From positions 4,369,836 through 4,433,835 of the forward strand of contig OZ024740.1 in NCBI GenBank assembly GCA_964016885.1: 64,000 bases of DNA, given 5' to 3'. The translations under genes and the position numbers were made by a program. Origin of the DNA: Eledone cirrhosa. Lineage: Eukaryota; Mollusca; Cephalopoda; Octopoda; Eledonidae. Shown in pieces: positions 1 to 64,000 of this stretch. The notes under the pieces were generated by a model that saw nothing but the letters and a program-made list of their open reading frames with translations, ran no database searches and had not been told where the DNA came from. Position 1 is the first letter of the stretch. Every line of letters starts with the position of its first letter.

Positions 1-543
1 AGTGGGGGAGGGTGCTCTGAAAGTACAGTAGCTAGAGTCAGAACTGGGTGGAAAAAGTTCAGAGAGCTTATACCACTATTAGCCGCTAAAGGGTTCTCCC
101 TAAAAATGAAAGGCAGGTTGTACGATGCCTGCATACGAACAGCAATGTTGCATGGCAGTGAGACCTGGGCATTGTGTGCAGAGGATATACGCAGACTAGA
201 GAGAAACGAAGCTTGCATGCTCCGCTGGATGTGTAATAGTAATATACGTGAACGACAAAGCATAAACGAACTAAGGAAAAAATTAGAAATAAGAGGGATC
301 AGATGTTGTTTACTAGAGAGAAGGCTACGTTGGTATGGTCACGTGATGCGCATGAAGGACGATAGCTGTATAACAAAGTGCAGGGCAATAAAGATAGACG
401 GTAGCCACGGAATAGGCAGACCCAGAAAAACCTGGGACAAGCTGATAAACTCCGACCTCACACACTTACACCTCACCAAGACAATGTCACTGGACCGAGA
501 CCTTTGGCGGTACTCAGTAATAGAGAAGACCCGCCTTACCTAA
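1..543 (+). CDS. LINE reverse transcriptase, C-terminal fragment (LINE copy A)
   Basis: The frame is open from base 1, so the left end is cut by the window. It reads the C-terminal part of a non-LTR retrotransposon endonuclease/reverse transcriptase. Recognisable blocks are GGGCSESTVARVRTGWKKF, KGRLYDACIRTAMLHGSETW, RLERNEACMLRWMCN, RRLRWYGHVMRM and GRPRKTWDKLI, the usual post-catalytic tail of this type of LINE in invertebrates. The catalytic palm lies upstream, outside the window. The stop is at 541-543 and is followed by a matching 3' UTR. The protein is nearly identical in its blocks to the minus-strand copy at 47753-48545, so both belong to one subfamily. I do not assign a LINE clade. 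It is a mobile-element remnant, not a host gene. Confidence 0.88.
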   Translation, partial: SGGGCSESTVARVRTGWKKFRELIPLLAAKGFSLKMKGRLYDACIRTAMLHGSETWALCAEDIRRLERNEACMLRWMCNSNIRERQSINELRKKLEIRGIRCCLLERRLRWYGHVMRMKDDSCITKCRAIKIDGSHGIGRPRKTWDKLINSDLTHLHLTKTMSLDRDLWRYSVIEKTRLT

Positions 544-926
544 ATACAAAGTAAAACCTACTACAGTCAGTAGGCATCTCTAACAAAATACACCCCCGTC
601 CCACCACCCCCACCCCATCCACACCGCCCCCTTCTATGTAAAGTTATGTTGGTGCCACACCATCCAGGCCGAAACAAATGAGATCGTGTAGGTGTCATGA
701 CAAAAAAACACACAGTCCACGCTGTAATGTGGCCGTGTAGGCAACACGGTAAAAACCTCCCAGACCCACACTGTAAATGTGGTTGGTGTTAGGAAGGGCA
801 TCCAACTGTAGAAAACCTGCCAGACAGTCCTATGCGAGCAAGACAATCACTCTTGTCTCAAGTGGGAAAACCCCCGTCCAAACCCATGCAAGCGTGGAAC
901 ACGGACGTTAAACGTTGATGATGATG
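544..926 (+). mobile_element. 3' UTR and (GAT)n tail of LINE copy A
   Basis: Non-coding sequence directly after the LINE stop codon, ending in GTTGATGATGATGATAC. The same sequence occurs in reverse complement at 47359-47752 after LINE copy C and, without coding sequence, at 2878-3255. That repetition defines it as the element's 3' UTR. The short GAT-repeat end is the likely 3' tail used in target-primed reverse transcription (inference). Confidence 0.82.
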
Positions 927-1678
927 ATACATATATGGTGGCTGCAAACTCGTTTTCGAGTACGGCCACTACTTTATATCCATGCAGGAGAACCCCTACC
1001 ACAATGCGTTGAACAAGTGTGACTTTTTAGTCCAGCCAGCGACTTGAAAACTCTGGTACAAACACTACACTTGTGACAACTATTGAAACATAGTGCTGGG
1101 CCCATGGTACCATGTGAGGACAAGTGCAGAGAGATCTCCAGATATAAAGTAATGCCTGTGCCGTGAAGCTTTTATAGTGAGCAAAGGCACTGCACAAGGC
1201 CAGTCCCACTCTCTTAACCAAGATGATATTTACCAAAAAGAAGAACAAGTCAACATCATTGGATACCATCTGGGTTGCAGGTGTTATATCAGAGTTTTCC
1301 TTCTCCTAGAATTCTGCCTTGACAAAGGCTAAGGGGTCATCTCTCGCAGTGATTTTGGATGGCCATTGACTCTTAAGAGCTCCTTTGCCCTTTGACAGGT
1401 TTTGTGTTTAGTCCTGCAGGATGTGCAAAGTCACCCTCCTCACCAAGAAACCTTGGTGGGGTTGCCAGTTTAGTCGCCAACGACCCGACCATGAGAGAGG
1501 TTATACTGGGATATACACATATATATACACACACACATATGGACACACATACATATATACATATATCTACACTTCTAGTGTAGCTGTTGTGATCCATATA
1601 TACATCACATCTCCCTACCTCTGCAGTCTCCTTGGCATATTTCATTAGATCCTTCTCATACTCACATATACTGCTGTT
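927..1678. other. Non-coding stretch with a TA/CA microsatellite
   Basis: No convincing gene. Open frames here are short and lack family features. A dinucleotide tract of alternating TA and CA lies at about 1511-1567. The segment around 1390-1510 has the mixed composition of a dispersed repeat, but I do not recognise the family. Confidence 0.5.
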
Positions 1679-1679
1679 A

Positions 1680-1843
1680 TGTCCTCCCCACCGTTCCACT
1701 ACCCTGCAGTATTCTACACATGTCCTCCCCACCGTTCCACTACCCTGCAGTATTCTACACATGTCCTCCCCACCGTTCCACTACCCTGCAGTATTCTACA
1801 CATGTCCTCCCCACCGTTCCACTACCCTGCAGTATTCTACACA
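1680..1843. repeat. 41-bp minisatellite, four near-perfect copies
   Basis: The unit begins TGTCCTCCCCACCGTTCC and recurs at 1680, 1721, 1762 and 1803, a strict 41-bp period with almost no divergence. It sits inside an old minus-strand LINE remnant. The unit aligns by eye with the LINE segment that encodes the MLHGSETW region, so the minisatellite appears to have arisen by local duplication of decayed LINE coding sequence. Confidence 0.9.
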
Positions 1844-2035
1844 AGCTTCATTACAACGTGTCTTTCACTATGAGGAAGCAGCCATCTGTAGCCAGCAGTC
1901 ATAGTAGCTCCTGGTATTTTTTCCAGCTGGTACTTATGCTGGCTACTGTCCTTTCAGAACAACCTCCTCCACTGTTATTTGGTCCCCCTGCCCCAGGTTA
2001 GCAAAAGCTACTTCTAAGGGGCCATATAAACACAG
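1680..2035 (-). pseudogene. Decayed LINE reverse transcriptase fragment
   Basis: Read on the minus strand, about 2030 to 1845 matches the LINE segment preserved at 48150-48340. Recognisable pieces are GGGCSERTVAS and TSWKKYQELL, followed by in-frame stops. It is far more divergent than LINE copies A-C, so it is an older insertion. Its downstream part has been replaced by the 41-bp minisatellite. Confidence 0.7.
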
Positions 2036-2269
2036 GGTTTGTTTCATGTGAGTGTTTGCTGCTCACTGTTCTCCTTCTGTCACATGCAATGCCTACGTGT
2101 ATATATAAAGCGTAAAGGATGACAAATAAAACAAAACAAACTAATAATAATAATAAAAGTACAGTGCTCAGGTGCACTACTATATATCAAATATTTCAGA
2201 GTAAATACCTTGTTTTCAAATGTAAAAATATACATACATGTATGCTTACATATACACACACACATATAT

Positions 2270-2660
2270 ATGGTGTTGCGCAGTAATACAGAAGACCCAA
2301 CTTCCCATGGGCACAGCCTAAGCTGAAGCATATGTACAGTATGTCCCACCCTACACTCCCATACATCTCCCATGAGGACAGGCCAAAGTATGCATCCCGT
2401 GAAGCCCCCAGCCCACACTGTAAAGTTGTCATGTAGGCATCAAGACAAACAGCATCCAGTACTCACTGTAAAGAAGGTTGGTGTTACGAAGGGCACCCCA
2501 CCCAGTACTCACTGTAAGTAGGTTGGCATCAGGAAGGGCATCGAGCTGTAGAAACCAAGCCAAAATCAGTTCTCTATGCGTAAGACACAGTCACCTGATC
2601 TGGCATTGCCCACAACAGGACAACTCGTCTAACCCATGCTGTAAAATGGTGATGATAATA
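2270..2660 (+). mobile_element. LINE 3' UTR-type fragment (subfamily of LINE B)
   Basis: The sequence from CGCAGTAATACAGAAG onward, through the cephalopod-style block GGTTGGCATCAGGAAGGGCA, matches the reverse complement of the 3' UTR of LINE B (3425-3790). It ends in ATGGTGATGATAATA, the same 3' tail. The block around GGTTGGTGTTACGAAGGGCA is partly repeated within it. There is no coding sequence, so it is either a strongly 5'-truncated LINE or a SINE that borrowed the LINE tail. Confidence 0.7.
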
Positions 2661-2877
2661 TACATATTTATCTGTGTATGATATGCAATTTCTTTCTTAC
2701 TGCAAAATCACTGTCTTGTGATCCATAACGATAAAATACTTAGTAGCCAAAGTATTTTTATGACCTGATACAGTAAAAGCAAAGGTCAGTTTTCAATTTG
2801 CTTATTGTTTCATTTAGGATAGTGTCAACTATTTAAATGTACTTTATACAGTAATATAATAAGTTTCACGGAATACA

Positions 2878-3255
2878 TCATCATCATCATCATCATCATC
2901 AGGTTTAGCGTCCGTGTTCCACGCTTGCATGGGTTTGGATGGGGGTTTTCCCACTTGAGGCAAGAGTGGTTGTCTTGCTCGCATAGGACTGTCTGGCGGG
3001 TTTTCTACGGCTGGATGCCCTTCCTAACACCAACCACATTTACAGTGTGGGGCTGGGAGGTTTTTACCGTGTTGCCTACACGGCCACATTACAGCGTGGA
3101 CTGTCTGGCGGGTTTTCTACAGCTGGATGCCCTTCCTAACACCAATCACATTTACAGTGTGGGGCTGGGATGTTTTTACCGTGTTGCCTACACGGCCACA
3201 TTTACAGCGTGGACTGTGTGTTTTTTTGTCGTGACACCTACACGATCTCAATACA
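2878..3255 (-). mobile_element. LINE 3' end (subfamily A/C) with internal 112-bp duplication
   Basis: It starts with a CATCATCATC run, the reverse complement of the GAT tail, and continues through the same 3' UTR as LINE copies A and C. A block beginning GACTGTCTGGCGGGTTTTCTAC occurs at 2987 and again at 3099, a tandem duplication of about 112 bp with a few substitutions. No reverse transcriptase coding remains. The reading frame across it is incidental. Confidence 0.78.
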
Positions 3256-3286
3256 GCATATATGTAATTATTAGTTACTGCATTAC

Positions 3287-3424
3287 TAAGTTTTTTACCA
3301 GTTTGGAGGGGGACCTATATTTCACATCTGGTCTAGGTATATTACCAGTTTGGGGGGGACCTACATTTCACATCTGGTCTAGGTTTATTACCAGTTTGAG
3401 AAGGAGCTACATTTCACATCTGGT
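3287..3424. repeat. Satellite A, distal three monomers
   Basis: Three satellite A monomers (TTACCAGTTTGG, G-run, then ACCTACATTTCACATCTGG) lie to the left of the LINE B insertion. The last monomer breaks after CATCTGGTCT, exactly where the (CAT)n end of LINE B starts. This shows that the satellite array once continued across the site. Confidence 0.9.
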
Positions 3425-4641
3425 CTCATCATCATCATCATCATCATCACCGTTTTACGTCCGTTCTTCCACGCTAGCATGGGTTAGACGGGTTGTCCTG
3501 TTGTGGGCAGTGTCTGGTCGGCTGACCATGCCTTGCTCATACAGGAACTGATCTGGCTTGATTTCTACAGCTGGATGCCCTTCCTAACACCAACCTCATT
3601 TACAGTGAGTGCTGGGTGCTTTTTCGTGGCGCCTACACGTCCACTTTACAGTGTGGGCTGGGTGCTTTTTTGCCGTGGCACCTCCACGACCACCTTGCGG
3701 TGGGGGGGGGAGGGGCATATTGTTTATATGCTTCAGCATGTACCCATGGGAGGTCGGGTACCCTGTATTACTGCGTGACGCCAGAAGTCACGGTCGTGTG
3801 TCATTGACTTTGAGAGGTGTAGTTGGGTAAGGTCGGCTTTTATCACCTCATCCCAAGTCATCTTGGGTCTCCCCACTCCGCGGTTTCCATCAACTTCTAG
3901 TGCTCTGCACCTTTTTATGCAGCTGTCATCCTTCATACGCATCACATGTCCATACCAGCGTAACCGCCTCTCCTGCACGCAGCATTTGATTCCTCTTATG
4001 CTCAGTCTCTCTCTCAATTCATTTATGCTTTGTCGTTCACGTATATTACTGTTACACATCCATCGGAGCATGCAGGCTTCGTTTCTCTCTAATCTACGTA
4101 AGTCTTCCACCTTCAGCGCCCAGGTCTCACTACCATGCAACATCGCTGTTCGGATACACGCATCATACAGTCTGCCTTTCATTCTGAGGGAGAAGCCTTT
4201 TGCAGCTAGCAGTGGTAGTAGTTCCCTAAACTTCTTCCATCCCGTTCTTACCCTAGTTATTGTACTTTCTGAGCACCCACCTCCGTTGCTAATTCGGTCA
4301 CCTAGGTAGCAGAAGCTGTCTACTGTTTCTACAGGGCCCTCCCAGAGATTGGTGGTACTTGTTTCCTGTGGCTGTTTGCTTGCTGTTTCAGCACAGCTGC
4401 TGCATGTGAATCCTACATTCTTAATTAAGCTTCCTGAGATCCCGCTACATCTCTTGTGTACCCATTGTTTGCATTTGGGGCAAAGAATGGAGTTCCTACC
4501 TACACCTTTCCTACATACTGAGCAAGGCCATTTCCCTGAGGGGATCTGGGTTCTGTTTTCTCGTCTACTTATAAGGACCTTAGTCTTTGTCATGTTGACT
4601 TTGAGGCCCTTTCTCTCTAGTCCCTGCTTCCAGGTTTGGAA
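3425..4641 (-). mobile_element. LINE copy B, 5'-truncated, inserted in satellite A
   Basis: A minus-strand LINE about 1.2 kb long. Its 3' tail, read on the plus strand as a CATCATCATC run, is at the left end (3425), and its truncated 5' end is at about 4641. Satellite A flanks it on both sides. The satellite resumes with ATTCTAGGTTTATTAACAG. Any target-site duplication is only a few bases and cannot be fixed, because satellite variants also contain ATTTATTCTAGG. The 3' UTR differs from that of copies A and C, so this is a second subfamily. Confidence 0.85.
3733..4641 (-). CDS. LINE reverse transcriptase C-terminal region with PHD-like zinc finger (copy B)
   Basis: About 300 codons are open. 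Upstream of the first ATG (4591-4593) the frame continues with WKQGLERKGLKVN, a reverse transcriptase thumb-side motif, so the ORF is truncated rather than starting there. Counting from that Met, a Cys4-His-Cys3 cluster follows (C24, C27, C38, C41, H46, C49, C64, C67), the spacing of a PHD-type zinc finger. Then come FCYLGDRISNGGGCSEST, KGRLYDACIRTAMLHGSETW, RLERNEACMLRWMCN, RRLRWYGHVMRM and VGRPKMTWDEVI. The frame is intact to its stop at 3733. The catalytic core is missing, so the copy is dead on arrival. Confidence 0.86.
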   Translation of the reverse strand, partial: FQTWKQGLERKGLKVNMTKTKVLISRRENRTQIPSGKWPCSVCRKGVGRNSILCPKCKQWVHKRCSGISGSLIKNVGFTCSSCAETASKQPQETSTTNLWEGPVETVDSFCYLGDRISNGGGCSESTITRVRTGWKKFRELLPLLAAKGFSLRMKGRLYDACIRTAMLHGSETWALKVEDLRRLERNEACMLRWMCNSNIRERQSINELRERLSIRGIKCCVQERRLRWYGHVMRMKDDSCIKRCRALEVDGNRGVGRPKMTWDEVIKADLTQLHLSKSMTHDRDFWRHAVIQGTRPPMGTC

Positions 4642-6039
4642 TTTATTCTAGGTTTATTAACAGTTTGGGGGGACCTACATTCAAAATTTGGTCTAAGTTT
4701 ATTACCAGTTAGGGGAGGACCTACATTTCACATCTCGTCTACGTTTATTACCAGTTTGGGTGGGACCTACATTTCACATCTGGTCCAAATTTATTACCAT
4801 TTGGGGGAGACCTACATTTCACTTCTGGTCTAGGTTTATTACCGGTTAGGGGGGGACCTACATTATATATCTGGTCTAGGTTTATTAAGATTTAGGGGGG
4901 ACCTATATTTCACATCTGGTCTAGGTGTAGTACCAGTTTGAGGGAGACCTACATTTCACATCTGGTCTAGGTTTATTAACAGTTAGGAGGCACCTACATT
5001 TCACATCTGGTCTAGGTTTATTACCAGTTTGGGGTCACCTACATTTCAAATCTGGCCTAGGTTTATTACCAGTTAGGGGGGACCCACAGTTCACATCTGG
5101 TTTAGGTTTATTACCAGTTTGAGGGGGGACCAACATTTCAAATTTCTCTAGGTTTATTACCAGTAAGAGGGCGACCTTCATTTCACTTCTGGTCTAGGTT
5201 TATTACCAGTTAGGGGGGATCTACATTTCACATCTGGTCCAAATTTATTAACAGTTTGGGGGAGACCTACATTTCACTTCTGGTCTAGGTTTATTACCGG
5301 TTAGGGGGGGACCTACATTTCACATCTGGTCTAGGTTTATTACCAGTTTATGGGGGACGTACATTTCAAATTTGGTCTAGGTTTATTACCAGGTTGGGGG
5401 GGCCTACATTACACATCTGGTCTAGATTTATTAACAGTTTTGGGTGGGGACCTACAGTTCACATCTGGTTTAGGTTTATTACCAGTTAGTGGGGACCTAC
5501 ATTTCACATCTGGTCTAGGTTTATTACCAGTTAGGCGGGGGGGGACTTCATTTCACTTCTGGTCTCGGTTTATTACCCGTTTGGGGGGACCTACATTTCA
5601 CATCTGATCTAGGTTTATTACCAATTTGGGGAGGACCTACATTTCACATCTGGTCTAGGTTTATTACCAGGTTGGGAAGGACCTATATTTCACATTTGGT
5701 CTATGTTTATTACCAGTTTGGGAAGGACCTACATTTTACATCTGGTCTAAGTTTATTAAGAGTTAGGGGGACCTATATTTTACATCTGGTCTAGGTTTAT
5801 TAACAGTTAGTGGGGAAGGCATACATTTCACATCTGGTCTAGGTTTATTACCAGTTTGGGGGCACCTACATTTCAAATCAGGTCTAGGTTTATTACCAGT
5901 TTGGGGGGACCGATATTTAAAATGTGGTCTAAGTTTATTACAAGTTATGGGAGGACCTACATTTCACATTTGGTCTAAATTTATTACCGGTTAGGGGGGG
6001 GCCTACATTATATATCTGGTCTAGGTTTATTACCAGTTT

Positions 6040-8560
6040 GGGGAGGACCTACATTTCACATCTGGTTTAGGTTTATTACCAGTTTGAGAAGGACCTACAT
6101 TTCACATCTGGTCTAGCTTTATTACCAGTTTGTGGGGGACCTAGATTTCAAATCTGGTCTAGGTTTATTACCAATTTGGGGAGGACCTACATTTCACATC
6201 TGGTGTTGGTTTATTACCATTTTGGCTGGGAACTACATTTCACATCTGGTCTAGGTTTATTACCAGTAAGGGTGGAGCTACATGTCACATCTCGTCTATG
6301 TTTATTACCAGTTTGGGGAGGACCTTCATTTAACATCGGGTCTAGGTTAATTATCAGTTTGGGGGTACTGACATTTCACATCTGGTCTAGGTTTATTACC
6401 AGTTTTGGTTGGGCACCTACAGTTCACATCTGGTTTAAGTTTATTACCAGTTAGGGGGGACCTACATTTTACATCAGGTCTAGGTTTATTACCAGTTAGG
6501 GGGTCTATATTTCACGTCTCGTCTACGTTTATTACCAGTTTCTGGAGGACCTACATTTCACATCTGGTCTACGTTTATTACCAGTTCGGGAAGGCCCTAC
6601 ATTTCACATCTGGTCTAGGTTTATTACCAGTTTGGTGGGGACCTACATTTCACATCTGGTCTAGGTTTATTACCAGTTTGTGGGAGACCTATATTTCACA
6701 TTTAGTCTAGGTTTGTTACCAATTTGGAGAGGACCTACATTTCACATCAGGTCTAGGTTTATTACCAGTTTGGAGGGGGACCTATATTTCACATTTAGTC
6801 TAGGTTTACTACCAGTTAAAGGGGTGACGTACATTTCACATCTGGTCTAGGTTTATTACAAGTTAGGGGGGATCTACATTTAACATTTGGTCTAGGTTTA
6901 TTACCAGTTTGGGGGGCAGGACCTACATTTCACATCTGGTCTAGGTATATTACCAGTTAGTGGGGACGTACATTTCACATATGGTCTAGGTTTATTACCA
7001 GTTAGAGGGCGACCTTCACTTCACATTTGGTCTAGGTTTATTACCAGTTAGGAGGGATCTACATTTCACATCTGGTCTAGGTTATTAGCAGTATGGGGAG
7101 GACCTACATTTCACATCTGGTCTAGGGTTATTACCAATTTGGTGGATGTACATTGCACATCTGTTCTAGGTTTATTAACAGTTAGGGCGTGACCTATATT
7201 TAACATCTGGACTAGGTTTATAACCAGTTTGGGGAGGACCTACATTTCACATCTGGTTATGGTTTATTACCAGTTTGGGAAGGACCTACATTTCACATCT
7301 GGTCTAGGTTTATTACCAGTTTGGGAAGGACCTACATTTCACATCTGGTTTAGGTTTATTACCAGTTTGAGAAGGACCTACATTTTACATCTGGTCTAGC
7401 TTTATTACCAGTTTGTGGGGGACCTAGATTTCACATCTGGTCTAGGTTTATTACCAATTTGGGGAGGACCTACATTTCACATCTGGTGTTGGTTTATTAC
7501 CACTTTGGCTGGGAACTACATTTCACATCTGGTCTAGGTTTATTACCAGTTAGGGGGGAGCTACATGTCACGTCTCGTCTGTGTTTATTACCAGTTTGGG
7601 GAGGACCTCCATTTAACATCAGGTCTAGGTTAATTATCAGTTTAGGGGGACTTACATTTCACATCTGGTCTAGGTTTATTACCAGTTTTGGGTGGGGACC
7701 TACAGTTCACATCTGGTTTAAGTTTATTACCAGTTAGGGGGTCTATATTTCACGTCTCGTCTACGTTTATTACCAGTTTTGGGAGTACCTACATTTCACA
7801 TCTGGTCTAGGTTTATTACCAGTTTGGGAAGGCCCTACATTTCACATCTGGTCTAGGTTTATTACCAGTTTGGTGGGGACCTACATTTCACATCTGGTCT
7901 AGGTTTATTACCAGTTTGTGGGAGACCTATATTTCACATTTAGTCTAAGTTTGTTACCAATTTGGAGAGGACCTACATTTCACATCAGGTCTAGGTTTAT
8001 TACCAGTTTGGAGGGGGACCTATATTTCACATCTAGTCTAGGTTTACTACCAGTTAAGGTGGTGACGTACATTTCACATCTGGTCTAGGTTTATTACCAG
8101 TTAGGGGGGATCTACATTTCACATCTGGTCTAGGTTTACTACCAGTTAAGGTGGTGACGTACATTTCACATATGGTCTAGGTTTATTACCAATTTTGGGG
8201 GCAGGACCTACATTTCACATCTGGTCTAGGTATATTACCAGTTTGGGGGGACGTACATTTCACATATGGTCTAGGTTTATTACCAGTTAGAGGGCGACCT
8301 TCATTTCACATTTGGTCTAGGTTTATTACCAGTTAGGGGGGATCTACATTTCACATCTGGTCTAGGTTATTAGCAGTTTGGGGAGGACCTACATTTCACA
8401 TCTGGTCTAGGGTTATTACCAATTTGGTGGATGTACATTGCACATCTGTTCTAGGTTTATTAACAGTTAGGGCGTGACCTACATTTAACATCTGGACTAG
8501 GTTTATAACCAGTTGGGGAGGACCTACATTTCACATCTGGTTATGGTTTATTACCAGTTT
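6040..8560. repeat. Two diverged copies of a roughly 1.28-kb block within satellite A
   Basis: The series of monomer variants from about 6040 reappears from about 7320. Examples are the variant TGGTGTTGGTTTATTACCA near 6203 and 7486, and TCACATCTGGTTATGG-type variants further on. Matching points are offset by about 1283 bp. Several substitutions separate the copies, so this duplication is older than the 6.29- and 2.79-kb ones. Confidence 0.65.
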
Positions 8561-10419
8561 GGGGGCACCTACATTTCAAATCAGGTCTAGGTTTATTACC
8601 AGTTTTGTGGGGTGGGACCTACATTACACATCTGGTCTAGATTTATTAACAGTTTTGGGTGGGGACCTTCAGTTCACATCTGGTTTAGGTTTATTACCAG
8701 TTAGTGGGGATCTACATTTCACATCTGGTCTAGGTTTATTACCAGTTAGGCGGGGGACCTACATTTCACTTCTGGTCTCGGTTTATTATCCGTTTGGGGG
8801 ACCTACATTTCACATCTGGTCTTGGTTTATTACCAATATGGGGGACCTACATTTCACATCTGGTCTAGGTTTATTACCAGGTTGGGAAGGACCTATATTT
8901 CACATTTGGTCTAGGTTTATTACCAGTTTGGGAAGGACCTACATTTTACATCTGGTCTAGGTTTAGTACCAGTTTGGGGAAGACCTACATTTCACATCTG
9001 GTCCAGGTTTATTAAAAGTTAGGGAGGGGGGGCCTTCTTTTCACATCTGGTCTAGGTTTATTACCAGTTTGAGGGGGGGGGGACCAACATTTCACATCTG
9101 GTATAGGTTTAATACCAGTTTGGGGGGACCGATATTTAAAATGTGGTCTAAGTTTATTACCAGTTAGGGGAGGACCTACATTTCACATCTCGTCTACGTT
9201 TATGACCAGTTTGGGGGGGGACCTACATTTCACATCTGGTAAAAATTTATTACCAGTTTGGGGGAGACCTACATTTCACTTCTGGTCTACGTTTATTACC
9301 GGTTAGGGGGGGACCTACATTATATATCTGGTCTAGGTTTATTACCAGTTTGGGGAGGACCTATATTTCACATCTGGTCTAGGTTTATTACCAGTTTGGG
9401 AAGGACCTACATTTCACATCTGGTCTAAATTTATTACCAGTTTGGTGGGGACCTACATTTCACATCTGGTGTAGGTTTATTACCACTTTGGCTGGGAACT
9501 TCATTTCACATCTGGTCTAGGTTTATTACCAGTTACGCGGGGAGCTACATGTAACGTCTCGTCTATGTTTATTACCAGTTTGGGGAGGACCTCCATTTAA
9601 CATCAGGTCTAGGTTTATTATCAGTTTGGGGGGACTTACATTTCACATCTGGTCTAGGTTTATTACCAGTTTTGGGTGGGGACCTACATTTCACATCTGT
9701 TCTATGTTTATTTCCAGTTTGGGGAGGACCTACATTTTACATCGGGTCTAGGTTTATTACCAGTTTGGGGGTCCTACATTTAACATCTGGTCTAGGTGTA
9801 TTACCAGTTTTTTTTTGGGGGGGAACTACAGTTCACATATGGTCTAGGTTTATTACCATTAGTGGAGGGGACCTACATTTCATATCTGGTCTAGGTTTAT
9901 TATCAGTTGGGGGGACCTACATTTCACATCTGGTCTAGGTGTATTACCAGTTAGGGGGTGACCTACATTTCACATCTGCTCTAGGTTTATTACCAGTTGG
10001 GGGACCTACATTTCACATCTGGTCTAGGTTTATTACCAGTTAGAGGGTTACCTACATTTCACATCTGGTCTATGTTTATTACCCGTTTGTGGGGACCTAC
10101 ATTTCACATCTGGTCTAGGTTTATTACCAATTTGGGGACGACCTACATTTCACAACTGGTCTAGGTTTATTACCAGTTTGGGAAGGACGTATATTTCACA
10201 TCTGGTCTAGGTTTATTACCAGTTTAGGAAGGACCTACATTTCACATCTGGTCTAGGTTTAGTACCAGTTTGGAGCGGACCTACATTTCACATCTGGTCT
10301 AGGTTTAATACTGGTTAGGGGGGACCTACATTTTATATCTGGTCCAGGTTTATTGCCAGTTTGGGGATGGCCTACATTTCACATCTGGTCTAGGTTTATT
10401 ACCAGTTAGGGGGCACCTA

Positions 10420-13400
10420 CATTTCACATCTGGTCTAGGTTTATTACCAGTTTGGGGGGACCTACATTTCACATCTGGTTTAGGTTTATTACCTGTTTGG
10501 GTGGGGGGACCTACATTTCACATCAGGTCTAGGTTTATTACCAGTTAGGGGGTGATCTACATTTCAGATCTGGTCTATGTTTATTACCGGTTTGGGGAGG
10601 ACCTACATTTCACATCGGGTCTAGGTTTATTACCAGTTTTGGGGGGACCTACATTTCACATCTGGTCTAGGCTTATTACCAGTTTTTTTGGTGGGGACTA
10701 CATTTCATATCTGGTCTACGTTTATTATCAGTTGGGGGCACCTACATTTTACATCTGGACTAGGTTTATTACCAGTTAGGGTGTGACATACATTTCACAT
10801 CTGGTCTAGGATTATTACCCGTTTAGGGGGGACATACATTTCACATCTGGTCTAGGTTTATTACCAACTTGGGGAGGACCTACATTTCACATCTGGTCTA
10901 GGTTTATTACCAGTTTGGTGGGGACCTACATTTCATAGCTGGTCTAGGTTTATTACCAGTTTGAGTGGGACCTACATTTCACATCTGGTCTAGGTTTATT
11001 ACCAGTTAGGGGGCACCTACATTTCACATCTGGTCTAGGTTTATTACAAGTTTCACATTTACTCTAGGTTTATTACCAGTTAGTGGGGACCTACATTTCA
11101 CATCTGTTCTAGGTTTATTACCAGTTAGATGGGTGACGTACATTTTACATCTGGTCTAGGTTTTTTACCAGTTTGGAGGGGGACCTATATTTCGCATCTG
11201 GTCTAGGTTTATTACCAGTTAGGGGGTGACATACATTTCACATCTGGTCTAGGAATATTACCCGTTTGGGGGGGGGGACATACATTTCATATCTGGTCTA
11301 GGTTTATTACCAACTTGGGGAGGACCTACATTTCACATCTGGTCTAGGATTAATACTGGTTAGGGGGGACCTACATTTTATTTTTAGTCCATGTTTATTA
11401 CCAGTTTGGGGAGGACCTACATTTCACATCTGGTCTAGGTTTATTACCAGTTTGGGAAGGACCTACATTTCACATCTGGTCTAAATTTATTACCAACTTG
11501 GGGAGGACCTACAATTCACATTTGGTCTAGGTTTATTACCAGTTTGAGGGGGACCTACATTTCACATCTGGTCTAGGTTTATTAACAGTTAGGGGGTGAC
11601 CTATATTTCACATCTGGTCTAGGATTATTACCCGTTTGGTGGGGACCTACATTTCATATCTGGTCTAGGTTTATTACCAGTTTGAGGGGGACCTACATTT
11701 CACATCTGGTCTAAGTTTATTACCATTTAGGGTGGCTACATTTCTCGTCTCGTCTACGTTTATTACCAGTTTGGGGAGGACCTACATTTCACATCGTGTC
11801 TAGGTTTATTCCCAGTTTGTGGGGGGGGGGCTACATTTCACATCTGGTCTGTGTTTATTACCAGTTTCAAGGGGCGCTACATTTCACATATGGTCTAGGT
11901 TTATTACCAGTTAGTGAGGTGGACCTACATTTCATATCTGGTCTAGGTTTTTTACCAGTTTGGGGGTGACCTATATGTCACATCTTGTCTAGGTTTATTA
12001 CCAGTTAGGTTGTGACCTACATTTCACATCTGGTCTTGGTTTATTATCAGTTAGGGGAGTGACCTATATTTCACATCTGGTCTAGGTTTATTACCAGTTG
12101 GAGGGGGCCTACATTTCACATCTAGTCTAGGTTTATTACCTGTTAGGGGGATCTACATTTCACATATGGTCTAGGTTTATTAACAGTTAGGGGGGGACCT
12201 ACATTTAACATCTGGACTAGGTTTGTTACCAGTTTGGGAAGGACCTAAATTTCACATCTGGTCTAAGTTTATTAAGAGTTAAGGGGAACTACATTTCACT
12301 TCTGGTCTAGGTTTATTACCAGTCTGGGGGGACCTACATTTCACATCTGGCCTAGGTTTATTACCAGTTTGGGAGGGATCTACATTTCACATCAGGTCTA
12401 AATTTATTCCAGTTTGGTTGGGACATATATTTCACATCTGGTCTAGGTTTATTACCAGTTAGTGGGGACCTACATTTCACATCTGGTCTAGATTTTTTAC
12501 CAGTTTGGAGGGGGACCTATATTTCACATCTGGTCTAGGTTTATTACCAGTTCGGGGGTGACATACATTTCACATCTGGTCTAGGATTATTACCCGTTTG
12601 GGGGGACATACATTTCATATCTGGTCTAGGTTTATTACCAACTTGGGGAGGACCTACATTTCACATCTGGTCTAGGATTAATACTGGTTAGGGGGGACCT
12701 ACATTTTATTTTTAGTCCATGTTTATTACCAGTTTGGGGAGGACCTACATTTCACATCTGGTCTAGGTTTATTACCAGTTTGGGAAGGACCTACATTTCA
12801 CATCTGGTCTAAATTTATTACCAGTTTGGTGTGGACCTACATTTCACATCTGGTCTAGGTTTATTTCCAGTTTGAGAAGGACCTACATTTCACATCTGGT
12901 CTAGGTTTATTACCAACTTGGGGAGGACCTACAATTCACATTTGGTCTAGGTTTATTACCAGTTTGAGGGGGACCTACATTTCACATCTGGTCTAGGTTT
13001 ATTAACAGTTAGGGGGTGACCTATATTTCACATCTGGTCTAGGATTATTACCCGTTTGGTGGGGACCTACATTTCATATCTGGTCGAGGTTTATTACCAT
13101 TTAGGGTGGCTACATTTCTCGTCTCGTCTACGTTTATTACCAGTTTGGGGAGGACCTACATTTCACATAGTGTCTAGGTTTATTCCCAGTTTGTGGGGGG
13201 GGGGGCTACATTTCACATCTGGTCTGTGTTTATTACCAGTTTCAAGGGGCCCTACATTTCACATATGGTCTAGGTTTATTACCAGTTAGTGAGGTGGACC
13301 TACATTTCATATCTGGTCTAGGTTTTTTACCAGTTTGGGGGTGACCTATATGTCACACCTTGTCTAGGTTTATTACCAGTTAGGGTGTGACCTACATTTC

Positions 13401-16400
13401 ACATCTGGTCTTGGTTTATTACCAGTTAGGGGGGTGACCTATATTTCACATCTGGTCTAGGTTTATTACCAGTTCGGGGGTGACATACATTTCACATCTG
13501 GTCTAGGATTATTCCGTTTGGGCGGGGACATACATTTCATATCTAGTCTAGGTTTATTACCAACTTGGGGAGGACCTACATTTCACATCTGGTCTAGGAT
13601 TAATACTGGTTAGGGGGGACCTACATTTTATATTTAGTCCATGTTTATTACCAGTTTGGGGAGGACCTACATTTCACATCTGGTCTAGGTTTATTACCAG
13701 TTTGGGAAGGACCTACATTTCACATCTGGTCTAAATTTATTACCAGTTTGGTGTGGACCTACATTTCACATCTGGTCTAGGTTTATTACCAGTTTGAGAA
13801 GGACCTACATTTCACATCTGGTCTAGGTTTATTACCAATTTGGGGAGGACCTACATTTCACATCTGGTCTAGGTTTATTACCAGTTAGGGGGAGCTACAT
13901 TTCACGTCTCGTCTATGTTTATTACTAGTTTGGGGAGGACCTCCATTTCACATCTGGCCTGCGTTTATTACCAGTTTGGGAAGGACTTACATTTCACATC
14001 CGGTCTAAATTTATTCCAGTTTGGTGGGGACATATATTTCACATCTGGTCTAAATTTATTCCAGTTCGGGGGGGACCTACATTTCAATTCTGGTCTTGGC
14101 TTATTAACAGTTTAGAGGGGCCCTACATTTCACATCAGGTCTAGGTTTATTACCAGTTAGGGGGTGATCTACATTTCAGATCTGGTCTAGGTTTATTACC
14201 AGTTTGGTGGGGACCTACATTTCATATCTGGTCTAGGTTTATTACCAGTTTGAGGGGACCTACATTTCACATCTGGTCTAGGTTTATTACCAGTTAGGGG
14301 GTGACCTACATTTCACATCTGGTCTAGGATTATTACCCGTTTGGTTGGGACCTACATTTCATATCTGGTCTAGGTTTATTACCAGTTTGAGGGGGACCTA
14401 CATTTCTCATCTGGTCTAAGTTTATTACCATTTAGGGAGGCTACATTTCTCGTCTCGTCTACGTTTATTACCAGTTTGGGGAGGACCTACATTTCACATC
14501 GTGTCTAGGTTTATTCCCAGTTTGTGGGGGGGGGGCTACATTTCACATCTGGTCTGGGTTTATTACCAGTTTCGAAGGGACCTACAGTTCACATATGGTC
14601 TAGGTTTATTACCAGTTAGTTATAGGTGGGGACCTACATTTCATATCTGGTCTACGTTTATTATCAGTTGGGGGACCTACATTTTACATCTGGACTAGGT
14701 TTATTATCAGTTAGGGGGTGACATACATTTCACATCTGGTCTAGGATTAATACCCGTTTAGGGGGGACATACATTTCACATCTGGTCTAGGTTTATTACC
14801 AACTTGGGGAGGACCTACAATTCACATTTGATCTAGGTTTATTACCAGTTTGAGGGGGACCTACATTTCACATCTGGTCTAAGTTTATTACCATTTAGGG
14901 AGGCTACATTTCTCGTCTCGTCTACGTTTATTACCAGTTTGGGGAGGACCTACATTTCACATCGTGTCTAGGTTTATTCCCAGTTTGTGGGGGGGGGCTA
15001 CATTTCACATCTGGTCTGGGTTTATTACCAGTTTTAACGGGCCCTACATTTCACATATGGTCTAGGTTTAATACCAGTTAGTGAGGTGGACCTACATTTC
15101 ATATCTGGTCTAGGTTTATTACCAGTTTAGGGGTGACCTATATGTCACATCTTGTCTAGGTTTATTACCAGTTAGGGTGTGACCTACATTTCACATCTGG
15201 TCTTGGTTTATTACCAGTTAGGGGGGTGACCTATATTTCACATCTGGTCTAGGTTTATTACCGGTTAGAGGGGGCCTACATTTCACATCTGGTCTAGGTT
15301 TATTACCAGTTAGGGGGATCTACATTTCACATATGGTCTAGGTTTATTAACAGTTAGGGGGGACCTACGTTTAACATCTGGACTAGGTTTATTACCAGTT
15401 TGGGAAGGACCTACATTTCACATCTGGTCTAGGTTTATTAAGAGTTAAGGGGAACTACATTTCACTTCTGGTCTAGGTTTATTACCAGTTTAAGGGGGCG
15501 GGACCAACATTTCACATCTGGTCTATGTTTATTACCAGTCTGGGGGGAACCTACATTTCAAATTTGGTCTAGGTTTATTACCAGTTAGGGGGCACCTACA
15601 TTTCACATCTGGTCTAGGTTTATTACCAGTTAGTGGGGACCTACATTTCACATCTGGTCTAGATTTTTTACAAGTTTGGAGGGGGACCTATATTTCACAT
15701 CTGATCTAGGTTTATTACCAGTTAGAGAGGTGACGTACATTTCACATCTGGTCTAGGTTTTTTACATGTTTGGAGGGGGACCTATATTTCGCATCTGGTC
15801 TAGGTTTATTACCAGTTAGGGGGTGACATACATTTCATATCTGGTCTAGGATTATTACCCGTTTGGGGCGGACATACATTTCACATCTGGTCTAGGTTTA
15901 TTACCAACTTGGGGAGGACCTAAATTTCACATCTGGTCTAGGTTTAGTACCAGTTTGGGGGAGACCTACATTTCAAATTTATTCTAGGTTTATTACCAGT
16001 TAGGGTAGGACCTACATTTCACATCTGGTCTAGGTTTATTACCAGTTTGGGAAGGACCTACATTTCACATCTGGTCTAAATTTATTACCAGTTTGGTGTG
16101 GAGCTACATTTCACATCTGGTCTTGGTTTATTACCAGTTTGAGAAGGACCTACATTTCACATCTGGTCTAGGTTTATTACCAATTTGGGGAGGACCTACA
16201 TTTCACATCTGGTCTAGGTTTATTACCAGTTAGGGGGAGCTACATTTCACGTCTCGTCTATGTTTATTACTAGTTTGGGGAGGACCTCCATTTCACATCT
16301 GGCCTGGGTTTATTCCCAGTTTGGGAAGGACTTACATTTCAAATCTGGTCTAAATTTATTCCAGTTTGGTGGGGACATACATTTCACATCTGGTCTAGGT

Positions 16401-19400
16401 TTATTACCAGTTTCGGGGCACCTACATTTCACATCTGGTTTAGGTTTATTACCAGTTTTTTGGGGGGGACATACAGTTCACATATGGTCTAGGTTTATTA
16501 CCAGTTAGTTAGTGGTGGGGACCTACATTTCATATCTGGTCTACGTTTATTATCAGTTGGGGGACCTACATTTCACATCTGGTTTAGGTTTATTACCTGT
16601 TTGGGTGGGGGGACCTACATTTCACATCAGGTCTAGGTTTATTACCAGTTAGGGGGTGATCTACATTTCAGATCTGGTCTATGTTTATTACCGGTTTGGT
16701 GTGGAGCTACATTTCACATCTGGTCTAGGTTTATTACCAGTTTGGGGGGACCTACATTTCACATCTGGTTTAGGTTTATTACCTGTTTGGGTGGGGGGAC
16801 CTACATTTCACATCAGGTCTAGGTTTATTACCAGTTAGGGGGTGATCTACATTTCAGATCTGGTCTATGTTTATTACCGGTTTGGGGAGGACCTACATTT
16901 CACATCGGGTCTAGGTTTATTACCAGTTTTGGGGGGACCTACATTTCACATCTGGTCTAGGCTTATTACCAGTTTTTTTGGTGGGGACTACATTTCATAT
17001 CTGGTCTACGTTTATTATCAGTTGGGGGCACCTACATTTTACATCTGGACTAGGTTTATTACCAGTTAGGGTGTGACATACATTTCACATCTGGTCTAGG
17101 ATTATTACCCGTTTAGGGGGGACATACATTTCACATCTGGTCTAGGTTTATTACCAACTTGGGGAGGACCTACATTTCACATCTGGTCTAGGTTTATTAC
17201 CAGTTTGGTGGGGACCTACATTTCATAGCTGGTCTAGGTTTATTACCAGTTTGAGTGGGACCTACATTTCACATCTGGTCTAGGTTTATTACCAGTTAGG
17301 GGGCACCTACATTTCACATCTGGTCTAGGTTTATTACAAGTTTCACATTTACTCTAGGTTTATTACCAGTTAGTGGGGACCTACATTTCACATCTGTTCT
17401 AGGTTTATTACCAGTTAGATGGGTGACGTACATTTTACATCTGGTCTAGGTTTTTTACCAGTTTGGAGGGGGACCTATATTTCGCATCTGGTCTAGGTTT
17501 ATTACCAGTTAGGGGGTGACATACATTTCACATCTGGTCTAGGAATATTACCCGTTTGGGGGGGGGGACATACATTTCATATCTGGTCTAGGTTTATTAC
17601 CAACTTGGGGAGGACCTACATTTCACATCTGGTCTAGGATTAATACTGGTTAGGGGGGACCTACATTTTATTTTTAGTCCATGTTTATTACCAGTTTGGG
17701 GAGGACCTACATTTCACATCTGGTCTAGGTTTATTACCAGTTTGGGAAGGACCTACATTTCACATCTGGTCTAAATTTATTACCAACTTGGGGAGGACCT
17801 ACAATTCACATTTGGTCTAGGTTTATTACCAGTTTGAGGGGGACCTACATTTCACATCTGGTCTAGGTTTATTAACAGTTAGGGGGTGACCTATATTTCA
17901 CATCTGGTCTAGGATTATTACCCGTTTGGTGGGGACCTACATTTCATATCTGGTCTAGGTTTATTACCAGTTTGAGGGGGACCTACATTTCACATCTGGT
18001 CTAAGTTTATTACCATTTAGGGTGGCTACATTTCTCGTCTCGTCTACGTTTATTACCAGTTTGGGGAGGACCTACATTTCACATCGTGTCTAGGTTTATT
18101 CCCAGTTTGTGGGGGGGGGGCTACATTTCACATCTGGTCTGTGTTTATTACCAGTTTCAAGGGGCGCTACATTTCACATATGGTCTAGGTTTATTACCAG
18201 TTAGTGAGGTGGACCTACATTTCATATCTGGTCTAGGTTTTTTACCAGTTTGGGGGTGACCTATATGTCACATCTTGTCTAGGTTTATTACCAGTTAGGT
18301 TGTGACCTACATTTCACATCTGGTCTTGGTTTATTATCAGTTAGGGGAGTGACCTATATTTCACATCTGGTCTAGGTTTATTACCAGTTGGAGGGGGCCT
18401 ACATTTCACATCTAGTCTAGGTTTATTACCTGTTAGGGGGATCTACATTTCACATATGGTCTAGGTTTATTAACAGTTAGGGGGGGACCTACATTTAACA
18501 TCTGGACTAGGTTTGTTACCAGTTTGGGAAGGACCTAAATTTCACATCTGGTCTAAGTTTATTAAGAGTTAAGGGGAACTACATTTCACTTCTGGTCTAG
18601 GTTTATTACCAGTCTGGGGGGACCTACATTTCACATCTGGCCTAGGTTTATTACCAGTTTGGGAGGGATCTACATTTCACATCAGGTCTAAATTTATTCC
18701 AGTTTGGTTGGGACATATATTTCACATCTGGTCTAGGTTTATTACCAGTTAGTGGGGACCTACATTTCACATCTGGTCTAGATTTTTTACCAGTTTGGAG
18801 GGGGACCTATATTTCACATCTGGTCTAGGTTTATTACCAGTTCGGGGGTGACATACATTTCACATCTGGTCTAGGATTATTACCCGTTTGGGGGGACATA
18901 CATTTCATATCTGGTCTAGGTTTATTACCAACTTGGGGAGGACCTACATTTCACATCTGGTCTAGGATTAATACTGGTTAGGGGGGACCTACATTTTATT
19001 TTTAGTCCATGTTTATTACCAGTTTGGGGAGGACCTACATTTCACATCTGGTCTAGGTTTATTACCAGTTTGGGAAGGACCTACATTTCACATCTGGTCT
19101 AAATTTATTACCAGTTTGGTGTGGACCTACATTTCACATCTGGTCTAGGTTTATTTCCAGTTTGAGAAGGACCTACATTTCACATCTGGTCTAGGTTTAT
19201 TACCAACTTGGGGAGGACCTACAATTCACATTTGGTCTAGGTTTATTACCAGTTTGAGGGGGACCTACATTTCACATCTGGTCTAGGTTTATTAACAGTT
19301 AGGGGGTGACCTATATTTCACATCTGGTCTAGGATTATTACCCGTTTGGTGGGGACCTACATTTCATATCTGGTCGAGGTTTATTACCATTTAGGGTGGC

Positions 19401-22400
19401 TACATTTCTCGTCTCGTCTACGTTTATTACCAGTTTGGGGAGGACCTACATTTCACATAGTGTCTAGGTTTATTCCCAGTTTGTGGGGGGGGGGGGCTAC
19501 ATTTCACATCTGGTCTGTGTTTATTACCAGTTTCAAGGGGCCCTACATTTCACATATGGTCTAGGTTTATTACCAGTTAGTGAGGTGGACCTACATTTCA
19601 TATCTGGTCTAGGTTTTTTACCAGTTTGGGGGTGACCTATATGTCACACCTTGTCTAGGTTTATTACCAGTTAGGGTGTGACCTACATTTCACATCTGGT
19701 CTTGGTTTATTACCAGTTAGGGGGGTGACCTATATTTCACATCTGGTCTAGGTTTATTACCAGTTCGGGGGTGACATACATTTCACATCTGGTCTAGGAT
19801 TATTCCGTTTGGGCGGGGACATACATTTCATATCTAGTCTAGGTTTATTACCAACTTGGGGAGGACCTACATTTCACATCTGGTCTAGGATTAATACTGG
19901 TTAGGGGGGACCTACATTTTATATTTAGTCCATGTTTATTACCAGTTTGGGGAGGACCTACATTTCACATCTGGTCTAGGTTTATTACCAGTTTGGGAAG
20001 GACCTACATTTCACATCTGGTCTAAATTTATTACCAGTTTGGTGTGGACCTACATTTCACATCTGGTCTAGGTTTATTACCAGTTTGAGAAGGACCTACA
20101 TTTCACATCTGGTCTAGGTTTATTACCAATTTGGGGAGGACCTACATTTCACATCTGGTCTAGGTTTATTACCAGTTAGGGGGAGCTACATTTCACGTCT
20201 CGTCTATGTTTATTACTAGTTTGGGGAGGACCTCCATTTCACATCTGGCCTGCGTTTATTACCAGTTTGGGAAGGACTTACATTTCACATCCGGTCTAAA
20301 TTTATTCCAGTTTGGTGGGGACATATATTTCACATCTGGTCTAAATTTATTCCAGTTCGGGGGGGACCTACATTTCAATTCTGGTCTTGGCTTATTAACA
20401 GTTTAGAGGGGCCCTACATTTCACATCAGGTCTAGGTTTATTACCAGTTAGGGGGTGATCTACATTTCAGATCTGGTCTAGGTTTATTACCAGTTTGGTG
20501 GGGACCTACATTTCATATCTGGTCTAGGTTTATTACCAGTTTGAGGGGACCTACATTTCACATCTGGTCTAGGTTTATTACCAGTTAGGGGGTGACCTAC
20601 ATTTCACATCTGGTCTAGGATTATTACCCGTTTGGTTGGGACCTACATTTCATATCTGGTCTAGGTTTATTACCAGTTTGAGGGGGACCTACATTTCTCA
20701 TCTGGTCTAAGTTTATTACCATTTAGGGAGGCTACATTTCTCGTCTCGTCTACGTTTATTACCAGTTTGGGGAGGACCTACATTTCACATCGTGTCTAGG
20801 TTTATTCCCAGTTTGTGGGGGGGGGGGCTACATTTCACATCTGGTCTGGGTTTATTACCAGTTTCGAAGGGACCTACAGTTCACATATGGTCTAGGTTTA
20901 TTACCAGTTAGTTATAGGTGGGGACCTACATTTCATATCTGGTCTACGTTTATTATCAGTTGGGGGACCTACATTTTACATCTGGACTAGGTTTATTATC
21001 AGTTAGGGGGTGACATACATTTCACATCTGGTCTAGGATTAATACCCGTTTAGGGGGGACATACATTTCACATCTGGTCTAGGTTTATTACCAACTTGGG
21101 GAGGACCTACAATTCACATTTGATCTAGGTTTATTACCAGTTTGAGGGGGACCTACATTTCACATCTGGTCTAAGTTTATTACCATTTAGGGAGGCTACA
21201 TTTCTCGTCTCGTCTACGTTTATTACCAGTTTGGGGAGGACCTACATTTCACATCGTGTCTAGGTTTATTCCCAGTTTGTGGGGGGGGGCTACATTTCAC
21301 ATCTGGTCTGGGTTTATTACCAGTTTTAACGGGCCCTACATTTCACATATGGTCTAGGTTTAATACCAGTTAGTGAGGTGGACCTACATTTCATATCTGG
21401 TCTAGGTTTATTACCAGTTTAGGGGTGACCTATATGTCACATCTTGTCTAGGTTTATTACCAGTTAGGGTGTGACCTACATTTCACATCTGGTCTTGGTT
21501 TATTACCAGTTAGGGGGGTGACCTATATTTCACATCTGGTCTAGGTTTATTACCGGTTAGAGGGGGCCTACATTTCACATCTGGTCTAGGTTTATTACCA
21601 GTTAGGGAGATCTACATTTCACATATGGTCTAGGTTTATTAACAGTTAGGGGGGACCTACGTTTAACATCTGGACTAGGTTTATTACCAGTTTGGGAAGG
21701 ACCTACATTTCACATCTGGTCTAGGTTTATTAAGAGTTAAGGGGAACTACATTTCACTTCTGGTCTAGGTTTATTACCAGTTTAAGGGGGCGGGACCAAC
21801 ATTTCACATCTGGTCTATGTTTATTACCAGTCTGGGGGGAACCTACATTTCAAATTTGGTCTAGGTTTATTACCAGTTAGGGGGCACCTACATTTCACAT
21901 CTGGTCTAGGTTTATTACCAGTTAGTGGGGACCTACATTTCACATCTGGTCTAGATTTTTTACAAGTTTGGAGGGGGACCTATATTTCACATCTGATCTA
22001 GGTTTATTACCAGTTAGAGAGGTGACGTACATTTCACATCTGGTCTAGGTTTTTTACATGTTTGGAGGGGGACCTATATTTCGCATCTGGTCTAGGTTTA
22101 TTACCAGTTAGGGGGTGACATACATTTCATATCTGGTCTAGGATTATTACCCGTTTGGGGCGGACATACATTTCACATCTGGTCTAGGTTTATTACCAAC
22201 TTGGGGAGGACCTAAATTTCACATCTGGTCTAGGTTTAGTACCAGTTTGGGGGAGACCTACATTTCAAATTTATTCTAGGTTTATTACCAGTTAGGGTAG
22301 GACCTACATTTCACATCTGGTCTAGGTTTATTACCAGTTTGGGAAGGACCTACATTTCACATCTGGTCTAAATTTATTACCAGTTTGGTGTGGAGCTACA

Positions 22401-22862
22401 TTTCACATCTGGTCTTGGTTTATTACCAGTTTGAGAAGGACCTACATTTCACATCTGGTCTAGGTTTATTACCAATTTGGGGAGGACCTACATTTCACAT
22501 CTGGTCTAGGTTTATTACCAGTTAGGGGGAGCTACATTTCACGTCTCGTCTATGTTTATTACTAGTTTGGGGAGGACCTCCATTTCACATCTGGCCTGGG
22601 TTTATTCCCAGTTTGGGAAGGACTTACATTTCAAATCTGGTCTAAATTTATTCCAGTTTGGTGGGGACATACATTTCACATCTGGTCTAGGTTTATTACC
22701 AGTTTCGGGGCACCTACATTTCACATCTGGTTTAGGTTTATTACCAGTTTTTTGGGGGGGACATACAGTTCACATATGGTCTAGGTTTATTACCAGTTAG
22801 TTAGTGGTGGGGACCTACATTTCATATCTGGTCTACGTTTATTATCAGTTGGGGGACCTACA
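10420..22862. repeat. 6.29-kb tandem duplication within satellite A
   Basis: The segment from about 10420 to 16570 is repeated almost base for base at about 16710 to 22862. Matching points are 10552/16842, 13056/19346, 13915/20206 and 16260/22552, with the offset growing from 6290 to 6292. The growth comes from one-base expansions of G-runs, for example near 13195/19485. Marker AGGATTAATACTGG occurs at 11346, 12674 and 13596 and again 6290-6291 bases later, so each copy itself holds smaller blocks. A roughly 135-bp piece near the junction (16570-16705) repeats the start of the block. Confidence 0.88.
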
Positions 22863-25800
22863 TTTTACATCTTGTCTAGGTTTATTACCAGTTTGGGGAG
22901 GACCTACATTTCACATCGTGTCTAGGTTTATTCCCAGTTTGTGGGGGGGGGCTACATTTCACATCTGGTCTGGGTTTATTACCAGTTTCGAAGGGCCCTA
23001 CATTTCACATATGGTCTAGGTTTATTACCAGTTAGTGAGGTGGACCTACATTTCATATCTGGTCTACGTTTATTATCAGTTGGGGGGACCTACATTTTAC
23101 ATCTTGTCTAGGTTTATTATCAGTTAGGGGGTGACATACATTTCACATCTTGTCTAGGATTAATACCCGTTTAGGGGGACATACATTTCACATCTGGTCT
23201 AGGTTTATTACCAACTTGAGGAGGACCTACAATTCACATTTGGTCTAGGTTTATTACCAGTTTGGTGGGGACCTACATTTCATATCTGGTCTAGGTTTAT
23301 TACCAGTTTGAGGGGGACCTACATTTCACATCTGGTCTAGGTTTATTACCAGGTAGGGGGTGACCTACATTTCACATCTGGTCTAGGATTATTAACCGTT
23401 TGGTTGGGACCTACATTTCATATCTGGTCTAGGTTTATTACCAGTTTGAGGGGGACCTACATTTCACATCTGGTCTAAGTTTATTACCATTTAGGGAGGC
23501 TACATTTCTCGTCTCGTCTACGTTTATTACCAGTTTGGGGAGGACCTACATTTCACATCGTGTCTAGGTTTATTCCCAATTTGTGGGGGGGGGGCTTCAT
23601 TTCACATCTGGTCTGGGTTTATTACCAGTTTCGAAGGGCCCTACATTTCACATATGGTCTATGTTTATTACCAGTTAGTGAGGTGGACCTACATTTCATA
23701 TCTGGTCTAGGTTTATTACCAGTTTGGGGGTGACCTATATTTCACATCTTGTCTAGGTTTATTACCAGTTAGGGTGTGACCTACATTTCACATCTGGTCA
23801 TGGTTTATTACCAGTTATGGGGGTGACCTCTATTTCACATCTGGTCTAGGTTTATTACCAGTTAGAGGGGGCCTACATTTCACATCTGGTCTAGGTTTAT
23901 TACCAGTTAGGGGGATCTACATTTCACATCTGGTCTAGGTTTATTAACAGTTAGGGGGAACTACATTTCACTTCTGGTCTAGGTTTATTACCAGTTTGGG
24001 AGGGATCTACATTTCACATCAGGTCTAAATTTATTCCAGTTTGGTGGGGACTTATATTTCACATCTGGTCTAGGTTTATTACAAGTTAGGGGGCACCTAC
24101 ATTTCACATCTGGTCTAGGTTTATTACAAGTTTCACATTTGCTCTAGGTTTATTACCAGTTAGTGGGGACCTACATTTCACATCTGGTCTAGGTTTTTTA
24201 CAAGTTTGGAGGGGGACCTATGTTTCACATCTGGTCTAGGTTTATTACCAGTTAGAGGGGTGACGTACATTTCACATCTGGTCTAGGATTATTACCCGTT
24301 TGGGGGGGACAAATATTTGGCATCTGGTCTAGGTTTATTACCAGTTTGGGAGAGACCTACATTTCAAATTTATTCTAGGTTTATTACCAGTTAGGGTAGG
24401 ACCTACATTTCACATCTGGTCTAAGTTTATTACCAGTTTGGGTAGGACCTACATTTCACATCTGGTCTAAATTTATTACCAGTTTGGTGTGGACCTACAT
24501 TTCACATCTGGTCTAGGTATATTACCAGTTTGAGAAGGACCTACATTTCACATCTGGTCTAGGTTTATTACCAGTTAGATGGGGCCTACATTTCACATCT
24601 GGTCTAGGTTTATTACCAGTTAGGGGGAGCTACATTTCACGTCTCGTCTATGTTTATTACTAGTTTGGGGAGGACCTCCATTTCACATCTGGCCTGGGTT
24701 TATTACCAGTTTGGGAAGGACTTACATTTCACATCTGGTCTAAATTTATTCCAGTTTGGTGGTGACATACATTTCACATCTGGTCTAGGTTTATTACCAG
24801 TTAGAGAGGTGACGTACATTTCACATCTGGTCTAGGTTTTTTACATGTTTGGAGGGGGACCTATATTTCGCATCTGGTCTAGGTTTATTACCAGTTAGGG
24901 GGTGACATACATTTCATATCTGGTCTAGGATTATTACCCGTTTGGGGCGGACATACATTTCACATCTGGTCTAGGTTTATTACCAACTTGGGGAGGACCT
25001 AAATTTCACATCTGGTCTAGGTTTAGTACCAGTTTGGGGGAGACCTACATTTCAAATTTATTCTAGGTTTATTACCAGTTAGGGTAGGACCTACATTTCA
25101 CATCTGGTCTAGGTTTATTACCAGTTTGGGAAGGACCTACATTTCACATCTGGTCTAAATTTATTACCAGTTTGGTGTGGAGCTACATTTCACATCTGGT
25201 CTTGGTTTATTACCAGTTTGAGAAGGACCTACATTTCACATCTGGTCTAGGTTTATTACCAATTTGGGGAGGACCTACATTTCACATCTGGTCTAGGTTT
25301 ATTACCAGTTAGGGGGAGCTACATTTCACGTCTCGTCTATGTTTATTACTAGTTTGGGGAGGACCTCCATTTCACATCTGGCCTGGGTTTATTCCCAGTT
25401 TGGGAAGGACTTACATTTCAAATCTGGTCTAAATTTATTCCAGTTTGGTGGGGACATACATTTCACATCTGGTCTAGGTTTATTACCAGTTTCGGGGCAC
25501 CTACATTTCACATCTGGTTTAGGTTTATTACCAGTTTTTTGGGGGGGACATACAGTTCACATATGGTCTAGGTTTATTACCAGTTAGTTAGTGGTGGGGA
25601 CCTACATTTCATATCTGGTCTACGTTTATTATCAGTTGGGGGACCTACATTTTACATCTTGTCTAGGTTTATTACCAGTTTGGGGAGGACCTACATTTCA
25701 CATCGTGTCTAGGTTTATTCCCAGTTTGTGGGGGGGGGCTACATTTCACATCTGGTCTGGGTTTATTACCAGTTTCGAAGGGCCCTACATTTCACATATG

Positions 25801-27572
25801 GTCTAGGTTTATTACCAGTTAGTGAGGTGGACCTACATTTCATATCTGGTCTACGTTTATTATCAGTTGGGGGGACCTACATTTTACATCTTGTCTAGGT
25901 TTATTATCAGTTAGGGGGTGACATACATTTCACATCTTGTCTAGGATTAATACCCGTTTAGGGGGACATACATTTCACATCTGGTCTAGGTTTATTACCA
26001 ACTTGAGGAGGACCTACAATTCACATTTGGTCTAGGTTTATTACCAGTTTGGTGGGGACCTACATTTCATATCTGGTCTAGGTTTATTACCAGTTTGAGG
26101 GGGACCTACATTTCACATCTGGTCTAGGTTTATTACCAGGTAGGGGGTGACCTACATTTCACATCTGGTCTAGGATTATTAACCGTTTGGTTGGGACCTA
26201 CATTTCATATCTGGTCTAGGTTTATTACCAGTTTGAGGGGGACCTACATTTCACATCTGGTCTAAGTTTATTACCATTTAGGGAGGCTACATTTCTCGTC
26301 TCGTCTACGTTTATTACCAGTTTGGGGAGGACCTACATTTCACATCGTGTCTAGGTTTATTCCCAATTTGTGGGGGGGGGGGCTTCATTTCACATCTGGT
26401 CTGGGTTTATTACCAGTTTCGAAGGGCCCTACATTTCACATATGGTCTATGTTTATTACCAGTTAGTGAGGTGGACCTACATTTCATATCTGGTCTAGGT
26501 TTATTACCAGTTTGGGGGTGACCTATATTTCACATCTTGTCTAGGTTTATTACCAGTTAGGGTGTGACCTACATTTCACATCTGGTCATGGTTTATTACC
26601 AGTTATGGGGGTGACCTCTATTTCACATCTGGTCTAGGTTTATTACCAGTTAGAGGGGGCCTACATTTCACATCTGGTCTAGGTTTATTACCAGTTAGGG
26701 GGATCTACATTTCACATCTGGTCTAGGTTTATTAACAGTTAGGGGGAACTACATTTCACTTCTGGTCTAGGTTTATTACCAGTTTGGGAGGGATCTACAT
26801 TTCACATCAGGTCTAAATTTATTCCAGTTTGGTGGGGACTTATATTTCACATCTGGTCTAGGTTTATTACAAGTTAGGGGGCACCTACATTTCACATCTG
26901 GTCTAGGTTTATTACAAGTTTCACATTTGCTCTAGGTTTATTACCAGTTAGTGGGGACCTACATTTCACATCTGGTCTAGGTTTTTTACAAGTTTGGAGG
27001 GGGACCTATGTTTCACATCTGGTCTAGGTTTATTACCAGTTAGAGGGGTGACGTACATTTCACATCTGGTCTAGGATTATTACCCGTTTGGGGGGGACAA
27101 ATATTTGGCATCTGGTCTAGGTTTATTACCAGTTTGGGAGAGACCTACATTTCAAATTTATTCTAGGTTTATTACCAGTTAGGGTAGGACCTACATTTCA
27201 CATCTGGTCTAAGTTTATTACCAGTTTGGGTAGGACCTACATTTCACATCTGGTCTAAATTTATTACCAGTTTGGTGTGGACCTACATTTCACATCTGGT
27301 CTAGGTATATTACCAGTTTGAGAAGGACCTACATTTCACATCTGGTCTAGGTTTATTACCAGTTAGATGGGGCCTACATTTCACATCTGGTCTAGGTTTA
27401 TTACCAGTTAGGGGGAGCTACATTTCACGTCTCGTCTATGTTTATTACTAGTTTGGGGAGGACCTCCATTTCACATCTGGCCTGGGTTTATTACCAGTTT
27501 GGGAAGGACTTACATTTCACATCTGGTCTAAATTTATTCCAGTTTGGTGGTGACATACATTTCACATCTGGT
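21998..27572. repeat. 2.787-kb tandem duplication within satellite A
   Basis: The segment 21998-24784 is followed directly by a near-identical copy at 24785-27572. Checked offsets are 2787 (22552/25339 and 22804/25591) and 2788 (24650/27438), the extra base lying in a G-run near 26374. The first 865 bases of the unit are also the right end of the 6.29-kb duplication, so that segment exists three times (about 15706, 21998 and 24785). Confidence 0.88.
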
Positions 27573-27971
27573 CTACGTTTATTACCAGTTTGGGGGGACC
27601 TACATTTCACATCTGGTTTAGGTTTATTACCAGTTCGAGGGGGGACCTACATTTCAATTCTGGTCTTGGCTTATTAACAGTTTAGAGGGGCCCTACATTT
27701 CACATCAAGTCTAGGTTTATTACCAGTTAGGGGGTGATCTACATTTCAGATCTGGTCTATGTTTATTACCAGTTTGGGGAGGACCTACATTTCACATCGG
27801 GTCTAGGTTTATTACCAGTTTCGGGGCACCTACATTTCACATCTGGTCTAGGTTTATTAACAGTTAGTTATTGGTGGGGACCTACATTTCATATCTGGTC
27901 TACGTTTATTATCAGTTGGGGGGACCTACATTTTACATCTGGTCTAGGTTTATTATCAGTTAGGGGGTGAC

Positions 27972-29170
27972 CTACATTTCACATCTTGTCAAGGATTAAT
28001 ACCCGTTTAGGGGGGACATACATTTCACATCTGGTCTAGGTTTATTACCAACTTGGGGAGGACCAACAATTCACATTTGGTCTAGGTCTATTACCAGTTT
28101 GGTGGGGACCTACATTTCATATCTGGTCTAGGTTTATTACCAGTTTGAGGGGGACCTACATTTCACATCTGGTCTAGGTTTATTACCAGTAAGGGGGTGA
28201 CCTCCATTTCACATCTGGCCTGTGTTTATTACCAGTTTGGGAAGGACTTACATTTCACATCTGGTCTAAATTTATTCCAGTTTGGTGGGGACATACATTT
28301 CACATCTGGTCTAGGTTTATTACCAGTTTGGGGGGACCTACATTTCACATCTTGTTTAGGTTTATTACCAGTTCGGGGGGGGGGGACCTACATTTCAATT
28401 CTGGTCTTGGCTTATTAACAGTTTAGAGGGGCGCTACATTTCACATCTGGTCTAGGTTTATTACCAGTTAGGGGGTGATCAACATTTCAGATCTGGTCTA
28501 TGTTTATTACCAGTTTGGGGAGGACCTACATTTCACATCTGGTCTGGGTTTATTACCAGTTTCGAAGGGCCCTACATTTCATATCTGATCTAGGTTTATT
28601 ACCAGTTTGGGGGTGACCTATATTTCACATCTTGTCTAGGTTTATTACCAGTTAGGGTGTGACCTACATTTCACATCTGGTCTAGGTTTATTACCAGTTT
28701 TTTTTGGGGGGGGGACCTACAGTTCACATATGGTCTAGGTTTATTACCAGTTAGTTATTGGTGGGGACCTACATTTCACATCTTGTCAAGGATTAATACC
28801 CGTTTAGGGGGGACATACATTTCACATCTGGTCTAGGTTTATTACCAACTTGGGGAGGACCTACAATTCACATTTGGTCTAGGTTTATTACCAGTTTGGT
28901 GGGGACCTACATTTCATATCTGGTCTAGGTTTATTACCAGTTTGAGGGGGACCTACATTTCACATCTGGTCTAGGTTTATTACCAGTTAGGGGGTGACCT
29001 CCATTTCACATCCGGCCTGGGTTTATTACCAGTTTGGGAAGGACTTACATTTCACATCTGGTCTAAATTTATTCCAGTTTGGTGGGGACATACATTTCAC
29101 ATCTGGTCTAGGTTTATTACCAGTTTGGGGGGACCTACATTTCACATCTTGTTTAGGTTTATTACCAGTT
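27972..29170. repeat. Roughly 0.8-kb partial duplication within satellite A
   Basis: The variant CACATCTTGTCAAGGATTAA occurs at about 27979 and 28776, an offset of 797 bp, and the monomers that follow match up to about 28373 and 29170. The match is interrupted between about 28430 and 28760, so this is an imperfect or rearranged duplication. Confidence 0.65.
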
Positions 29171-32100
29171 TCGGGGGACCTACATTTCACATCTGGTTTA
29201 GGTTTATTACCAGTTTTTTTTTGGGGGGGACCTACAGTTCACATATGGTCTAGGTTTATTACCAGTAAGTTAGTGGTGGGGACCTACATTTCATATCTGG
29301 TCTACGTTTATTATCAGTTGGGGGACCTACATTTTACATCTTGTCTAGGTTTATTATCAGTTAGGGGGTGACATACATTTCACATCTTGTCTAGGATTAA
29401 TACCCGTTTAGGGGGGACATACATTTCACATCTGGTCTAGGTTTATTACCAACTTGAGGAGGACCTACAATTCACATTTGGTCTAGGTTTATTACCAGTT
29501 TGGTGGGGACCTACATTTCATATCTGGTCTAGGTTTATTAACAGTTAGGGGGTGACCTATATTTCACATCTGGTCTAGGATTATTACCCGTTTGGTTGAG
29601 ACCTACATTTCATATCTGGTCTAGGTTTATTACCAGTTTGAGGGGGACCTACATTTCACATCTGGTCTAAGTTTATTACCATTTAGGGAGGCTACATTTC
29701 TCGTCGCGTCTACGTTTATTACCAGTTTGGGGAGGACCTACATTTCACATCGTGTCTAGGTTTATTCCCAGTGTGTGGGGGGGGGCTACATTTCACATCT
29801 GGTCTGGGTTTATTACCAGTTTCGAAGGGCCCTACATTTCACATATGGTCTAGGTTTATTACCAGTTAGTGAGGTGGACCTACATTTCATATCTGGTCTA
29901 GGTTTATTACCAGTTTGGGGGTGACCTATATTTCACATCTTGTCTAGGTTTATTACCAGTTAGGGTGTGACCTACATTTCACATCTGGTCTTGGTTCATT
30001 ACCAGTTATGGGGGTGACCTATATTTCACATCTGGTCTAGGTTTATTACCAGTTAGGGGGATCTACATTTCACATCTGGTCTAGGTTCATTAACAGTTAG
30101 GGGGGACCTACATTTAACATCTGGACTAGGTTTATTACCAGTTTGGGAAGGACCTACATTTCACATCTGGTCTAGGTTTATTAAGAGTTAGGGGGACCAA
30201 CATTTCACATCTGGTCTATGTTTATTACCAGTCTGGGGGGACCTACATTTCAAATTTGGTCTAGGTTTATTACAAGTTAGGGGAAGACCTACATTTCACA
30301 TCTGGCCTAGGTTTATTACCAGTTTGGGAGGGATCTACATTTCACATCAGGTCTAAATTTATTCCAGTTTGGTGGGGACTTATATTTCACATCTGGTCTA
30401 GGTTTATTACCAGTTAGGGGGCACCTACATTTCACATCTGGTCTAGGTTTATTACAAGTTTCACATTTGCTCTAGGTTTATTACCAGTTAGTGGGGACAT
30501 ACATTTCACATCTGGTCTAGGTTTTTTACCAGTTTGGAGGGGGACCTATATTTCACATCTGGTCTAGGTTTATTACCAGTTAGAGGGGTGACGTACATTT
30601 CACATCTGGTCTAGGTTTTTTACAAGTTTGGAGGGGGACCTATATTTCGCATCTGGTCTAGGTTTATTACAAGTTAGGGGGTGACATACATTTCACATCT
30701 GGTCTAGGATTATTACCCGTTTGGGGGGGACAAATATTTCGCATCTGGTCTAGGTTTATTACCAGTTAGGGGGTGACATACATTTCACATCTGGTCTAGG
30801 ATTATTACCCGTTTGGGGGGGGACATACATTTCACATCTGGTCTAGGTTTATTACCAACTTGGGGAGGACCTACATTTCACATCTGGTCTAGGTTTAGTA
30901 CCAGTTTGGGGGAGACCTACATTTCAAATTTATTCTAGGTTTATTACCAGTTAGGGGAGGACCTACATTTCACATCTTGTCTACGTTTATTCCCAGTTTG
31001 TGGGGGGGCTACATTTCACATCTGGTGTGGGTTTATTACCAGTTTCGAGGGGCCCTACATTTCACATATGGTCTAGGTTTATTACCAGTTAGTGAGGTGG
31101 ACCTACATTTCATATCTGGTCTAGGTTTATTACCAGTTTGGGTGTGACCTATATTTCACATCTTGTCTAGGTTTATTACCAGTTAGGGTGTGACCTACAT
31201 TTCACATCTGGTCTTGGTTTATTACCAGTTATGGGGGTGACCTATATTTCACATCTGGTCTAGGATTATTACCCGTTTGGGGGGGACATACATTTCACAT
31301 CTGGTCTAGGTTTATTACCAACTTGGGGAGGACCTACATTTCACATCTGGTCTAGGTTTAGTACCAGTATGGGGGAGACCTACATTTCAAATTTATTCTA
31401 GGTTTATTACCAGTTAGAGGAGGACCTACATTTCACATCTTGTCTACGTTTATTACCAGTTTGGAGCGGACCTTCATTTCACATCTTGTGTAAATTTATT
31501 ACCAGTTTGGTGTGGACCTACATTTCACATCTGGTCTAGGTTTAATACTGGTTAGGGGGGACCTACATGTTATATCTGGTCCAGGTTTATTACCAGTTTG
31601 GGGAGGACCTACATTTCACATCTGGTCTAGGTTTATTAGCAGTTTGGGAAGGACCTACATTTCACATCTGGTCTAAATTTATTACCAGTTTGGTGTGGAC
31701 CTACATTTCACATCTGGTCTAGGTTTATTACCAGTTTGAGAAGGACCTACATTTCACATCTGGTCTAGGTTTATTACCAATTTGGGGAGGACCTACATTT
31801 CACATCTGGTCTAGGATTATTACCCGTTTGGTGGGGACCTACATTTCATATCTGGTCTAGGTTTATTACAAGTTTGAGTGGGACCTACATTTCACATCTG
31901 GTCTAAGTTTATTACCATTTAGGGAGGCTACATTTCTCGTCTCGTCTACGTTTATTACCAGTTTGGGGAGGACCTACATTTCACATCGTGTCTAGGTTTA
32001 TTCCCAGTTTGTGGGGGGGGGGGCTACATTTCACATCTGGTCTGGGTTTATTACCAGTTTCGAGGGGCCCTACATTTCACATATGGTCTAGGTTTATTAC

Positions 32101-35100
32101 CAGTTAGTGAGGTGGACCTACATTTCATATCTGGTCTAGGTTTATTACCAGTTTGGGGGTGACCTATATTTCACATCTTGTCTAGGTTTATTACCAGTTA
32201 GGGTGTGACCTACATTTCACATCTGGTCTTGATTAATTACCAGTTATGGGCGTGACCTATATATCACATCTGGTCTACGTTTATTACCAGTTAGATGGGG
32301 CCTACATTTCACATCTGGTCTAGGTTTATTACCAGTTAGGGGGATCTACATTTCACATCTGGTCTAGGTTTATTAACAGTTAGGGGGGGACCTACATTTA
32401 ACATCTGGACTAGGTTTATTACCAGTTTGGGAATGACCTACATTTCACATCTGGTCTAGGTTTATTAAGAGTCAGGGGAAACTACATTTCACTTCTGGTC
32501 TAGGTTTATTACCAGTTTGAGGGGGCGGGACCAACATTTCACATCTGGTCTAAGTTTATTACCAGTCTGGGGGGACCTACATTTCAAATTTGGTCTAGGT
32601 TTTTTACCAGTTTGGAGGGGGACCTATATTTCACATCTGGTCTAGGTTTATTACCAGTTAGAATGGTGACGTACATTTCACATCTGGTCTAGGTTTTTTA
32701 CAAGTTTGGAGGGGGGACCTATATTTCGCATCTGGTCTACGTTTATTACCTACTTGGGGAGGACCTACATTTCACATCTGGTCTAGGTTTAGTACCAGTT
32801 TGGGGGAGACCTACATTTCAAATTTATTCTAGGTTTATTACCAGTTTGAGGGGAGGACCTACATTTCACATCTTGTCTACGTTTATTCCCAGTTTGTGGG
32901 GGGGGGGGCTAAATTTCACATCTGGTCTGGGTTTATTACCAGTTTCGAGGGGCCCTACATTTCACATATGGTCTAGGTTTATTACCAGTTAGTGAGGTGG
33001 ACCTACATTTCATATCTGGTCTAGGTTTATTACCAGTTTAGGGGTGACCTATATGTCACATCTTGTCTAGGTTTATTACCAGTTAGGGTGTGACCTACAT
33101 TTCACATCTGGTCTTGGTTTATTACCAGTTATGGGGGTGACCTATATTTCACATCTGGTCTAGGTTTATTACCAGTTAGAAGAGGACCTACATTTCACAT
33201 CTGGCCTAGGTTTATTACCAGTTTGGGAGGGATCTACATTTCACATCAGGTCTAAATTTATTCCAGTTTGGTTGGGACTTATATTTCACATCTGGTCTAG
33301 GTTTATTACCAGTTAGGGGGCACCTACATTTCACATCTGGTCTAGGTTTATTACAAGTTTCACATTTGCTCTAGGTTTATTACCAGTTAGTGGGGACCGA
33401 CATTTCACATCTGGTCTAGGTTTTTTACAAGTTTGGAGGGGGACCTATATTTCACATCTGGTCTAGGTTTATTACCAGTTAGAGGGGTGACGTACATTTC
33501 ACATCTGGTCTAGGTTCTTTACAAGTTTGGAGGGGGGACCTATATTTCGCATCTGGTCTAGGTTTATTGCCAGTTAGGGGGTGACATACATTTCACATCT
33601 GGTCTAGGATTATTACCCGTTTGGGGGGGGACATACATTTCACATCTGGTCTAGGTTTATTACCAACTTGGGGAGGACCTACATTTCACATCTGGTCTAG
33701 GTTTAGTACCAGTTTGGGGGAGACCTACATTTCAAATTTATTCTAGGTTTATTACCAGTTAGGGGAGGACCTACATTTCACATCTTGTCTACGTTTATTA
33801 CCAGTTTGGAGCGGACCTACATTTCACATCTTGTCTAAATTTATTACCAGTTTGGTGCGCACCTACATTTCACATCTGGTCTAGGTTTAATACTGGTTAG
33901 GGGGGACCTACATGTTATATCTGGTCCAGGTTTATTACCAGTTTGGGGAGGACCTACATTTCACATCTGGTCTAGGTTTATTAGCAGTTTGGGAAGGACC
34001 TACATTTCACATCTGGTCTAAATTTATTACCAGTTTGAGAAGGACCTACATTTCACATCTGGTCTAGGTTTATTACCAGTTTGACAAGGACCTACATTTC
34101 ACATCTGGTCTAGGTTTATTACCAATTTGGGGAGGACCTATATTTCACATCTGGTCTAGGTTTATTACCAGTTAGGGGGAGCTACATTTCACGTCTCGTC
34201 TATGTTTATTACTAGTTTGGGGAGGACCTCCATTTCACATCTGGCCTGGGTTTATTAGCAGTTTGGGAAGGACTTACATTTCACATCTGGTCTATATTTA
34301 TTCCAGTTTGGTTGGGACATACATTTCACATCTGGTCTAGGTTTATTACCAGTTTGGGGGGGACCTACATTTCACATCTGGTTTAGGTTTATTACCAGTT
34401 TTGGGGGGGGACCTACATTTCAATTCAGGTCTTGGCTTATTAACAGTTTAGAGGGGCCCTACATTTCACATCAGGTCTAGGTTTATTACCAGTTAGGGGT
34501 TGATCTACATTTCAGATCTGGTCTATGTTTATTACCAGTTTGGGGAGGACCTACATTTCACATCGGGTCTAGGTTTATTACCAGTTAGTTAGTGGTGGGG
34601 ACCTACATTTCATATCTGGTCTACGTTTATTATCAGTTGGGGGGACCTACATTTTACATCTGGTCTAGGTTTATTACCAGTTAGGGGGTGACATACATTT
34701 CACATCTGGTCTAGGATTAATACCCGTTTAGGGGGGACATACATTTCATATCTGGTCTAGGTTTATTACCAGTTTGGTGGGGACCTACATTTCATATCTG
34801 GTCTAGGTTTATTACCAGTTTGAGGGGGACCTACATTTCACATCTGGTCTAGGTTTATCAGCAGTTAGGTGGTGACCTACATTTCACATCTGTTCTAGGA
34901 TTATTACCCGTTTGGTGGGGACCTACATTTCATATCTGGTCTAGGTTTATTACCAGTTTGAGGGGGACCTACATTTCACATCTGGTCTAAGTTTATTACC
35001 ATTTAGGTAGGCTACATTTCTCGTCTCGTCTACGTTTATTACCAGGTTGGGGAGGCCCTACATTTCACATCGTGCCTAGGTTTATTCCCAGTTTGTGGGG

Positions 35101-37106
35101 GGGGGGCTACATTTCACATCTGGTCTGGGTTTATTACCAGTTTCGAGGGGCCCTACATTTCACATATGGTCTAGGTTTATTACCAGTTAGTGAGGTGGAC
35201 CTACATTTCATATCTGGTCTAGGTTTATTACCAGTTTAGGGGTGACCTATATGTCACATCTTGTCTAGGTTTATTACCAGTTAGGGTGTGACCTACATTT
35301 CACATCTGGTCTTGGTTTATTACCAGTTAGGGGGTGACCTATATTTCACATCTGGTCCAGGTTTATTACCAGTTAGATGGGGACCTACATTTCACATCTG
35401 GTCTAGGTTTATTAGCAGTTAGGGGGATCTACATTTCACATCTGGTCTAGGTTTATTAACAGTTAGGGGGGAACCTACATTTAACATCTGGACTAGGTTT
35501 ATTACCAGTTTGGGAAGGACCTACATTTCACATCTGGTCTAGGTTTATTAAGAGTTAGGGGGAACTACATTTCACTTCTGGTCTAGGTTTATTACCAGTT
35601 TGAGGGGGCGGGACCAACATTTCACATCTGGTCTATATTTATTACCAGTCTGGGGGGACCTACATTTCAAATTTGGTCTAGGTTTATTACAAGTTAGGGG
35701 AGGACCTACATTTCACATTTGGCCTAGGTTTATTACCAGTTTGGGAGGGATCTACATTTCACATCTGGTCTAAATTTATTCCAGTTTGGTGGGGACTTAC
35801 ATTTCACATCTGGTCTAGGTTTATTACCAGTTAGTGGGGACCTACATTTCACATCTGGTCTAGGTTTTTTACAAGTTTGGAGGGGGACCTATATTTCACA
35901 TCTGGTCTAGGTTTATTACCAGTTAGAAGGGTGACGTACATTTCACATCTGGTCTAGGTTTATTACCAGTTTGGGGAGGACCTACATTACACATCTGGTC
36001 TAGGTTTATTACCAGTTAGGGGGGGACCTACATTTTATATTTGGTCTAGGTTTATTACCAGTTTGGTGGGGACCTACATTTCACATCTGGTCTAGGGTTA
36101 TTACCAGTTTGGGGGGGGCCTACATTTCACATCTGGTCTAGGTTTATTACCAGTTTGGTAAGGACCTACATTTCACATCTGGTCTAGGTTTATTACCAGT
36201 TTGGGGAGGACCTACATTTCACATCTGGTCTAGGTTTATTACCAGTTTGGGAGGGACCCACATTTCATATCTGTTCTAGGTTTATTACCAGTTTGGGGTG
36301 ACCTACATTTCACATCTGATTTAGGTTTATTACCAGTTTGCGGAGGACCTTCATTTCACTTCTGGTCTCGGTTTATTACCAGTTTAGGGGTGGGCCTATA
36401 TTTCACATATGGTCTAGGTTTATTACCAATTTGGGGAGGACCTACGTTTCACATCTGGTCTAGATTTATTACCAGTTTGGGAAGGACCTACATTTCACAT
36501 CTGGTCTAGGTTTATTACCAGTGTGGTGGGGGACCTACATTTCACATCTGGTCTAGTTTTATTACCGGTTTGGAGGGACCTACATTTTACATCTCGTCTA
36601 GGTTTATAACCGGTTTGGAGGGACCTACATTTCAGATCTGGTCTAGGTTTATTACCAGTTTGGGGGGGGACCTACATTACACTTCTGGTCTCGGTTTATT
36701 ACCAGTTTAGAGGGGCCCTACATTTCACATATGGTCTAGGTTTATTACCAGTTAGGGGGGCCCAACATTTCACATTTGGTCTAGGTTTGTGACTCGTTTG
36801 GGGGGGGGGGGGTACCTACATTTCAAATTTGGTCTAGGTTTATTACCAGTTTGGGGAGGACCTACATTTCATATCTGGTCTAGGTTTACTACCAGTTTGA
36901 GGAGGACCTACATCTCACATCTGGTCTAGGTTTATTACCAGTTTGGGGGGCTGGACCTACATTTCACATCTGGTCTAGGTTTATTACTAGTTAGGGGGGG
37001 GGGGGCCTAAATTTCACATTTGGTCTAGGTTTATTACTAGTTAGGGGGGGACCTACATTTCACATTTGGTCTAGGTTTATTACCAGTTTGGGGAATAATA
37101 ATGATT

Positions 37107-37305
37107 TCTACTATAGGCACAATAGGGGAAGGGGAATGTTGATTAAATCAACCCCAGTGCATGATTGGTGCTTTATTTAATCAACTCCGTAAGGATAAAA
37201 GGTAAATGTAACGTCGGTGATATTTGAACTTAGATGGTAAAGGGGCGTAACTCTATGCTGCAAAGTATGTTGTCCGATATTTTACCAATACTGCCAATCC
37301 ACCAC
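37107..37305 (-). mobile_element. tRNA-derived SINE
   Basis: Read on the minus strand, it starts GGTGGATTGGCAGTATTGGT, an RNA polymerase III A-box-like head. A B-box-like AAGTTCAAATATC follows about 60 bases later, then a body containing ATTAAATAAAGCACCAATCA and CAACATTCCCC. Similar elements lie at 46675-46815 and 48880-49085. This layout, a tRNA-like head followed by a ROSPAAK-style conserved body, is typical of cephalopod SINEs (from general knowledge). Confidence 0.78.
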
Positions 37306-37690
37306 CAATAATAATAATAATGAAAATTATTGTGTACAGTGTTCAGGTGCACTACAACTTATCAAAGGTGCATGTATAGTACATAGAATAATGTACAAAT
37401 GTCAGGAAGGTAAACAGTGTATGAGTCATTATATACACACAGATACATGTCTGATGTATCGTGTCCTTGAGCAAGACACTTTATTTTAAGTTGCCCCACT
37501 TCACTCAGCTGTTGAAATGACTTGCAATTTCACTGATGCCAAACTGTATCTACCATTGCCATTCCCTTGGACAACATCAGTGACGTGGAGAGGGGAGACT
37601 GGTATGTATGGGCAACTACTGGTCTTCCACAAACAACCTTGCCACTCGGACTTGTGCCTTGAAGAGGAACTCTCTAGGTGCAAATCCTGT
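37306..37690. other. Dispersed-repeat DNA, no gene
   Basis: It begins with an AATAATAATAAT tract, followed by ACAGTGTTCAGGTGCACTAC, a block also present in diverged form near 2160-2180. It then contains TGTCCTTGAGCAAGACACTT, familiar from molluscan interspersed repeats. The short open frames on both strands have no domain or start support. I treat the segment as fragments of interspersed repeats of unnamed family. Confidence 0.5.
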
Positions 37691-37958
37691 GGTTATTTGA
37701 AGCTGAAGCATATAGACAATATGCCCCCAGCCCCTCCCACTGTAAAGTGGTCGTGGAGGTGCCACGGCAAAAAAGCACCCAGCACTCACTGTAAATGAGG
37801 TTGGTGTTAGGAAGGGCATCCAGCTGTAGAAATTAAGCCAGAATCAGTTCCCGTATGAGCAAGACAAAGTCAGCTGACTGGATACTGCCCACAACAGGAC
37901 ATCCCGTCTAACGCATGCTAGCATGGAAGAACGGACGTAAAACGGTGATGATGATGTT
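37690..37958 (+). mobile_element. LINE/SINE 3' end (subfamily of LINE B)
   Basis: The sequence from TGAAGCATATAGACAATATG through GGTTGGTGTTAGGAAGGGCA to ACGTAAAACGGTGATGATGA matches the reverse complement of the LINE B 3' end at 3425-3735. There is no coding sequence. Confidence 0.75.
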
Positions 37959-37972
37959 GAGATCATAATATC

Positions 37973-38017
37973 ATCATCATCATTTTACGTCCGCTTTTCC
38001 CTGCTTGCAAGGGTGAG

Positions 38018-38019
<2 letters not shown>
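37973..38019 (-). mobile_element. Short LINE/SINE tail fragment
   Basis: CATCATCATCATTTTACGTCC followed by about 25 bases of the same 3' end family in the opposite orientation, then directly a (TA)n tract. Only the terminal 45 bases or so remain. Confidence 0.6.

Positions 38020-38021
<2 letters not shown>

Positions 38022-38083
<62 letters not shown>
38022..38083. repeat. (TA)n microsatellite
   Basis: About 31 uninterrupted TA units. Similar tracts at 40921-40942 and 41141-41188 border the two Penelope-like elements. Confidence 0.97.
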
Positions 38084-38086
<3 letters not shown>

Positions 38087-38165
38087 AAGGTTTTATTTAA
38101 AATTGTTGGGTTACAACAAGTAAATATTTTATAACTGATATAAAGCACTCGACAAGTTTTTGGAG

Positions 38166-38534
38166 TATATATACGATATTAAACAAATGGAAACTATATT
38201 TATAAAACCATATTTATTTCATTATACATATTTCAGGGATACCATATTAAAAATATGGCATGCCTTCGTCAGATAAAATACAATATATAAGCAGTTTTAT
38301 AAATAATTTTGACGTACCATATTATAAGCGACCATTACATTAGGACGCTGTCTGGGTAGTGATTTGTTTATACTTATTTAGTTATAGTGTTAAGCACAGT
38401 TAGAAAAAAGACGGCGAGAAAGAAGAAATGGAGGTAAAGAAAAAACAGAGAAATAGAGGGGAGAGAAAGAAAGGAGGAGGTGGAAAGGAACAAGGAAGAA
38501 ATAAGAGAGGCAAACGAAAGCAACAGATAAATAA
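38166..38534 (-). repeat. PLE2 pseudo-LTR, sense copy (3' end)
   Basis: It is the reverse complement of 40562-40930 with scattered substitutions and small indels. In the element's orientation it holds a pyrimidine-rich block followed by the hammerhead motif. The plus strand shows long runs of A and G at about 38400-38530. The outer end is TATATATACGATATTAAAC. Confidence 0.85.
38216..38279 (-). ncRNA. Hammerhead ribozyme, type I (PLE2, sense copy)
   Basis: On the minus strand, in order: ATTTTAT (helix I, 5' strand), CTGACGA (core), a long helix II, GAAA (core), a minimal helix III formed by ATA and TAT around a 2-base loop, an A at the expected cleavage position, then ATGAAAT (helix I, 3' strand; 7 pairs with one G-U). 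It lies downstream of the endonuclease frame on the same strand. The central bases of helix II read in the opposite sense to those of the other copy, but the stem still closes. Confidence 0.75.
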
Positions 38535-38863
38535 TAATAATTCACCATACATATAGAAAAACTCAAGAGAGAGGGAGTACTATATATAGAGAGAAGGATA
38601 ATAATTATTTAGCTATAGTGTTAAGCAGTTAGAAAAAGACGGAGAGAAAGAAAAAACTGGAGATAAAGAAAAAGAAAAAACGGAGGGAGAGAGGGGGAAG
38701 GAAAGGAAGAGAGAGAGAAAATATAAATATATAGGAGGAAGTGAAAGAGAAACAAGAGAGAAATAGGAGAGGCAAACGAAAGCGATAGATACATAATAAT
38801 TCATCATACAGAAAGACAAACCCAAGAGAGAGGAGAAAGTGCTATAAAGAGAGAGAAGGATAT
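38378..38863. repeat. Roughly 231-bp purine-rich tandem duplication next to the PLE2 pseudo-LTR
   Basis: The block starting near 38379 (TTATAGTGTTAAGCA, then purine-rich, then GAGGCAAACGAAAGC and GAGAGAAGGATA) recurs from about 38610. The copies differ by many small substitutions and indels. The minus-strand open frame here, rich in Leu, Ser, Phe and Pro, is a by-product of the pyrimidine-rich strand and not a gene. Confidence 0.75.
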
Positions 38864-39359
38864 AGTTACATCTTTACGTCATGTCATATCAATTTGAATT
38901 ATCAATTCATATGAAATGGATAATAAGAATGCAAATATCGATATTGATGAATGAGACATAGATATATAATATGAGAAAATAACATTGTTCAATAATGACC
39001 ATATGTTTAGTTTCAAACTCTGAGGTCAATATACCAAAATCTGAGATAAAACCTTCAAAAAATTACCCTATTTATAAAAATACGGAAATATATATGTATA
39101 TATATATACACGTATATGTACTTTCTGAAAAAAGAAAAAATAGAAAATTATGTCTAACTCTAGTCAATAATATAGACATACACATGACTTTACCTAATCA
39201 ACCTTATAATTTCTTGTGTCATACAAAAAATTTCTTGTGTTATAAAAACTTCACTGTACATATACATAAATATACGATTAATATTCATGTTCTCACATAT
39301 ATGATTACCGTTTATGTATTTAATGTTATGCATATCTGTAACATATACAAAACCATACC

Positions 39360-39393
<34 letters not shown>

Positions 39394-39948
39394 AAATCTG
39401 CGTGAGTTTACCAGCATCTTTATGCACATATACAGACACATGAACACATAAAATAAACTCTGTAAACCTTCTATATGCATGTTAATACACATATGGCCTT
39501 TGTATAGAGATAATCAAATATCAATATATCAGCACAGAAACATCAAAACATTAAAATACTTTTAACACATTATAGAGTATCTCAGGCCAAAATCAATATG
39601 CTTCATATATTTACTACAGAAATGTACCCTTCCCATATTTCAAAACAATATATTGCAAAGTTAGTTATAAGCTATCAGAGTCAAATAATAAATAAAAACC
39701 AAAAATTATTTAACAAAAATTATTTAAAAGATTTAGAAGACCCAGTGATTCTACGGATGCCCTTATATTTAGTATAGAAATTTATCTTGCGTAAAATTTA
39801 TTTAATACATTGGGAGCATATACACTTTAGAGTAGTTTATTACATCTTTGTTTATATTTAGGAAGAAGGTTTAAAAAGAAAAAGGTGAAGGAATCAAATG
39901 ATTTATCGTCAGGTTTCATATATTAACTAAATTTCTTAATTAATTATA
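38864..39948 (-). other. AT-rich 3' UTR of PLE2
   Basis: It lies between the endonuclease stop and the pseudo-LTR. It is strongly AT-rich, with TA microsatellites near 39092-39110 and 39358-39385. The open frames on both strands are low-complexity Ile/Tyr/Asn-rich readings without family features. Confidence 0.6.
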
Positions 39949-40560
39949 CTACATTTTAAATTTATATTTATATTTAAACGTTGAGTTCAATCTATGTCTG
40001 CAGCAACTGAATAAATTGCTCCTTAAATTAAAGGAATTTTTGGACTTTAATATAAAGAATACCTCCTCCACACAGAGATCACATGTCTCTGATGAGGAAT
40101 TAAAGGGAATTCCCTTTGAGACAATATTCCAAAACATCGAATACTCAACATTATCTCGTTTAAGTTGCCAGAGTAGGCTTGATAGCGAAGTTGAGGATTT
40201 TTTGCTTGGATCTGTGAAAGAATTCTTATGATTATTGAAGCGAAGTTTAAATTCTGTCGAGGTTGAACCAACATAGTTGAAAGAATTTAAGTTAGTTTTA
40301 ACATTACAATTGTATACTACATTTTTAACTAAGCAATTGTTATTTAACGGACAGTTAGATTTATTTCTACAGTTACAGTTATTTAATTGAATATTGTTTG
40401 GGTTATTATTGGTATTTTGGTTAGGTTTTAAATTCCTATTATTAATTCTGTTAATATTTTGTGCTAAATTTTTGGTGGGCGAGTAAGTTAATTTTATAGC
40501 ATGTCTATTAAAAATTGAGTGATATTTATGTGTTCTAGGGAAGCGTTTGTCAAGAGCATT
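39949..40560 (-). CDS. GIY-YIG endonuclease domain of PLE2 (5'-truncated ORF)
   Basis: About 203 codons are open on the minus strand without interruption. The frame has no start Met, because it begins at the truncation joint (LDKRFPRTHKYHS). The order is an Asn-rich linker, a Cys cluster NCNCRNKSNCPLNNNCL, then VVYNCNV and NYVGSTSTEFKLRFNNHKNS (the GIY-YIG core of Penelope-like elements), LSSLLWQLK, FWNIVSKGIPF and CDLCVEE with a terminal CRHR. These match the usual C-terminal endonuclease of Penelope-like retroelements, which nicks target DNA to prime insertion. The corresponding part of PLE1 is frameshifted, so this is the best-preserved endonuclease here. Without the reverse transcriptase it cannot act alone in retrotransposition. 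Confidence 0.88.
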   Translation of the reverse strand, partial: NALDKRFPRTHKYHSIFNRHAIKLTYSPTKNLAQNINRINNRNLKPNQNTNNNPNNIQLNNCNCRNKSNCPLNNNCLVKNVVYNCNVKTNLNSFNYVGSTSTEFKLRFNNHKNSFTDPSKKSSTSLSSLLWQLKRDNVEYSMFWNIVSKGIPFNSSSETCDLCVEEVFFILKSKNSFNLRSNLFSCCRHRLNSTFKYKYKFKM

Positions 40561-40561
40561 A

Positions 40562-40930
40562 ATTTATCTGTTGCTTTCGTTTGCCTCTCTTATTTCTTCC
40601 TTGTTCCTTTTCACCTCCTCCTTTCTTTCGCTCCCCTCTATTTCTCTGTTTTTTCTTTACCTCCGTTTCTTCTTTCTCTCCGTCTTTTTTCTAACTGTGC
40701 TTAACACTATAACTAAATAAGTATAAACAAATCACTACCCAGACAGCGTCCTAATTTAATGGTCGCTTATAATATGGTACGTCAAAATTATTTATAAAAC
40801 TGCTTATATATTGTATTTTATCTGACGAAGGCATGCCATATTAAAAATATGGTATCCCTGAAATATGTATAATGAAATAAATATTGGTTTTATAAATATA
40901 GTTTCCATTTGTTTAATATCGTATATATAT
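40562..40930 (+). repeat. PLE2 pseudo-LTR, inverted copy (5' end)
   Basis: Inverted relative to the element's coding strand and joined directly to the truncated endonuclease frame at 40560-40562. It contains the pyrimidine-rich block and then the hammerhead motif. The outer end GTTTAATATCGTATATAT runs into a (TA)n tract. Confidence 0.85.
40815..40878 (+). ncRNA. Hammerhead ribozyme, type I (PLE2, inverted copy)
   Basis: Helix I is 40815-40821 (ATTTTAT) with 40872-40878 (ATGAAAT), seven pairs including one G-U. Core CTGACGA is at 40822-40828. Helix II is 40829-40841 with 40847-40859, 12 pairs with one C-C mismatch and one G-U. Core GAAA is 40860-40863. Helix III is 40863-40865 with 40868-40870, three pairs and a 2-base loop. 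The cleavage nucleotide is A at 40871, after U. All core bases of the hammerhead consensus (CUGANGA, GAAA, UH) are present. Minimal helix III hammerheads are known in Penelope pseudo-LTRs. Confidence 0.8.
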
Positions 40931-41020
40931 ATATATATATATAACGAAGAAAATGTGGTAAGGAACCAGGTGGACCATAACGCACCAAAGTACTCAATAC
41001 TTGAGGTAGTAGAGTGGGTA

Positions 41021-41137
41021 ATAGGAACCAGTAAGACCCCGACAGCTGAGCTCAAGCCGTTTCGACGGCTAATTCTGGACAGAATTAGCCGTCGAAACGG
41101 CTTGAGCTTGAGCTCAGCTGTCGGGGTCTTACTGGTT

Positions 41138-41142
<5 letters not shown>
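41021..41142. repeat. Snapback palindrome, 57-bp arms, 2-base spacer
   Basis: The left arm (41021-41077) is the exact reverse complement of the right arm (41080-41142), except that the right arm has a 6-base insertion duplicating GCTTGA. The spacer is GA. The arms contain AGCCGTTTCGACGGCT. It lies between the (TA)n tracts at 40921-40942 and 41141-41188. Its origin is unknown. It may be an inverted duplicate of the end of another mobile element. Confidence 0.93.

Positions 41143-41188
<46 letters not shown>
41141..41188. repeat. (TA)n microsatellite
   Basis: Perfect TA units directly between the palindrome and the left end of PLE1. The shorter tract at 40921-40942 marks the right end of PLE2. 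Confidence 0.95.
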
Positions 41189-41194
<6 letters not shown>

Positions 41195-41197
<3 letters not shown>

Positions 41198-42010
41198 GAG
41201 ATTACATGAATCAAAGTTCTGTTTAAATCATTTATTTGCTTACAATTGTTTCTTCCAAACCGAGGTTTGGAGTCTTCGGATCAATTATTCAGTGATTTTT
41301 AACATACTTGACCTCCTTTTCAGCACAAGAGACATATAGAAACATATGTATATTTTGACCCACAGTGGGTTGACATCCATTATAATAATATGGCATGGTA
41401 ATTTAAATACAAAGATTACAGTCATATTAAAGGACAAAGTTAAAGTTAAAATTAAAATTAAAATTAAAATAAAACATTGGCAGTTTACTCAGATAAAGCA
41501 AGAGGAAAGTTTGGAGTAGCCAGTGTATGCAACAGTCACACGTGTCCTATTTATACAAGATTATAGTGCGGCAGATTGTTACATGTAAAACAAGCAGTCA
41601 AAGCAGGCAATCAAGAGCATCATGGGGGCTGTACTAGTAAAGCATTATTCACACACACCTGTACGATATAGAAGCCCGTGTGTAGAGAAACACCAAAAAT
41701 ATCAAAAATATTACAAATGAGAAGTAAAACAGCACCACTGTCCTCGTACACACCACCACTCTCACAATCCAGGAAACGCAATTTATAGACTACATGTCCA
41801 TCACACAATCCACGATGATTCAACATTGGGTGCCTGGTGAACCATGCTAGAACATCACAGCTTGTCGTTCTTTAGTTCGATTCTATAGAGCAGGTTGTTT
41901 TTGTTGTGAGAGTTGACATCGTATTATATTCCGGAAGTGTGTGTGTGATTAAGGGGAGTTAATGCGTAATGGGGGGTAACTAGCTGATTTCTATAGCTAA
42001 ATTTATTATC
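41195..42010 (-). repeat. PLE1 pseudo-LTR, inverted copy
   Basis: Reverse complement of 45598-46419. It differs by a few substitutions and by lacking a 15-base stretch found near 46057-46071 in the right copy. It carries the TATA-like TATTTATA (41548-41555, minus sense) and a hammerhead-like motif in antisense to the polymerase. Confidence 0.9.
41236..41284 (-). ncRNA. Hammerhead-like motif of PLE1 (inverted copy)
   Basis: Minus-strand copy of the motif at 46329-46377, with CCGAAGA, a CCAAACC/GGTTTGG stem, GAAA, a short ACA/TGT helix and a UA site. Helix I has one mismatch (TTGAT against AGCAA). The core C at position 4 replaces the usual U, so activity is doubtful. Confidence 0.45.
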
Positions 42011-42349
42011 CCACTGTGGATCAATATATACATATGTTTCTATATGTCTCTTGTGCTGAAAAGGAGGTCAAGTATGTTAAAAATCACTGAATAATTGCTC
42101 CGAAGACTCCAAACCTCGGTTTGGAAGAAACAATTGTAAGCAAATAAATGATTTAAACAGAACTTTGATTCATGTAATCTCTATATAACTGCTCTGTAAA
42201 ACAACTGATGTTGTTATATTGAGCTATTTATCTTACTGGTAATAAGATAGTAATAAATTACTGTCTTTTACTATTTAGGGTATAAAATATATATAACTAT
42301 AAAAGGTTTTAGTATATACATAACCATAAATAGTATCCTTAATACTATT
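42011..42349 (+). repeat. PLE1 pseudo-LTR, direct partial copy upstream of the polymerase
   Basis: Matches 46245-46577. It begins at CCACTGTGGATC, directly abutting the inverted copy, and lacks the TATA-like segment of the complete pseudo-LTR. It includes the hammerhead-like motif and ends about 45 bases before the first ATG. Confidence 0.9.
42095..42143 (+). ncRNA. Hammerhead-like motif of PLE1 (upstream direct copy)
   Basis: Helix I is TTGCT (42095-42099) with AGCAA (42139-42143), five perfect pairs. The core CCGAAGA is at 42100-42106; the consensus is CUGANGA, so only position 4 deviates. Helix II is CCAAACC (42109-42115) with GGTTTGG (42118-42124), extended by one T-A pair but with a C-A mismatch next to the core. 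GAAA is 42127-42130. Helix III is ACA/TGT with an AT loop (42130-42137). The cleavage base is A at 42138. Of the three copies, only this one has a perfect helix I. The fold is convincing; the C4 change makes catalysis uncertain. Confidence 0.5.
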
Positions 42350-42392
42350 AACTGCTCCATACTGTTGAGCTGACATACAATAAATTACCAGT

Positions 42393-44828
42393 ATGCTGAT
42401 CAAAGACCAACTCCCTATGTCAACCAAGAACATACCAATACCATCCAAAAATACATATGAAAAATTATTGATCGACAGTGTAAATTCCTTTATCAATAGA
42501 GTGAGATGGAGGACATTCCATTATGATAAAAACAAATCTAACAAGGTTAATAATACTAACAAATTTGACTCCTTCGGCTTTAAAACCTTTAGAAGCCCGC
42601 CTCATAACACACTACTAAACTCCTTTGAAAATGACCTAATAAAACTAGTTAAGAATATTAAATACAAAAAGCACCGTAATAAAAACAACACCTTCTTAAA
42701 CAAACTTAGCACCTCTATTAATGATTTCAAAACTAGTAATAAAATTATTGTACATGCGGACAAAACTAATAACATATACAGCCTAGATTATAATACTTAT
42801 AGAAAGTTTATATATAATGAACTACATAAAAGCTACAAGGAAACCACTATGAAAAACTTAGAAGATATTAACATGGAAGGCTATAATATAGTGTCCAAAC
42901 TAGGACTCCAGAAACATACACAACCATATACCCCAAACCTCCCTAGATTCTCTCTGAAGGACCATAAGGAGGACTTCATTAGCAACCCCTCGATTAGACT
43001 TATCTGCCCTTCCAAGTCTGACATTGGCATTATCAGTAAGAAATTTTTAGATAAAATCATCCCACAGATTAAACACAAGATTTACCTTAAACAATGGGGA
43101 AATACAGGTGAAGTGATTGAATGGTTCAAAGATATCAAGGATAACAAGGATAAAAAATTTATTCAATTTGATATCAATTTATACTACACCTCTATTTCCC
43201 CTATCCTATTAAATAAGGCACTTATCATGGCCATGGACAATAGTGACCTGACTAGACCCCAGATTGATGTCATACTTGCGGCCCGTAAAACAGTAATCAC
43301 CTTTGAAGACCAATTATGGACCCGCAAAACAACTTCGACATAACCATGGGATCTAGTGACTCGGCGCAGGTCACTGATTTAGTCGGCCTATATTTACTTA
43401 ACAAAATCCATAAGGACCTTCCATACCTCAACGGTGGTTTGTACCGCGATGATGCACTTCTACTTATAGATTATAAAAAATTCAATATAGAAAGAACTAG
43501 AAAACTATTGCACAAGACATTCAAAAACTATAACCTTAGTATTACCATGGACAAAAACACTAAAAACGTTAACTTCCTGGACGCCACCCTCTACCTAGAC
43601 TCAAAGATATATGCACCTTTCCACAAACCTAATGAAAAACTCATTTACGTAGATACCAAGTCTAACCACCCTAGATATATATTAAACTCTATCTCTAAGA
43701 GAGTATCTAATAGAATCTCTAATCTATCCTATGACGTAAACATATTTAGCAAAAACTCGCAATATTATAATCAGGCATTAGCTAGATCAGGCCATAATAT
43801 AGAGATCGAGTTCCTACCTACAAAAACACATAGCTACAACATTATTTCGCACAACATGTCCATGAGGAAATTTAGTAATAGGAATAGCAACCACACACAC
43901 ACTAATACGGAGGATACCAACAAAAGTAACCCACACCACAGAAATTACCATAGTACCATAAAAAGAAACAACTCACCAGACATAAAAAACAAAAATAGAA
44001 GAAGAAATAATACATTTTTCAACCCTTCTTTCAATCTAAACGTCTCTACCAACCTACCTAGAGCTTTCTTCTCACTACTAGATAAAAACTTCCCATCCGG
44101 CCACAAGTACCATAGTCTTTTAAACAAAAACACTATTAAAATCTCCTACTCTACTACGCCTAACATAGCATACCACATAGCTAGTAGCAATAAAAGAAAA
44201 ATTAATTCTTACTTCCAGCAAACTAAATCACAACAGACGATAAACCTTCAAAATAACATTATAGCAACTAACCCTAATATCAATAGAAATAATAGTAATA
44301 GCACTAGTGTAAACAATAACGCTGGGAACGTCAACCCACATAACCATAACCCTATAGCTACCATCCAGACTTCTACACAACATAATAACCGGCAGACTAA
44401 CACCCATAATTGTAACTGTAGATCAAATAGAACCTGCCCTTTAGATAAAAAATGCTTAACCAAGGATATCATATACTCATGCACAGTCACAACTAGCAAC
44501 TCTTCTGAAACCTATATAGGCTCTACTTCAAAACCAGATACAATTCGCACCTCCACTCTTTCAAAAAAACAGTCTAGCCAACTCCACTTCACTATCTAGC
44601 TACATACACTATCTAAAAACTAAAAATAAACCATATACACTTAAATGGGAAGTGATAGGTAACGCGACATCGTACAAACCACCTAATAAATTTTGTAACC
44701 TCTGTCTACTAGAGACCCATACTATCATCTTCTCAAACCATAACCTCCTTAATAAAAAATCAGAAGTGTTCGCGTCTTGCCAACACCGCTTCCGACACTC
44801 CTTTCAAAACTTTAAACCCAATATATAA
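42393..44828 (+). pseudogene. Penelope-like reverse transcriptase with GIY-YIG endonuclease, frameshifted
   Basis: About 810 codons lie across three frames. The first part (42393-43343) has the N-terminal IIVHADKTNNIYSLDYNTY block, LKDHKEDF with RLICPSKSDIG, and catalytic motif A (FIQFD, D at residue 260). A one-base deletion in an A-run near 43330 shifts to the second part (about 43316-44599), with VGLYLLNKI, the catalytic GLYRDDA motif C, NVNFLDATLYLD and SNHPRYIL. This is followed by an Asn-rich linker, the Cys cluster CNCRSNRTCPLDKKC, and IIYSC with TYIGSTS (GIY-YIG). A second shift near the A7 run at 44563-44569 moves the reading to a third frame ending CNLCLLE and ASCQHR, with its stop at 44826-44828. 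The enzyme would copy element RNA at nicked target DNA. The shifts make this copy inactive unless they are sequencing errors. The 62-83-codon open frames on the other strand are incidental. Confidence 0.92.
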
Positions 44829-45597
44829 CAATGTCAGACTTGAACCCGTCACCACCTCTAGCAACAATCATCAGGGGCACACCTTACACCTCATCTCCAC
44901 ACCCATTAATCCACTTTAACGCAAATAGTGACATCCTCCTAGTACCTTTTACCCTAGAGATATCCCCATGTACTTCTACTTTTGGTATATTGGCCTTCAA
45001 TTACTTAGACTACATTACACCAATATATAATTAATGTAAACTTTAAGCACGGAATTGGTTGTGCTAACATTGTCCTGTGTATGTAGTGCCATCATTGGAT
45101 AAATGGAAGATTAAGTAATTAATTTATTAACATAAAAGAGCTATATAATCTATATGCTGAGTGCAATGAATTATGTACAGGTGATGTATGAGTTATAAAT
45201 ACATGTATGACTTGATGGTCATATTAGTGTCTTTGTAAGTGAGAATTGATCTCTGGACTACCCTAGTGATATTTAACTTTGCCATGCAATCAGACATGCA
45301 ATGACCCAGAGCTTACCAGGAGTTATATATAGAAGTGATTCTAATAAGATCCTGCCAGGTTCTGTGGGTGGACTACACTTACAAAGATCATTGATTTGGC
45401 GATCTGACTCTTCATGTGGAATATTCGGTGGTGGCACTCTATGATAGAAGGTAATCATCCTAATATGAACACGTTAGTACTTCTTGATAGACTACACTGT
45501 AATCTATAGATAAGATACTTAAATTTAGAAATTGTTTATAACCTTATATGATAGGAACACATTTGAGACACCATTAATGTACGTTAGGATAATAAAT
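44829..45597 (+). other. 3' UTR of PLE1
   Basis: It follows the polymerase stop and runs to the start of the complete pseudo-LTR. There is a 67-codon open frame at 44831-45034 without any family feature. Nothing else is recognised. Confidence 0.6.
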
Positions 45598-46042
45598 TTA
45601 GCTATAGAAATCAGCTAGTTACCTCCCATTACGCATTAACTCCCCTTAATCACACACACACTTCCGGAATATAATACGATGTCAACTTTCACAACAAAAA
45701 CAACCTGTTCTATAGAATCGAACTAAAGAACGAGAAGCTGTGATGTTCTAGCATGGTTCACCAGGCACCCAATGTTGAATCATCGTGGATTGTGTGATAG
45801 ACATGTAGTCTATAAATTGCGTTTCCTGGATTGTGAGAGTGGTGGTGTGTACGAGGACAGTGGTGCTGTTTTACTTCTCATTTGTAATATTTTTGATATT
45901 TTTGGTGTTTCTCTACACACGGGCTTCTATATCGTACAGGTGTGTGTGAATAATGCTTTACCAGTACAGCCCCCATGATGCTCTTGATTGCCTGCTTTGA
46001 CTGCTTGTTTTACATGTAACAATCTGCCGCACTATAATCTTG

Positions 46043-46050
46043 TATAAATA
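46043..46050 (+). promoter_or_regulatory. TATA-like box in the PLE1 pseudo-LTR
   Basis: TATAAATA on the element's sense strand, about 290 bases upstream of the hammerhead-like motif. It is also present in the inverted copy, but absent from the shorter upstream direct copy. A promoter role is inference from the motif alone. Confidence 0.35.
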
Positions 46051-46328
46051 GGACACGCGTGCATGCCACACGTGTGACTGTTGCATACACTGGCTACTCC
46101 AAACTTTCGTCTTGCTTTATCTGAGTAAACTGCCAATGTTTTATTTTAATTTTAATTTTAATTTTAACTTTAATTTTGTCCTTTAATGTGACTGTAATCT
46201 TTGTATTTAAATTACCATGCTATATTATTATAATGGATGTCAACCCACTGTGGGTCAATATATACATATGTTTCTATATGTCTCTTGTGCTGAAAAGGAG
46301 GTCAAGTATGTTAAAAATCACTGAATAA

Positions 46329-46377
46329 TTGATCCGAAGACTCCAAACCTCGGTTTGGAAGAAACAATTGTAAGCAA
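46329..46377 (+). ncRNA. Hammerhead-like motif of PLE1 (downstream direct copy)
   Basis: Same fold as 42095-42143. Helix I is TTGAT (46329-46333) with AGCAA (46373-46377), with one A-G mismatch. The core CCGAAGA is 46334-46340, the helix II arms are 46343-46349 and 46352-46358, GAAA is 46361-46364, and cleavage would fall after A at 46372. Two such sites bracket the polymerase, so a unit-length RNA of about 4.2 kb would be expected if both cut. Confidence 0.45.
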
Positions 46378-46674
46378 ATAAATGATTTAAACAGAACTTT
46401 GATTCATGTAATCTCTATAGAACTGCTCTGTAAAACAACTGATGTTGTTACATTGAGCTATTTATCTTACTGGTAATAAGATAGTAATAAATTACTGTCT
46501 GTCACTATTTAGGGTATAAAATATATATAACTATAAAAGGTTTTAGTATATACATAACTATAAATCCTTAATACTATATGTATATATATGTATGTATAAA
46601 GAACATCAAAAATGAAAAAAAATACATAAAAACAAGACAATGATGGATTATTAGTCTAATGCTTGATTTATCAT

Positions 46675-46815
46675 TATTATTATAATCGGTAGAGCGTCAG
46701 ACAAGATGTTTTGTGGCATATAGTTATGACTGAGTTCAAATCCCTCTGAGGTTAGATATCAGTAACACACTGGCATTAATTTAATCAACTTTTCCCTTCC
46801 CCCAAATTGTTAGCC
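46675..46815 (+). mobile_element. Degenerate tRNA-derived SINE
   Basis: ATCGGTAGAGCGTCAGACA (A-box-like head) followed by GAGTTCAAATCCC (B-box-like) and a shortened body AACACACTGGCATTAATTTA. Same family layout as 37107-37305, but more decayed. Confidence 0.7.
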
Positions 46816-47077
46816 TCTAAATTGAAAACCATCGTTATTAAGTTCTTTTCCCTAAATGATGCCCCCATCCAAAGGACGCCCGGAGCCAACGCCCCCCTGC
46901 ACGCTACAGTCTGTCTCTATCATGGGTGAGAACACTATAGTGGCTGGATCATTAAACCATTTCTATAAATTATTAGGTCCATAGGTAAAAATACATTACA
47001 ATATAATGTTGTTGATAAACACAAATATAAACATATAACAAAAACAATTAACTATTGTAATGTTATTTATGTATATA

Positions 47078-47183
47078 TACAGGATGGCCCCAATAAATGT
47101 ATACACACTTTGATTACCTGTACAGGCAATATTTATTAGAATGCTGTTGATGTGTGTATATATTTTTTGGGGACACCCTGTAT
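47078..47183. mobile_element. Mariner-type MITE
   Basis: About 106 bp with inverted ends: TACAGGATGGCCCCAATAAA on the left, and on the right the reverse complement form TACAGGGTGTCCCCAAAAAA. TA dinucleotides lie at both edges, fitting the TA target preference of Tc1/mariner elements. It has no coding capacity, so it would need transposase from elsewhere. Confidence 0.75.
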
Positions 47184-47358
47184 ATTATTTAATAAAAAAA
47201 AGAAAGAAAGAAATTATGAACTGATAACTCTAAAAAAGATGTCAAATTCTAAATTGAAGCCAAAGTGAAAGTAATGGTTTAATATTTTAGGTGTAATGTC
47301 TACTTTTAAATTATATTATACAAAGCATATAAATAAATTTACAGTAGAATAATATAAT

Positions 47359-48545
47359 ATCATCATCATCATCATCATCAACGTTTAACGTCCGTGTTCC
47401 ACGCTTGCATGGGTTTGGACGGGGGTATTCCCACTTGAGGCAAGAGTGATTGTCTTGCTCGCATAGGACTGTCTGGCAGGTTTTCTACAGTTGGATGCCC
47501 TTCCTAACACCAACCACATTTACAGTGTGGGACTGGGAGGTTTTTACCGTGTTGCCTACACGGCCACATTACAGCGTGGACTGTGTGTTTTTTTGTCGTG
47601 ACACCTACACGATCTCATTTGTTTCGGCCTGGATGTTGTGGCACCAACATAACTTTACATAGGAGGGGGTTGTGTGGATGGGTTGTGGGTGGTGGGACGG
47701 GGGTGTATTTTGTTAGAGATGCCTACTGGCTGTAGTAGGTTTTACTATATATTTAGGTAAGGCGGGTCTTCTCTATTACTGAGTACCGCCAAAGGTCTCG
47801 GTCCAGTGAAATTGTCTTGGAGAGGTGTAAGTGTGTGAGGTCGGAGTTTATCAGCTCGTCCCAGGATTTTCTAGGTCTGCCTGTTCCGTGGCTACCGTCT
47901 ATCTTTATTGCCCTGCACTTTGTTATACAGCTATCGACTTTCATGCGCATCACGTGTCCGTACCAACGTAGCCTTCTCTCGAGTAAACAACATCTGATCC
48001 CTCTTATTTCTAATTTTTTCCTTAGTTCGTTTATGCTTTGCCGTTGACATATATTACTATTACACATCCAATGGAGCATGCAAGCTTCGTTCCTCTCTAG
48101 TCTGCGTATATCCTCTGTGCACAATGCCCAGGTCTCACTGCCATGCAACATTGCTGTTCGTATGCAAGCATCATACAACCTGCCTTTCATTTTTAGGGAG
48201 AACCCTTTAGCGGCTAATAGTGGTATAGGCTCTCTGAACTTTTTCCATCCAGTTCTGACTCTAGCTACTGTACTTTCGGAGCACCCTCCCCCACTGCTGA
48301 TTTTGTCACCCAGGTAACGGAAGCTGTCCACTATTTCTATAGCGCCCTCTGCGCAATTGAAAGAGTTAGTATTTTGTGGGCACTCGCTGCTACTTATTGC
48401 ACCAGAGCACCGCCCACATGTAAAATCTAAGTTCTTAGTTAGCTTACCTGTGATCCCACTGCATCTTTTATGCACCCATACTTTGCATTTGGGACATAAA
48501 ATGGAGTTTCTACCTACGCCTTTCCTACACACTGAGTATGGCCAT
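47359..48545 (-). mobile_element. LINE copy C, 5'-truncated
   Basis: A minus-strand LINE whose 3' tail appears as a CATCATCATC run at about 47360-47381. The 3' UTR (to 47752) is nearly identical to that of LINE copy A. Truncation is at about 48545, just upstream of the zinc finger. Flanking DNA on both sides contains inverted similarity (47001-47077 and 48552-48743). Confidence 0.85.
47753..48545 (-). CDS. LINE reverse transcriptase C-terminal region with PHD-like zinc finger (copy C)
   Basis: About 264 codons are open to the stop at 47753. There is no true start: the frame enters from the truncation point with PYSVCRKGVGRNSILC. The PHD-like Cys/His cluster (CRKGVGRNSILCPKC, WVHKRC, FTCGRC) is followed by FRYLGDKISSGGGCSEST, KGRLYDACIRTAMLHGSETW, RLERNEACMLHWMCN, RRLRWYGHVMRM and TGRPRKSWDELI. 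It is close to copy A throughout; a few changes (LHWMCN for LRWMCN, MKVDS for MKDDS) look like drift. The catalytic palm is missing. Confidence 0.86.
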
Positions 48546-48879
48546 AAATATATACATAAATAACATTACAAATGCTTAGATAACATTATAAATTGCTCGC
48601 GATACTTTCAGAAGGATATTCTTTTAATGCTGCAAAGGTATATGCCAACTAAACTCTGGTCATATATTTTGGTACGTGGTTTTTGTGAGGTTCCTAGGAC
48701 TAGTTAATTGTAGTTGTTTATATTTGTGTTTATCAACATTATATTTGTTGGTCAATCAATGATAAACATTGATAGCCAGCTAAAATATTTATAGAAATAT
48801 AAAGATATACTGAAGCGAAAACCAAACAGTGAGTGTGTTTTACTATATTTTTCTGGCAATATTAGAACAACGTGGGCGG
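48546..48879. other. AT-rich non-coding DNA
   Basis: No gene. It contains two blocks (48552-48576 and about 48715-48743) that match the reverse complement of 47001-47077. Confidence 0.55.
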
Positions 48880-49085
48880 TGGATTGGCAATATCGGTAGA
48901 GGGTCGGATGCCATGCTTTGAAATAAAGAGTTACGGCCCTTTACGGTCTAAGTACGAATCACGCTGAGGTTCACTTTGCCTTTCATCCTTACGGGGTAGA
49001 TAAAATAAAGTACCAGTAATACACTGGGGAAATTGATGGCCATGTGCCAAAAGTAGAAACAATTATTTAATAAAAACTATTATTA
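48880..49085 (+). mobile_element. tRNA-derived SINE
   Basis: Starts GGCGGTGGATTGGCAATATC, with the A-box-like part GGTAGAGGGTCGG and a decayed B box AAGTACGAATCAC. It then has the body CCTTTCATCCTTACGGGGTA and AATAAAGTACCAGTAATACA. It matches the minus-strand SINE at 37107-37305. Confidence 0.8.
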
Positions 49086-49500
49086 CCAATTGCAAAAAAA
49101 AGAAAAAAAGCAACTACGAAATAAAATAATAAAAATAAATAGGTATGGTAACAGACCTGTCTCAGACAAGTTGGTAACAAAGCAAACAACATCTGTTCCA
49201 GAGCAACGGACATTTCTATAGAGTTGACAGCCATAGACATATCTCAAAGATTCCTCTTGATTCTTATCCTGTGTGACTAATTAACAAGCTTCTGAATTGA
49301 TGGCCTTTGTTATAGGTTTCATCATATGTTAGTGTACATTGTGTTTATAATATCTTATTAATGAATTCTTGTTATTATAAATGCAAACGAAATAAAATTG
49401 ACTGAGAAGAACGACAGATGAATAAAAGGACATCTACGTGGTTTACTCCACGTCGTACAAATTGGTAAAACGGCCGCTGAATGAGAAGAAGTGAAGAGAA
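49086..49500. other. AT-rich non-coding DNA
   Basis: No supported gene or recognised element. A-rich tracts occur near 49095-49140. Confidence 0.5.
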
Positions 49501-49668
49501 TTCAAATGTCAGTGTATGTGTGTATGTGTGTGTATGTATATATATATATAGTGAAATATATATATATATATAGTGAAATATATATATATATATATATATA
49601 TAGTGAAATATATATATATATATATATAGTGAAATATATTTATAGTTGGATATATATATATATATATG
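49501..49668. repeat. TG/TA microsatellite with regular TAGTGAAATA interruptions
   Basis: A GTGTATGTGTGTATG stretch is followed by TA tracts broken four times by the same block TAGTGAAATA (from about 49549, 49571, 49601 and 49627). The reading frames across it, rich in Ile and Tyr, are low-complexity artefacts. Confidence 0.85.
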
Positions 49669-50146
49669 CTAAACCTATAAACACTAGTTCCTTTGAAAGG
49701 AATGAAGGCTGTGATATCACAGTTCTTCATAATAAATGAATAACAAACAGCAAAGTTAAATAAAAAATTAAATAGATAAAAATTAAAACGAAAAAAAATC
49801 GAAAAAATAAAAGATAGTATGAGTTGGCCAACTTTAAAAACAATAAGTTTCCTTATTTCATGTCCGCTCCTAGTGTCTATATAAAATTTAAAGTATATAT
49901 ATAATAAAAACATGTTTAAATTACATCTATTACGTAATATAATATATAAAAGACAAGGTTGTATTAATTGTTTGCATTCTAGCAACTCAGCCTTAGACAT
50001 CAGATATTTCATCTGATATCTACAAGTATAGAATAACTGATACCTTATCCTTTCTTCCTCTTATCTCTTTACATAACTAAGTTGTCTTTTCATACTTTAA
50101 TAGGGTTTTGATGGAATTTAGACAAGGGTGAGCCTTAATAAAGTTA
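49669..50146. other. AT-rich DNA before satellite B
   Basis: No gene recognised. The minus-strand open frame over this part is Phe/Ile/Tyr-rich and runs into the microsatellite, so I do not accept it. The satellite starts abruptly at about 50147. Confidence 0.5.
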
Positions 50147-50799
50147 ACCTATCACTAATGATGTTCTATCTTATCAAGGGGTGGTACTATAGCCAGGTCA
50201 GACCTATCACTTATGATGTTCTATCTTATCAAGGGGTGGTACTATAGCCAGGTCAGACCTATCACTTATGATGTTCTATCTTACCAAGGGGTGGTACTAT
50301 AGCCAGGTCAGACCTATCACTTATGATGTTCTATCTTACCAAGGGGTGGTACTATAGCCAGGTCAGACCTATCACTTATGATGTTCTATCTTACCAAGGG
50401 GTGGTACTATAGCCGGGTCTGACCTATCACTAATGATGTTCTATCTTACCAAGGGGTGGTACTATAGCCAGGTCTTACCTATCACTTATGATGTTCTATC
50501 TTATCAAGGGATGGTACTATAGCCAGGTAAGACCTATCACTAATGATGTTCTATCTTACCAAAGTGTGGTACTATAGCCAGGTCAGACCTATCACTAATG
50601 ATGTTCTATCTTTCCAAGGGGTGGTACTATAGCCAGGTCTGACCTATCACTAATGATGTTCTATCTTTCCAAGGGGTGGTACTATAGCCAGGTGTGACCT
50701 ATCACTAATGATGTTCTATCTTACCAAAGGGTGGTACTATAGCCAGGTCTGACCTATCACTAATGATGTTCTATCTTTCCAAGGTGTGGTACTATAGCC

Positions 50800-53700
50800 A
50801 GCTAAGTCCTATCACTAATGATGTTCTATCTTACCAAGGGGTGGTACTATAGCCAGGTCATACCTATCACTAATGATGTTCTGTCTTACAAAGGGGTGGT
50901 ACTATAGCCAGCTAAGTCCTATCACTAATGATGTTCTATCTTATCAAGGGGTGGTACTATAGTCAGGTAAGACCTATCACTAATTATGTTCTATCTTACC
51001 AAGGGGTGGTACTATAGTCAGGTCTGACATATCACTAATGATGTTCTATCTTACCAAGGGGTGGTACTATAGCCAGGTAAGAACTATCACTAATGATGTT
51101 CTATCTTACCAAGGGGTGGTACTATAGCCAGGTCAGAGCTATCACTAATGATGTTCTATCTTACCAAGGGGTGGTACTATAGCCAGGTAAGACCTATCAC
51201 TAATGATGTTCTATCTTAACAAGGGGTGGTAGTATAGTCAGGTCTGACATATCACTAATGATGTTCTATCTTACCAAGTGGTGGTACTATAGCCAGGTCA
51301 GACCTATCACTAATGACGTTCTATCTTACCAAGGGGTGGTACTATAGCCAGGTCAGACCTATCACTAATGATGTTATATCTTACCAAGGGGTGGTACTAT
51401 AGCCAGGTCTGACCTATCACTAATGATGTTCTATCTTACCAAGGGGTGGTACTATAGCCAGGTCTTACCTATCACTAATGATGTTCTATCTTACCAAGGG
51501 GTGGTACTATAGCCAGGTTTTACCTATCACTAATGATGTTCTATCTTACCAAGGGGTGGCACTATAGCCAGGTAAGACCTATCACTAATGATGTCTATCT
51601 TATCAAGGGGTGGTACTATAGCCAGGTCTTACCTATCACTAATGATGTTCTAACTTACCAAGGGGTGGTACTATAGCCAGGTCTTACCTATCACTAATGA
51701 TGTTCTATCTTACCAAGGGGTGGTACTATAGCCAGGTGTGACCTATCACTAATGATGTTCTATCTTACCAAAGGGTGGTACTATAGCCAGATCAGACCTA
51801 TCACTAATGATGTTCTATCTTTCCAAGGGGTGGTACTATAGCCAGGTCTGACCTATCACTAATGATGTTCTATCTTTCCAAGGGGTGGTACTATAGCCAG
51901 GTCTGACCTATCACTAATGATGTTCTATCTTTCCAAGGGGTGGTACTATAGCCAGGTGTGACCTATCACTAATGATGTTCTATCTTACCAAAGGGTGGTA
52001 CTATAGCCAGGTCTGACCTATCACTAATGATATTCTATCTTTCCAAGGTGTGGTACTATAGCCAGGTAAGACCTATCACTAATGATGTTCTATGTTACCA
52101 AGGGGTGGTACTATAGCCAGGTCTTACCTATCACTAATGATGTTCTATCTTACCAAGGGGTGGTACTATAGCCAGGTCTTACCTATCACTTATGATGTTC
52201 TATCTTATCAAGGGATGGTACTATAGCCAGGTAAGACCTATCACTAATGATGTTCTATCTTACCAAAGGGTGGTACTATAGCCAGATCAGACCTATCACT
52301 AATGATGTTCTATCTTTCCAAGGGGTGGTACTATAGCCAGGTCTGACCTATCACTAATGATGTTCTATCTTTCCAAGGGGTGGTACTATAGCCAGGTGTG
52401 ACCTATCACTAATGATGTTCTATCTTACCAAAGGGTGGTACTATAGCCAGGTCTGACCTATCACTAATGATGTTCTATGTTACCAAGGGGTGGTACTATA
52501 GCCAGGTCATACCTATCACTAATGATGTTCTGTCTTACCAAGGGGTGGTACTATAGCCAGCTAAGTCCTATCACTAATGATGTTCTATCTTACCAAGGGG
52601 TGGTACTATAGCCAGGTCATACCTATCACTAATGATGTTCTGTCTTACAAAGGGGTGGTACTATAGCCAGCTAAGTCCTATCACTAATGATGTTCTATCT
52701 TACCAAGGGGTGGTACTATAGCCAGGTCATACCTATCACTAATGATGTTCTGTCTTACAAAGGGGTGGTACTATAGCCAGCTAAGTCCTATCACTAATGA
52801 TGTTCTATCTTATCAAGGGGTGGTACTATAGTCAGGTAAGACCTATCACTAATGATGTTCTATCTTACCAAGGGGTGGTACTATAGTCAGGTCTGACATA
52901 TCACTAATGATGTTCTATCTTACCAAGGGGTGGTACTATAGCCAGGTAAGACCTATCACTAATGATGTTCTATCTTACCAAGGGGTGGTACTATAGCCAG
53001 GTCAGAGCTATCACTAATGATGTTCTATCTTACCAAGGGGTGGTACTATAGCCAGGTAAGACCTATCACTAATGATGTTCTATCTTAACAAGGGGTGGTA
53101 GTATAGTCAGGTCTGACATATCACTAATGATGTTCTATCTTACCAAGTGGTGGTACTATAGCCAGGTCAGACCTATCACTAATGACGTTCTATCTTACCA
53201 AGGGGTGGTACTATAGCCAGGTCAGACCTATCACTAATGATGTTATATCTTACCAAGGGGTGGTACTATAGCCAGGTCTGACCTATCACTAATGATGTTC
53301 TATCTTACCAAGGGGTGGTACTATAGCCAGGTCTTACCTATCACTAATGATGTTCTATCTTACCAAGGGGTGGTACTATAGCCAGGTTTTACCTATCACT
53401 AATGATGTTCTATCTTACCAAGGGGTGGCACTATAGCCAGGTAAGACCTATCACTAATGATGTCTATCTTATCAAGGGGTGGTACTATAGCCAGGTCTTA
53501 CCTATCACTAATGATGTTCTAACTTACCAAGGGGTGGTACTATAGCCAGGTCTTACCTATCACTAATGATGTTCTATCTTACCAAGGGGTGGTACTATAG
53601 CCAGGTGTGACCTATCACTAATGATGTTCTATCTTACCAAAGGGTGGTACTATAGCCAGATCAGACCTATCACTAATGATGTTCTATCTTTCCAAGGGGT

Positions 53701-55700
53701 GGTACTATAGCCAGGTCTGACCTATCACTAATGATGTTCTATCTTTCCAAGGGGTGGTACTATAGCCAGGTCTGACCTATCACTAATGATGTTCTATCTT
53801 TCCAAGGGGTGGTACTATAGCCAGGTGTGACCTATCACTAATGATGTTCTATCTTACCAAAGGGTGGTACTATAGCCAGGTCTGACCTATCACTAATGAT
53901 GTTCTATCTTTCCAAGGTGTGGTACTATAGCCAGGTAAGACCTATCACTAATGATGTTCTATGTTACCAAGGGGTGGTACTATAGCCAGGTCATACCTAT
54001 CACTAATGATGTTCTGTCTTACCAAGGGGTGGTACTATAGCCAGCTAAGTCCTATCACTAATGATGTTCTATCTTACCAAGGGGTGGTACTATAGCCAGG
54101 TCATACCTATCACTAATGATGTTCTGTCTTACAAAGGGGTGGTACTATAGCCAGGTGTGACCTATCACTAATGATGTTCTATCTTACCAAAGGGTGGTAC
54201 TATAGCCAGGTCTGACCTATCACTAATGATGTTCTATCTTTCCAAGGTGTGGTACTATAGCCAGGTAAGACCTATCACTAATGATGTTCTATGTTACCAA
54301 GGGGTGGTACTATAGCCAGGTCATACCTATCACTAATGATGTTCTGTCTTACCAAGGGGTGGTACTATAGCCAGCTAAGTCCTATCACTAATGATGTTCT
54401 ATCTTATCAAGGGGTGGTACTATAGTCAGGTAAGACCTATCACTAATGATGTTCTATCTTACCAAGGGGTGGTACTATAGCCAGGTAAGACATATCACTA
54501 ATGATGTTCTATCTTACCAAGGGGTGGTACTATAGCCAGGTCAGAGCTATCACTAATGATGTTCTATCTTACCAAGGGGTGGTACTATAGCCAGGTAAGA
54601 CCTATCACTAATGATGTTCTATCTTAACAAGGGGTGGTAGTATAGTCAGGTCTGACATATCACTAATGATGTTCTATCTTACCAAGTGGTGGTACTATAG
54701 CCAGGTCAGACCTATCACTAATGACGTTCTATCTTACCAAGGGGTGGTACTATAGCCAGGTCAGACCTATCACTAATGATGTTATATCTTACCAAGGGGT
54801 GGTACTATAGCCAGGTCTGACCTATCACTAATGATGTTCTATCTTACCAAGGGGTGGTACTATAGCCAGGTCTTACCTATCACTAATGATGTTCTATCTT
54901 ACCAAGGGGTGGTACTATAGCCAGGTTTTACCTATCACTAATGATGTTCTATCTTACCAAGGGGTGGCACTATAGCCAGGTAAGACCTATCACTAATGAT
55001 GTCTATCTTATCAAGGGGTGGTACTATAGCCAGGTCTTACCTATCACTAATGATGTTCTAACTTACCAAGGGGTGGTACTATAGCCAGGTCTTACCTATC
55101 ACTAATGATGTTCTATCTTACCAAGGGGTGGTACTATAGCCAGGTGTGACCTATCACTAATGATGTTCTATCTTACCAAAGGGTGGTACTATAGCCAGAT
55201 CAGACCTATCACTAATGATGTTCTATCTTTCCAAGGGGTGGTACTATAGCCAGGTCTGACCTATCACTAATGATGTTCTATCTTTCCAAGGGGTGGTACT
55301 ATAGCCAGGTCTGACCTATCACTAATGATGTTCTATCTTTCCAAGGGGTGGTACTATAGCCAGGTGTGACCTATCACTAATGATGTTCTATCTTACCAAA
55401 GGGTGGTACTATAGCCAGGTCTGACCTATCACTAATGATGTTCTATCTTTCCAAGGTGTGGTACTATAGCCAGGTAAGACCTATCACTAATGATGTTCTA
55501 TGTTACCAAGGGGTGGTACTATAGCCAGGTCATACCTATCACTAATGATGTTCTGTCTTACCAAGGGGTGGTACTATAGCCAGCTAAGTCCTATCACTAA
55601 TGATGTTCTATCTTACCAAGGGGTGGTACTATAGCCAGGTCATACCTATCACTAATGATGTTCTGTCTTACAAAGGGGTGGTACTATAGCCAGCTAAGTC
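50800..55700. repeat. Higher-order blocks in the left half of satellite B
   Basis: A rare two-base deletion (ATGTCTATCT in place of ATGTTCTATCT) marks homologous monomers at 51591, 53460 and 54999. The neighbouring variant monomers repeat in the same order around each. The spacings are 1869 and 1539 bp, close to 34 and 28 monomers. The second block has therefore lost or gained about six monomers relative to the first. Confidence 0.8.
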
Positions 55701-58700
55701 CTATCACTAATGATGTTCTATCTTATCAAGGGGTGGTACTATAGACAGGTAATACCTATCACTAATGATGTTCTATCTTAACAAGGGGTAGTACTATAGC
55801 CAGCTAAGTCCTATCACTAATGATGTTCTATCTTACCAAGGGGTGGTACTATAGCCAGGTCATACCTATCACTAATGATGTTCTGTCTTACAAAGGGGTG
55901 GTACTATAGCCAGCTAAGTCCTATCACTAATGATGTTCTATCTTATCAAGGGGTGGTACTATAGACAGGTAATACCTATCACTAATGATGTTCTATCTTA
56001 ACAAGGGGTAGTACTATAGCCAGGTCTGACCTATCACTAATGATGTTCTATCTTACCAAGGGGTGGTACTATAGCCAGGTCATACCTATCACTAATGATG
56101 TTCTATCTTACCAACGGGTGGTACTATAGCCAGGTCTGACCTATCACTAATGATGTTCTATCTTACCAAGGGGAGGTACTATAGCCAGATCTGACCTATC
56201 ACTAATGATGTTCTATGTCACCAAGGGGTGGTACTATAGCCAGGTCATACCTATCACTAATGATGTTCTATCTTACCAAGGGGTGGTACTATAGCCAGGT
56301 AAGACCTATCACTAATGATGTTCTATCTTACCAAGGGGTGGTACAATAGCCAGGTCTGACCTATCACTAATGATGTTCTATCTTACCAAGTGGTGGTACT
56401 GTAGCCAGGTCTGACCTATCACTAATAATGTTCTATCTTACCAATGGGTGGTACAATAGCCAGGTCTGACCTATCACTAATGATGTTCTATCTTACCAAG
56501 TGGTGGTACTGTAGCCAGGTCTGACCTATCACTAATAATGTTCTATCTTACCAATGGGTGGTACAATAGCCAGGTCTGACCCATCACTAATGATGTTCTA
56601 TCTTATCAAGTGGTGGTACTATAGCCAGGTCAGACCTATCACTAATGATGTTCTATCTTACCAAGTGGTGGTACTATAGCCAGGTCTGACCTATCACTAA
56701 TAATGTTCTATCTTACCAATGGGTGGTAAAATAGCCAGGTCTGACCTATCACTAATGATGTTCTATCTTACCAAGTGGTGGTACTATAGCCAGGTCAGAC
56801 CTATCACTAATGATGTTCTATCTTACCAAGTGGTGGTACTATAGCCAGGTCTGACCTATCACTAATAATGTTCTATCTTACCAATGGGTGGTAAAATAGC
56901 CAGGTCTGACCTATCACTAATGATGTTCTATCTTACCAAGTGGTGGTACTATAGCCAGGTCAGACCTATCACTAATGATGTTCTATCTTAACAAGGGGTG
57001 GTACTATAGCCAGGTCTGACCTATCACTAATGATGTTCTATCTTACCAAGTGGTGGTACTATAGCCAGGTCAGACCTATCACTAATGATGTTCTATCTTA
57101 CCAAGTGTGGTACTATAGCCATGTAAGACCTATCACTAATGATGTTCAATCTTATCAAGGGGTGGTACTATAGCCAGATCAGACCTATCACTAATGATGT
57201 TCTATCTTACCAAGTGGTGGTACTATAGCCAGGTCAGACCTATCACTAATGATGTTCTATCTTATCAAGGGGTGGTACTATAGCCAGATCAGACCTATCA
57301 CTAATGATGTTCAATCTTATCAAGGGGTGGTACTATAGCCAGGTCAGACCTATCACTAATGATGTTCTATCTTACCAAGTGGTGGTACTATAGCCAGATC
57401 AGACCTATCACTAATGATGTTCTATCTTACCAAGTGGTGGTACTATAGCCAGGTCAGACCTATCACTAATGATGTTCTATCTTATCAAGGGGTGGTACTA
57501 TAGCCATGTCTGACATATCACTAATGATGTTCTATCTTAACAAGAGGTGGTACTATAGCCAGGTCAGACCTATCACTAATGATGTTCTATCTTACCAAGA
57601 GGTGGTACTATAGCCAGGTCAGACCTATCACTAATGATGTTCTATCTTACCAAGTGGTGGTACTATAGCCAGGTCTGACCTATCACTAATGATGTTCTAT
57701 CTTACCAAGTGGTGGTACTATAGCCAAGTCTGACCTATAACTAATGATGTTATATCTTACCAAGGGGTGGTACTATAGCCAGGTCAGACCTGTCACTAAT
57801 GATGTTCTATCTTATCAAGGGGTGGTACTATAGCCAGGTCTGACCTATCACTAATGATGTTATATCTTACCAAGGGGTGGTACTATAGCCAGGTCTGACC
57901 TATCACTAATGATGTTATATCTTACCAAGGGGTGGTACTATAGCCAGGTCTGACCTATCACTAATGATGTTCTATCTTATCAAGGGGTGGTACTATAGCC
58001 ATGTCTGACATATCACTAATGATGTTCTATCTTACCAAGGGGTGGTACTATAGCCAGGTCAGACCTATCACTAATGATGTTCTATCTTACCAAGAGGTGG
58101 TACTATAGCCAGGTCAGACCTATCACTAATGATGTTATATCTTACCAAGGGGTGGTACTATAGCCAGGTCTGACCTATCACTAATGATGTTATATCTTAC
58201 CAAAGGGTGGTACTATAGCCAGGTCAGACCTATCACTAATGATGTTCTATCTTATCAAGGGGTGGTACTATAGCCATGTCTGACATATCACTAATGATGT
58301 TCTATCTTACCAAGGGGTGGTACTATAGCCAGGTCAGACCTATCACTAATGATGTTCTATCTTACCAAGAGGTGGTACTATAGCCAGGTCAGACCTATCA
58401 CTAATGATGTTATATCTTACCAAGGGGTGGTACTATAGCCAGGTCTGACCTATCACTAATGATGTTATATCTTACCAAAGGGTGGTACTATAGCCAGGTC
58501 AGACCTATCACTAATGATGTTATATCTTACCAAGGGGTGGTACTATAGCCAGGTATTACCTATCACTAATGATGTTGTATCTTACCAAGGGGTGGTACTA
58601 TAGCCAGGTCTGACCTATCACTAATGATGTTATATCTTACCAAAGGGTGGTACTATAGCCAGGTCAGACCTATCACTAATGATGTTATATCTTACCAAGG

Positions 58701-59149
58701 GGTGGTACTATAGCCAGGTATTACCTATCACTAATGATGTTGTATCTTACCAAGGGGTGGTACTATAGTCAGGTCTGACCTATCACTAATGATGTTCTAT
58801 CTTACCAAGGGGTGGTACTATAGCCAGGTCAGACCTATCACTTATGATGTTCTATCTTACCAAGCGGTGGTACTATAGCCAGGTCAGACCTGTCACTAAT
58901 GATGTTGTATCTTACCAAGGGGTGGTACTATAGCCAGGTCTGACCTATCACTAATGATGTTCTATCTTATCAAGGGGTGGTACTATAGCCAGGTCTGACC
59001 TATCACTAATGATGTTCTATCTTACCAAGTGGTGGTACTATAGCCAAGTCTGACCTATCACTAATGATGTTCTATCTTATCAAGGGGTGGTACTATAGCC
59101 AGGTCTGACCTATCACTAATGATGTTCTATCTTACCAAGTGGTGGTACT

Positions 59150-62100
59150 ATAGCCAAGTCTGACCTATCACTAATGATGTTCTATCTTATCAAGGGGTGG
59201 TACTATAGCCAGGTCTGACCTATCACTAATGATGTTCTATCTTATCAAGGGGTGGTACTATAGCCAGGTCTGACCTATCACTAATGATGTTCTATCTTAT
59301 CAAGGGGTGGTACTATAGCCAGGTCTGACCTATCACTAATGATGTTATATCTTACCAAGGGGTGGTACTATATCCAGGTCAGACCTATCACTAATGATGT
59401 TATATCTTACCAAGGTGTGGTACTATAGCCAGGTCTGACCTATCACTAATGATGTTCTATCTTATCAAGGGGTGGTACTATAGCCAGGTCTTACCTATCA
59501 CTAATGATGTTCTATCTTACCAAGTGGTGGTACTATAGCCAGGTCTGACCTATCACTAATGTTGTTCTATCTTATCAAGGGGTGGTACTATAGCCAGGTC
59601 TTACCTATCACTAATGATGTTCTATCTTACCAAGGGGTGGTACTATAGCCAGGTCTGACCTATCACTAATGATGTTCTATCTTATCAAGTGGTGGTACTA
59701 TAGCCAGGTCTGACCTATCACTAATGATGTTCTATCTTACCAAGTGGTGGTACTATAGACAGGTCTGACCTATCACTAATGATGTTCTATCTTATCGAGG
59801 GGTGGTACTATAGCCAGGTCTGACCTATCACTAATCATGTTCTATCTTACCAAGTGGTGGTACTATAGCCAGGTCTGACCTATCACTAATGATGTTCTAT
59901 CTTATCAAGGCTTGGTACTATAGCCAGCTCTGACCTATCACTAATGATGTTCTATCTTACCAAGGGGTGGTACTATAGCCAGGTCAGACCTATCACTAAT
60001 GATGTTCTATCTTACCAAGTGGTGGTACTATAGCCAGGTCTGACCTATCACTAATGATGTTCTATCTTACCAAGTGGTGGTACTATAGCCAGGTCTGACC
60101 TATCACTAATGATGTTCTATCTTACCAAGGGGTGGTACTATAGCCAGGTCAGACCTGTCACTAATGATGTTCTATCTTACCAAGGGGTGGTACTATAGCC
60201 AGGTCTGACCTATCACTAATGATGTTCTATCTTACCAAGGGGTGGTACTATAGCCAGGTAAGACCTATCACTAATGATGTTCTATCTTATCAAGGGGTGG
60301 TACTATAGCCAAGTCTGACCTATAACTAATGATGTTCTATCTTATCAAGGGGTGGTACTTTAGCCAGGTCTGACCTATCACTAATGATGTTCTATCTTAT
60401 CAAGGGGTGGTACTATAGCCAAGTCTGACCTGTAACTAATGATGTTCTATCTTATCAAGGGGTGGTACTATAGCCAGGTCAGACCTGTCACTAATGATGT
60501 TCTATCTTATCAATGGGTGGTACTATAGCCAGGTCTGACCTATCACTAATGATGTTCTATCTTACAAGTGGTGGTACTATAGCCAGGTCAGACCTATCAC
60601 TAATGATGTTCTATCTTATCAAGGGGTGGTACTATAGCCAGGTCTGACCTATCACTAATGATGTTCTATCTTACCAAGGGGTGGTACTATAGCCAGGTCA
60701 GACCTATCACTAATGATGTTATATCTTTCCAAGGGTGGTACTATAGCCAGGTCTGACCTATCACTAATGATGTTCTATCTTATCAAGGGGTGGTACTATA
60801 GCCATGTCTGACATATCACTAATGATGTTCTATCTTACCAAGGAGTGGTACTATAGCCAGGTCTGACCTATCACTGATGATGTTCAATCTTATCAAGGGG
60901 TGGTACTATAGCCAGGTCTGACCTATCACTGATGATGTTCAATCTTATCAAGGGGTGGTACTATAGCCAGGTCTGACCTATCACTAATGATGTTCAATCT
61001 TATCAAGGGGTGGTACTATAGCCAGGTCAGACCTGTCACTAATGATGTTCTATCTTACCAAGTGGTGGTACTATAGCCAGGTCTGCCCTATCACTAATGT
61101 TCTTCTATCTTACCAAGTGGTGGTACTATAGCCAGGTCAGACCTATCACGAATGATGTTCTCTCTTACCAAGTGGTGGTACTATAGCCAGGTCTGACCTA
61201 TCACTAATGATGTTCTATCTTACCAAGTGGTGGTACTATAGCCAGGTCTGACCTATCACTAATGATGTTCTATCTTACCAAGTGGTGGTACTATAGCCAG
61301 GTCAGACCTATCACTAATGATGTTCTATCTTACCAAGTGGTGGTACTATAGCCAGATCAGACCTATCACTAATGATGTTCTATCTTACCAAGTGGTGGTA
61401 CTATAGCCAGATCAGACCCATCACTAATGATGTTCTATCTTACCAAGTGGTGGTACTATAGCCAGATCAGACCCATCACTAATGATGTTCTATCTTACCA
61501 AGTGGTGGTACTATAGCCAGATCAGACCTATCACTAATGATGTTCTATCTTACCAAGTGGTGGTACTATAGCCAAGTCTGACCTATCACTAATGATGTTC
61601 TATCTTATCAAGGGGTGGTACTATAGCCAGGTCTGACCTATCACTAATGATGTTCTATCTTATCAAGGGGTGGTACTATAGCCAGGTCTGACCTATCACT
61701 AATGATGTTCTATCTTATCAAGGGGTGGTACTATAGCCAGGTCTGACCTATCACTAATGATGTTATATCTTACCAAGGGGTGGTACTATATCCAGGTCAG
61801 ACCTATCACTAATGATGTTATATCTTACCAAGGTGTGGTACTATAGCCAGGTCTGACCTATCACTAATGATGTTCTATCTTATCAAGGGGTGGTACTATA
61901 GCCAGGTCTTACCTATCACTAATGATGTTCTATCTTACCAAGTGGTGGTACTATAGCCAGGTCTGACCTATCACTAATGTTGTTCTATCTTATCAAGGGG
62001 TGGTACTATAGCCAGGTCTTACCTATCACTAATGATGTTCTATCTTACCAAGGGGTGGTACTATAGCCAGGTCTGACCTATCACTAATGATGTTCTATCT

Positions 62101-63985
62101 TATCAAGTGGTGGTACTATAGCCAGGTCTGACCTATCACTAATGATGTTCTATCTTACCAAGTGGTGGTACTATAGACAGGTCTGACCTATCACTAATGA
62201 TGTTCTATCTTATCGAGGGGTGGTACTATAGCCAGGTCTGACCTATCACTAATCATGTTCTATCTTACCAAGTGGTGGTACTATAGCCAGGTCTGACCTA
62301 TCACTAATGATGTTCTATCTTATCAAGGCTTGGTACTATAGCCAGCTCTGACCTATCACTAATGATGTTCTATCTTACCAAGGGGTGGTACTATAGCCAG
62401 GTCAGACCTATCACTAATGATGTTCTATCTTACCAAGTGGTGGTACTATAGCCAGGTCTGACCTATCACTAATGATGTTCTATCTTACCAAGTGGTGGTA
62501 CTATAGCCAGGTCTGACCTATCACTAATGATGTTCTATCTTACCAAGGGGTGGTACTATAGCCAGGTCAGACCTGTCACTAATGATGTTCTATCTTACCA
62601 AGGGGTGGTACTATAGCCAGGTCTGACCTATCACTAATGATGTTCTATCTTACCAAGGGGTGGTACTATAGCCAGGTAAGACCTATCACTAATGATGTTC
62701 TATCTTATCAAGGGGTGGTACTATAGCCAAGTCTGACCTATAACTAATGATGTTCTATCTTATCAAGGGGTGGTACTTTAGCCAGGTCTGACCTATCACT
62801 AATGATGTTCTATCTTATCAAGGGGTGGTACTATAGCCAAGTCTGACCTGTAACTAATGATGTTCTATCTTATCAAGGGGTGGTACTATAGCCAGGTCAG
62901 ACCTGTCACTAATGATGTTCTATCTTATCAATGGGTGGTACTATAGCCAGGTCTGACCTATCACTAATGATGTTCTATCTTACAAGTGGTGGTACTATAG
63001 CCAGGTCAGACCTATCACTAATGATGTTCTATCTTATCAAGGGGTGGTACTATAGCCAGGTCTGACCTATCACTAATGATGTTCTATCTTACCAAGGGGT
63101 GGTACTATAGCCAGGTCAGACCTATCACTAATGATGTTATATCTTTCCAAGGGTGGTACTATAGCCAGGTCTGACCTATCACTAATGATGTTCTATCTTA
63201 TCAAGGGGTGGTACTATAGCCATGTCTGACATATCACTAATGATGTTCTATCTTACCAAGGAGTGGTACTATAGCCAGGTCTGACCTATCACTGATGATG
63301 TTCAATCTTATCAAGGGGTGGTACTATAGCCAGGTCTGACCTATCACTGATGATGTTCAATCTTATCAAGGGGTGGTACTATAGCCAGGTCTGACCTATC
63401 ACTAATGATGTTCAATCTTATCAAGGGGTGGTACTATAGCCAGGTCAGACCTGTCACTAATGATGTTCTATCTTACCAAGTGGTGGTACTATAGCCAGGT
63501 CTGCCCTATCACTAATGTTCTTCTATCTTACCAAGTGGTGGTACTATAGCCAGGTCAGACCTATCACGAATGATGTTCTCTCTTACCAAGTGGTGGTACT
63601 ATAGCCAGGTCTGACCTATCACTAATGATGTTCTATCTTACCAAGTGGTGGTACTATAGCCAGGTCTGACCTATCACTAATGATGTTCTATCTTACCAAG
63701 TGGTGGTACTATAGCCAGGTCAGACCTATCACTAATGATGTTCTATCTTACCAAGTGGTGGTACTATAGCCAGATCAGACCTATCACTAATGATGTTCTA
63801 TCTTACCAAGTGGTGGTACTATAGCCAGATCAGACCCATCACTAATGATGTTCTATCTTACCAAGTGGTGGTACTATAGCCAGATCAGACCTATCACTAA
63901 TGATGTTCTATCTTACCAAGTGGTGGTACTATAGCCAGATCAGACCTATCACTAATGATGTTCTATCTTACCAAGTGGTGGTACT
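59150..63985. repeat. 2418-bp tandem duplication in satellite B
   Basis: The block 59150-61567 is repeated at 61568-63985. Markers are a one-off TATATCCAGG monomer (59371 and 61789), the shortened CTTACAAGTG monomer (60561 and 62979) and the GCCAAGTCTG start (59153 and 61571), all offset by exactly 2418, or 44 monomers less two bases. Confidence 0.88.
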
Positions 63986-64000
63986 ATAGCCAGATCAGAC

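Follow-up and report, generated by a model that had tools for sequence, protein, structure and literature searches.

A minimal type I hammerhead motif in the two inverted pseudo-LTR copies of a 5'-truncated Penelope-like element from Eledone cirrhosa

The two inverted pseudo-LTR copies of a 5'-truncated Penelope-like element (PLE2) in Eledone cirrhosa very probably carry a minimal type I hammerhead motif, with the following mechanism. One transcript of an active, tandemly arranged family member would contain two sense copies. Their 8-nt helix III segments would pair with each other to form a double hammerhead, and/or the protein of the element would help a single copy to fold. The RNA would be cut after A17. 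The PLE2 copies at this locus would be leftovers of insertion. Throughout, the window is the whole stretch of 64,000 nucleotides that was analyzed.

The hammerhead motif of PLE2

The type I hammerhead consensus comprises CUGANGA and GAA, an A15.1-U16.1 pair, and H17. All of its invariant bases are found, read base by base, in the right arm of PLE2 (40814-40879, + strand), which was located by an exact core scan and by reading of the sequence. The complete core of the initial annotation is therefore present. The whole right copy has the order TATTTTAT CTGACGA AGGCATGCCATATT-AAA-AATATGGTATCCCT GAA ATATGTAT A ATGAAATA, and forms three helices, with the structure open at helix I.

Helix I is formed by residues 40814-40821 (TATTTTAT) and 40872-40879 (ATGAAATA), and contains 8 pairs including one G·U, rather than the 7 counted previously. 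The core segment C3 to A9 (40822-40828) reads CTGACGA, or CUGACGA in the RNA, with a C at the free position 7. It is followed by the helix II segment (40829-40859), in which the strands AGGCATGCCATATT and AATATGGTATCCCT enclose an AAA loop (40843-40845). This helix has 13 pairs and one C·C mismatch (3 pairs, the mismatch at the fourth position, and 10 further pairs), instead of the 12 pairs given earlier. G12, A13 and A14 are the GAA at 40860-40862. The 8-nt helix III segment, AUAUGUAU (40863-40870), has A15.1 at its start and U16.1 at its end, and is a self-complementary near-palindrome. In the monomer, helix III is weak, with 2 pairs and a 4-nt loop, while in the dimer it would have 8 pairs. 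A helix III of 3 pairs with a 2-base loop, as first proposed, can be drawn, but a 2-nt loop is disallowed by the nearest-neighbor model. A17 is located at 40871, and cleavage is predicted between 40871 and 40872, the same position as in the initial annotation.

The second copy is located in the left arm (38215-38280, - strand), with C3 at 38272, A17 at 38223, and a predicted cut between 38223 and 38222. CTGACGA, GAA, the A-U pair and A17 are present in both copies. The left copy is identical to the right one except for three bases in the loop of helix II, which is TTT (38251-38249) instead of AAA when both are read in the ribozyme sense; the 14-nt sides of the hairpin are the same. These three adjacent changes look like a single inversion of the hairpin loop, possibly by template switching or a flip of the hairpin. 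Judged by its sequence, the motif of PLE2 is a genuine minimal type I hammerhead motif like those published for PLEs, for which cleavage is predicted. Three points are less ordinary: helix II is long, its loop is inverted from one arm to the other, and the neighboring element PLE1 has a C4 core (see below). PLE2 thus offers an intact core with long, well-defined helices I and II, assayable as it stands, beside a family with a substituted core.

The element carrying the two copies

The right pseudo-LTR arm of PLE2 (40558-40929, + strand) is inverted relative to the left arm (38166-38535, - strand) and 97.3% identical to it, with 8 mismatches and 2 gaps across 372 aligned columns. In the - sense, the left arm continues into an 82-nt extension (38165-38084) that ends at an (AT)n array and is absent from the right arm. 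TA repeats border PLE2 on both sides. In animal PLEs, both direct and inverted pseudo-LTRs occur, the inverted form being usual, and a one-arm tail, 5' truncation and AT-rich targets have also been described (PMC3846280).

The arms flank an ORF of the RT/endonuclease type. The ORF fragment of PLE2 (39949-40563, - strand; 204 aa from stop to stop) contains the end of the RT region, a cysteine-rich linker, and an endonuclease whose motif, read by eye, belongs to what we take to be the GIY-YIG family. BLASTP finds that this ORF matches the C-terminal part of the PLE1 ORF (E=2e-11) and the endonuclease of L001, a contig from a genome collection (41% identity over 195 columns, E=3e-48). Most of the RT has been lost in PLE2, and is present in PLE1 and L001. 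PLE2 is considered 5'-truncated because of this missing portion. The inverted arms and the ORF matches bear out the earlier placement of the site in the pseudo-LTR of a Penelope-like element.

The PLE2 ORF has no Pfam match. For the endonuclease, a sequence search of the Protein Data Bank gave 0 matches, no relative was found in plasmids, and 0 proteins reached E<=1e-3 among 78 candidates with 0.55-1.75 times its length. The predicted structure of the endonuclease is of low confidence, with a mean pLDDT of 33 for the sequence alone and 43 with four sequences. A fold comparison gives no reliable match and places 3or3 and 2wsh, presumably GIY-YIG enzymes, far down the ranking with unreliable scores.

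The second hammerhead copy is on the - strand because the pseudo-LTR is inverted. Since the endonuclease ORF is on the - strand, the right copy, the one originally reported, is antisense to the ORF, and the left copy (38272-38223, - strand) has the same sense as the ORF. With inverted arms, only one copy is in the ribozyme sense in each element transcript. Tandem sense copies that could act together as a dimer are usual for PLE hammerheads but do not define them. The arms are too similar to each other, with three loop bases differing within the motif, for selection on the motif to be argued.

Most classical type I hammerheads of animals are located in retrozymes, short units of a few hundred bp that are repeated in tandem (PMC7229834, PMC7761336), and the motif might on this precedent belong to a small non-autonomous retrozyme rather than a PLE. 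No such unit is repeated in tandem at the motif, however, and the window has only two perfect-core copies, both of them PLE arms flanking the endonuclease ORF. This origin was rejected on these grounds and is considered very unlikely.

Several other features are found in the window. Between PLE2 and PLE1, beside TA repeats, some 120 nt (41021-41142) make up a near-perfect foldback, which is perhaps a foldback or snap-back element; the folding energy of 41010-41150 as RNA is -109.4 kcal/mol, with a z of -17.9. A 32-kb satellite with a 46-bp unit, and also a 138-bp period at 80% matches, occupies 4647-37093, and a second one with a 55-bp unit (93% matches) extends from 50147 to the end of the window at 64000. 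A PHD finger is encoded by each of two ORF fragments (3733-4647, and 47753-48565 on the - strand), which are probably remains of non-LTR retrotransposons; relatives of the 47753-48565 fragment bear RT domains.

A neighboring PLE family with a variant core

The element PLE1 (about 41194-46565, + strand) has its ORF in two overlapping frames (42384-44599, + strand). The first frame (42384-43343) covers the first part of the RT, with FDINLYYTSI, and the second (43307-44599) covers the RT with YRDD, followed by the start of the endonuclease. Among 1160 candidates, 113 homologs of the first ORF piece were found at E<=0.001. Two of the RT homologs carry names from the sea slug Elysia marginata, and the alignment of PLE1 with ten homologs has the consensus GLYRDDGL. 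PLE1 has inverted arms (41194-42011 and 45587-46419) as well as a direct repeat (42010-42331 and 46244-46565).

Three hammerhead-like copies are found in PLE1. Copy a (42095-42143, + strand) has the order TTGCT CCGAAGA, helix II, GAA ACAATTGT A AGCAA. Copy b (46329-46377, + strand) and copy c (41236-41284, - strand, in the inverted arm) are like copy a, each with one mismatch in helix I. Their consensus is TTGMT CCGAAGA CTCCAAACCTCGGTTTGGAA GAA ACAATTGT A AGCAA, where M is C in one of the three copies and A in the other two. The parts have the same order as in PLE2, and the helix III segment is a perfect palindrome of 8 nt. In all three copies, CCGAAGA (42100-42106, 46334-46340 and 41279-41273) replaces CTGANGA. 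The core therefore deviates by a C for U at position 4, and the first pair of helix II is C·A. Two of the copies are direct, and both have the C at position 4.

The CCGAAGA core marks a variant or a decayed family. That the PLE1 copies are a working variant, in which cytosine 4 is tolerated since dimerization or the protein of the element keeps the core in place, is improbable; if it were true, canonical and variant cores would be used side by side by two PLE families in one genome.

A third element is represented by L001 (3787 bases), which encodes a relative of the PLE RT and came from a pattern search of the genome collection that gave 46 matches. It contains parts of two head-to-head PLE copies, with RT motifs and the endonuclease. 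The contig (1-3787) is filed under a bacterial MAG, and is probably contaminating eukaryotic DNA. A core pattern finds CTGACGA GTGC-GTAA-GCAC GAAACTC in L001, in the sense orientation and starting 125 nt past the stop of the endonuclease; the end of the contig follows. It corresponds to a canonical hammerhead cut down to its 5' half, with a chance expectation of 0.0034 for L001. The half motif was not picked up in L001 by the two covariance models built here (R1 and R2, see below), which gave weak unrelated matches only, a relaxed scan of L001 for the full motif found no match, and the truncated half motif is not listed by Rfam at E<=5.

In viral contigs, searches for relatives with the first PLE1 ORF piece and with the PLE alignment A3 gave 5 and 81 stretches, respectively, 0 of them confirmed. 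A DNA pattern search gave 0 relatives in viral contigs and 0 in genome contigs.

Chance expectation and covariance models

An exact-core scan of both strands of the whole window gives two matches only, the two arms of PLE2, and the satellite arrays have no perfect-core hammerhead on either strand. Random sequence matched to the dinucleotide composition of 37100-50140 (300 Mb) yielded 7 motifs with a perfect core and at least 4, 4 and 3 pairs in helices I, II and III, corresponding to 0.003 expected per 64 kb on both strands. With at least 7 pairs in helix I and 8 in helix II, the number is 0. In 300 strand scans of dinucleotide shuffles of 37500-50100 (n=150), the motif occurred 0 times.

A looser scan of 37100-50140, with no helix III required and one core mismatch allowed, finds both PLE2 copies and only one other site, 40254-40293 (+ strand). 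This site has CTGTCGA in the reverse strand of the PLE2 ORF and was taken for chance. A relaxed scan of the whole window, with one core mismatch and a self-complementary helix III (chance expectation 0.076), gives three matches, the two PLE2 copies and copy a of PLE1; copies b and c were missed because of the mismatch in helix I.

The curated covariance models do not recognize the motif. Rfam 15 (4227 families) has no match in the whole window at the gathering score. Of the 7 matches to 40600-41100 at E<=10, none is to a hammerhead family, and nothing matched the 67-nt segment 40814-40880 at the same threshold. There is also no hammerhead match in 41180-42200, which includes copies a and c of PLE1. 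The confirmation by covariance model that the initial annotation called for was thus not obtained from Rfam, an outcome that would count as a refutation under that annotation's own rule, yet a model built from PLE1 finds the PLE2 copies. Agreement with a curated model supports the assignment to the type I hammerheads and is no part of their definition. The null result, which was weighed without a positive control showing that Rfam misses working PLE hammerheads, was set aside as a refutation because the core definition is found base by base and because the motif recurs, whole or in part, in two other elements. PLE2 is then an intact-core hammerhead motif passed over by curated covariance models.

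The E-values of the two models built here are rough. R1, based on the three PLE1 copies only and run without filters on 37100-50140, places both PLE2 copies (21.7 bits, E=0.0012) immediately below the PLE1 copies themselves; among the 18 matches listed, the one that follows has an E value of 0.14 and corresponds to copy a of PLE1 read on the reverse strand. R2, based on the two PLE2 copies only, finds PLE1 copies a, b and c with E values of 0.00094, 0.012 and 0.012. It ranks its own reverse strands above PLE1 (E=1.2e-05), helix II being palindromic, and the next of its 19 matches has an E value of 0.37. The structures for both models were supplied by the analyst, and both share the primary sequence AAAUAAAU besides the structure.

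These results bear on a reading in which an AT-rich hairpin happens to lie beside a CTGACGA word and a GAAA. The hairpin of helix II is itself a strong palindrome and Rfam calls no hammerhead, as such a coincidence would have it. The random-sequence and shuffle counts given above led to its rejection, however, and the same layout is repeated in PLE1, with its 5' half in L001, so that coincidence is extremely improbable.

Folding energetics of the monomer and the double hammerhead

The nearest-neighbor model allows a monomer in which helix III consists of two pairs and an AUGU loop, costing about 2.9 kcal/mol. In a 131-nt context, the monomer hammerhead with this 2-pair helix III has an energy of -22.2 kcal/mol, which is 5.2 above the optimum of -27.4 kcal/mol. 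With two PLE2 strands, the helix III segments pair over 8 positions, two of them G·U. The energy of this double hammerhead is -33.8 kcal/mol, compared to an unconstrained optimum of -34.8 kcal/mol for the right copy and -35.7 kcal/mol for the left copy. The two-strand optimum for the left copy is a different fold, in which helix II strands are paired between the molecules. For PLE1 copy a, the two-strand optimum, from unconstrained folding only, is itself the double hammerhead (-32.8 kcal/mol, compared to -11.3 for one strand).

The folding models thus appear to disfavor the monomer and to suit the double hammerhead, which in PLE2 would be close to the optimum but not the optimum itself. The dimer energetics of PLE2 and PLE1 fit what is reported for type I hammerheads of amphibians, which act as dimers, and for those of PLEs, which may do so. 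PLE hammerheads have been suggested to cleave as dimers (PMC7761336, PMC6466107), and newt and axolotl type I hammerheads are reported to be poor as single motifs and good as dimers (PMC7229834).

The dimer suggested in the initial annotation agrees with these energies, but not with the arrangement of this insertion. The copies are inverted, so the arms would pair with each other and no working tandem dimer would form in cis. The arm-arm hybrid over 67 nt has an energy of -98.2 kcal/mol, versus -15.1 for the single strand. As the inverted arms would pair, cleavage from the PLE2 locus is probably weak or absent on these models. A dimer of the PLE2 type would need a tandem copy elsewhere, two molecules, or help from a protein.

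Activity of the family and of this locus

On our analysis, activity is plausible for the family and doubtful for this locus. All five copies in the window read through the predicted cut, suggesting that the template RNA was uncut there or was rejoined. This continuation past the cut is also what would be expected if the hammerhead were genuine but dead, an inherited motif kept only since the copies are recent; this reading overlaps with the weak or absent cleavage expected at the locus, and differs in taking the whole family as inactive. The truncated element, its inverted arms and the unfavorable monomer fold point in the same direction. On the other hand, the core and helices of PLE2 are fully intact, and there are reports of minimal PLE hammerheads that function as dimers or when protein is present. 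Moreover, for the element of Anolis, unprocessed RNA is reported as the main insertion substrate in vitro although the ribozyme is active with protein. We regard an inactive family as possible, and clearly less likely than the mechanism proposed above.

The motif could also be a structured RNA or DNA element in which cleavage is incidental, such as a palindromic landing site, or a hairpin that binds the RT or places a primer. This would agree with the length and palindromic nature of helix II, with the inversion of its loop from one arm to the other, and with reverse transcription in the Anolis element, which is reported to start inside the RNA and to need no ribozyme cleavage in vitro (PMC11167929). 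A hairpin role alone, however, leaves unexplained why CUGANGA, GAAA and UA are placed exactly as in a hammerhead, and this function is unlikely. A putatively self-cleaving hammerhead of a PLE family is the reading preferred here, and the activity and role of the minimal PLE hammerheads were still described as a mystery in a 2020 review (PMC7761336).

Comparison with known hammerheads and PLEs

Minimal type I hammerheads in PLE pseudo-LTRs are said to have been described by Cervera and De la Pena in 2014, and by Lunse, Weinberg and Breaker in 2017. In most natural type I hammerheads, helix I and loop II are joined by a tertiary contact. PLE hammerheads have been reported without this contact (PMC6155905), and minimal hammerheads are known from PLE pseudo-LTRs (PMC6155905, PMC7761336).

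The PLE hammerhead of Poseidon PAc from Anolis carolinensis is reported to cut only with added protein (PMC11167929). As in PAc, the host of the PLE2 motif is an endonuclease PLE with the hammerhead at the pseudo-LTR, and the RNA template is uncut, in vitro in the case of PAc and by inference here. PLE2 differs from PAc, in which the ORF begins within the hammerhead; by eye, no ORF continues downstream of the motif in PLE2.

Newt and axolotl type I hammerheads have a helix III of one or two pairs, and the loop of HHR_Amex1 is palindromic, a likeness to PLE2 (PMC7229834). In contrast to PLE2, they are described in tandem-repeat retrozymes, and HHR_Amex1 has conserved contacts between loops 1 and 2.

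The Penelope elements of Adineta vaga (PMC3846280) resemble PLE2 in having inverted pseudo-LTRs, an optional one-arm tail, 5' truncation, and AT-rich targets. The word hammerhead is absent from the main text of that paper.

The similarity to the published PLE hammerheads, as far as these are described, covers the host element, the site in the pseudo-LTR, the complete core, the weak helix III, and the expected dimer mechanism. The differences are in helix II, which is long in PLE2 (13 pairs, with the C·C mismatch), in the copies, which are inverted here, and in helix III, which is an 8-nt near-palindrome in PLE2 while PLE members are described as usually having no helix III. The motif of PLE2 is not new in kind, as minimal hammerheads in PLE pseudo-LTRs have already been published, and the example is new.
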